Part shown: positions 1-47,364 of the stretch, one piece after another
Layout: each line of letters starts with the position of its first letter
Position numbering within the stretch: the first letter of the stretch is position 1
Source of the DNA: an uncultured Bacillota bacterium
Lineage (GTDB): Bacteria > Bacillota_I > Bacilli_A > RF39 > UBA660
Assembly: GCA_947165005.1 (NCBI GenBank)
Contig: CAMUYN010000006.1
Coordinates: forward strand, 1-47,364
Reading direction: 5' to 3'
Length of the DNA stretch: 47,364 nt
Position numbers and translations under genes: made by a program
Notes under the pieces: model-generated
What the model saw: the letters and a program-made list of their open reading frames with translations, nothing else
The model's database searches: none
What the model was told of the DNA's origin: nothing

Positions 1-55
1 TTCCATCTATAATAACAGTCATACCGTTTTTAATATCATTAATATCTATTAACAT
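1..55 (-). CDS. efp: Elongation factor P, N-terminal fragment cut by the window edge
   Basis: Reverse strand from the ATG at 55 reads MLIDINDIKNGMTVIIDG, which resembles the EF-P N-terminus; runs off the window. Confidence 0.6.
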   Translation of the reverse strand, partial: MLIDINDIKNGMTVIIDG

Positions 56-69
56 CTAAATTCCCCCTA

Positions 70-264
70 TTATTTTTTTTCTTTATGTGCTGTATGCTTC
101 TTACATACAGGACAATATTTATTTAATTCTAAACGATCTGTTGTATTTTTAGTATTCTTTTCTACAAAATAGTTTTCATGTGAAACTTTACTATTAGATT
201 TGCATTCAGTACATTCTAAAGCAACATATCTTCTAGCGTCTTTATTTTTCTTGCTATCAGCCAT
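70..264 (-). CDS. rpmG: 50S ribosomal protein L33 (zinc-ribbon form)
   Basis: 64 aa; CTEC...CPVC pairs and L33-like [11 protein letters not shown] / [14 protein letters not shown]. Confidence 0.93.
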
Positions 265-310
265 TCTAGATTCCTCCTCTTTCCTTTAACTACTTATAGA
301 TTATAACACA

Positions 311-2323
311 TTATTTCAAAAAATCAAACACTTTATTTGACACTCTTTCACTTATTCTAAAATTTACATTTGATACATAATCACCATAATTTAAATCAGA
401 AACATTTGGAGATAAAATAACCATAGAAAATTTTGGATTATTAGAGGGTGCATAACCAATAAATGCTTTAGATATAGTCTCATGATCTATAATACCATCA
501 TTATCTGTATCCTTAAAACTATTTGAAGTACCTGTTTTACCACTTGGATCTAGAACATCACCCATATATCCATATCCTAGTGATAACATTACTTTTGAAA
601 AACCAAGTCTTATTCTATCAATATATTTACTATCTAAAGATACTTTATTTAATAATACAGGCTTATTTTCTATATAGATATCTGCTAATTCATCATCATC
701 CGAGGAATATCTAACTTCTTTTAAAAAATGTAATTTATATCTATTACCAGAAGCAGCTATTGTACTAATATAACTAGCTATTTGAACTGGAGTATAAGTA
801 TCATATTGACCAATTACTAAATCAAGTAGCATATCAGAATCATATTTATCACCAATATTTCCACTTGCTTCAATCGGGAGATCAATATTAGTATTAATTC
901 CTAATCCATACTCTTTATACATATTCCTATATTTATCAAAAGTATCTTTACCAATATTTAAATCTTTATTATATTGATATGATTCTCCCGATACTCTAAT
1001 TGCAGTTTTAAACTGATACGAATTTGATGAAATCATCAGGGCTTCGATATCATTTATATAACCAATCCCATTCTTCCAGGAACATTTTGAAGGCTTATTT
1101 TTTATTTTAATACATTCATCTAATAAGACATCCCCAATATCTATAGCATTATATTTATATCCAACTGAAATACTAGCTCCCTTTACGATTGATCCTGGTG
1201 TAACAGCATCAGTTACTAGGGATGTAGTATTATCATAGATTTCATAATTGCCATTATTAAATACCATTTCTTTAGATGCAAAAGCAAGTATCTCCCCTGT
1301 ATTTGGATCAACAATAATAACTTTACTACCATCATATAAAGAAGTGTTAATATCATTCTCTTTTGCATTTAACATTTCCTCTATTAATATATTTTCTATT
1401 TCCTTTTGAAGATTAATATCTATTGTAAGAACAATATCTTTTCCCCTTTTTCCCTCTTTTACTAAAGTATAAGAATTATCATCATTTAATTTATATATCG
1501 CTTTTTCACCCTTTAGATATTCTTCATATTCATATTCTAAATTACTAACACCGACTATATCATTCAATTTATAACCTTTTTTTAGATACTCATCTTTTAA
1601 TTCTCTAGGTATACCATTAATAGATATATTTCCCAAAATACTTCTAAAAGTATCACCATATATATATTTTCGTTCCCATTCAATTTTTACATTAAAACCA
1701 TGCAATTTAGAAATATTACTGGCAACAAAAGCATATTCATCTTCTGATGCATTTCTTTTTATTAATTTTTCTTCGTAATAATAACCATTATTAACCAAAA
1801 AATATAGATATGCCTCCTTTTTATCAATTTTAGCTAATTCATCTTCATTAATTCTGGACCTAATTAATTCATTAACTTCCTTATTAGTGATTTTTCTTTC
1901 TTCTAATTTTCTTTGCTCTTCCTTAGTTAATAAATTTTTACCCCTATTGATAAATAAATAATAGTCTTTTAAAGAATCTTCCGTAACCAATTCATAATTA
2001 ATATTAATATGATCTTTTAATAATCTTATTGATTTAATCAACTTATCAGAATCATAATCACTTTCACGCTTAAAATAGATAGTTTTAACGCCGATATTAT
2101 CTACAAGCAAATTATAATTTCTATCATATATTCTTCCCCTTGGTGTCGAATTAGATAATGTAGTCTTTATTGTTAAATCATCTAATAAATTTTTATAATA
2201 ATTACTGTTTATAATTTGTACATCAATTAACTTGTAAATTATGCATATAAATAATGATAATACAATAAGAATTAAAAAGAATACTCGCCTATTTTGCATT
2301 TTTTTAATCATAATAATCACCAT
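311..2323 (-). CDS. Class B penicillin-binding protein (PBP2-type transpeptidase)
   Basis: PRGRIYDRN, SxxK (PGSIVKG), SSN, GKTGTS motifs; N-terminal TM helix. Confidence 0.9.
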   Translation of the reverse strand: MVIIMIKKMQNRRVFFLILIVLSLFICIIYKLIDVQIINSNYYKNLLDDLTIKTTLSNSTPRGRIYDRNYNLLVDNIGVKTIYFKRESDYDSDKLIKSIRLLKDHININYELVTEDSLKDYYLFINRGKNLLTKEEQRKLEERKITNKEVNELIRSRINEDELAKIDKKEAYLYFLVNNGYYYEEKLIKRNASEDEYAFVASNISKLHGFNVKIEWERKYIYGDTFRSILGNISINGIPRELKDEYLKKGYKLNDIVGVSNLEYEYEEYLKGEKAIYKLNDDNSYTLVKEGKRGKDIVLTIDINLQKEIENILIEEMLNAKENDINTSLYDGSKVIIVDPNTGEILAFASKEMVFNNGNYEIYDNTTSLVTDAVTPGSIVKGASISVGYKYNAIDIGDVLLDECIKIKNKPSKCSWKNGIGYINDIEALMISSNSYQFKTAIRVSGESYQYNKDLNIGKDTFDKYRNMYKEYGLGINTNIDLPIEASGNIGDKYDSDMLLDLVIGQYDTYTPVQIASYISTIAASGNRYKLHFLKEVRYSSDDDELADIYIENKPVLLNKVSLDSKYIDRIRLGFSKVMLSLGYGYMGDVLDPSGKTGTSNSFKDTDNDGIIDHETISKAFIGYAPSNNPKFSMVILSPNVSDLNYGDYVSNVNFRISERVSNKVFDFLK

Positions 2324-2378
2324 TATTATTTTGGTTATATTTAAATAATTATTACATATTATTAATTAGGTGATATAT

Positions 2379-2633
2379 ATGAAAAAAGAATACTTAGAAA
2401 ATTATATAAATAATATAAATGATTATGATATAAAATCTTTTTTAGATAAAAATGAAATTATATTAAATAATGATGAATATTCTTTTCTTAAAAATATAAT
2501 AAAAGAAAAATACAGTGATATTTTAGATGAAAATGCATATTTATTTAAATTAATAAAAGATAATATAAATGATGATGCGTATTTTAAATTAATAAATCTA
2601 TTTAATAAATATAAAATTTTCATAAAAAAATAA
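2379..2633 (+). CDS. Small acidic protein, possibly DUF2624-like
   Basis: AGGTGA Shine-Dalgarno before ATG at 2379; TAA inside the terminator; family resemblance is from memory and weak. Confidence 0.55.
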   Translation: MKKEYLENYINNINDYDIKSFLDKNEIILNNDEYSFLKNIIKEKYSDILDENAYLFKLIKDNINDDAYFKLINLFNKYKIFIKK

Positions 2634-2650
2634 CTCCGAAGAGTTATTTC
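2624..2650. terminator. Bidirectional intrinsic terminator
   Basis: AAATAACTC-CGAA-GAGTTATTT hairpin between convergent genes. Confidence 0.8.
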
Positions 2651-3174
2651 CATTCAAAGCTATTAACAATTTTCTTTGCAGCAGTATTACAATCATCCCC
2701 ACTACCGTTAAAAATAGTCTCATGAACTAATACATATTTATGGTCTCCTATTATATAATGCTGTATAGTCTTTTGATTGTTTCCTTCAATATTAAAAGTA
2801 TAAACTATGTATCCATTATCAGTAGTAGAACCACTGCTTGTTAATGTCATACCATAAGGTTTTATTTGATTGCCTAATTGTTCTAATATAGCCTGCCTAA
2901 ATGTCATATGTTCATCAATCGAATAATAATTAGTTCCCATCTCTACCGATATATTATTTGGTGGATTATGACTATCACTAGGATTATAGAAAAAATATTT
3001 AGTAGATGTTGAATGGTCTTCACTTTTAATCCACGTATCAGGAATAATATAAGACCCATAATTAGTAGATATAATATTTGAAACATTACTATCTCTTTTT
3101 ATAGTTGTCCTAGGTTTCAAAACACAACCAGTAAATAATAAACAAACTGTAAGTATAATTAATATTTTCTTCAT
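2644..3174 (-). CDS. Putative lipoprotein
   Basis: MKKILIILTVCLLFTGC lipobox signal peptide. Confidence 0.75.
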   Translation of the reverse strand: MKKILIILTVCLLFTGCVLKPRTTIKRDSNVSNIISTNYGSYIIPDTWIKSEDHSTSTKYFFYNPSDSHNPPNNISVEMGTNYYSIDEHMTFRQAILEQLGNQIKPYGMTLTSSGSTTDNGYIVYTFNIEGNNQKTIQHYIIGDHKYVLVHETIFNGSGDDCNTAAKKIVNSFEWK

Positions 3175-3201
3175 AGTACCTCCATAAAACTATTTTAACA
3201 T

Positions 3202-3229
3202 AAAAAAATAACTCTTACGAGTTATTTTT
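3202..3229. terminator. Intrinsic terminator
   Basis: AATAACTC-TTAC-GAGTTATT followed by a T-run. Confidence 0.75.
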
Positions 3230-4382
3230 CTTCAACTTTTTTTACTTCTTTTGAAGTATTGGCATCTTTATTTTTCTTAAAGTAAAATATCAATCCAATT
3301 GCTAATGCTGCAGCTGATGCTAATGAAATGATAGCAACTATAGGTCTTGCAGCAAACCATGCTATAGCTATTACTATTAAAGAAATAACTAGACCTATTA
3401 AGAATGAGACTACACCAATCATAGAATTTACAATATTACCTAAGAATGGAATAAATCCAATTAATGTAGTTATTGGTCCAAGAATCATAGATACACCCAT
3501 AATAATTATAAGTGTTCCAACAATTCTCATAAACCATTTAGATGCTTTAGCACCCTTTTCTATGCTATTAATCATTTGATTAGCATTCATTATTCCTTTA
3601 TATAATTTTGCATAACTTGTATTAGTCTTTGTATCATATGCTCCGACAGTATTATCAATCTGTTTTCCTAAAATTGAAACATTATCATATTGAGCTACTT
3701 TATAAGATATACGAACATCTCCAATTTGTGGATTAGCTGGATCAATACTATTAGTAATATAATTATTATTTATAGTATATCCTTCAGCTAATATAGCATT
3801 TGTAAAATCTTTGTAGTCTTCAGTAGCACTTATTTGATCTTTAAAACTATCAATTAATACAAATTCCCCTACTTTTAAACTATCTTCAACAACTAATGAT
3901 ATTCCTTCATAAGGCATTGAAGTTGGATTTTCATGTCCATTAGTAGTATTGAAATTGCTTGAATCAATAATCTTTTGAGACCATTCCTTACTGTATGTAT
4001 AAGTTACTTTCTTATCGTTTTCAGTACTATCTTCAACCCATTCATACATTTCTACTACTCTTTCTAATTTTGGTGTTTTAGCACTAATATTAAATAGAGT
4101 ATCAACTATTGGATTTTCACCATATTCAAGTTTACCACTTAAAGCAACTAATTTTCCTTCGTTTTTACTATCTACCTTAGGGCTAGATAAATCAACTACA
4201 TTATTTCTTAGTTCCTTCACATCCTTAATATTTCTTACATTATTTTTTTCATTATTTCCTAAAAGAAATATACCTAAAATAACTAAGAAAATACCTAATG
4301 GAATTCCTGCAAAAGAATTCGCAATTTTACTTAAGAAACTTTGTTTCTCTTTGTTTACAACAACTTTATCATTGTCTGCCAT
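3222..4382 (-). CDS. TMEM43/LUMA family membrane protein
   Basis: VEMYEWVE...YTYSKEWSQKIIDSSNF...GHENPTSMP, GDVRISY, and C-terminal TM cluster AWFAARPI match the TMEM43 (PF07787) pattern from memory; start moved to the ATG at 4382 (MADNDK) behind GAGGTG. Confidence 0.8.
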   Translation of the reverse strand: MADNDKVVVNKEKQSFLSKIANSFAGIPLGIFLVILGIFLLGNNEKNNVRNIKDVKELRNNVVDLSSPKVDSKNEGKLVALSGKLEYGENPIVDTLFNISAKTPKLERVVEMYEWVEDSTENDKKVTYTYSKEWSQKIIDSSNFNTTNGHENPTSMPYEGISLVVEDSLKVGEFVLIDSFKDQISATEDYKDFTNAILAEGYTINNNYITNSIDPANPQIGDVRISYKVAQYDNVSILGKQIDNTVGAYDTKTNTSYAKLYKGIMNANQMINSIEKGAKASKWFMRIVGTLIIIMGVSMILGPITTLIGFIPFLGNIVNSMIGVVSFLIGLVISLIVIAIAWFAARPIVAIISLASAAALAIGLIFYFKKNKDANTSKEVKKVEEK

Positions 4383-4431
4383 TTTCTTCACCTCTATTCT
4401 GATTTTATCACAATAGAATAATATAGACAAC

Positions 4432-4457
4432 AAAAAAACTAACATAATTGTTAGTTT
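4432..4457 (-). terminator. Terminator of the tRNA unit
   Basis: AAACTAAC-loop-GTTAGTTT with a T-run on the minus strand. Confidence 0.75.
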
Positions 4458-4466
4458 GTTTACAAA

Positions 4467-4543
4467 TGGTGACCTATACGGGATTCGAACCCATGAATGC
4501 CGCCGTGAAAGGGCGGTGTGTTAAGCCACTTCACCAATAGGCC
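4467..4543 (-). tRNA. tRNA-Glu (UUC)
   Basis: Cloverleaf GGCCTAT...CCGCC-CTTTCAC-GGCGG...GGTTCGAATCC...ATAGGTCA-CCA. Confidence 0.95.
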
Positions 4544-4564
4544 ATTATGTAAAATTAAAATTAA

Positions 4565-4641
<77 letters not shown>

Positions 4642-4711
4642 AATTCATTAATGCTATTTAATTTTACATTATTTTTTACTAAAAAGCAATATGTTTTATT
4701 AAATTATTAAA

Positions 4712-4759
4712 AAAAGTGCAATTATTTAATATCTAGTTTACTAGATAAAACAATTGCAC
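4712..4759 (-). terminator. Nested-stem intrinsic terminator
   Basis: GTGCAATT...ATCTAGT-tt-ACTAGAT...AATTGCAC followed by a T-run on the minus strand. Confidence 0.75.
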
Positions 4760-4823
4760 AATACATAAATATAAACATTACAAGAATGAATATACTTATT
4801 AATATACACAGAATTTTAATCAT
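4722..4823 (-). CDS. 33-aa single-TM small protein
   Basis: MIKILCILISIFILVMFIFMYCAIVLSSKLDIK*; AGAGGT upstream; own terminator; not in ORF track. Confidence 0.6.
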   Translation of the reverse strand: MIKILCILISIFILVMFIFMYCAIVLSSKLDIK

Positions 4824-4851
4824 ATACTAAACCTCTAATACTAGTATATAA

Positions 4852-4877
4852 AAAAAAGCGATTATTTATTCATCGCT
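4852..4877 (-). terminator. Intrinsic terminator of the LCP gene
   Basis: AAAGCGAT...ATCGCTTT with T-run; overlaps the stop codon. Confidence 0.75.
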
Positions 4878-6338
4878 TTCTGTCCCTAAAACTGCATTTA
4901 ATTTACTAACAGCTTCATTCATAGTATCTCCATCAGGAACCATAACATATAATGCTTGATTTGGATAACTATATGTATATGCACTTGTACCTGATCCTGT
5001 TACTGAATATTTTTCTAGTGACCAACCTGGCATATCCTTAATTTGCATTTTAACTAATGCTGTTATTTCTTCATTTGACATATTTGTTTCAAATGTGCCA
5101 TTTAATGCATTAAGTATTCCACTATAATTTGATACTAAAGTTGTAGAAGATGTAACCTTATGAAGAATTTGGTCAATAACATGTTGTTGATTCTCGCCTC
5201 TATGTCTATCCCCAGATTCATAAGCATATCTTTCTCTAGCAAATGCAAGAGCACATCTTCCATCTACACCATAATTCCATTCTGGTTGGAATGAGCAAGC
5301 AGCATCTGTATAACTTCTAAAACTATATGATTGATCATTATAAATGTCAATTCCACCAATAGAATTTACTAAATTAGTAACAAAATTAAAATTAACTCTA
5401 ACATAATATGAAATCTTTATTCCAAATGCACTTTCAATAGTTTCTATTGTTTTATCTACACCACCTATTGTACCAGTATGTGTTAATTTATCTTTAGATC
5501 CAGTTCCTGGAATATCTAAATAATAATCTCTTGGAATATGTACAAGTAAAATTTGATGTGTTTTTGGATTAACAGCCATTAACATATTAACATCTGATAA
5601 TGATCTAGATGGTAAATAATCACTTCTTGTATCAATACCATTTATTAAAACTACAAATGGGTCTTCTGTAACATCAAGGTTTGTCTTTTTTACTTCTTTT
5701 TTAGTTTTTATTTCTATAGTATCTAATATTTTTACTTTACCAGAATAACTATCATTATTTTGTACCATTACTTCATAATTACCAGAGTTAACAAATACAA
5801 TTAAATCCTTATCAGAAGTTAGATTATTTAATAAATCATATATATTTGTCTCATATTCTATATCTACCTTTACTTTTTTAAGTAAAGTTTTTTCTACAGA
5901 ATCCATATTTTTTTGATCTTTATATGAATATATTGTCTCACCTTTTATATCCTTTAGTTTCTTATAATTTGAATTTTTATTAACTAAAACATAATAAACA
6001 TTTGTTTCAAAACTTACACCCAAATTCTTTTCTAAGAAACCAACAGTATCTTTTATTTTTAAAGAACCAAATAAAGATAATGCTATATATATTACTAGTA
6101 TAAATGAAACAACTGATAATGATGTTCTCCCAGCTTTTTTTCTTAAAGCTAGAGCTCCAAGAATAAATAGCAACAAGAACATTGCTCCAATAACTATTAA
6201 ATAATAATTAAGTGGTAGCATATTTAATTTATTCAATTCATATCCAAAAAATATTGTACTAGCAATTGCTAAAATCCATAATAATCTGGATGCGAATTTT
6301 AAAATCTTACTAGCTTTTTTCTTTTCTCTTTTTTTCAT
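4866..6338 (-). CDS. LytR-CpsA-Psr (LCP) family cell-wall glycopolymer transferase
   Basis: NGIDTRSD, DVNMLMAVNPKTHQILLVHIPRD, GRCALAFARERYAYESGDRHRGENQQ. Confidence 0.93.
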   Translation of the reverse strand: MKKREKKKASKILKFASRLLWILAIASTIFFGYELNKLNMLPLNYYLIVIGAMFLLLFILGALALRKKAGRTSLSVVSFILVIYIALSLFGSLKIKDTVGFLEKNLGVSFETNVYYVLVNKNSNYKKLKDIKGETIYSYKDQKNMDSVEKTLLKKVKVDIEYETNIYDLLNNLTSDKDLIVFVNSGNYEVMVQNNDSYSGKVKILDTIEIKTKKEVKKTNLDVTEDPFVVLINGIDTRSDYLPSRSLSDVNMLMAVNPKTHQILLVHIPRDYYLDIPGTGSKDKLTHTGTIGGVDKTIETIESAFGIKISYYVRVNFNFVTNLVNSIGGIDIYNDQSYSFRSYTDAACSFQPEWNYGVDGRCALAFARERYAYESGDRHRGENQQHVIDQILHKVTSSTTLVSNYSGILNALNGTFETNMSNEEITALVKMQIKDMPGWSLEKYSVTGSGTSAYTYSYPNQALYVMVPDGDTMNEAVSKLNAVLGTESDE

Positions 6339-6348
6339 ACTTGACTCC

Positions 6349-7401
6349 TTACTCTATTGATAGAGGTCTATCATGTATCATAACTTCAATATAAGTTCTT
6401 CCATCAGATACCTCTATTTCTTCTCCATTTAAATATGTATACTTAGTTTTTGCATTTCTATCAGATTTACTCCATCTTATAGGAACAGCTTTACCATTTG
6501 TAACAAAGTATCCATCACCTTCACCTACATCATTTAAATTCCAATATTTGTTATCTTGCATAACATAATAAGATACTTTTTCTATTATTATATTTTTTGC
6601 AGTAAACACTTCACCAGTAGAAAAATCTGTTGTATCTACTCCATTAACATTTCTAGTATACATTTTAGTCTCGCCATTATAATTAAATGTATCTTCTACG
6701 CTACCATAATCAATATATACTCTATTAGCAGTCATTGCACCTTCTTTTTCTGATAAATCTACATCTTCAGGATTATATTTTAAAAGTATAGTATTATCAC
6801 TCTCTAGGCCATACCCTTTTGTATCTCTTGCATAATTATATACTGTACTAGTATTTAAATTAACTGTATGTTCAGAATCTAAATCAAGTGGATTTTCTCT
6901 ATACATTCCACCTTCTCCAGCAATACCATTAACATAGTTTATAGCACCACCTTTTAATTGATCCTCCGCATGATGACTCCAACCGAACGCAACAAATATT
7001 GCATCACTTTCACTAGCAAAATCTATCATATTATGTCTAGCACTTCTTATAGTACCAAATTTAACATCATCAGTACCTTTGTATAATGCAATTAATCTTG
7101 AAGTATAACCTTCAGTAGGTATTTCATAAACAATATATGCCTTATTCAATCCTTGTTGAACCTTAATGGCCACAGGAGTATTATTTATAGAAATAGCAAG
7201 TGGTCTTAATTTAGAATTAATATCAACAATATCTACTCCTTCAACTTTTACTTCCTTTTTAGGAACAGTTTTATTATTATTATTTTTCGGTTTTGATTTA
7301 TCTTTTGGTCTAAATACAATTAATAAAACTAAACCAGTTAAAATTATAAATAATAAAGCTAATACTAATATTAAAATTTTCTTTTTATTCATTTTCTTCA
7401 T
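6349..7401 (-). CDS. DUF3048 (YerB-like) membrane-anchored protein
   Basis: LRPLAISINN, FGTIRSARHNMIDFASESDAIFVAFGWS, N-terminal TM/signal. Confidence 0.8.
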   Translation of the reverse strand: MKKMNKKKILILVLALLFIILTGLVLLIVFRPKDKSKPKNNNNKTVPKKEVKVEGVDIVDINSKLRPLAISINNTPVAIKVQQGLNKAYIVYEIPTEGYTSRLIALYKGTDDVKFGTIRSARHNMIDFASESDAIFVAFGWSHHAEDQLKGGAINYVNGIAGEGGMYRENPLDLDSEHTVNLNTSTVYNYARDTKGYGLESDNTILLKYNPEDVDLSEKEGAMTANRVYIDYGSVEDTFNYNGETKMYTRNVNGVDTTDFSTGEVFTAKNIIIEKVSYYVMQDNKYWNLNDVGEGDGYFVTNGKAVPIRWSKSDRNAKTKYTYLNGEEIEVSDGRTYIEVMIHDRPLSIE

Positions 7402-7534
7402 ATTTTTACCTCTTGATAATTATAACATGTTACAGAAAATAAATAAACCCAAAAATCCTCCTTTCGAAGACTACTATACACATATTTTGTTATTAATCAA
7501 ATTACAAAATTTTAATTTTTACTTGTATTTATAT

Positions 7535-7572
7535 ACAAAAAAAGCAAACTAGATAATACTAATTTACTTTTT
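7535..7572 (-). terminator. Intrinsic terminator of tgt
   Basis: AGTAAATTAG-tattat-CTAGTTTGCT with G-U pairs and T-run. Confidence 0.6.
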
Positions 7573-7574
7573 TA

Positions 7575-8699
<1,125 letters not shown>

Positions 8700-8720
8700 T
8701 CATTTGTATTATAACATAAG

Positions 8721-8742
8721 AAAACAGTCTATTGACTGTTTT
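8721..8742 (-). terminator. Intrinsic terminator
   Basis: AAAACAGTC-tatt-GACTGTTTT. Confidence 0.65.
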
Positions 8743-9291
8743 TTATTTAATTATATATTCCCAGCCTGGTCTCCAAGCTTTTGTTTTTCTCCAATCATTT
8801 TCAATAGCATCTTCCCAAGTAATACCTTTAGTAATCACTTCAAAAGCAAATTGTGGAGCTTTATGCGCTACTATAGCAACTGTTTTACCATCATAATTCT
8901 CTAGTAAATAGTTACAGAAATCTCTTACTCTATTTTCTACATCTTTTAGAGATTCACCATTTGGGAATGGTTCATTTATATGATCTTCATATACTACTAA
9001 AGATGAATCTTGACCATTTAAATCTCCATAATTACATTCTCTAATTCTATCATCATGAAGTATGTCTTTAATTCCTTTAAAAGTATAATCAGCAGAATCA
9101 ATTGCTCTTTGTAAATCAGAAGAAATAACTAAGTCAATTTCATCCATATTAATTTGTTCTTTTAAATCTATACTTTGTTTAATGCCTTTTTCAGTAAGTT
9201 CTCCTGGAATCCATCCAGTAGACTTATGTTCAGCATTATCTGTTGTTGTACCATGAACAAAATATATTACTTTAACCATATTTCCCTCCAT
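8743..9291 (-). CDS. Histidine phosphatase (phosphoglycerate mutase-like) family protein with variant motif
   Basis: VIYFVHGTTTDN in place of RHG; SSDLQRAIDSA; RECNYGDLNG; FPNGESLKDVENR; AIVAHKAP. Confidence 0.8.
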   Translation of the reverse strand: MEGNMVKVIYFVHGTTTDNAEHKSTGWIPGELTEKGIKQSIDLKEQINMDEIDLVISSDLQRAIDSADYTFKGIKDILHDDRIRECNYGDLNGQDSSLVVYEDHINEPFPNGESLKDVENRVRDFCNYLLENYDGKTVAIVAHKAPQFAFEVITKGITWEDAIENDWRKTKAWRPGWEYIIK

Positions 9292-10481
9292 TATTTAATT
9301 AAATTAACAGTTTCTCTTGCAATCATTAATTCTTCTTCAGTTGGTACTATCCATACTTTTACTTTAGAAGTATCTTTAGAAATTTGTGTTTCTACTGCTT
9401 TAACAGCATTTCTTTCTTCATCAAGTTCTACACCCATGAATCCTAAATAAGAACAAATTTCTTTTCTTTCATCTATTCCTCTTTCACCTACACCACCAGC
9501 GAATGCTATAACATCTACACCATTCATAGCAGCAGCGAATTTAGCTATGTAACCTGCAATATTATAACAATATTCTGTAAATGCAAGCCTTGCCATTTTA
9601 TTTCCTTCTTCAGCTTGAGAAATAACATCTCTATTATCAGCAGATACTCCTGATACTCCAAGAAGTCCTGATTCTTTATTAAGAATTCTATTCATTTCTT
9701 CTGGAGAAATTTCTTCTTTTTCCATTATATATGTAACTACTGATGGATCAAGGTCACCTGAACGAGAACCCATCATAATTCCACCTAGTGGAGTTAATCC
9801 CATAGAAGTATCGATACATTCTCCATTTAATACTGCTGATATTGAAGCTCCTTGTCCAATATGACAAGTAATTATCTTTAATCCTTTTATATCTTCACCA
9901 AGAAGCTCTGCAGTTCTATGAGAAACATAGTTATGGCTTGTTCCATGTGCACCATATTTTCTTATTCCATATTTTTCATAGTATTTATATGGTATTGGGA
10001 ATAAGTAATGTTCTTTTGGCATTGTTTGATGGAATGCAGTATCAAATACTACCACATTCTTCTTATTAGGCAATGCTTTTTGAAGTGCATATATACCTTG
10101 TAAATGTCCTGGATTATGAAGTGGTGCAAATTTAATTGCATCTTTAATACCTTCAATAACTTCATCATCTACTACTACTGATTTAGTAAATTTTTCTCCT
10201 CCATGAACTATTCTATGACCTATACCATCTATTTCATCAAGTGATGATATAACTCCATGTTCTTCATCAGTTAATTGTTTTAATATTAAGCTGATTGCCG
10301 CATCATGGTCAGCTGCATCTATTTCGTATGTAAACTTTTCTTCACCAACTTTGTGAGTTAAGAAAGATCCTTCCATACCTATTCTTTCATAATTCCCTTT
10401 TGCGATAACTTTTTCATTTTCCATATCAAGAAGTTGATATTTAACAGAAGAACTACCACAATTTATAACTAATATTTTCAT
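9291..10481 (-). CDS. ackA: Acetate kinase
   Basis: NCGSSSVKYQL, FDTAFHQTMP, AHGTSHNYVSHR, DTSMGLTPLGGIMMGSRSGDLDP. Confidence 0.97.
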   Translation of the reverse strand: MKILVINCGSSSVKYQLLDMENEKVIAKGNYERIGMEGSFLTHKVGEEKFTYEIDAADHDAAISLILKQLTDEEHGVISSLDEIDGIGHRIVHGGEKFTKSVVVDDEVIEGIKDAIKFAPLHNPGHLQGIYALQKALPNKKNVVVFDTAFHQTMPKEHYLFPIPYKYYEKYGIRKYGAHGTSHNYVSHRTAELLGEDIKGLKIITCHIGQGASISAVLNGECIDTSMGLTPLGGIMMGSRSGDLDPSVVTYIMEKEEISPEEMNRILNKESGLLGVSGVSADNRDVISQAEEGNKMARLAFTEYCYNIAGYIAKFAAAMNGVDVIAFAGGVGERGIDERKEICSYLGFMGVELDEERNAVKAVETQISKDTSKVKVWIVPTEEELMIARETVNLIK

Positions 10482-10529
10482 AATTTTTCTCCTTTTCGCA
10501 TATTATACATTATTTTTATTTAAAATACA

Positions 10530-12650
10530 TTAATTATTTTTAATTTCTTCATATTTTTGATCTAAATTAATATCTAGATTAATTATATTACCTTGTTCAT
10601 CTTTATTATAACTATATAAAGTAACATAACCATTACCTTTGATATTACATTTTAAATTAGCAATATTACAATATTGTTTTACTTCTTTAGAAGATAAACC
10701 ACTTAGATCACTTTCAGTAAAACTACCATTAGTAAGAAGTATTACTTTACCATTAGCAATTCCACTTTCTGGATATTGTGTAATTATCTTTTGACCATCC
10801 CCAATAATTAAGTACTTAACACCATTAACATCAAGTACATTCTTTACATCATCAATCTTTTTATTTATATAATTTTCTACATCATAAGTGGCTTTCTTAT
10901 TTTCTCTAACATTTGTTAAATTATAGTAAGCCTCTAAGTCTTTTATTAAAGATTTGACTGAATTTGATAATGGTGTACTTGAATATGAATCTTGGAATGC
11001 TATATAGAATACATATTTAGGGTTATCCTTTGGATACATACCCGCAAAAGACTTATAACTCTTATAATTAGATGGATAATATGTACCTGTATTTGGGTTA
11101 TATACTTCTGCAGTACCAGTTTTACCTATAATACTATATCCATCCATATGATAATCTCCACCAGTACCAGATCCACTATTAACTACTGAATCCATAAGAT
11201 TCTTAATGTAATTAACTGTATACTCTGATGCTACCTTAGTACCTTTTTGATCTTTAGCTTGATATACTACCTTTTTATTATTAGGATCTACAATCTTTTC
11301 TACTATTGTAGGATTTAATACATATCCATCATTTGATATAGCAGTCAATGCTTTTATATGCTGAATTGGTGTAGTCATTATACCTTGACCAAATCCAGCA
11401 GTAGCTATTTCAATATCATATTTAAAATCAAGACTTCCTTCTACTTCACCATATAATTCAATACCTGTTTTAGAACCAAAGCCTAACTTCTTTAAATAAG
11501 CCTTTAATTCATCTCCAGTTAAATATTTTTGCATTAAGTTAGCAATACCGATATTAGATGACTGCATATATCCAAAATCATATGTAACAACACCCCAACC
11601 ATAACCATTCCAGTCTTTAATATTATATCCATCTATATCCATAGTACCTGATAAATAAGTATCTTGGCCATTATAATTACCTTTTTCTAGTGTAGCCATG
11701 TAAGTATATGTTTTCATTGTAGAACCCGGTTCAAATGATATAGATACTAATGGATTTAAGTAATTTTCAATATTTTTTATATTTGGGTCAAAACTAGGTT
11801 TTGTTGCTGATGCTATTACTTTACCTGTTTTTGCTTCAGCAACAACAAAGATGGCTGATGTCGCACCAGAATTTTCAAATTCCCTATTTAATGCTCTCTC
11901 TGTCATAAGTTGAACATTACTGTCTATAGTTAAATAAATATCAAATCCATCTTCTTTTTCAATTCTAACTTCAGGTATATTAACTAATCTATATCCGTTT
12001 ATATCTTGTTGATATGTAAGAGAACCATTTATTCCATTTAATTTGTCATTATATTTCGATTCAATTCCCATTTCACCAGTCATATTACCATCATCATCAG
12101 TTACAACATAACCAAGTATATAAGATGCAAAATCAAGATTTGGATAATACCTTTTGGAACTCGCTATAAAATCTATACCTGGTAATTTCAATTTTTCTAT
12201 TGATTCCTTTTGAAGTTCTGTTAGACCTCTTCCACCAGGTCCTAATTCTACTTGGTACAAACCATCTTGATCAAGAAGCTCAAAAATCCTTTCTGGTTCC
12301 ATATTAATAAGTGGTGATAATTTTTTTGCTGTTTCTTCCTTATCTACCACATGTCTTGGTGTCGTACTATTCTTACTCCTAGATGAATCAAGATATGCTA
12401 TTACTGTATATGAATCTACTGTTTCTGCAAGTATTTCTTCATTTTTATCATAAATTGAACCACGCGAAGCATATAATGTTTGTTTTGTAGTATTCCTATT
12501 CTTTGCAAACTCTTTTAAATTGATTCCATCTACTTTAGTGGCTAAATTAAGAAACACTATTCTTGCAATTATAATGCAAAATAAAAGAAAGCCACCAATA
12601 AATACAAATTTACTTACATGTATCTTATTCATGGACTTTCTCATAAACAT
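10530..12650 (-). CDS. Class B PBP (FtsI/SpoVD-like) with C-terminal PASTA region
   Basis: SRGSIYDKN, EPGSTMK, SSN, GKTGTAE; downstream of ftsL. Confidence 0.93.
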   Translation of the reverse strand: MFMRKSMNKIHVSKFVFIGGFLLFCIIIARIVFLNLATKVDGINLKEFAKNRNTTKQTLYASRGSIYDKNEEILAETVDSYTVIAYLDSSRSKNSTTPRHVVDKEETAKKLSPLINMEPERIFELLDQDGLYQVELGPGGRGLTELQKESIEKLKLPGIDFIASSKRYYPNLDFASYILGYVVTDDDGNMTGEMGIESKYNDKLNGINGSLTYQQDINGYRLVNIPEVRIEKEDGFDIYLTIDSNVQLMTERALNREFENSGATSAIFVVAEAKTGKVIASATKPSFDPNIKNIENYLNPLVSISFEPGSTMKTYTYMATLEKGNYNGQDTYLSGTMDIDGYNIKDWNGYGWGVVTYDFGYMQSSNIGIANLMQKYLTGDELKAYLKKLGFGSKTGIELYGEVEGSLDFKYDIEIATAGFGQGIMTTPIQHIKALTAISNDGYVLNPTIVEKIVDPNNKKVVYQAKDQKGTKVASEYTVNYIKNLMDSVVNSGSGTGGDYHMDGYSIIGKTGTAEVYNPNTGTYYPSNYKSYKSFAGMYPKDNPKYVFYIAFQDSYSSTPLSNSVKSLIKDLEAYYNLTNVRENKKATYDVENYINKKIDDVKNVLDVNGVKYLIIGDGQKIITQYPESGIANGKVILLTNGSFTESDLSGLSSKEVKQYCNIANLKCNIKGNGYVTLYSYNKDEQGNIINLDINLDQKYEEIKNN

Positions 12651-12655
12651 TCTCC

Positions 12656-12970
12656 TTACTTAATTAATCTTATATTATCATTATTATACGCTAACCCTAC
12701 TTGGTTTGCAACTACGTTTACATTTTCTAAAGATGCTAATTCATTTATTTTCATTGTTAAACTTTGATTAACTTCTTTTTGTTCTTTTATATCTCTAGAT
12801 AATCTTTCAACTTCTATATTTATACTAGCTAAAGAATTTTTCATAAAGAAGCTAACGCCCCATAAAAACAATAATAAAACAGCACCTAAAGTTATAAACT
12901 TCTTTTCTCTATTAATTAATTTCCAAGTTTTATTCTTTTTCATAAACATATCTCCTTTATAATTTTTCAA
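12656..12970 (-). CDS. ftsL: FtsL-like division protein
   Basis: Short single-TM coiled-coil protein between rsmH and PBP; actual start may be the internal MFMKK. Confidence 0.75.
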   Translation of the reverse strand: MKNYKGDMFMKKNKTWKLINREKKFITLGAVLLLFLWGVSFFMKNSLASINIEVERLSRDIKEQKEVNQSLTMKINELASLENVNVVANQVGLAYNNDNIRLIK

Positions 12971-13880
12971 TTACTCTTAATATTGCACTTCTTGATCTGT
13001 TATTTAATTCTAATTCTTCTTTGCTAGGTTTATATTTACCTATTATTTTTATTTTTGGTTTATATTCATCTGGTATAAAAGGTAATCCTTTATATGCTTT
13101 TATAACCTCACTATTTTCTTTAAATATGTTTTTACATATTCTATCTTCTAGAGAATGAAATGTAATGACACATAATCTTCCTCCAGTATTAAGTAAATCT
13201 ATTGAATCAATTAATGCTTTACTAAATACATTTAATTCATCATTAACTTCTATCCTTATTGCCTGAAATACTTTTCTAGCCGGATGATGTTCCCTTCTAT
13301 ATTTTTCAGGAACATTATTTTGGATTATAGAAACTAATTCCATAGTAGTTTCTATTTTTTTATTTTCCCTATATTTTACTATTCCTGATGCTATTGATTT
13401 AGAAAATTTTTCTTCTCCATATTCATAAAAGATTTTAGTTAGATCTTCTAATGAATAATTATTAACTACTTCATAAGCCGATAAAGAAGCATCTTGATTC
13501 ATTCTCATATCAAGTTTTGCATCTTTATGAAAAGAAAAACCTCTTTCGCTCTCATCTAGTTGTGGGCTACTAACACCCAAATCAAATAAAATTCCATCAA
13601 CTTTAGTAATGCCTCTTTTATTTAATTCGGACTTTATATTTACGAAATTACTATTAATAATTTCGTAATTATCATTTATTTGACCAAGAATCTCTTTACT
13701 ATAACCGATAGCTTCCCCATCTTGGTCAAAGGCGAATAAACAACCCCTCGTTATTCGTTTTAATATTTGTGAACTATGACCAGCATAACCTAGAGTACAA
13801 TCAACATATATTCCGTCTTCTTTAATATTTAAGTTTTCTATTGATTCATTTAGTAATACACTAAAGTGTTTATTATTCAT
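12957..13880 (-). CDS. rsmH: 16S rRNA (cytosine1402-N4)-methyltransferase
   Basis: HFSVLLNESI, DCTLGYAGHS, ILFDLGVSSPQLDESERGFSF. Confidence 0.97.
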   Translation of the reverse strand: MNNKHFSVLLNESIENLNIKEDGIYVDCTLGYAGHSSQILKRITRGCLFAFDQDGEAIGYSKEILGQINDNYEIINSNFVNIKSELNKRGITKVDGILFDLGVSSPQLDESERGFSFHKDAKLDMRMNQDASLSAYEVVNNYSLEDLTKIFYEYGEEKFSKSIASGIVKYRENKKIETTMELVSIIQNNVPEKYRREHHPARKVFQAIRIEVNDELNVFSKALIDSIDLLNTGGRLCVITFHSLEDRICKNIFKENSEVIKAYKGLPFIPDEYKPKIKIIGKYKPSKEELELNNRSRSAILRVIEKL

Positions 13881-14301
13881 TTGTAAATAATCCTTCAGCT
13901 ACATCACTAAACTTATCAATATTATTATTAAAGAATTCTTCATATTTGTCATTTGCCCAAATTTCCAATCTCTCATTAACACCAATTATTATTGCTTCCT
14001 TTTCTAAAGAACAATAACTAATCAAATTGCCTGGTATAATGATTCTTCCATTTGAATCTAGTTCACACTCAGTGGCCCCTGATAAAAACATTCTCATGAA
14101 TGTACGAGCATCCTTATTTGTAAATGGAAGACTTCTTAGTTTATCAACAATTCTTTCCCATTCATTTAGTGAATATACAAATAAGCATTCCTCTAAACCA
14201 CGTGTAATAACAAACTTATTACCTAATTCCTCCCTAAATTTAGATGGAATTATAAGTCTGTTTTTTTCGTCCAAATTGTGATGAAATTCTCCCATGAACA
14301 T
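13873..14301 (-). CDS. mraZ: Division/cell wall cluster regulator MraZ
   Basis: MGEFHHNLDEKNRLIIPSKFREELG; start reset to the ATG at 14301 behind GGGGG. Confidence 0.95.
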   Translation of the reverse strand: MFMGEFHHNLDEKNRLIIPSKFREELGNKFVITRGLEECLFVYSLNEWERIVDKLRSLPFTNKDARTFMRMFLSGATECELDSNGRIIIPGNLISYCSLEKEAIIIGVNERLEIWANDKYEEFFNNNIDKFSDVAEGLFTNE

Positions 14302-14310
14302 ATTAATCCC

Positions 14311-14334
14311 CCACATTCAACCACTTTCCTCCAC
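14311..14334 (-). promoter_or_regulatory. MraZ operator: three GTGG repeats at 10-nt period
   Basis: Minus strand GTGGAGGAAA-GTGGTTGAAT-GTGGGGGATT upstream of mraZ. Confidence 0.85.
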
Positions 14335-14345
14335 TGGTTAATAAA

Positions 14346-14374
14346 ATTATATTATATATAATATAAAAAGTCTA
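14346..14374 (-). promoter_or_regulatory. Predicted sigma-A promoter of mraZ
   Basis: -35 TAGACT (14369-14374), 17-nt spacer, -10 TATAAT (14346-14351). Confidence 0.7.
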
Positions 14375-14427
14375 CACTTTATAAAAAAAAATATAAAATT
14401 ATACATTTTTTACATTTTTGTGTAAAT

Positions 14428-14462
14428 AAAAAAAGATATGTATTATTACATACCTTTTTTCA
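14428..14462. terminator. Intrinsic terminator
   Basis: AAAAGATATGTA-ttat-TACATACCTTTTTT; overlaps stop at 14446. Confidence 0.7.
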
Positions 14463-15030
14463 TTAACGTTTTATTTGTTTTACATAAACCATCTGAATAC
14501 ATTTCTATAAAATGATTAGTTAATGCAGCAAATATATATGTTTTTTCTTCTTCAGTCTTAGCAATTGGATCAATTGTCTCATTCTTTGCTGTATTTACAT
14601 GAAATCTTGTATTACGACCAAATTCAACTTTATTATTGTGATAAAAATTAACCTTTACTGCTCCAAGTGATGCCTTTTTTTGGTAATCAGCATCTATTTC
14701 TTCATCATTTTCACCAATTTCATCTAAAGAAATATTTTTTAAAAATTTCATTCCATCTTTATAATATGCTGTATTTAACAAAAGTTTAAATTCACTTGAC
14801 AATCCAGGTAATAATCTTTCATCTAGTTCATTTTCTAAATCTATTATTGTCTTATAGTAATTAATATATCTCTTTTTAAATTCCTCATTATATTTTTTAG
14901 TTTCTTCTTCTGTATTAAATGCATACTTAATTAACAGATAGCATTTTGTAACATCTGTTAATGAATCATCCATTTCCTTTTTCATTTCTGCAAATGATTT
15001 ATTATGTGCTTTCATTTTCCCTCCTGACAT
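14446..15030 (-). CDS. Hypothetical protein
   Basis: Long intact ORF with own terminator; likely start is internal MKAHNK. Confidence 0.7.
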   Translation of the reverse strand: MSGGKMKAHNKSFAEMKKEMDDSLTDVTKCYLLIKYAFNTEEETKKYNEEFKKRYINYYKTIIDLENELDERLLPGLSSEFKLLLNTAYYKDGMKFLKNISLDEIGENDEEIDADYQKKASLGAVKVNFYHNNKVEFGRNTRFHVNTAKNETIDPIAKTEEEKTYIFAALTNHFIEMYSDGLCKTNKTLMKKGM

Positions 15031-15039
15031 AAAATAGTT

Positions 15040-15975
15040 TTAATCAATTGTCTTTCCTATTAATTTATTTTTATCTTGAATGCCATGAAGATAATCCTTT
15101 ACTAACTCTCTAGTTTTACCTTCAATTTGAATATCAGTTATTATAATTTCATAGTCTTTTGAACTAATACCTATTCCATCTTCATAAACATTTGTAATTT
15201 CACCTGGTCTACCCGTTTTCTCTTTTCCAATTTTAGAATTGAATATTTTAATTCTTTTATTATCAAGAAAAGCATAAGCTCCAGGTATCTCACTTAATCC
15301 TCTAATCTTATTATATATGTTAGTAGCATAATCATTAAAATCTATTTTTTCATCTTCTTTAGTTATATTATATGCATAAGTTGCTTTTGTGTTATCTTGT
15401 TTTATTGGATTAATATCCCCTTTTATTATTTTTGGTATAAATTCACTTATCATCTCTGATCCAAGCAAACTTAATTTATCAAACATTATACTAGTATTAT
15501 CTGTATCTAATATTGGTATTTCCTTCTGATATAGAATATCCCCTTCATCCATTTTTTCATTCATAAACATTATTGTAATTCCTGTCTTATCTTTTCCATC
15601 CATTACAGCATGATGTATAGGAGCACCACCTCTATATTCAGGTAAAAGTGATGCATGGATATTAATACATCCATATTTTGGGTAGTCTATTAATTCTTTT
15701 GGAATTATTTGACCATAAGCGCATGTAACTATTAAATCTGGTTTTAAATCTATTATTTCTTTATATTCTTCCCTTATTTTATTTGGTTGAAATACTTTTA
15801 TACCGTTTTCTAAAGCAAATTCTTTTACTTTAGAGGGAGTTAAAACTTTTTTTCTTCCAACATATTTATCAGGTTGTGTAACAACTAACTCAACATCATA
15901 ATTATTTATTAATTCTCTTAGTGGGCCTACACTAAATTCTGGTGTTCCCATATAAACTATCTTTAATTCATTCAT
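15040..15975 (-). CDS. fmt: Methionyl-tRNA formyltransferase
   Basis: YMGTPEFSV, NIHASLLPEYRGGAPIHHAVMDG. Confidence 0.97.
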   Translation of the reverse strand: MNELKIVYMGTPEFSVGPLRELINNYDVELVVTQPDKYVGRKKVLTPSKVKEFALENGIKVFQPNKIREEYKEIIDLKPDLIVTCAYGQIIPKELIDYPKYGCINIHASLLPEYRGGAPIHHAVMDGKDKTGITIMFMNEKMDEGDILYQKEIPILDTDNTSIMFDKLSLLGSEMISEFIPKIIKGDINPIKQDNTKATYAYNITKEDEKIDFNDYATNIYNKIRGLSEIPGAYAFLDNKRIKIFNSKIGKEKTGRPGEITNVYEDGIGISSKDYEIIITDIQIEGKTRELVKDYLHGIQDKNKLIGKTID

Positions 15976-15983
15976 ACATTCAC

Positions 15984-17027
15984 CTAAAATAATTTAATAA
16001 TATCTTTTATTGTTACAAAAACCATTAGAATCATTAATAAAACAAATCCTATAGTATTAATAATTGATTTTATCTTCATTGAGATCTTTTTGCCAGTAAT
16101 CTTCTCTATTATTAATAGGAACGCTTGACCACCATCAAAAGCTGGGAATGGAAGTATATTCATAAATCCAACATTTATTGATAGATATGCTGTTAAATAT
16201 AATAATGAATAAATTGCACCATCACCTTTTGAAAGAGTTCCAACAGCAGAATAAATACCAACTGGTCCTGATAATGAATTAACTCCTAGTTTACCAGTAA
16301 ATAAACTTATTATAACAATTAACAATCCCTTGAATATAGATATAAATTTTCCAAATGAATACTTAACCACATCCAAGAAACCTTTTCCTATTCTACCTTT
16401 TACAGAAATTCCATAATAATACGTTTTATTTTCTTCACTATATACTGGTTTTATTTTTTTATATGTTACTTCTTTACCATCTTTCTTTCTAACAGTAATA
16501 TCAATCTTTTTTCCTTCACCAGCTATTGCAAGTCTTATCTGAATATCATCAAAATTGCTAACTTTTTTGCCATTAATTCTTGTAATAACATCCCCATTTC
16601 TTGCACCAGCTTTATATAAAGGATAATCTTTTGGTAAATTATCTAATTTGTTTGTTGTAAATGAAGTGCCACAAATTAAAGCTAAAATAAAAATAATTAC
16701 AAATCCTAAAACAAAATTATTAAATACTCCAGCTACCATAACAGACATTTTTTGTAAAAAACTTTTATTACATAATTTTTGATTATCTTTAATATTTTTA
16801 TCATCCTCATCTGTTTCACCAGCCAACATAACATAACCACCAAGAGGAATTAATTTTATCATATATTCAGTTTCATCATTTTTTCTTTTAAAAGAAAAAA
16901 GTTTTGGACCAAATCCTAATGAAAATTCATATACATAAATGCCATGTTTCTTGGCCATTATAAAATGCCCTAATTCATGTATAAATACTATTAAGCCTAA
17001 AATTAATATAAATATTATTAATGTCAT
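15984..17027 (-). CDS. rseP: RIP/site-2 zinc metalloprotease
   Basis: HELGHF, PDZ-like centre, NILPFPAFDGG. Confidence 0.95.
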   Translation of the reverse strand: MTLIIFILILGLIVFIHELGHFIMAKKHGIYVYEFSLGFGPKLFSFKRKNDETEYMIKLIPLGGYVMLAGETDEDDKNIKDNQKLCNKSFLQKMSVMVAGVFNNFVLGFVIIFILALICGTSFTTNKLDNLPKDYPLYKAGARNGDVITRINGKKVSNFDDIQIRLAIAGEGKKIDITVRKKDGKEVTYKKIKPVYSEENKTYYYGISVKGRIGKGFLDVVKYSFGKFISIFKGLLIVIISLFTGKLGVNSLSGPVGIYSAVGTLSKGDGAIYSLLYLTAYLSINVGFMNILPFPAFDGGQAFLLIIEKITGKKISMKIKSIINTIGFVLLMILMVFVTIKDIIKLF

Positions 17028-17036
17028 AAACCCTCC

Positions 17037-17813
17037 TTATAAAAATAATAATTTAATTACAATATAAAATAAACTTACGAATGCTATACTATCAAATCTA
17101 TCAAGCATACCTCCATGTCCAGGTATTAAGTTTGAATAATCTTTTACTTCGAATTCTCTTTTTATAGCACTAAATACTAAATCACCTATTTGGCCTATTA
17201 TAGATAGTGCAAAACTAATTATTACTACAATAGCTATATTAGCACCTGGATCAACAAATAATAAATATAAAACAGAAGATATTGATGTAGATACTATTAA
17301 TCCTATCAAGCTTCCCTCTATCGTTTTATTAGGTGATATTCTTTCTAGTAATTTATTTTTACCAAGAAACTTTCCACCTAAATAAGCAAAAGTATCAGTT
17401 AATATAGTTATAGATAATAAATACAATATTTCCCATAGTGAACCTAATCTAATGTTTATAACAGAATGAAATATTACCCCAATAAATATTATAATTCCTA
17501 CTAAGCTAGTAACACTACTAAAAGTATATTCATTTTTCTTAAATATTATTAATGGAATAAACAAGATCATTATTACTAATGCTATAGCTTGTAAAATAGA
17601 ATCTAAGCTAAGAGTTAAAACTACAACTGAAATGTAAGAGAATATTTCCATTATTAATGGAATATTATTTTTTTTCTTAAATAACAATAATAATTCTCTA
17701 AATGATAGTGCTGCTATAGCAGCAACTCCAATTTCAAAATAAATATCACCAAGAATAAGTAAAGGTACTAAAACTACAATTAAAATTGCAGCACCTAATA
17801 ATCTCATCTTCAT
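17037..17813 (-). CDS. cdsA: Phosphatidate cytidylyltransferase
   Basis: SPNKTIEGSLIG...HGGMLDRFDSIAF; start reset to MKMRLL behind GGTGAT. Confidence 0.93.
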   Translation of the reverse strand: MKMRLLGAAILIVVLVPLLILGDIYFEIGVAAIAALSFRELLLLFKKKNNIPLIMEIFSYISVVVLTLSLDSILQAIALVIMILFIPLIIFKKNEYTFSSVTSLVGIIIFIGVIFHSVINIRLGSLWEILYLLSITILTDTFAYLGGKFLGKNKLLERISPNKTIEGSLIGLIVSTSISSVLYLLFVDPGANIAIVVIISFALSIIGQIGDLVFSAIKREFEVKDYSNLIPGHGGMLDRFDSIAFVSLFYIVIKLLFL

Positions 17814-17889
17814 ATTATCACCATTATAATTATATAATATATAGACTTTTTTTACAATAAAAAAAGACATTAGTTTTACTAATATCTTT

Positions 17890-18429
17890 CTATTCTTCTG
17901 ATTCTCTTCTCATTTTTATATTATTCTGATTTTTGAGAACTTTTCTTGTTCTATTTAACCTTTTTACACGATTATATTCATTTTCGCTAGGCATATATTG
18001 TTCGTCTTCTAATCTTGTTCTTATATCAGGTGGAATAATTTTTGCTTCCTTAATTTCAATCAAGAATCTTTTTCTTTCATATGCTTCATCTATATTAATT
18101 TTTTCCATCCTCTCATCAAAAAATTCATTATATAATTCTTTATCTCTTCTTATATTTGAAACAGTAAATAAAATTTGAAATAAAGGAATACATGATGCAA
18201 TTCTTGATATAATCTTTTCCGCATAACAATAATCTTTAACATTTTGTAAATCCATTTCACATTTTAATGACAGATCTTTATATTTTAGTTTTCTTTGACT
18301 ATTTTTAAATGATTTTTGTATTCTATCAATATAATATAACTTATTAAAAAGTAAAGAAGATACAGTTGTAGATCCATAAATAATAAGTAGTTCTTTTAAT
18401 ATAAGAGTTACATCATTAATATTACTCAT
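17890..18429 (-). CDS. Hypothetical protein
   Basis: Intact ORF overlapping the upstream ORF by 8 nt. Confidence 0.65.
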   Translation of the reverse strand: MSNINDVTLILKELLIIYGSTTVSSLLFNKLYYIDRIQKSFKNSQRKLKYKDLSLKCEMDLQNVKDYCYAEKIISRIASCIPLFQILFTVSNIRRDKELYNEFFDERMEKINIDEAYERKRFLIEIKEAKIIPPDIRTRLEDEQYMPSENEYNRVKRLNRTRKVLKNQNNIKMRRESEE

Positions 18430-19405
18430 AGCTATCCCACGAATTAGTCATATCTAATTCATCCCTTCTTTTTAACAATAATACTCTATGTTTTTCAAAC
18501 ATTTCTTCTATTTCTTCCATGCTTTTCTGATGATTTCTAATTTTGCATCTATAATAACTGAACGGATCTAATACTTCAGCTATTTTTCTTGATATTTTTA
18601 TATATTTATTAGCAATTTTATCTGTTACTGGGGCGTTATACTCTTTATATTCTTTTATAATGTCTGTTATAGGAAATATAGATATTCTCGAATATGCTTC
18701 TGATTCTTCCTTAAGTCCATCTAGATATAGTTTTCTATTAATTATTTGTATTGTTTCTTCATCTAATTCTAAAGATCTAAATTCCTTTATCTCCGAATGT
18801 TTTTTATATGCGTCATCAATATTTGAAACAATTTTACCTATTCCCCTAACTATATGATCGCATCCTTTGCAGTATATTTTTGCAACATTAAATAATTTTT
18901 CTCTTAAATCTTTTAATTTTACCCTTGCTAATTCATTAGATAATTCTAATCTATTTATATTATATTCATCCTTATCCTTTGAAATTAATCTATGAACATC
19001 TGAAAAATCGTTTTTTTCTAGATTATCAAGATATTCATATTCTTCTTCTCCATATAAATCTATTGCTTCAAGTGTTGAAGAATAATAACCTAATTCACCA
19101 TCAGAAAGTAAATCTCCGGTTTCAAGATCAAATAGTTTTAAAGAATAATAATATTCCTTATAATCACTATACTTTTCAACTGTTATAGAATTATATATTT
19201 CAATAATACCTTGTTCCTTATTAATCCTAATTAAATCTCCATAAGGGCCACTAATAATATTATCTGTTTTAAAATTATAATCCATTCTATCTTCATCTTC
19301 AGTTAATAGTTTTATAATATCGCTAGAAACTATTATGGAAGGACTAATTCCTTTTTTTATTAAATTATTAGCGTAATCACGATATGTTTCTTTTATATTA
19401 AGCAT
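18422..19405 (-). CDS. Hypothetical protein, helical/charged
   Basis: 327-aa intact ORF; no recognised motif. Confidence 0.7.
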   Translation of the reverse strand: MLNIKETYRDYANNLIKKGISPSIIVSSDIIKLLTEDEDRMDYNFKTDNIISGPYGDLIRINKEQGIIEIYNSITVEKYSDYKEYYYSLKLFDLETGDLLSDGELGYYSSTLEAIDLYGEEEYEYLDNLEKNDFSDVHRLISKDKDEYNINRLELSNELARVKLKDLREKLFNVAKIYCKGCDHIVRGIGKIVSNIDDAYKKHSEIKEFRSLELDEETIQIINRKLYLDGLKEESEAYSRISIFPITDIIKEYKEYNAPVTDKIANKYIKISRKIAEVLDPFSYYRCKIRNHQKSMEEIEEMFEKHRVLLLKRRDELDMTNSWDSYE

Positions 19406-19468
19406 AATAATCCCCCTAAAAATATAAATATATTAACATATATTTAAAAAAAAGACAAATTAAAAGCC

Positions 19469-19969
19469 TTATTCACTTAAATTTTGAATAAAGCTTTCAA
19501 TCTCTCTTATCTTGGAATAATTACTAGCTAATCTGCTATATGTATAATTCCAAGTCTTAAAGTCTTCTTCTTTAAATTTTTCATTATTCTTCTTAAAATC
19601 ATCTAGTTTTTTTTCTATAATAGATGTTAAAGAAAGCGATAATCTTTCTAAATCTATTTTATTTAACGAAGCATTTTTCAATTCCTCTTTTATTTCTTCT
19701 ATATCTTTCTTATCAATTTCAAGAAATATCAAATCATTATATATTTCGTTTTGATTAGACAACTTAAAAACTAAATTATTTTTTTCTTTTTCATATTCTT
19801 CTTTTGTTATCATATCATGACTATATTTATAATCTAGTTCATTCTCATCACTTTTAATTTGGGTTTCTTTTATATCTCTTTCAGAAGATAATATATAAAA
19901 AGGTTTAATACTTCCATCTTTATTATATAAAATATTATATGTTATGGAATTATTTAATAAATCTTTCAT
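19469..19969 (-). CDS. Hypothetical coiled-coil protein
   Basis: Intact ORF starting at the end of pyk. Confidence 0.65.
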   Translation of the reverse strand: MKDLLNNSITYNILYNKDGSIKPFYILSSERDIKETQIKSDENELDYKYSHDMITKEEYEKEKNNLVFKLSNQNEIYNDLIFLEIDKKDIEEIKEELKNASLNKIDLERLSLSLTSIIEKKLDDFKKNNEKFKEEDFKTWNYTYSRLASNYSKIREIESFIQNLSE

Positions 19970-21396
19970 TATTCCTCCCTTTTTATCTCTTCAATTTTTA
20001 AAAAATTAGTATATTTTACATTATGTAACGGAAAAGTTCCAACTATAACTATTTTATCTTCATTTTTTAATTCTATGCTTTTCATACATGCCCTTTTTGA
20101 TAATTCAACTAGTTCATCAGTAGTATCAGCTGCTGGAACAGTCATTGGTATTATTCCATAATTGATGGATAACCCTCTAACTACTTTTGAATTTGGTGAA
20201 ATAGCTACGAGAGGGCAACTAGGTTTAAAATTACTAATATCTTTTGCTGTTGTTCCGGTAAGTGTAGTACATACTATAGCTTTAGCATATACTTCCCTTG
20301 CCGCTTCACAAGATGCATACGAAATAGCCTTACTGATATCTATTTTTTTATCTTTTATGATATTTGATAATAAATCCTTATAATCAATATCTTTTTCTAT
20401 CTCCTCAATTGTAGATTTCATTATTTTAACTGCTTCAAGTGGGTAATTGCCAATTGCTGTTTCTTCACCTAGCATTAGCGCATCAGTAGTATCAAGAACT
20501 GCGTTAGCAATATCAGATACTTCTGCACGTGTTGGTTTTATACTATTTTTCATTGATGAAAGCATCTCAGTAGAAATAATACAAATTTTTTCTCGTTCCT
20601 TTATTTTTTTAGTTAGAGATTTTTGAATTCTAGGTAATTTTTCTAAAGATATTTCAATTCCTAAATCACCTCTTGAAATAATAATTCCATCACTCACATT
20701 AAGAATCTTATCTATTTCTTCAAGAGAATCTTTATTTTCTATTTTAGATATTATCTGTATATCATTATCATTTAAACTAATTAATAAATCGTTAACATCA
20801 AGCACATCCATTTCTTCTCTAACATGAGAAAGTGCTAAATAATCAATTTGCATATTAACTGCAAATTTAATTACTTCTTTGTCATAATTTGATAGAAAAT
20901 TAACATTAAATTTAATATCTGGGATATTTATAGTAGATTCAGATATAATATCACCATCATTTAATATTTTACATACTAATGTATCTTCATCTTTACTAAT
21001 AACTTCCAATTTAACAGAAGCATTATTTAAATAAATATTATTGCCTACTGAAGTATGATTTATTATTTCAGAAGCATTAACTGATAACATTTCATTATTA
21101 CCAATGATACTAGAATTAATTATTCTTATTATTTTATCTTTTTCTAAGTGAATACTTGGTCTTTCTAAACCACCAATTCTAAGTTCTGGACCTCTTGTGT
21201 CTAACATGATACCTATTTCTTTATTTATTTCAAAAGATATCTTTCTAACATCAAGAATAACTTCTCTAGCAAATTCTAAAGAAGCATATGCCATATTAAG
21301 TCTAAAAACCGAAACCCCAGAAAGTGCCATCTGTTTTAATATATTATAATCAGATGAACTTGGCCCAATAGTAGCAACTATTTTCGTTTTATTCAT
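19969..21396 (-). CDS. pyk: Pyruvate kinase
   Basis: KIVATIGPSS, LDTRGPELR, SKIEN, SRGDLGIE, KPTRAEVSDIANA. Confidence 0.92.
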   Translation of the reverse strand: MNKTKIVATIGPSSSDYNILKQMALSGVSVFRLNMAYASLEFAREVILDVRKISFEINKEIGIMLDTRGPELRIGGLERPSIHLEKDKIIRIINSSIIGNNEMLSVNASEIINHTSVGNNIYLNNASVKLEVISKDEDTLVCKILNDGDIISESTINIPDIKFNVNFLSNYDKEVIKFAVNMQIDYLALSHVREEMDVLDVNDLLISLNDNDIQIISKIENKDSLEEIDKILNVSDGIIISRGDLGIEISLEKLPRIQKSLTKKIKEREKICIISTEMLSSMKNSIKPTRAEVSDIANAVLDTTDALMLGEETAIGNYPLEAVKIMKSTIEEIEKDIDYKDLLSNIIKDKKIDISKAISYASCEAAREVYAKAIVCTTLTGTTAKDISNFKPSCPLVAISPNSKVVRGLSINYGIIPMTVPAADTTDELVELSKRACMKSIELKNEDKIVIVGTFPLHNVKYTNFLKIEEIKREE

Positions 21397-21438
21397 AGTA
21401 TCACCTATTATAAGTATACTATATTTTATAATTAAAAA

Positions 21439-21469
21439 AAAGTAGAAAAACTAATTTTCTACTTTTTCT
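21439..21469 (-). terminator. dnaE terminator
   Basis: AAAGTAGAAAA-loop-TTTTCTACTTTTT. Confidence 0.75.
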
Positions 21470-24306
21470 ATTGACTTAACTATTAATTGGTAAGAACTAT
21501 TTCTCTTTTCAACATTAGCAAGAATTTTATATACTTCTCCCCTAGTAATATTATAAAAGTTTTCATATATTTTAGGGAACATAACAAGTTCAATAGAATT
21601 AAATTCATCTGATCCTGTTAAGAATAACATTTTTTCATTATTCTTAGTATTAATTTCTCTTTTCTTATCTACTAATAAATATATAGTAATTGTCTTATTA
21701 AAATACATCTTAATATTATTAGTAGTAATATTATTATTTCTATATTTTTGTACTGGATGCATAGATAAATAGAAACCAAAACTATCATATTCCATACTAA
21801 TTAATTCATCTTTTGAATATTCTTCTTTTATATCAAATTCAGGTTTATCTACTAAGGAAGAATCTAAATCTTTAACTAGTTCTGCATAATTAATAAATGA
21901 ATCTAAATTGTCTATTAAAGTCTTTCTATTATTAAATGAATCAAAACATCCAGAAAGTATTAATGAAGTTAATACTTTCTTATTAACACCTTTACTATAA
22001 TTTCTAACTAAGAAATCTATAAAGTCTTTATACTCACCATTTTTCTTTTCTTCAATTATCTGATTAGAAATAGTAGCACCTATATTCTTAATTGAGGCAA
22101 GTGGAAATCTAATACCTTTATCCTCAAGAGTATATTCTTTATCACTCTTATTGATATCAGGCATTAGTATGCTTATTTTATTTAATTTACATTCATCTAT
22201 ATATTCTTTTGTTTTTATTTCATTACCTATTACATTACTTAGTAAATATTTCATAAAATATTCTGGATAATGAGCTTTTAAATAAGCCATTTGATAAGAT
22301 ATTAATGAATATGATACTGAGTGTGATTTATTAAATCCATAAGATGCAAATTTAAGTATATAATCAAATGTCTTTTCTGCATCTTCTTTTGAATAATTAT
22401 TATTAATAGAACCCTCTATAAATTTATCTCTATATGATTCCATTAATTCAATCTTTTTCTTAGACATAGCTCTTCTTAAATTATCTGCTTGTGAAAGACT
22501 AAAATTTGCCATTTGCTGTGCTATTCTCATTATTTGTTCTTGGTAAATAATTATTCCATATGTGCTTTCTAATATTTCTTTTACTGCATCAGAAACATAA
22601 GTAACTTTTTCCTTACCTTCTTTCCTTTTGATATAACTATCTATATTTTGCATTGGTCCTGGTCTAAATAAAGCTAGAATTACTGCTAAATCATCAAAGT
22701 TATCTACTCTAAATTTTCTAAGAACATTCTTTATTCCAGAACTTTCAAATTGAAATATTCCATCAGTATTTACTTTTCTAAATACATCTAAAGTCTTTTC
22801 ATCATTAAGTGGAATAGTATTTATATTAATATCTTTTATTTCATCACATAAATTACTAATTAAAATTAAATTATCAAGCGATAAGAAATCCATCTTAAGA
22901 AGACCTAATTCCTCTATATAATTCATTGTATAACCTGATACTAAAGTGCCATTATTATCATATAAAGGAATATATCTATCTAAGGTCTTATTAGATATTA
23001 TTACTCCTGCAGCATGAATAGATGTTAATCTTTTTAGACCTTCTAATTTAAGTGATATCATACATACTTTAGTAAGAAGTGGATCTTTCTCTATCATATT
23101 TCTTATATTTATATTATCTAGATTCTCTTTTAAAGACATATTTGAATCAATATATTTAACAAATGAATCTATTTTATCTTCAAGATTAAATATACGAGCC
23201 ACATCTCTTAAAACCATTTTAGATTTCATCGTTCCATATGTAATAATATTACATACTCTTTTTCTGCCATATTTATCTATTACATAGTTAACTACATCTT
23301 CTTTTTTATTTGAATCAAAATCTATATCTATATCTGGCATAGTAATTCTATCTTTATTAAGAAATCTTTCAAATAACAAATCATATTTAATTGGATCTAT
23401 ATCTGTTATACCTAAAGAGTAACTGACTAATGAACCTGCTGCAGATCCTCTTCCTGGACCCACTAAAATATTATTTTTCTTAGCAAATTTAACATAATCC
23501 CATACTACTAAGAAGTAATCATTAAATCCCATATTATTAATAACATCAAGTTCCATCATTAATCTATCTGCATATTTCATTGGAACTTTGTTATTAAATC
23601 TCTTCATTAATCCTTTTTTACATAATTTTTCTAAATAAGTTTTTGAATCTTCATTAACAAAATCATATTTAGGTAATAAATCATTCTTTTTAATCTCAAA
23701 ATTACATAAATTATCTATTTCTTTATAATTATTTAGTATATTATTATCAAGTTCTATTTCTTTATAATAATCTTCTTTTATAGTAATCTCATCACTAATA
23801 GATTTGCCTGTTTTAATTAGTTCTAGATATTTTAAATACTCTAAATCTTTTTTATCTAAACATTTTACAATATTTAAATATATATTTTTAAAACTATAAT
23901 CTATTTCATCAGATTCATTAAAAGCTAAATAAGTATCAGGAAAATTAAATACACTATATAAATCTTTTGATTTATATGGCAAAACCATTATTAAGTTAGA
24001 AGAATTATTCTTTATATTATCTATAGTTTTTTCATTACTAGATATATAACATAAATTTTGATATCCCTCATAGTTTTTAGCGTATAAATATATAGATTTA
24101 TCCTCTAGTACTATTTCTAATCCTGGTATTAATTTTATATTATTTTTTTTTAATTCATTATAATATTCCATGACATAAGAAAGATTATCATCTACTATAC
24201 CTATAATATTAATATTCTTATCCTTAAGAAAATTAACTAAATCATTTGGTTTAAGTAAGGAGGTAAGAATAGAATAATCAGTTTTAATAAACATTGGTAT
24301 ATACAT
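21451..24306 (-). CDS. dnaE: DNA polymerase III alpha subunit, DnaE type
   Basis: GPGRGSAAGSLVSY, PDIDIDFD, FRPGPMQN, FNKSHSVSYSLISYQMAYLKAHYP. Confidence 0.96.
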   Translation of the reverse strand: MYIPMFIKTDYSILTSLLKPNDLVNFLKDKNINIIGIVDDNLSYVMEYYNELKKNNIKLIPGLEIVLEDKSIYLYAKNYEGYQNLCYISSNEKTIDNIKNNSSNLIMVLPYKSKDLYSVFNFPDTYLAFNESDEIDYSFKNIYLNIVKCLDKKDLEYLKYLELIKTGKSISDEITIKEDYYKEIELDNNILNNYKEIDNLCNFEIKKNDLLPKYDFVNEDSKTYLEKLCKKGLMKRFNNKVPMKYADRLMMELDVINNMGFNDYFLVVWDYVKFAKKNNILVGPGRGSAAGSLVSYSLGITDIDPIKYDLLFERFLNKDRITMPDIDIDFDSNKKEDVVNYVIDKYGRKRVCNIITYGTMKSKMVLRDVARIFNLEDKIDSFVKYIDSNMSLKENLDNINIRNMIEKDPLLTKVCMISLKLEGLKRLTSIHAAGVIISNKTLDRYIPLYDNNGTLVSGYTMNYIEELGLLKMDFLSLDNLILISNLCDEIKDININTIPLNDEKTLDVFRKVNTDGIFQFESSGIKNVLRKFRVDNFDDLAVILALFRPGPMQNIDSYIKRKEGKEKVTYVSDAVKEILESTYGIIIYQEQIMRIAQQMANFSLSQADNLRRAMSKKKIELMESYRDKFIEGSINNNYSKEDAEKTFDYILKFASYGFNKSHSVSYSLISYQMAYLKAHYPEYFMKYLLSNVIGNEIKTKEYIDECKLNKISILMPDINKSDKEYTLEDKGIRFPLASIKNIGATISNQIIEEKKNGEYKDFIDFLVRNYSKGVNKKVLTSLILSGCFDSFNNRKTLIDNLDSFINYAELVKDLDSSLVDKPEFDIKEEYSKDELISMEYDSFGFYLSMHPVQKYRNNNITTNNIKMYFNKTITIYLLVDKKREINTKNNEKMLFLTGSDEFNSIELVMFPKIYENFYNITRGEVYKILANVEKRNSSYQLIVKSIEKVEN

Positions 24307-24357
24307 ATTAATTACCTCCCTTTAAGTTAATTATACTATAAAATAAAGGGAAATCAA

Positions 24358-24386
24358 TTGACTAATTCTAAATAATATGATAAAGT
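24358..24386 (+). promoter_or_regulatory. Predicted promoter of rpmB
   Basis: TTGACT, 17 nt, TAAAGT. Confidence 0.55.
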
Positions 24387-24415
24387 TAATGAAGTAAAGT
24401 TTTTAAGGAGGAATT

Positions 24416-24586
24416 ATGGCTAATAAATTAACTGCAAAGACAAAGAATTTTGCAAATAATAAATCTCATGCGAATAATAAAACTAAAAGAGTTCAAAATT
24501 TAAATTATCAAAAAGTAAATATTAATGGTGTAACTATTAAAACTACTACAAGAGAAGCAAGAACTTTAAAGAAAGCATCAAAATAA
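24416..24586 (+). CDS. rpmB: 50S ribosomal protein L28
   Basis: AAGGAGG then MANKLTAKTKNFANNKSHANNKTKRVQNLNYQKVNINGVTIKTTTREARTLKKASK*; SHANNKTKR matches the L28 core; below ORF-track length cutoff. Confidence 0.88.
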   Translation: MANKLTAKTKNFANNKSHANNKTKRVQNLNYQKVNINGVTIKTTTREARTLKKASK

Positions 24587-24620
24587 AACCAACTATTCAG
24601 TTGGTTTTATTTTTTTTACT
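24585..24620. terminator. Intrinsic terminator of rpmB
   Basis: AAAACCAACT-attc-AGTTGGTTTTATTTTTTTT. Confidence 0.85.
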
Positions 24621-25237
24621 AAATTATTATTTAGTTCATTTTTATTAATTCTAGTCATTACACCTTGCCTAAAAGAAATATATGAATCAATATAATCTGG
24701 TTTTATATATGCCATACCATCTATTATATTAAATATATCGCAAAAATAATAATCACTATAATTACCATCTCTAGTAACTAATTCGCTTGGAAATGTTAAT
24801 ACAAATTCCCCCTTTGAATTAATTAAATTTTCTTTTAGAGAATACATAACGTCTATAATATTATCATTAAATCTTAGTGTTGATTCTAGGTTTGCTTTTG
24901 ATTTATTTGATTTGTCCAATATTCCAGTAGTAATTACTTTTTTTGCCAAATCACTTTGTAAAGAATCATCTTCATTCAAATATATTGCTACTGTTAATTT
25001 ATCATTTTCTGTTAATGCTTCTAAAGATCTTCCAGTTCCACTTATTACCGGATACTTATCATCTGTTTTTTTAGCATAATTATAAAAGAAAACTAACTCT
25101 TTTGTATTTTTAATTTGATTAAAACGTCTTATAAAATATTTTGAAGAACATACGGAGTATAATCCCTGTCTTTCTAATTTCTCAATATGTTCTTTAATAT
25201 CCTTTAACATTTCTTTTTTAAAAAAAATATTTATCAT
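24593..25237 (-). CDS. Hypothetical protein
   Basis: Intact 214-aa ORF. Confidence 0.65.
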   Translation of the reverse strand: MINIFFKKEMLKDIKEHIEKLERQGLYSVCSSKYFIRRFNQIKNTKELVFFYNYAKKTDDKYPVISGTGRSLEALTENDKLTVAIYLNEDDSLQSDLAKKVITTGILDKSNKSKANLESTLRFNDNIIDVMYSLKENLINSKGEFVLTFPSELVTRDGNYSDYYFCDIFNIIDGMAYIKPDYIDSYISFRQGVMTRINKNELNNNLVKKIKPTE

Positions 25238-25255
25238 TATACCCCCTGATTAGTT

Positions 25256-27007
25256 TTATTTTTTCTCATTAACAGTATTTTTAACTAATTTAATAAAATC
25301 TTCTATAGAAACTGTTATTGTTTCTTCAGAACCATATCTTCTATAAGAAATTGTCTTATTATCTCTTTCATTATCACCTAAAATTAAAGTTATTGGAATC
25401 TTTCTAGTAATAGATTCTCTTAACTTATAACCCATCTTTTCATCTCTATCATCAAGTTCTACTCTTATGTCATTATCTTTTAATAATTTTAATACTTCTT
25501 TAGAATATTCTAAATGATATTCATTATTAATAGGAACGATATTAGCTTGAACTGGAGATAACCATAAAGGAAGTATTCCTTTAGTTTCTTCTAAGTAATA
25601 AGCAATAAATCTATCAAGTGATCCAAATACTGCTCTATGAATAACTACCGGAGTTTTCTTAGAACCATCTTTATCAACATAAGTTAAATCAAATTTCATT
25701 GGCAAGCAAAAATCTAATTGACAAGTTGAAATAGTTACTTCATTACCTACAGCAGGTTTAACTTGAACATCTAATTTTGGTCCATAGAAAGCAGCTTCAC
25801 CTGTTTTTTCAACATATTCAATACCTAAATCATTAAGTATCTTTCTTAAAGAATTTTCTGCATTATCCCACATTTCATCATCTGGATAATACTTAACTTT
25901 ATCCTCTGGATCTCTTAGAGATAATTCAAATCTATAGTTAGTTATATTTAATTCTTTATAGCATTCAAGTATTAAATCTACTACACCCTTAAATTCAGAT
26001 TCAACTTGTTCTGGAGTACAGAATATATGTGAATCATTTTGGCAGAAAGTTCTAACTCTTTCAACACCTTTTAGGGAACCACTTGATTCATATCTACAAT
26101 CTCTTGCTATTTCAGCAATTCTTATTGGTAAATCCTTATATGAATGAATACCATTTCCATAAATTACCATGTGATGAGGACAGTTCATTGGTCTAAGTAC
26201 AAATTCCTCACCTTCAACTTCCATTTTAGGAAACATATTTTCTCTATAATGATCCCAGTGTCCACTTGTTTTATATAATTCAACATTACCAAGTGGTGGA
26301 GTTTGAACATGTAAATATCCTCTCTTTAATTCTTTATTTCTAATATAGTTTTCAAGTTCATTCCATAGAATAAATCCATTTGGTAAATACATAGGTAATC
26401 CTTTACCTACTAATTCACTTATCATAAAGATACCCATATCTTTACCTATTTTTCTATGATCTCTTTCTTTTGCTTCCTCAAGTTCTTGTAAGTATGCATT
26501 TAAATCTTCTTCATTTTCAAAACATACTCCATATATTCTTTGAAGAACTTTATTCTTAGAGTCACCTTTATAATATGCACCAGATACTTTAGTTAATTTA
26601 AAGTATTTCATCGATTTAGTTGTAGGCATATGAGGTCCTCTACATAAATCAATAAAATCATCTTGTTTATATGCAGATATAGTTTCTCCATCAGGAATAT
26701 TTTCTATTAATTCTATCTTGTATGGATTATCTTTAAATGTTTCAAGGGCGTCTTCTTTAGAAAGTTCTATTCTAGTAATTCTCTTATCACTCTTAGCAAT
26801 TTTCTTCATTTCTCTTTCTATTGTAGGAAGGTCTTCTTCAGTTACTACTTTATCTCCCATATCAATATCATAATAGAATCCTGTTTCAATTGCAGGGCCT
26901 ACCCAGAACTTAGCTTCTGGATATAGATGTTTAATCGCATGTGCAAGTAAATGTGCACAACTATGGTTAAGCATATCTAAGTTTTCATTTTCTTTAATAT
27001 TAATCAT
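25256..27007 (-). CDS. thrS: Threonyl-tRNA synthetase (no TGS domain visible)
   Basis: HSCAHLLAHA, RPMNCPHH, FCQNDSHIFC, TSTCQLDF-type motifs; T-box upstream. Confidence 0.97.
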   Translation of the reverse strand: MINIKENENLDMLNHSCAHLLAHAIKHLYPEAKFWVGPAIETGFYYDIDMGDKVVTEEDLPTIEREMKKIAKSDKRITRIELSKEDALETFKDNPYKIELIENIPDGETISAYKQDDFIDLCRGPHMPTTKSMKYFKLTKVSGAYYKGDSKNKVLQRIYGVCFENEEDLNAYLQELEEAKERDHRKIGKDMGIFMISELVGKGLPMYLPNGFILWNELENYIRNKELKRGYLHVQTPPLGNVELYKTSGHWDHYRENMFPKMEVEGEEFVLRPMNCPHHMVIYGNGIHSYKDLPIRIAEIARDCRYESSGSLKGVERVRTFCQNDSHIFCTPEQVESEFKGVVDLILECYKELNITNYRFELSLRDPEDKVKYYPDDEMWDNAENSLRKILNDLGIEYVEKTGEAAFYGPKLDVQVKPAVGNEVTISTCQLDFCLPMKFDLTYVDKDGSKKTPVVIHRAVFGSLDRFIAYYLEETKGILPLWLSPVQANIVPINNEYHLEYSKEVLKLLKDNDIRVELDDRDEKMGYKLRESITRKIPITLILGDNERDNKTISYRRYGSEETITVSIEDFIKLVKNTVNEKK

Positions 27008-27026
27008 ATTTTCCTCCTATAAATTA

Positions 27027-27222
27027 AAAAAAGGATGGTACTAAGGAGTGCATAAGCACGGTACCATCCTCTTATTTACTTAATTACATAACGGCTCTTC
27101 ACCGGGAATTATTATTCCTCTCAAAAAGTAGTAATTATTTAATATATCTGTTAATATTCCACCATCATTAACTCTCTATTAGACCTAATTAAATAATCAT
27201 GTCTTTTCTCATTGATTTCGAA
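27027..27222 (-). promoter_or_regulatory. T-box riboswitch leader of thrS
   Basis: AGGATGGTACCGTGC T-box pairing into GGATGGTACC...GGTACTATCC-type terminator at 27031-27070; Stem I ATTATTTAAT/ATTAAATAAT and AAAAG/CTTTT flank a loop with ACU-A (Thr). Confidence 0.93.
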
Positions 27223-27241
27223 CTAATAATAACACATATTT

Positions 27242-28810
27242 TTATTCTTGTAAAGTATTTGGTTTATTAGACCTATTTATTTCATTTTTTAAACTACTTA
27301 ATTTTAATCTTAATTCATTTCTCTCATTTATATCTATTCTATCAAAAATACATTTACATATTGAAGTCTGGTTTATATAACTTCTTAAATCCCATATAGG
27401 AGAAGTAAACCTAGCATAAGTAGTTAAATTATTATCATCAAATCCGGTATCACAATATACCTTGTTAATAGATACTGCACTTCGTTTATCACTATCTACT
27501 TGATATAGAATTGGATATCTACTTTTACTAGCCAAATCGCTTACTATGCATCCATATAATAACATGAATTTTTGAACTAAAGCATGTGCCATCTTTGATG
27601 GGCCAGGAAAATCTGGTAATTTTGAATTATTGACTATATTATATAAGCCAATTAAATCAATAATTGTTTGGCATAATTTATCATTATTTTTGTTACTTAA
27701 TATTTTTGACACATCATCATATAACAAATTGTTACTAACTGTTACATTTGTCATTAATATTTTTTTATCGAGTATTAAACCTGTTTTAGATACTTCAACA
27801 AATAAACTAATTGCATTTTTATCAATTGTTTGTCTTAATGATGCCTGCGATTTAAATTCTAAAGTTTCTTCACTAGGAGACATAATACCAAGTGAATAAA
27901 CATCTGCAATATGAATTCCCAAAATATACCCAGAATCAATTTTTTCTATACTTATTGCATCATCAAATTTCGAAGTATTTTCATTATCAATAGTAACGAT
28001 AAAATCATCCAATCTATATCTACCTGTCTGAGGGTTATAATCCAATTTAGAAATTTTTTCATTTAATTTTGACTTAGATATATCACTATATTTATTAAAA
28101 CCACAAATATTTAATACTCTTTTGTCCAGTGTATAAATATTTGCCTCCTTTATTAAATTTGCTAAACAAATATAATAATGCTTTCTTAAAAAATCATTTT
28201 CATGTGTTGCTAATAAAAATGCTTTATAAAATCTTTCATTAAATCTTCTTCCATTATTCTTACTATTTTGTAAAACAGGTAGATTATAGAATAATGTTGG
28301 TAATAAACTAGAATCATCAAAATCATCAGGATATAATAAATCATCGATTAGCATATCAAATTCAATTTCTTTTTCTATTTGTTTATTATTACTTTTTAAA
28401 GAATCAATGATAATTCTTTTTAATACCTTTAGTTCCTCTAATATGTTATTGATATTTTCTATCGATATTTTATCTGACTCCGGATCTAAATTTCCTAATT
28501 TAACAGCTAATGCAAGCCTTAATTTTTCTATTCTTATTACAGTTTTCTTTATATCTGATTCTTTAGAGCCCCTCAAATTATTACTTAAATATTTAAACAT
28601 ATTTCTTATTTGTGGAGTACTAATAATATTATCATTATTAACATTTAAGAAGGCCGCTTCAAAGATATCGAAACTTATGTTCCTAGTTCTAAACTGACTA
28701 TATGATATGTTTGAATATTCTGGTATAGATTTAACCCTATTATAAAACTTAATAGGTTTAACTACAGAATATTTAAATTCTTTTAGCGTACTGCTTAAAC
28801 TTTCACCCAT
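27242..28810 (-). CDS. RNB-domain (RNase II/R-like) protein, catalytically divergent
   Basis: TIDNENTSKFDDAISIE...LGIHIADV and ARFTSPIWDLRSYINQ. Confidence 0.8.
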   Translation of the reverse strand: MGESLSSTLKEFKYSVVKPIKFYNRVKSIPEYSNISYSQFRTRNISFDIFEAAFLNVNNDNIISTPQIRNMFKYLSNNLRGSKESDIKKTVIRIEKLRLALAVKLGNLDPESDKISIENINNILEELKVLKRIIIDSLKSNNKQIEKEIEFDMLIDDLLYPDDFDDSSLLPTLFYNLPVLQNSKNNGRRFNERFYKAFLLATHENDFLRKHYYICLANLIKEANIYTLDKRVLNICGFNKYSDISKSKLNEKISKLDYNPQTGRYRLDDFIVTIDNENTSKFDDAISIEKIDSGYILGIHIADVYSLGIMSPSEETLEFKSQASLRQTIDKNAISLFVEVSKTGLILDKKILMTNVTVSNNLLYDDVSKILSNKNNDKLCQTIIDLIGLYNIVNNSKLPDFPGPSKMAHALVQKFMLLYGCIVSDLASKSRYPILYQVDSDKRSAVSINKVYCDTGFDDNNLTTYARFTSPIWDLRSYINQTSICKCIFDRIDINERNELRLKLSSLKNEINRSNKPNTLQE

Positions 28811-28821
28811 GTAATCTCCTA

Positions 28822-29724
28822 TTATTTTCTTTGATTTTTACTAATTAACTTTAATTCATCTGTTAAATATTTTATTCTCTCAATAATTCTTTTAGCTTTT
28901 AATTTATCAACAGTATTTTTCCCTTCACTAAGATTAATTTCAAGTTCTTCAATACTTAGATTTGAAGTAAAAAATGTAGGCATATTATTATCCATTCTAT
29001 ATTGAAGTATAGGCCCAAGTATTTCATCTCTTGACCAAGGAGTCACATTTTCTGCTCCAATATCATCAAGAAGTAATAGATCACTCTTTCTTGCATAGTC
29101 ATATTGTTCTTCAAAATCAGTATCAAATGATGACTTTAGAATCCTAAGAAATTCAGGATAATATATCATTGCAGCAGTATATCCATCTTTAACAAGTTCA
29201 TTAAGACATGCTGATATAACATATGATTTTCCAGAACCAAAATTACCACTTAAATATAATCCTTTTTTTGCATTTCCTTTTTTATATTCTTTAATAAAAG
29301 TAGTAATCCATTTTATCAATTCTATTCTATTTTTATCATCAGTATATATTTCACTCATTTTTGCATTTCTAATCTGCTTAGAAACTTCAAATTTATAACC
29401 TTTTTTGACATACTCTACCTCATTTAGTTCTTCCTTCTTAGCATTTGAAGCCTTATAAGTAAAGTTAAGTACACCATCAACTACATAAGGAGTAAAAATA
29501 AAACCTGGTATCTCATTTATTAAGCACCTATCATCTTGCTCTGAATTTTTTAGTTCATTAGCTGCTTGCATTATCTTTGAAGTATATTTCATTAGTTCTT
29601 TATCTTCAATTTTTAAAGATGATACTATTTTTTTAAAATACTCATCCTTTAATGCTTCTTTATATTCTTTCTCTAATAAATTTTTATTTGTCTTTATATT
29701 ATTTATACTATTTATATCTTTCAT
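28822..29724 (-). CDS. dnaI: Primosomal protein DnaI / helicase loader
   Basis: GNFGSGKSYVISA Walker A, LLLLDDIGAE, FTSNLS. Confidence 0.93.
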   Translation of the reverse strand: MKDINSINNIKTNKNLLEKEYKEALKDEYFKKIVSSLKIEDKELMKYTSKIMQAANELKNSEQDDRCLINEIPGFIFTPYVVDGVLNFTYKASNAKKEELNEVEYVKKGYKFEVSKQIRNAKMSEIYTDDKNRIELIKWITTFIKEYKKGNAKKGLYLSGNFGSGKSYVISACLNELVKDGYTAAMIYYPEFLRILKSSFDTDFEEQYDYARKSDLLLLDDIGAENVTPWSRDEILGPILQYRMDNNMPTFFTSNLSIEELEINLSEGKNTVDKLKAKRIIERIKYLTDELKLISKNQRK

Positions 29725-29732
29725 AAAACCCT

Positions 29733-31028
29733 CTATTTAAAATCTTTTAAAAGATTCTTCATTTCATTCTCATCTTCAATAGTAATGTCTTCTTTTTCTA
29801 TTTCTTTACCAAACCAAGTCGGTATAATTCCTTCAGTCTTTTTGTTATATGACTTAGATCCACTACTCTTCTTCTTAGATTCTTTTAACGCTTGATTCAT
29901 TGCTTCTTCAGCAGTTTCTATATTAAGCCTCTTCCATTGACCCGCAATTGTTTCTATAAAATTCTTGTTTAGCTTATTATTATTCACCATTAATGCATAA
30001 TCAAGTAATACGTTGATTACTGCAGGTTGAAGTTCTAAATCTAATCTTAAATTCTCTATTAGTTTTAAATCTCTATCTGTAGGTTTTGCCCCATTATTTT
30101 TACTTTTTAAGAAATTATATGGAGATGTAGTCTCAAAAGTATAAATAAGCTTTGCTCTTTTTGAATCTTTACCAATAGGACTTCTTAAATATTCTGGTTG
30201 ATTTTGAAATATTAAAGATGGCAATTTACCGCTATTCTGATATTGATAATAATTTCTAGCATTTTTTCTTAATAATGTTTTATCAATCATATTCTTAGAA
30301 TTTAAAGAACTTAATATAATATTCTTTAATTCATCTATCTCTAAATTATATATCCAAGCTATATCATTTATTAGTTTTTTAACATCTTTAGTAAATGTCT
30401 TTTCGTTGATAGTTTCTTTAGGCATAGAACTAATTAAATATTCAAAATCTATTATATTTTCTATACTTATTCCTAGTGCATTACATGATTTAACATTCTG
30501 AATATTATTTTCAAAAGTAGTACTTGGAGTACTAGAAAAAATGTCAGTAAATTCTTTAGTTATATCCTCATAATCATTTAAATTGATTCTAGGTATTTTA
30601 AAATAATTTGTTATTCTTTGATATTCATTTTTACCTACTGAATTATATAAAACTATGTTTAATATAGGATGTGAAAAAAATTCACTTGCTGAAATAGGTG
30701 AAAATAATTGATATACATAATTATTCGAATCTTCTCTCTCTTTAAAAAATGTTTTAAGTAACCCAATTGCCTCTAATTTTTCTCTTGCACTAACAATTCT
30801 TTCTAAAGGCATGCTCATAGATGTCATTAAATGATGATGATTTTCTTCAATACTCATAAATTCATTTTTATCTAAATCCATCCATAAAGTAAAAAACAAA
30901 TTAATAGAATCTGATCCTATTATTGGTTGATAAAGCATAGTCAATATTTTTCTATCATTTTCAGTTAATATTGTTTTATTTATTACAGTATATGTATCTG
31001 CTGGAAGAATATTAACCATACTTATCAC
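29733..31028 (-). CDS. dnaB: Replication initiation/membrane attachment protein DnaB (DnaD/DnaB family)
   Basis: LPADTYTVINK, ILTMLYQPIIGSDSINLF; adjacent to dnaI. Confidence 0.88.
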   Translation of the reverse strand: MISMVNILPADTYTVINKTILTENDRKILTMLYQPIIGSDSINLFFTLWMDLDKNEFMSIEENHHHLMTSMSMPLERIVSAREKLEAIGLLKTFFKEREDSNNYVYQLFSPISASEFFSHPILNIVLYNSVGKNEYQRITNYFKIPRINLNDYEDITKEFTDIFSSTPSTTFENNIQNVKSCNALGISIENIIDFEYLISSMPKETINEKTFTKDVKKLINDIAWIYNLEIDELKNIILSSLNSKNMIDKTLLRKNARNYYQYQNSGKLPSLIFQNQPEYLRSPIGKDSKRAKLIYTFETTSPYNFLKSKNNGAKPTDRDLKLIENLRLDLELQPAVINVLLDYALMVNNNKLNKNFIETIAGQWKRLNIETAEEAMNQALKESKKKSSGSKSYNKKTEGIIPTWFGKEIEKEDITIEDENEMKNLLKDFK

Positions 31029-31083
31029 CTCTATAGTATCATTATAAAATAATTACGAATTGACTTCAATAAAAATATAAAAA

Positions 31084-31106
31084 AAAATAGAGTAAAACCC
31101 TATTTT
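31084..31106 (-). terminator. yneF terminator
   Basis: AAAATAG...CTATTTT with T-run on the minus strand. Confidence 0.7.
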
Positions 31107-31309
31107 ACATTGTTCATTGCCTTCATCATTTGATTAATCTGTTTTTGAGTTGGAGTTCTCCCCATTTGACTCATCATAATTTTAATCATTTGTTCATTTA
31201 TAGGTGGATTTTTCTTAAGATATCTTTGCATAAAAAATCTTGCTAGAAAAAAACCAATTACTGCTCCTCCTAATACGCCAAGGCCAACTAATAATAGATC
31301 ATGTAACAT
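31100..31309 (-). CDS. yneF: UPF0154 family protein YneF
   Basis: [39 protein letters not shown]; start reset to MLHDLL behind GGAGGG. Confidence 0.92.
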
Positions 31310-31344
31310 TATCATCCCTCCATTAACAATTATAATAAAATTAG

Positions 31345-31776
31345 CTAATATAAGCAAGATATTTTATTATTAAAATCTCTTATATAAAAATAATCTTTAT
31401 AATTAAAATCAATAACAAATAAATCTTTATCTACCATAAATATATCTTTAAAAAATGTACTAATATTATTAGAACATATTATCTTTATATATGTTTTATT
31501 TATAATCATTATACTTTTTTCTTTATCATTTTTTAATTCATGCCATTTATTGTTTTTTTTATAATAAAAATCATTAATATGCTTTTTAATAATATAAGCA
31601 TCTATCATATCTCTATTTATAGGTATAATTATCTTCCTATATATATTTATTGCCTTTTTACTTTCACTAGCATCAAGATTATTAATTCTATTTAAAATCT
31701 TGTATATATTACATGTCTTTCTATTATAAATAGTACTACAGCCATTATTAATTTTAAATATATAAAACGTTCTCAT
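31345..31776 (-). CDS. Candidate SirA (YneE)-like protein
   Basis: Sits between a tkt-like gene and yneF as sirA does in B. subtilis; [14 protein letters not shown] resembles the SirA C-terminus from memory. Confidence 0.5.
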
Positions 31777-31824
31777 TCTATCACCTATTAATATAATAAA
31801 TGGTAATAATTAAAAAAAATGTCA

Positions 31825-31850
31825 AAAAAAGTTTACTTAAGTAAACTTTT
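31825..31850 (-). terminator. Intrinsic terminator
   Basis: AAAAGTTTACTTAAGTAAACTTTT. Confidence 0.7.
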
Positions 31851-33824
31851 AATTTTTTCTATCATTGTATTTAAATCTAAATTCATATACTTTAATACAT
31901 CTTCTTTTGATGCACATATACCAAATTTGTTAATAGTGAATAAATAATCTGAACTTGGAACAAACTTTTCAAATCCGAAATTACTACCATATTCTATTAC
32001 AAATATAGGAATATTTCTTGGAAATAATTCTTGCTTATATGAATCTGGTTGTAAATTATATAATTCCATACAAGGCATACTAACTACTCTTGAATCTATT
32101 CCTTCTTGTAATAATTTTACTTGAAGTGATTTTGCAACTTGTACTTCTGATCCTGTAGCAAGAATAACTAATCTAGGACTTACTTTTTCTTTCCCAGCAA
32201 CGTAAGCACCTTTTAGAACACCTTCTTTAGATGTTCCTTGCTCTGCCTTAATCTCAGTTTTAGGAAGTGATATAACTGATGGAATTTTAGCTTTTAATAT
32301 TATATTCCAAGTTCCTATTACTTCTTTTATATCAGCAGGTCTAAATACATATAAATTAGGAATAGATCTTAATGTAGATAATTCGTATATTGGTTGATAT
32401 ATTGGTCCATCATTCCCTACTGTTACTGAATCATGAGTAAAAATATATGTAACAGGTAAACTCATAAGTGCACTCATTTTAATTGATGGTAATAGTTTAC
32501 TTGAATATGACATATATGTAGATACAAATGGTCTAAATCCTGATATTGCAAGTCCATTAGCAACAGATCCCATAACAAGATTTCTACCACCAAAGATAAT
32601 ATTTTTTCCTGATAAATTTTCTGGCAATAAATCCCCTTTATTATCTAAATATGTTCTAGTTGAACTAAATAAATTAGCACTTCCACCAATATAATTATAA
32701 ACATTATCAGAAATGACATTCATAACTTTATGATTACTTTCTCTTAACAATTCCTTATTATCATAATCAATTGGAATATCGATAGAAAATAAATCAAAAT
32801 TTATTTCATTTCTTTCAATATTAACTATTTCATTTAATTGTTCTGGTGTTAAAACAGATTTATAATCATTAAATACTTTCTTCCATTCATCAAAAATTTT
32901 ATTTCCCCTATTTACCACTTGATCTCTCATATATGATGCTGGTTCTTTTAACATAGTAAATGGTATATCTCCTGCACCAGTTTTCTTTTTAAAATCATCT
33001 AATTCAGGTTTAGATATAGGATCTTCAAATAAAGTATTAGATCCTTTACTACTTAATCCATCTCCAATAGTTGTTTTTACCATAATTAGAGTTGGTCTAT
33101 TAATATCTTGTTTTGCTTTTTTTATTGCACTAGATAATTCAGATACAGAATTACCATTATTAACATATATAGTACCCCATCCAAGTGAAGAGAATCTAGA
33201 TAATGTATTATCATGGAAAGTTCTAATTAAATCTCCATCTTGTGTAGTTCCGGATGCATCCCAAATAACTATTAGCTTTCCCAATTTATAATTTCCAGCA
33301 AATGATGCAGCTTCAAAATTAACTCCATCCATTATTTCTTCATCATCAATTAAAACATAAGTATAATAATCAAATAATTTAGGAAGATGTACTTTATCAA
33401 AAAGACCTTTACTTTTATAATTATATTTTGACTCATAAATTTTTTCTGCTAACGCAATTCCAGTAGCAGATGCAAATCCTTCAGAAGGAAAACCTGTAGA
33501 AATATCTATTCCTGGTGTACCAATCGTAGCAGTTGCAGGAAGTTTTCCATTTAACTTTCTATATGACTTTAAATCCTCTATTAAAAGTGGATAACCACAC
33601 AAAAACATAGTTGCATACAATACTTCTGAAGCATTTTTCGAACTTAAAACAAACCTATCTCTATTTATCCAATCATTCGCTGATGGATTAACATTTAAAA
33701 ATTTAGTAAATAATGTATATAGAATTGGTGCTGAAGTCATAGAAATACCCGGATGACCTGCACCAGTATTCATAATCATATCAAGTGCTAAATTTTTAAT
33801 TACATTTATAGCTTTTTGATCCAT
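31833..33824 (-). CDS. Transketolase-family protein, probable pseudoenzyme
   Basis: Full-length fold similarity (NTGAGHPG, RDRFVLSS, THDSVTVGNDGPIYQP, FRPADIKEV) with catalytic motifs altered. Confidence 0.88.
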   Translation of the reverse strand: MDQKAINVIKNLALDMIMNTGAGHPGISMTSAPILYTLFTKFLNVNPSANDWINRDRFVLSSKNASEVLYATMFLCGYPLLIEDLKSYRKLNGKLPATATIGTPGIDISTGFPSEGFASATGIALAEKIYESKYNYKSKGLFDKVHLPKLFDYYTYVLIDDEEIMDGVNFEAASFAGNYKLGKLIVIWDASGTTQDGDLIRTFHDNTLSRFSSLGWGTIYVNNGNSVSELSSAIKKAKQDINRPTLIMVKTTIGDGLSSKGSNTLFEDPISKPELDDFKKKTGAGDIPFTMLKEPASYMRDQVVNRGNKIFDEWKKVFNDYKSVLTPEQLNEIVNIERNEINFDLFSIDIPIDYDNKELLRESNHKVMNVISDNVYNYIGGSANLFSSTRTYLDNKGDLLPENLSGKNIIFGGRNLVMGSVANGLAISGFRPFVSTYMSYSSKLLPSIKMSALMSLPVTYIFTHDSVTVGNDGPIYQPIYELSTLRSIPNLYVFRPADIKEVIGTWNIILKAKIPSVISLPKTEIKAEQGTSKEGVLKGAYVAGKEKVSPRLVILATGSEVQVAKSLQVKLLQEGIDSRVVSMPCMELYNLQPDSYKQELFPRNIPIFVIEYGSNFGFEKFVPSSDYLFTINKFGICASKEDVLKYMNLDLNTMIEKIKSLLK

Positions 33825-33891
33825 ACATATCTCCCTTATTCTTTTATATTAATAATTATAACAAAAAAAAACAAATAAATAAATACAAAAT

Positions 33892-33914
33892 AAAAAAACT
33901 ATATAAAATAGTTT
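33892..33914 (-). terminator. Intrinsic terminator
   Basis: Minus strand AACTAT-tttat-ATAGTTTTTTT next to the stop of the 50-aa gene. Confidence 0.6.
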
Positions 33915-34065
33915 AGTCATAATTAGATATAGAATAATTATAATTACCTGCAACTGAGGTACTTGAAATAGATTCATTATCTATTTTGCTAACCCCAAAA
34001 GCCAATGTCACTACAAATATAACTCCAATCAAATATACTAAAACTAATTCTACTAATCTTTTCAT
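33913..34065 (-). CDS. 50-aa single-TM peptide divergent from lexA, candidate SOS effector
   Basis: MKRLVELVLVYLIGVIFVVTLAFGVSKIDNESISSTSVAGNYNYSISNYD*; GAGAGGT upstream; promoter with LexA-type operator. Confidence 0.75.
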   Translation of the reverse strand: MKRLVELVLVYLIGVIFVVTLAFGVSKIDNESISSTSVAGNYNYSISNYD

Positions 34066-34086
34066 ACCTCTCACCTCTTGATTACA

Positions 34087-34115
34087 ATTTTATACCGAAC
34101 ACTTGTATGTGTCAA
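34087..34115 (-). promoter_or_regulatory. Promoter of the 50-aa gene with SOS box in the spacer
   Basis: -35 TTGACA (34110-34115), 17-nt spacer, -10 TAAAAT (34087-34092); CGAACACTTGTATG at 34096-34109 fills the spacer. Confidence 0.75.
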
Positions 34116-34133
34116 TAATACTTATTAATTTTT

Positions 34134-34173
34134 CATACATTTGTTTGACAAAGTGTAAAATATATGTTATTAT
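34134..34173 (+). promoter_or_regulatory. lexA promoter with SOS box overlapping the -35
   Basis: CATACATTTGTTTG at 34134-34147; TTGACA (34145-34150), 17 nt, TATTAT (34168-34173). Confidence 0.75.
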
Positions 34174-34197
34174 CATATTAGATAAGGAGGAATATAT

Positions 34198-34809
34198 ATG
34201 GAAGAACTTACAAGAAAGCAAGCAATAGTATTAGATTTTCTCAAAAAAAGTATTGCAAAAAATGGCTATCCACCTACAGTTAGAGAAATATGTAAAGCAC
34301 TTGATTTATCATCCCCTGCTACAGTGCAAACACATTTAAATATTCTAGAACAAAAAAAATACATAAAAAAGGGAGACTCAAAGAATAGAGCAATAGAGTT
34401 ATTAGTAGATAATGAATACGAAGAAAAAGAAGTTATTGATGTACCGCTTCTTGGAACTGTTACTGCTGGTACACCTATTGAAGCTATCGAAATGCCAGAT
34501 GAATTCTTTACATTACCATCTTATTTAATTCCAAATAAAAAAGAAGTATTTACATTAAGGGTTGATGGTACATCTATGATCAACGCAGGAATTCATAGTG
34601 GTGATATAGTTATAGTTCAAAGACAAGAAACTGCAAATAACGGTGATATAGTTGTAGCAATGACTGACGAACATGAAGTTACGCTTAAAACTTTTTATAA
34701 AGAAGATGGATATTTTAGATTACAACCAGAAAATGATACTATGGCACCAATTATATTAGATAAAGTTTATATAGTTGGAAAAGCAATTGGTTTGTATAGA
34801 AAATTATAA
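34198..34809 (+). CDS. lexA: LexA repressor
   Basis: Winged HTH YPPTVREICKALDLSSPATVQTHL; cleavage TAG; DGTSM Ser; Lys in EVTLKTF. Confidence 0.97.
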   Translation: MEELTRKQAIVLDFLKKSIAKNGYPPTVREICKALDLSSPATVQTHLNILEQKKYIKKGDSKNRAIELLVDNEYEEKEVIDVPLLGTVTAGTPIEAIEMPDEFFTLPSYLIPNKKEVFTLRVDGTSMINAGIHSGDIVIVQRQETANNGDIVVAMTDEHEVTLKTFYKEDGYFRLQPENDTMAPIILDKVYIVGKAIGLYRKL

Positions 34810-34810
34810 T

Positions 34811-34838
34811 AAAGGAACTTACAATGTAAGTTCCTTTT
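34811..34838 (+). terminator. lexA terminator
   Basis: GGAACTTAC-aat-GTAAGTTCC-TTTT. Confidence 0.85.
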
Positions 34839-34894
34839 ATCTATATAAACACAAATTTGTGTATAATATATTATATGTATAAATGATAATATTA

Positions 34895-35353
34895 TTAATC
34901 TTTTTTAGTCAAATATTTTATATAAGCTTTAATTAGGTCTTCATCCATTAAATCTTCCGATTTAATAAGTTTTCTTTTAGTTTCACTACTTAATCTATCA
35001 TATTCTTGATTTTGTATTTTTTCTTGAAGTTCTCATTTATTCAAGTTATTATTTATAGTTGAATCAATATAATAAATAATTTCATCCTCATTTTTAAGCG
35101 ACAACAACTGTATGTAATGACTCCAACTCAATTTTGACACCAATGGTGTCAATTTTTCACTCTTAAATACTTCATAAAATTTTCTCATTCTATATAATGT
35201 TCATTCATTATATTTCTTACCAACTTCAATCATCAATTTTTCTGAATACTGTTTAATTATATTTTTACCATATTTATTTTTGGCAAAGTCTTTGGATTTA
35301 TCATATATTTCACATTTTATTAAGTTTTTCTTTATCTCATCATAATAATTCAT
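34895..35353 (-). pseudogene. DUF1016-N (YhcG-like) fragment with two in-frame TGA codons
   Basis: One frame reads MNYYDEIKK...VGKKYNE[TGA]TLYRMRKFYEVF...LSWSHYIQLLSLKNEDEIIYYI...NLNK[TGA]ELQEKIQNQEYDRL...YLTKKD*; TGAs at 35201-35203 and 35033-35035. Confidence 0.75.
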
Positions 35354-35366
35354 ATTATACTCCTTT

Positions 35367-37304
35367 CTACGGACTACAAGTCTCAATTTTTAACTTATTA
35401 TTTCTAATCTTAAGCATAATGCTACCATCCTCGTCTGTTCTATATATTTTTGAATCACTCAAATTACTTAATACCTCTTTATTTGGATGACCATATCTAT
35501 TATTTTTACCAACACTAATTATGGAATATTTTGGATTTATTTCATCTATAAATTCTTTGCCACTACTTGTCTTACTTCCATGATGACCTACTTTTAGTAC
35601 GTCTATATTATTTATATTGTATTTGTCTAGAATATCTTTCTCTTTATCTATTCCAGCATCCCCCATAAACATAAATTTATATCCATTAATTTCCGTATAA
35701 ATAACATTAGAATTATCATTTTCATTATCATATTCTTTGGTTTGTAAAAAATATAGTTTATTATTATCTATGTTTAATTCTTTAATACAGGAATAATATT
35801 TAATATTCTTTTTATCTAAAACTTTGATAAGTTCATTTTCCAAATCATTATATTCACCGCAATTAAATATAACTTTTTTTACTTTAAAATTATTAACCAA
35901 ATTAATAGCTTCTCCCATATGATCAAAGTCTCCATGAGTAAGAATAAGATAATCTATTTTTTTAACACCAATTGATTTAAAAAAATTTGTATTATTTTTA
36001 GAAATAGAGTTATTATAATAGCTACCTCCAGTATCTATTAAAATATTATTATTTTTATATCGTATGAGACTACTATCCCCTTGCTTAACATCAATAAAGT
36101 ATACTTTTGGATAAATCATGTATATACCTATAAAATAGAATATTAATATAGTAAGTATATTAATAAATATCTTATATTTATATTTAGAAAACAAGATTAA
36201 ATAATAAATAATAATTAATACTAATGGAATTTTACTAAAACTAAAAGTAAATATCTTTACATTATCTAAGGTTAAACAAAAGTTTTCAAACAGATTTGTT
36301 ATCTTAAATAATATACTATCTATTGGTAATATTAAAGAAATAATTGTTAAAGGATATATTATAAAACCTACTATTGGTATTAGAAATATATTAATTAATA
36401 CGGATAAAAAATTAATACTATAATTATTGTTTATCACTAGTGGGATTGATGTTATAAAGGTAACAAGAGATACTCTAACAATATTATTACATTTAAAAAC
36501 TATTATTGAATACGTAATTAAAAATGAAAATATATAACTTAGATCAAATAAATAATATGGATTAATTATTAATAATAAATATGCTAATAATATTAATCTA
36601 TCTTCTGAAGGTATTTCTAATTTATATTTTTTATTAACATTTGAAAATAAAAAACTTAGACTAGCCCTTATAGTGGATATACCAAAATTAGTTAAGAACA
36701 AAAATAAAATTAAGAATAAATATATATAAATATTATTTAGTTTCATTTTTTTAAATATATATATAATTAAACTTATATGTAAACCAGATAAACTAAATGC
36801 ATGTATTATACCCAATTCATTAAATAAATCTTTATCTAATTCAGATTTATCGCCTAGTACAAATATTTTTAAATACTTTTTAGACTTATAATTATTAATC
36901 CTTTTGTATAAATCATTCTTAAAACTATAAAAGATGTTACTATTCTTCTTTATAATTTTAATATCATTAGCATTCATTGATAAATATATCTTTTTTCTAT
37001 ATAAATATTCTCTATAATTAAATAGATTAAAAACAGTATTATTTCTAGGATAATATAAATCTCCTTTAACTAAGATATAATCATTTAATTCTACTTTAGG
37101 ATTATTTATATAGACAATTATTCTTTCTTTTGATTTTACTTCAATACTATTTGCATTTACTTTTCTTACAAAACCATATATTTCCTTTTCATTAATATCT
37201 ATTTTCAAATTATGCTTATATGTTTTAACAAAAATAAATGATAATATAATTATGATTAATAAGATTAACTTATTATATTTCAATATTATCTTTAATTTTT
37301 TCAT
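35367..37304 (-). CDS. comEC: ComEC/Rec2 DNA uptake channel
   Basis: Multi-TM, HAFSLSGLHISL, metallo-beta-lactamase-like LTHGDFDHMGEA and VGHHGSKTSS. Confidence 0.93.
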   Translation of the reverse strand: MKKLKIILKYNKLILLIIIILSFIFVKTYKHNLKIDINEKEIYGFVRKVNANSIEVKSKERIIVYINNPKVELNDYILVKGDLYYPRNNTVFNLFNYREYLYRKKIYLSMNANDIKIIKKNSNIFYSFKNDLYKRINNYKSKKYLKIFVLGDKSELDKDLFNELGIIHAFSLSGLHISLIIYIFKKMKLNNIYIYLFLILFLFLTNFGISTIRASLSFLFSNVNKKYKLEIPSEDRLILLAYLLLIINPYYLFDLSYIFSFLITYSIIVFKCNNIVRVSLVTFITSIPLVINNNYSINFLSVLINIFLIPIVGFIIYPLTIISLILPIDSILFKITNLFENFCLTLDNVKIFTFSFSKIPLVLIIIYYLILFSKYKYKIFINILTILIFYFIGIYMIYPKVYFIDVKQGDSSLIRYKNNNILIDTGGSYYNNSISKNNTNFFKSIGVKKIDYLILTHGDFDHMGEAINLVNNFKVKKVIFNCGEYNDLENELIKVLDKKNIKYYSCIKELNIDNNKLYFLQTKEYDNENDNSNVIYTEINGYKFMFMGDAGIDKEKDILDKYNINNIDVLKVGHHGSKTSSGKEFIDEINPKYSIISVGKNNRYGHPNKEVLSNLSDSKIYRTDEDGSIMLKIRNNKLKIETCSP

Positions 37305-37905
37305 ATAGAGAGTCCCCTATACCATCTACTTTTTTTATATCTTCAATAGTTTCAAATTTTGATTTATTTCTATATTCGATAATTTTATCTGCTTTTGATG
37401 AGCCTATACTAGGTAAAGATTCTAATTCTTCTTTTGATGCACTATTAATATTAATCTTACCCTCTATACTAGAATTATTAACTTTTAAGCATGCATCATT
37501 ATCATCATCAGGGCATATTATCTTCTTCTCTACTTCCTTGATAATAGTTTTATTAGGAATTAGTTTTTCTTTATAACTCTTCATTTCTTCTTTAGTATAA
37601 ATAATAATATACATTTCATCTTCAACCTTTTTACTCAAATTTAATACACTAGTATCTGCTTGATCGGTTAAATCCCCAGCCTCTTTAATTACATCAATTA
37701 TGCGTGAATCATAATCCATTTCATATACTCCAGGATTATTAATTGCTCCTTTTATATCCACATAAACTGTACTTTTTTCTTTTTTTATAGATTCAGTTTT
37801 TTCTGATGCAGAAGCACTTGTACCATCAAAGATACAATAAATTGTAATACCAAACAAAACAAATAGAATGATAAAACTAAATATATTTAATACTTTTTTT
37901 CGCAT
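37273..37905 (-). CDS. comEA: ComEA helix-hairpin-helix DNA-binding protein
   Basis: SLBB-like NNPGVYEMDYDSRIIDVIKEAG; INSASKEELESLPSIGSSKADKIIEYR; start reset to MRKKVLN behind AGGAGGTG. Confidence 0.93.
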   Translation of the reverse strand: MRKKVLNIFSFIILFVLFGITIYCIFDGTSASASEKTESIKKEKSTVYVDIKGAINNPGVYEMDYDSRIIDVIKEAGDLTDQADTSVLNLSKKVEDEMYIIIYTKEEMKSYKEKLIPNKTIIKEVEKKIICPDDDNDACLKVNNSSIEGKININSASKEELESLPSIGSSKADKIIEYRNKSKFETIEDIKKVDGIGDSLYEKIKDNIEI

Positions 37906-37950
37906 AAAAAAACACCTCCTAATTAATATATTCGCAATTAAAGAAGTGTT
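37906..37950 (-). terminator. Hairpin plus T-run overlapping the comEA Shine-Dalgarno
   Basis: AACACTTCTT pairs along 10 bp (with G-U) to AGGAGGTGTT, then a T-run to the ATG. Confidence 0.55.
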
Positions 37951-37963
37951 TTCCCCCATTTTT

Positions 37964-39106
37964 TTAATTATTTAATACTTTTTTTTGTGCTTCATTATAA
38001 TTTTCTATAGAAATACGCTGAATTATAGCAAGAGAAATTGCTAGAGTTAAAGCAAATGATCCACCATATGATAAGAATGGTAACGGAACACCAGTTAATG
38101 GTAGAATTCCTAATACTCCGACTAAATTTATTACAACATGCAAAAATATATACGAAGCTACTCCATAACATATTAGTGCACTTCCTATATTAGTGCATCT
38201 CTTTGCTTGATATAAAATTCTATATATTATTAACATATACACCAGCACAATGATAATCCCAGGTATTAAACCAAATTCCTCAACAATAATTGGAAAAATA
38301 AAATCAGTATATGCTTCTGGTAAATATAAAAATTTTTGCATTGAATTTCCCGGTGATATACTAAATAATTTACCATTATTAATAGCAATATATCCATTAC
38401 ACACTTGGAACCCAGTAGATTCTTGATATCTTGTACAAGGTTCTAAAAAGTTAAATCTATCTAATTGTGTTTTTGTTAAAATATTTACTCCAAATACTTT
38501 CAAAAGTAAAATTGTAAGCAATATACAAGCTCCAATTATAAGTACTTTAAATTTATTTTGTTTGGAAACAGGTGATATAAAAAATAATATTATAGTTACT
38601 AAAAATAGTATTAATCCTGTTCCACCATCGGGTTGTAAAAAAGTTAATAGTGTAACAACTGCCCCAGCCGCTAAAGGAATAATCGATGGAATAAAACCAT
38701 TTAATAATTTTTGATTTGCTTTATAATATACTCCAGTAAAAATAATAATTACTAATTTAGCCATTTCACTAGGTTGAAATCCAAATGGTCCAATATATAT
38801 CCAACTCTTTGCGCCATTACTATATTCTCCAAAAAAACATAGATATATAAGAAATGCTACAATTGCTATATAAACTGGAATAACAATTTTTTTATATTTT
38901 TTAGTGGGAACAAATATAGTAAAAACAGATGCAAAAAAACTAATAATTAGTATAACTAATTGTTTATAAAAGAACTTATTATTTGTACCATAATCTATAA
39001 AAGATCTCATACTAGATGCATCAAGTATCATGAATAATCCAAATACAAACATAATAATTGATACAATTAATAAAATTTTATCCATCTTATTAAATAGTCT
39101 ACTCAT
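37964..39106 (-). CDS. FtsW/RodA/SpoVE family SEDS protein
   Basis: Polytopic; FGFQPSEMAK, FLQPDGGTGL, PLPFLSYGGS. Confidence 0.93.
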   Translation of the reverse strand: MSRLFNKMDKILLIVSIIMFVFGLFMILDASSMRSFIDYGTNNKFFYKQLVILIISFFASVFTIFVPTKKYKKIVIPVYIAIVAFLIYLCFFGEYSNGAKSWIYIGPFGFQPSEMAKLVIIIFTGVYYKANQKLLNGFIPSIIPLAAGAVVTLLTFLQPDGGTGLILFLVTIILFFISPVSKQNKFKVLIIGACILLTILLLKVFGVNILTKTQLDRFNFLEPCTRYQESTGFQVCNGYIAINNGKLFSISPGNSMQKFLYLPEAYTDFIFPIIVEEFGLIPGIIIVLVYMLIIYRILYQAKRCTNIGSALICYGVASYIFLHVVINLVGVLGILPLTGVPLPFLSYGGSFALTLAISLAIIQRISIENYNEAQKKVLNN

Positions 39107-39226
39107 TTTATCATTCCTAACTAGAATAATATTATCATAATTTAAGTTTTTAAACTATATATAGGTCATTTAAATAACACTTTATTTACAAGAAAGAATA
39201 ATATATATTAAAAAGGAGGTATATTT

Positions 39227-39388
39227 ATGTACTACTACGGATACGGCGGATATGGATATAATAACCCTTGTTATTCATATTCTATGCCTAATTATGGTTA
39301 CCAAAACAATTCTGGTGGTGCCATAATACTAGTATTATTTATATTATTAGTAATAGTTATTGGATCTAGATTCCTATCAAACAACTAG
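39227..39388 (+). CDS. Small Gly/Tyr-rich single-TM protein, YjcZ-like
   Basis: AAAGGAGG then MYYYGYGGYGYNNPCYSYSMPNYGYQNNSGGAIILVLFILLVIVIGSRFLSNN*; not in ORF track. Confidence 0.75.
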   Translation: MYYYGYGGYGYNNPCYSYSMPNYGYQNNSGGAIILVLFILLVIVIGSRFLSNN

Positions 39389-39446
39389 GAATTTGATTTA
39401 ATAATAATTTTATGTTAAAATACCATGCGTAGGTGGTGAAAAAGGA

Positions 39447-39995
39447 ATGATCAGGAGTAAAGATATAATCGATGAATATGATAAAAGAATTAGATTAATT
39501 AGTAAAGAAGTAACATTCCCACTTGATAAAAAAACATTAAAGACTATTGAAGACATGAAAATAATGCTTAAAAATAGTCAGATAGATGAATTATCAAAAA
39601 AATATGATTTAAGACCAGGAATGGGTCTTAGTGCAATACAATTAGGTATAGCTAAAAGATTTTTTGTAATAGTTTACGAATATGAAGAAGGAAAATTCGA
39701 AAACTATGTAGTTATTAATCCTAAAATACTTAGTGAATCTGAAGAAAAGATATATGTTGAAGAAGGAGAAGGATGCCTAAGTATAAATAGACCTATTGAA
39801 GGAATAGTTCCTAGAAGTGCAAGAATTAAAGTAGAATTCTATGATGAAAAAGGTAATAAACAAGAATTAAGATTAAGAGAAGAACTATCTATAGTATTTC
39901 AACATGAAATAGATCATTTAAATGGAATATTATTTTATGATCATATCGATAAAAAAAATCCATATAAAGATGCTAATAAATATAGAGCAATATAA
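39447..39995 (+). CDS. def: Peptide deformylase
   Basis: GMGLSAIQL, EGCLS, QHEIDHLNG. Confidence 0.95.
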   Translation: MIRSKDIIDEYDKRIRLISKEVTFPLDKKTLKTIEDMKIMLKNSQIDELSKKYDLRPGMGLSAIQLGIAKRFFVIVYEYEEGKFENYVVINPKILSESEEKIYVEEGEGCLSINRPIEGIVPRSARIKVEFYDEKGNKQELRLREELSIVFQHEIDHLNGILFYDHIDKKNPYKDANKYRAI

Positions 39996-40023
39996 AAAGA
40001 TAATCATTATTGATTATCTTTTT
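39994..40023. terminator. Bidirectional terminator
   Basis: AAAAAGATAATCA-ttat-TGATTATCTTTTT. Confidence 0.85.
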
Positions 40024-41950
40024 TATTTTCAGGTTTAAATATTAATCTAGTAGGTTTATTAGAAACGGCTTCTTTTATTCTTTCTTTTCTGCTATAAATA
40101 GTTATATCCAATATTCTTTTATTTGCGCTATGAATATTAGTTACTGTTATCTTAGCTCTACCCTTTTTTAATACAGTAATATTTCCACCTCTATCGCATC
40201 TTATAGCTTCACTAGTATCAGTTTCAAAACTATAATCTGCAACATTAGAAATACCTAATTCATCATAAACATTTCTAATCTCATTATCTTCAACACATAA
40301 ACTTATACAAAATACAGGTGTTTTTTTCTTTCCTAATGAACTAGCAACTTTTCTTTTATATTTTTCTTCAATTTGTCTAATTCTTTCTCTTGTTACTCCA
40401 AATAATTCACCAACTTTTTCTAAAGTTAATAATTCTTTATTTGTTGGAATAAAGAAAGCATTGTTATAATTTCTTTCATTTAAAAATCTGTCAGCAAATG
40501 AATTAGTTATGCCAGTTCTTAATCTAAATATTAATACTCCCCTTTCATTAGTAGTTAAATTAATATCCTTAACTGTAAAAGCAGGAGTTAAATTATCCAT
40601 ATTTAAGCCATATTTATTAAAGAATTCTAATACTTTTTCTCTTTTATTAAGTCTAGCATTATGTATTAATTCTTCAAATTCTTCTTCAGTTAAAATTATT
40701 CTTATTGTTTTTGCTTTTTTTGTAACAAATATAACTTCTTTATAAGTATATACATTTTTAGATGGTAATTTAGCAATATCATCTAATATTTTATTAAATT
40801 GATCATGCAAATCATTATTCTCTGCAAAATCCTCTGTTGTTCCATATGTTTCAGAAGATAAAAATTCTATTAAACTTGTATCTTCATCTTCTCCAACTTC
40901 AGCATATATAGAAGTTGGATTTCCTATTAATTCTATCTTTTTATAATCTTTTATATTTGAGATAGTAATTACATAACCTAATTCTTTACATTTTTCAAAA
41001 ATTTCTTCATCGCTTGGATTTTCTATTTCATCTTGTTCTCTTAAAATTTTAACCGCTTTTGCTATTTTTTGTCCTTTTTCTTGAAGATGAACTGGAATTC
41101 TAATAGTAGATTTGTCATTAGCAAGTGCTCTCCTAATAGCTTGATTAATCCACCATATAGCACAAGTACTAAATTTATATCCTCTATTTACATCAAACTT
41201 TTCAATAGCCCTTTGAAGACCAATTCTTCCTTCTTGCTCTACATCTTCTAAAGGTAAACCAAAATTCATATTTTTTCTTGCTATTTTCTTAACTAATCTA
41301 GTATTATGATAGTCAATTTTATCTCTTATCTCTCTACATTCTTCAACCATTTCTACTATTTTTTTATCTTTTCTAATATTGACTAATGGTTCATCATTAC
41401 ATGTATAACTATATAATCTATTAAGTGCTTTAATTATAAATGAATCAGTACTATCTTGAGACAAATTATTAACATAATTAATAAACTCTACATAATTATG
41501 TTCATAAATATAATCTGCTAGTTTTTTTCTCAATTCATCATATTTTCTAAAAATTGCTTTTTCTTCTTGTGCTGTTAATACTGGAAATTCTTTAGTATCT
41601 TCATCAATAGAATCTGCTAATTCTTCAAGTTCTTTTTCTGTTTCTTCATCAACTACTCTAGCTAAAAAATCAAAAATCTTATTTGTTTTCTTTCTTTGAT
41701 TATTTGTAACTATATCTTGTAATTCTTCGTCAAGCAATAAACTATCAGCAAGTTCTTTATTAAGACTAAATTTATAAGCATCCACTAATACACATAAATA
41801 ATCAAGTGCAGTGTTAATACCTACTTTTTTCTTTAATGAGTCATAAATATCTAAAAACTTGGCATTATCAAAATTACTTAAATATTCTTCTTCAGTACCT
41901 TCTAATCCAAGTAACTCATATATTTTTCTTAATTTTATGTTATTATCCAT
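40007..41950 (-). CDS. Sigma-70 family RNA polymerase sigma factor with insert and C-terminal extension
   Basis: Region 2 NTRLVKKIARKN...LEDVEQEGRIGLQRAIEKFDVNRGYKFSTCAIWWINQAIRRAL; region 4.2 TLEKVGELFGVTRERIRQIE. Confidence 0.9.
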   Translation of the reverse strand: MDNNIKLRKIYELLGLEGTEEEYLSNFDNAKFLDIYDSLKKKVGINTALDYLCVLVDAYKFSLNKELADSLLLDEELQDIVTNNQRKKTNKIFDFLARVVDEETEKELEELADSIDEDTKEFPVLTAQEEKAIFRKYDELRKKLADYIYEHNYVEFINYVNNLSQDSTDSFIIKALNRLYSYTCNDEPLVNIRKDKKIVEMVEECREIRDKIDYHNTRLVKKIARKNMNFGLPLEDVEQEGRIGLQRAIEKFDVNRGYKFSTCAIWWINQAIRRALANDKSTIRIPVHLQEKGQKIAKAVKILREQDEIENPSDEEIFEKCKELGYVITISNIKDYKKIELIGNPTSIYAEVGEDEDTSLIEFLSSETYGTTEDFAENNDLHDQFNKILDDIAKLPSKNVYTYKEVIFVTKKAKTIRIILTEEEFEELIHNARLNKREKVLEFFNKYGLNMDNLTPAFTVKDINLTTNERGVLIFRLRTGITNSFADRFLNERNYNNAFFIPTNKELLTLEKVGELFGVTRERIRQIEEKYKRKVASSLGKKKTPVFCISLCVEDNEIRNVYDELGISNVADYSFETDTSEAIRCDRGGNITVLKKGRAKITVTNIHSANKRILDITIYSRKERIKEAVSNKPTRLIFKPENKKDNQ

Positions 41951-42033
41951 AATTTCACCCTTCTATTTTTATAATAGAATCCCCTTTAAAAATTATAGTT
42001 TTATATTATATCACAATTAAAAAAATTAGCAAA

Positions 42034-43350
42034 TTATTTTAATAATTCGCTAATTAAATCTTCTTTTATATGAGATATACTTGCACAGCTCATAAAAACA
42101 TAAACATTATCTTTATAATCTAATAATTCAGATATATCATTTTCAAGTAATATTTTTCCATTTTTTGTTTTTTCTAAAATCATATTAGAAGTTACACCTG
42201 GATACTCTTCCTGTTTTTCTCTATTACTATCAATATTAGTAACATAAATATAATCTGCTATGTTTAAAGCATCCGCAAAATCATCATAGAATTCTTTTGT
42301 TCTAGAATAAGTATTTGGTTTAAAGATAGCTATGATTTTTTTATCTTTAAACTTAGCTTTTGCTGCTTCTAGGGTAACTTTAATTTCAGTTGGATGATGA
42401 GCATAATCATCAATTATTATTGAATTACCCACTTTTTCTTCCTGAAATCTTCTTTCTGCATTTTTAAAATCTTTTAATAATTCTTTTATCTTATCAATAG
42501 TAATCCCAAGATTTAAACAAACTATCACACATGCAGTAGCATTTAATGCCATGTGTCTACCAAATACTGGAACCATTAGATTAACTAACAATTCATTATT
42601 ATGGTATATATCAAAATGTGTACCATCTTCTTTTACGTCAATATTCTTAACTACATAATCATTATTATCTTTTTCTCCATAATAAATAACATCTTTGTCA
42701 AATTTAATAGACCTAATATTTTCATTATCTCCACATACTACTGCATATTCTTTTGAAGCATTTAAAAACTTGCTAAAGCTATTAACTATATCAGGAAGAC
42801 CATCATAACATTCAGTATGTTCAAGCTCTATATTAGTACATACTGATATAGAAGGATGATATGCTAAAAAATGTTTATTATATTCATCTGATTCAATTAC
42901 AAATAATTCATTTTCTCTATTGGCATGTCCTCTTCCATCTCCGATAAAATAATTACATCCTATAGTATTATTTACTACGTGGCTAATCATTGAAGATGTT
43001 GTTGTTTTACCATGAGTTCCACAAACTGAGATTGTTCTAAATTTTGAAGTTAAATCACCAATTATCTCATTATATGGAGTTATGTTATAACCAAGGGCTT
43101 TAATTCTTTTTATCTCTTTATGATCTTCACTAAATGCTTTAGATGCAGTGATAATAGTATCACTATCTATTCCTTTAGTACCATCATAATATATTTTAAT
43201 ACCTCTTTGATCTAATCCTTTTTCAGTAAATTTAAAATCTCTTACATCATCATAACCTGATACTTCATATCCAAGATCACTAAGTAAGCAAGCAAGGGTT
43301 GCCATACCAGAACCTTTTATACCTATACAATAATATTTCATAATAATCAC
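42034..43350 (-). CDS. murC: UDP-N-acetylmuramate--L-alanine ligase
   Basis: GIKGSGMATLA, CGTHGKTTTSSM, DDYAHHPTEI. Confidence 0.94.
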   Translation of the reverse strand: MIIMKYYCIGIKGSGMATLACLLSDLGYEVSGYDDVRDFKFTEKGLDQRGIKIYYDGTKGIDSDTIITASKAFSEDHKEIKRIKALGYNITPYNEIIGDLTSKFRTISVCGTHGKTTTSSMISHVVNNTIGCNYFIGDGRGHANRENELFVIESDEYNKHFLAYHPSISVCTNIELEHTECYDGLPDIVNSFSKFLNASKEYAVVCGDNENIRSIKFDKDVIYYGEKDNNDYVVKNIDVKEDGTHFDIYHNNELLVNLMVPVFGRHMALNATACVIVCLNLGITIDKIKELLKDFKNAERRFQEEKVGNSIIIDDYAHHPTEIKVTLEAAKAKFKDKKIIAIFKPNTYSRTKEFYDDFADALNIADYIYVTNIDSNREKQEEYPGVTSNMILEKTKNGKILLENDISELLDYKDNVYVFMSCASISHIKEDLISELLK

Positions 43351-43391
43351 TTCCTAATAAAATTATATAATAAAATCAAAATAAAAACTAC

Positions 43392-43622
43392 TTATTTCTT
43401 AGTAGTCTTTTTTGTTGTTTTTTTCTTTGGAGTTACAGTCTTCTTAGTTCCAGTAACTCTTTTATCATTAGCAGTAAATAAACCTACAACTAAACCTATT
43501 ACTGCTCCTAAAACTGTAAATGTTACTAACTTTTCAAAAGCAATACCTAGAGCAATACCAGCTGCAGTACCTATTATTATACTAAATAATACGTAAAAGC
43601 TAATGTTTTTCTTTCTCTTCAT
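43392..43622 (-). CDS. Small membrane protein with glycine-rich TM and Lys/Thr tail
   Basis: 76 aa; two TM segments; KKTVTPKKKTTKKTTKK. Confidence 0.7.
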   Translation of the reverse strand: MKRKKNISFYVLFSIIIGTAAGIALGIAFEKLVTFTVLGAVIGLVVGLFTANDKRVTGTKKTVTPKKKTTKKTTKK

Positions 43623-43645
43623 ATATTTACCTCCTTTTCTTCTTT

Positions 43646-44338
43646 TTATTCACATTTTATATCTAATTTTTTACTATTTTTTAGATATTTAAGTGATTCC
43701 TCACTAATAATATTATTCTTCTTAAATATTTTTATTGTCTTACAATTAAATTCTTCTTTACCAATATTCTTTTCTAATTCAAGTTTATTAATTGAATCAA
43801 TAGTCTTTACTAGTGGTTTAGAAATATTAGATATTAATATTGTATTATTAAGAATATAATCTTTTAACTGAGACTTATTAACAAATTTAGAAAAATTTAT
43901 ATTAAATATAGGCATAGATAGAATAAGTAATATAACAAATATTGCTACATATGATTCTAATGCTCCAAGCAATCCTCCAAGGATCTTCAAAGGGATTCTA
44001 AATAGATCGGATTCCTCAAACATATTTTCTACTATTCCGCTTATCTTAATAACAATCTTAAGTATTATATTTAATATAATGAATAATATGAAAAATGCTA
44101 ATAGCTCGTAGAATAAAATATTTAAAGATGAATAATTACTAAGTAAACCTACTGTAAAGAACGGACATTTCTCATACAGAACAATGGATAAATTATTCTT
44201 TAATAAAAATGCTAAAATTACTACAATTATTAAACCTGCAGTAGACACAGCTTGCTTTATAATACCTTTTTTATATCCAGTAATAAATCCAGATATCAAT
44301 AAAAGCACTATTATAATATCTACTATGTTAAACTTCAT
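43646..44338 (-). CDS. CvpA family membrane protein
   Basis: NIVDIIIVLLLISGFITGYKKGIIKQAVSTAG. Confidence 0.85.
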   Translation of the reverse strand: MKFNIVDIIIVLLLISGFITGYKKGIIKQAVSTAGLIIVVILAFLLKNNLSIVLYEKCPFFTVGLLSNYSSLNILFYELLAFFILFIILNIILKIVIKISGIVENMFEESDLFRIPLKILGGLLGALESYVAIFVILLILSMPIFNINFSKFVNKSQLKDYILNNTILISNISKPLVKTIDSINKLELEKNIGKEEFNCKTIKIFKKNNIISEESLKYLKNSKKLDIKCE

Positions 44339-44421
44339 TTTAACACCTCTATTATAAATTATATTACATTTTTAAAAAAAATGAAAGATTATATGATAAA
44401 ATATATTTGAAGGTGATATTT

Positions 44422-45351
44422 ATGACTATATCTTTTAAAGTAAGTGAAGAAACAAAAAAAGAAATGATTGAGCATTTCAAAGATTTAAAAAGAGATAAGA
44501 CTCCTCAATACGCTATATTCCAAGCTGATGAAGAAGATACTGTAGTTACTCTTTATGAATCTGGCAAGGTAGTATTCCAAGGAGTATCTGCAGATATAGA
44601 TGCAAACTTCTGGAAAGAAACAGAAAAAATATTAACTGGTAAAATGCCTGAAGATAATGCTAAAAAAGAAAAGAAAGAAGATTTAGATACTACTGATTAT
44701 TATAATATATCTTCTATCGGATCTGATGAAGTTGGAACTGGTGATTATTTTGGACCTATAGTAGTAACTGCATCATATGTATCCAAAGATAAAATATCTT
44801 ATCTTGAAGAACTTGGAGTCAGAGATTCAAAAAAAGTTACTGATGATAAAATAATAAAGATTGCGCCTGAATTAATAAAAAATATTCCTCATCAAACATT
44901 TATTCTTACCAATGAAGAATATAATGAATGGCAAGCTAAGGGATATAATATGAATAAGATTAAAACTATTCTTCATAATAGAGTTATACTTGGTTTATTA
45001 AAACAAGATAATTTTATGATAGATATGGTTGTCATAGATCAATTTACTTCTCCTAGAAGTTATTTTGGATATCTAAAAGATATGAATGAAAATGTTTATA
45101 GAAAAATAACATTTACTACTCATGCAGAAGATAAATGTTTATCAGTCGGATGCTCATCTATTATAAGTAGATATATATTTTTAAATGAAATGGAAAAACT
45201 TGGTAAATCAATCGACAAGGTATTACCTCTTGGTGCTTCTACTGTAGTTGATGAAGCTGGCAAGGCCATTGTTAATAAATATGGTAAAGAAATCTTAAAT
45301 AAGATTGCAAAAACTAATTTTAAAAACACAGAAAAAATCCTAAATAATTAG
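44422..45351 (+). CDS. rnhC: Ribonuclease HIII
   Basis: IGSDEVGTGDYFGPIVV, DSKKVTDDKI; start reset to MTISFKV behind AAGGTGA. Confidence 0.95.
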   Translation: MTISFKVSEETKKEMIEHFKDLKRDKTPQYAIFQADEEDTVVTLYESGKVVFQGVSADIDANFWKETEKILTGKMPEDNAKKEKKEDLDTTDYYNISSIGSDEVGTGDYFGPIVVTASYVSKDKISYLEELGVRDSKKVTDDKIIKIAPELIKNIPHQTFILTNEEYNEWQAKGYNMNKIKTILHNRVILGLLKQDNFMIDMVVIDQFTSPRSYFGYLKDMNENVYRKITFTTHAEDKCLSVGCSSIISRYIFLNEMEKLGKSIDKVLPLGASTVVDEAGKAIVNKYGKEILNKIAKTNFKNTEKILNN

Positions 45352-45360
45352 GATTTTTTT
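45332..45360. terminator. Bidirectional terminator
   Basis: AAAAAATCCTAA-ataa-TTAGGATTTTTTT. Confidence 0.85.
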
Positions 45361-45363
45361 ATT

Positions 45364-46506
45364 TTATCTAAAGAATGCTAAATATATCATAAATCCAGTC
45401 AATATTACTGTCAATATTGTTCCTGTAATTCTATTTGATTTTTCACTTTTATCATTTATACCTAGCATAAATGATACTGCTATCCCCCCGATTAATCCTC
45501 CGATATGAGCTGCATTACTTATTCCAGGTGAAATAAAACCTATTACCAAGTTTATAATAATTACTGGTATTATTTGGCCTATTATTTGATTACCAACATA
45601 TCCCCTATAATAATATCCAAAATATAATAATGAACCAAGAAGTCCAAATATTGCACCAGATGCACCAGCAGAAACACTATAATCATTTTGGAAAACCATA
45701 ACAAATAATGATGCTATTATCATGCTATAAAAATATATCAATAAGTATTTTGCTTTTCCATAAAAATGTTCAATGCTTGGTCCAAGTACAGACAATGAAT
45801 ACATATTACATAATATATGTATAATACCTATATGAAGAAATCCAGAGGAAATTAATCTATAATATTCTCCACTTCGTACTAAAGAAGGTATATTAGCACC
45901 AAAACTAACTAATGTATTAGTATCTTCACTTCCCTTGCCTATAATATACATAAGTGCAAATACAATAACATTTATCAAAATCAATATTCCTGTTATTATC
46001 GGTTTCTTTTGCTTAAACATATCATTAAACCTCTCATTTTCTTCTATATTTTTCTTAGTTATATCACTAGTCATTTTAGCTAATAATTCAATTCCTTCTT
46101 CTTTATAATTTAAATCATCAACTATACCTTTATAATATTTTTTAATTATTTCATTATTCTCTAGATCTGTTTCATTCTCAATAATAATACTATTTTTATC
46201 ATTAAGAACATATTCTTTTATATCTTCACCTATATTTAAGTATATAGATAGTATCGACATAAATGGGTTAAAAGTCTTTCTCTTTATTTGCTTTGAAATA
46301 TCCTTTGCTTTTGCAATATCAAATTCTAATTGTTCTTCATTAAATATTTGTTTTGTTACTATTCTAATTATTCTATATTCACTATGTTTATTTTCAAGCC
46401 ATATCTCATCTTCTATTCCATGAATTATTATTGGAACAAAGTTTTCTTTAGTAATAAAATAGTGAACTAGTTTTAGCTTTAACAATGCTTTATCATCTAT
46501 AATCAT
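45364..46506 (-). CDS. Rhomboid family intramembrane serine protease
   Basis: GASGAIFGLLG catalytic Ser, NAAHIGGLIGG catalytic His. Confidence 0.93.
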   Translation of the reverse strand: MIIDDKALLKLKLVHYFITKENFVPIIIHGIEDEIWLENKHSEYRIIRIVTKQIFNEEQLEFDIAKAKDISKQIKRKTFNPFMSILSIYLNIGEDIKEYVLNDKNSIIIENETDLENNEIIKKYYKGIVDDLNYKEEGIELLAKMTSDITKKNIEENERFNDMFKQKKPIITGILILINVIVFALMYIIGKGSEDTNTLVSFGANIPSLVRSGEYYRLISSGFLHIGIIHILCNMYSLSVLGPSIEHFYGKAKYLLIYFYSMIIASLFVMVFQNDYSVSAGASGAIFGLLGSLLYFGYYYRGYVGNQIIGQIIPVIIINLVIGFISPGISNAAHIGGLIGGIAVSFMLGINDKSEKSNRITGTILTVILTGFMIYLAFFR

Positions 46507-46513
46507 AATTCAC

Positions 46514-47364
46514 CTATTTTTCTTCATATACTTTCAATAATTCTTTAAACTTATCATCCACTTCACACGTAAAAGTCATTCTTTCTTTAGTAGTTGGATG
46601 AACAAAACTAATCTCTTTAGCATGTAATAATTGACCATAATCATCTATATTTTTATTATTTGAATATGCTGGATCATTACACACTGGATGTCCTATATAT
46701 TTCATATGAACTCTTATCTGATGTGTTCTACCAGTTTCTAATTTTAATTCTAGCAATGTAACATTCTTAAATCTTTCTAATACTTTAAAATTAGTTACTG
46801 CTTCTTTAGAATTTTTAGATGTAACTTCCATTTTCTTTCTATCAGATTCACATCTACCTATTGGAGCATCTATTTTACCTGTATCATGATTAATAACACC
46901 ATTTACAAGAGCTATATATGTTCTAACTATATTATGTTTTTTTAATTCTTCTTCTAAAAAAAGATGTGCTTTATCATTTTTAGCAACAATTAATAAACCA
47001 CTAGTATCTTTATCTATTCTATGAACTATACCTGGTCTAAATTCACCATTTCTTTTACTTAAATTACTGTAATTAATTAATGCATTTACAAGAGTATGTT
47101 CCTTGTTCCCAGGAGCAGGATGAACAACCATTCCACTTGGTTTATTTATAACTAAGATATCATCATCTTCATAAACAATATCTAATTTTATATTTTCACC
47201 TTCAAGTTTAATTTCTTCATTAACAACATTAATCTCTATATTATCATTTAAACTAATCTTATAACTCTCTTTAACTTCTTTGTTATTAACTTTTATATTA
47301 CCAGTTTTAATTAATTTTTGTATTTTAGCGCGTGTTAAATCAACACTATCAAGTTCTGATAGAT
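46514..47364 (-). CDS. RluD-like pseudouridine synthase, 5' end beyond the window
   Basis: VHRIDKDTSGLLIVAKN; frame stays open upstream of the listed ATG to the edge with an S4-like segment LTRAKIQKLIKTGNIKVNNKEV. Confidence 0.92.
   Translation of the reverse strand, partial: LSELDSVDLTRAKIQKLIKTGNIKVNNKEVKESYKISLNDNIEINVVNEEIKLEGENIKLDIVYEDDDILVINKPSGMVVHPAPGNKEHTLVNALINYSNLSKRNGEFRPGIVHRIDKDTSGLLIVAKNDKAHLFLEEELKKHNIVRTYIALVNGVINHDTGKIDAPIGRCESDRKKMEVTSKNSKEAVTNFKVLERFKNVTLLELKLETGRTHQIRVHMKYIGHPVCNDPAYSNNKNIDDYGQLLHAKEISFVHPTTKERMTFTCEVDDKFKELLKVYEEK

Follow-up and report, generated by a model that had tools for sequence, protein, structure and literature searches.

A TMEM43 family (PF07787) membrane protein gene in an uncultured Bacillota bacterium: predicted topology, patchy distribution and rapid divergence

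Mutations in human TMEM43, a heart-disease protein, can be fatal, yet the biochemical function of the protein is disputed, with scaffold, channel and lipid regulator all having been proposed. The activity reported for it in animals is not catalysis but binding, with emerin, lamins, SUN2, squalene synthase and VDAC as partners (PMC12494557, PMC12618784). The roles assigned to it are those of a binder of membrane and nuclear-envelope proteins, a regulator of lipid metabolism and, in the work of a single group, a channel for cations (PMC12494557, PMC12618784, PMC11059273). Experiments on the human and fly proteins indicate four transmembrane segments (TMs), two cytoplasmic termini and a luminal loop of ∼250 residues, and loss of the gene is not lethal in flies or mice (PMC9307560). 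Bacterial homologs have also been described (PMC9307560, citing Bengtsson and Otto 2008; PMC12295021). The protein examined here thus adds a member to a known family, and its fast evolution and patchy distribution are new details of modest interest; we found no discussion in the literature of TMEM43 in the lineage of the source bacterium. The significance of the family does not depend on this one locus, since homologs in bacteria are long known and some of them come from culturable Roseobacteraceae and Methylobacterium. Bacterial proteins are also easier to purify and solve.

The window analyzed here is a stretch of 47,364 nucleotides from a bacterium with a small genome (contig CAMUYN010000006.1, assembly GCA_947165005.1), for which a sequence-only reading had proposed a bacterial TMEM43 homolog at 3222–4382, a claim that the lack of a PF07787 match would have undone. 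The minus-strand frame at 3222..4382 is intact and its 386-residue product matches PF07787 unambiguously and over the full profile (positions 1–250 of 250), with a score of 206 bits and an E-value of 8e-61; this is nearly nine times the curated cut-off of 23.3 bits. The motifs on which that reading had relied (VEMYEWVE, YSKEWSQKIIDSSNF, GHENPTSMP, GDVRISY and AWFAARPI) are all present in the protein. PF07787 was the only Pfam family above its cut-off in the protein, with no second domain, and none of the NCBIfam models matched; a genome-wide profile search returned a single PF07787 gene in the source genome (207 bits). The open reading frame as called mechanically extends to an ATG at 4445. 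We took the ATG at 4382 as the start, because a good ribosome-binding site (AGAGGTG, 4389..4395, minus strand) lies 6 nt upstream of it and because the protein of the sister species starts there, with MADNN. Comparison with that species gave a dN/dS of ∼0.45 (NG86), indicating purifying selection and hence a frame that did not arise by chance. Judged by these matches, the window encodes a genuine relative of human TMEM43.

Genes of this family are unevenly distributed around the source bacterium. Of the genomes sampled, those with PF07787 numbered 9 of 12 in the genus, 17 of 386 in the family, 11 of 395 in the class and 4 of 295 in the phylum, with overlap among the four samples. A scan of named species genomes with exact peptide patterns, which detect close relatives only, returned one relative, from an ‘uncultured Tenericutes bacterium’. 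More distant relatives, at 25–28% identity, are carried by plasmids of Alphaproteobacteria, where they are annotated as ‘TMEM43 family protein’. Two variant forms were also observed. In one genome (G354) the gene is split over two frames with a stop codon inside (L039:291-1446), pointing to a decaying gene or to a fault in the assembly. In another (G661) it encodes a short form of 274 amino acids (L041:7577-8401), 28% identical to the protein of the window, in which the loop is kept, TM3–4 are missing and one C-terminal hydrophobic segment is present.

Hydropathy analysis of the window protein identified an N-terminal hydrophobic segment at residues ∼26–43 (peak at 26–36) and a continuous C-terminal hydrophobic cluster at residues ∼287–370 (peaks at ∼291–360), which we divided into three TMs using hydropathy, the alignment described below and the helices of a low-confidence structural model. 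The region between them (residues ∼44–283, ∼240 amino acids) corresponds to an acidic extracytoplasmic loop with a pI of 4.97. The N- and C-terminal tails are both basic by charge computation, so that under the positive-inside rule the protein is predicted to have four TMs and both ends in the cytoplasm. The architecture proposed from sequence (an N-terminal TM, a large extracytoplasmic domain and a C-terminal TM cluster) is thus borne out by hydropathy, in agreement with the published human and fly topology (PMC9307560). The protein contains no cysteines, and we recognized no catalytic signature in it.

In an alignment of 18 family members, including three from Pseudomonadota, residues R108, E111, Y130, N152, G221 and G263 are invariant in all 18 proteins, and E45, W134, Q241, R286 and W342 are almost so. 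The conserved residues lie mostly in the loop (R108, E111, Y130, W134, N152, G221 and Q241), with R286, W342 and the RP pair at 346–347 located at the TMs. Residue S358 of human TMEM43 sits in TM3; at the position of its candidate counterpart, S334 of the window protein, 14 of the 17 members that have TM3 carry S or T, and the Pseudomonadota carry G. An AlphaFold2 model built from two sequences (mean pLDDT 44, pTM 0.32) was too poor for fold comparison, and a natterin-like structural match (E 0.3) was set aside as chance. We found no solved TMEM43 structure in the PDB.

The pattern of conservation also bears on a rival reading in which TM2–4 would assemble into an oligomeric pore that passes cations non-selectively and is controlled by the acidic domain outside the membrane; such a channel has been claimed for the human protein under the name ‘Gapjinc’. 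A review citing a preprint (PMC11059273) describes non-selective cation currents from the human protein, blocked by Gd3+ and low pH, together with single-channel openings of the purified protein in bilayers, and in our comparison TM2–4 are the best-conserved part of the protein (69% identical to the sister protein in the TM region, versus 51% in the loop). However, we saw no conserved pattern of polar or charged pore-lining residues in the TMs apart from S/T/G334, W342 and the RP residues; the short form described above has dispensed with TM3–4 yet retains the loop; and the claim for the human protein rests largely on one group. We consider a channel function for the bacterial protein distinctly unlikely.

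The gene appears to form its own transcription unit. An intrinsic-terminator-like hairpin (AAATAACTC-GTAA-GAGTTATTT followed by a T-run; 3202..3231, minus strand) overlaps the stop codon, with a fold of −12.7 kcal/mol and a z-score of −5.1 that none of 200 shuffled sequences equaled in stability; it would close the unit ahead of the downstream lipoprotein gene (2644..3174, minus strand; 176 amino acids, lipobox LLFTGC, no known family). That gene has a terminator-like hairpin of its own at ∼2627–2651, and a third hairpin ends the LytR gene upstream of TMEM43. A promoter-like site (TTGTCT-17-TAAAAT, with TG ahead of the second hexamer) lies at 4402..4430 on the minus strand, but it is weak, such sites being no commoner around the gene than in shuffled sequence. 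Genes for tRNA-Glu(ttc) and tRNA-Ile(gat) are located upstream at 4467–4543 and 4565–4641, respectively, both on the minus strand. The lipoprotein gene and the tRNA pair to which the sequence-only reading drew attention are real, but they are improbable as partners, because TMEM43 carries both a ribosome-binding site and a terminator-like hairpin for itself and because its neighbors differ elsewhere. The gene is probably monocistronic, and the adjoining genes should not be taken to form an operon with it.

Comparison of ∼15 TMEM43 loci showed neighbors that are nearly all different, and we rejected the idea of a conserved gene partner on that account. The locus of the sister genome (G670) is syntenic: the lipoprotein gene (62% identity), TMEM43, tRNA-Glu/Ile, LytR, DUF3048, Tgt and AckA are arranged there as in the window. 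A link between TMEM43 and the lipoprotein was likewise rejected, since the adjacency is common to the sister genome only. The two loci also differ in places. In G670 tRNA-Glu and TMEM43 are separated by a gene of 208 amino acids (L094:7963-8589), missing from the window, whose product was judged by eye to resemble a D-alanyl-D-alanine carboxypeptidase. Conversely, a penicillin-binding protein (PBP) gene (311–2323) and an open reading frame of 87 amino acids (2370–2633) lie between rpmG and the lipoprotein gene of the window, and the PBP gene is missing from the corresponding place in G670, so that it has been inserted, moved or lost in one relative to the other. At three further loci (L022:3517-4305, L030:9011-9841 and L036:5217-6146) TMEM43 is followed immediately, on its own strand, by a gene whose product has an N-terminal Zn-ribbon. 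These products did not cluster together at the threshold used, and we regard the Zn-ribbon gene as a weak lead to a partner.

TMEM43 showed the lowest identity to the sister genome of all genes compared, at 55%. The housekeeping proteins Tgt and AckA are 96% and 95% identical, and the neighboring extracytoplasmic proteins fall in between (lipoprotein 62%, LytR 70–71%, DUF3048 72%). The same ranking is seen in dN/dS (NG86), at 0.45 for TMEM43, 0.26–0.34 for the adjacent extracytoplasmic genes and 0.07–0.14 for housekeeping genes and MraZ. The block at 2644–7401 that holds the lipoprotein, TMEM43, LytR and DUF3048 genes is 55–72% identical to its sister counterpart, versus 87–96% for the adjoining genes. 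Since the neighboring extracytoplasmic genes also diverge fast, the speed of TMEM43 is partly a property of the exposed proteins in this block. The values of dS are raised across the block (0.65–0.92, versus 0.34–0.49 elsewhere; 0.69 for the PBP gene), which makes recombinational import of divergent alleles and fast mutation look alike here.

Inheritance of the gene is also irregular. In the TMEM43 tree the genus member G456 joins sequences from other lineages (L022 and G354); in the Tgt tree it stays with its own genus. A tree holding all TMEM43 proteins of the genus together was rejected with a p-AU of 5e-48, a value that is indicative since the constrained group was picked after viewing the tree, although the accompanying drop in log-likelihood of 144 is still large. 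From the two placements and the rejected tree it follows that G456 appears to carry a TMEM43 version from another lineage, acquired by transfer or left by an old duplication with differential loss.

Together with the patchiness in genus and family and the contrast with Tgt and AckA, the case of G456 is what would be expected if TMEM43 were a surface-exposed, fast-evolving envelope accessory, acting at a host or phage interface or in cell-wall homeostasis and gained and lost between lineages. The setting points the same way in the window and its sister, where the gene lies among PBP, LytR-CpsA-Psr and D-Ala carboxypeptidase-like genes, but in other genomes it has genes for DNA polymerase III, for trigger factor or for Zn-ribbon proteins as neighbors, and the neighboring extracytoplasmic genes share its rapid divergence. 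A PADLOC scan for anti-phage defense systems gave no match, no relative was present among 50,697 phage records and none was detected in viral contigs scanned with exact patterns. We regard an accessory role of this kind as rather unlikely, if a serious contender. The idea of TMEM43 as phage or mobile cargo was rejected, there being no phage or viral-contig relative and plasmid relatives in Alphaproteobacteria only. A bolder version, in which bacterial TMEM43 would be a mobile, fast-evolving envelope module whose loop diverges through a variable outside partner, and in which the eukaryotic nuclear-envelope protein would derive from a bacterial surface-interaction protein, seems to us very improbable.

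The best explanation we can offer, tentatively and stopping short of calling it probable, is that bacterial TMEM43 is a non-enzymatic scaffold or adaptor of the cytoplasmic membrane. We infer this localization and function from the topology, the lack of enzyme features, the dispensability of the protein and the animal literature. The protein would sit in the cytoplasmic membrane with its ends inside, four TMs and an acidic domain of ∼240 residues outside, and the outer domain and TM2–4 bundle would bind and stabilize other envelope proteins or lipids. Such a role would resemble that inferred for animal TMEM43 and would be dispensable in most relatives. The invariant residues of the loop are of a structural type (R, E, Y, W, N, G and Q), which favors a scaffold, and the viability of fly and mouse knock-outs matches a dispensability indicated by the presence of PF07787 in so few genomes of the family. 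Against it, no partner is conserved beside TMEM43 in the ∼15 loci compared, and the fast divergence of the loop (51%) is not what would be expected of a scaffold that binds a conserved partner.

A more specific function, the control of lipid or isoprenoid metabolism through binding of squalene synthase, has been proposed in animals, where the human protein binds this enzyme and suppresses SREBP (PMC12494557) and fly Tmem43 affects lipid homeostasis (PMC9307560). Its extension to bacteria appears extremely improbable: the same search detected SQS_PSY (PF00494) in none of 18 TMEM43-bearing genomes versus 7 of 14 controls. The squalene synthase link was accordingly set aside as unsupported in these carriers, and on this count it cannot, as far as gene content indicates, be simply ancestral to the TMEM43 of this lineage; a broader lipid role may exist. 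Proteins of the SPFH/Band_7 class were uninformative, occurring in 16 of 18 carriers and 14 of 14 controls.

The known systems close to the window protein include TMEM43 proteins of related uncultured Bacilli-type bacteria (for example at L022, from the ‘uncultured Tenericutes bacterium’), which are 36–56% identical to it over their full length and share its layout, in gene neighborhoods unlike that of the window. The plasmid-borne proteins of Phaeobacter, Ruegeria and Methylobacterium (WP_096873442.1, WP_011536664.1 and WP_012340174.1) match PF07787 at 176–236 bits and have the same layout and invariant residues. In two Roseobacteraceae the gene belongs to a conserved row of unnamed genes that is missing at the window; on the Phaeobacter and Ruegeria plasmids (L023:4281-7390 and L025:4280-7393) it lies with three unnamed genes lacking Pfam families, and this row is the best place to seek partners of bacterial TMEM43. 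Human TMEM43/LUMA and Drosophila CG8111 belong to the same Pfam family (PF07787, formerly DUF1625), which the bacterial protein matches over its full length, and they share the layout predicted for that protein, with four TMs, cytoplasmic ends and a large, acidic outer loop. The emerin, lamin, SUN2 and ER–mitochondria associations of the human protein are inapplicable to a bacterium without a nucleus or ER, and a homolog in a cell that lacks both of these and a detectable squalene synthase narrows the possible ancestral function of the family.
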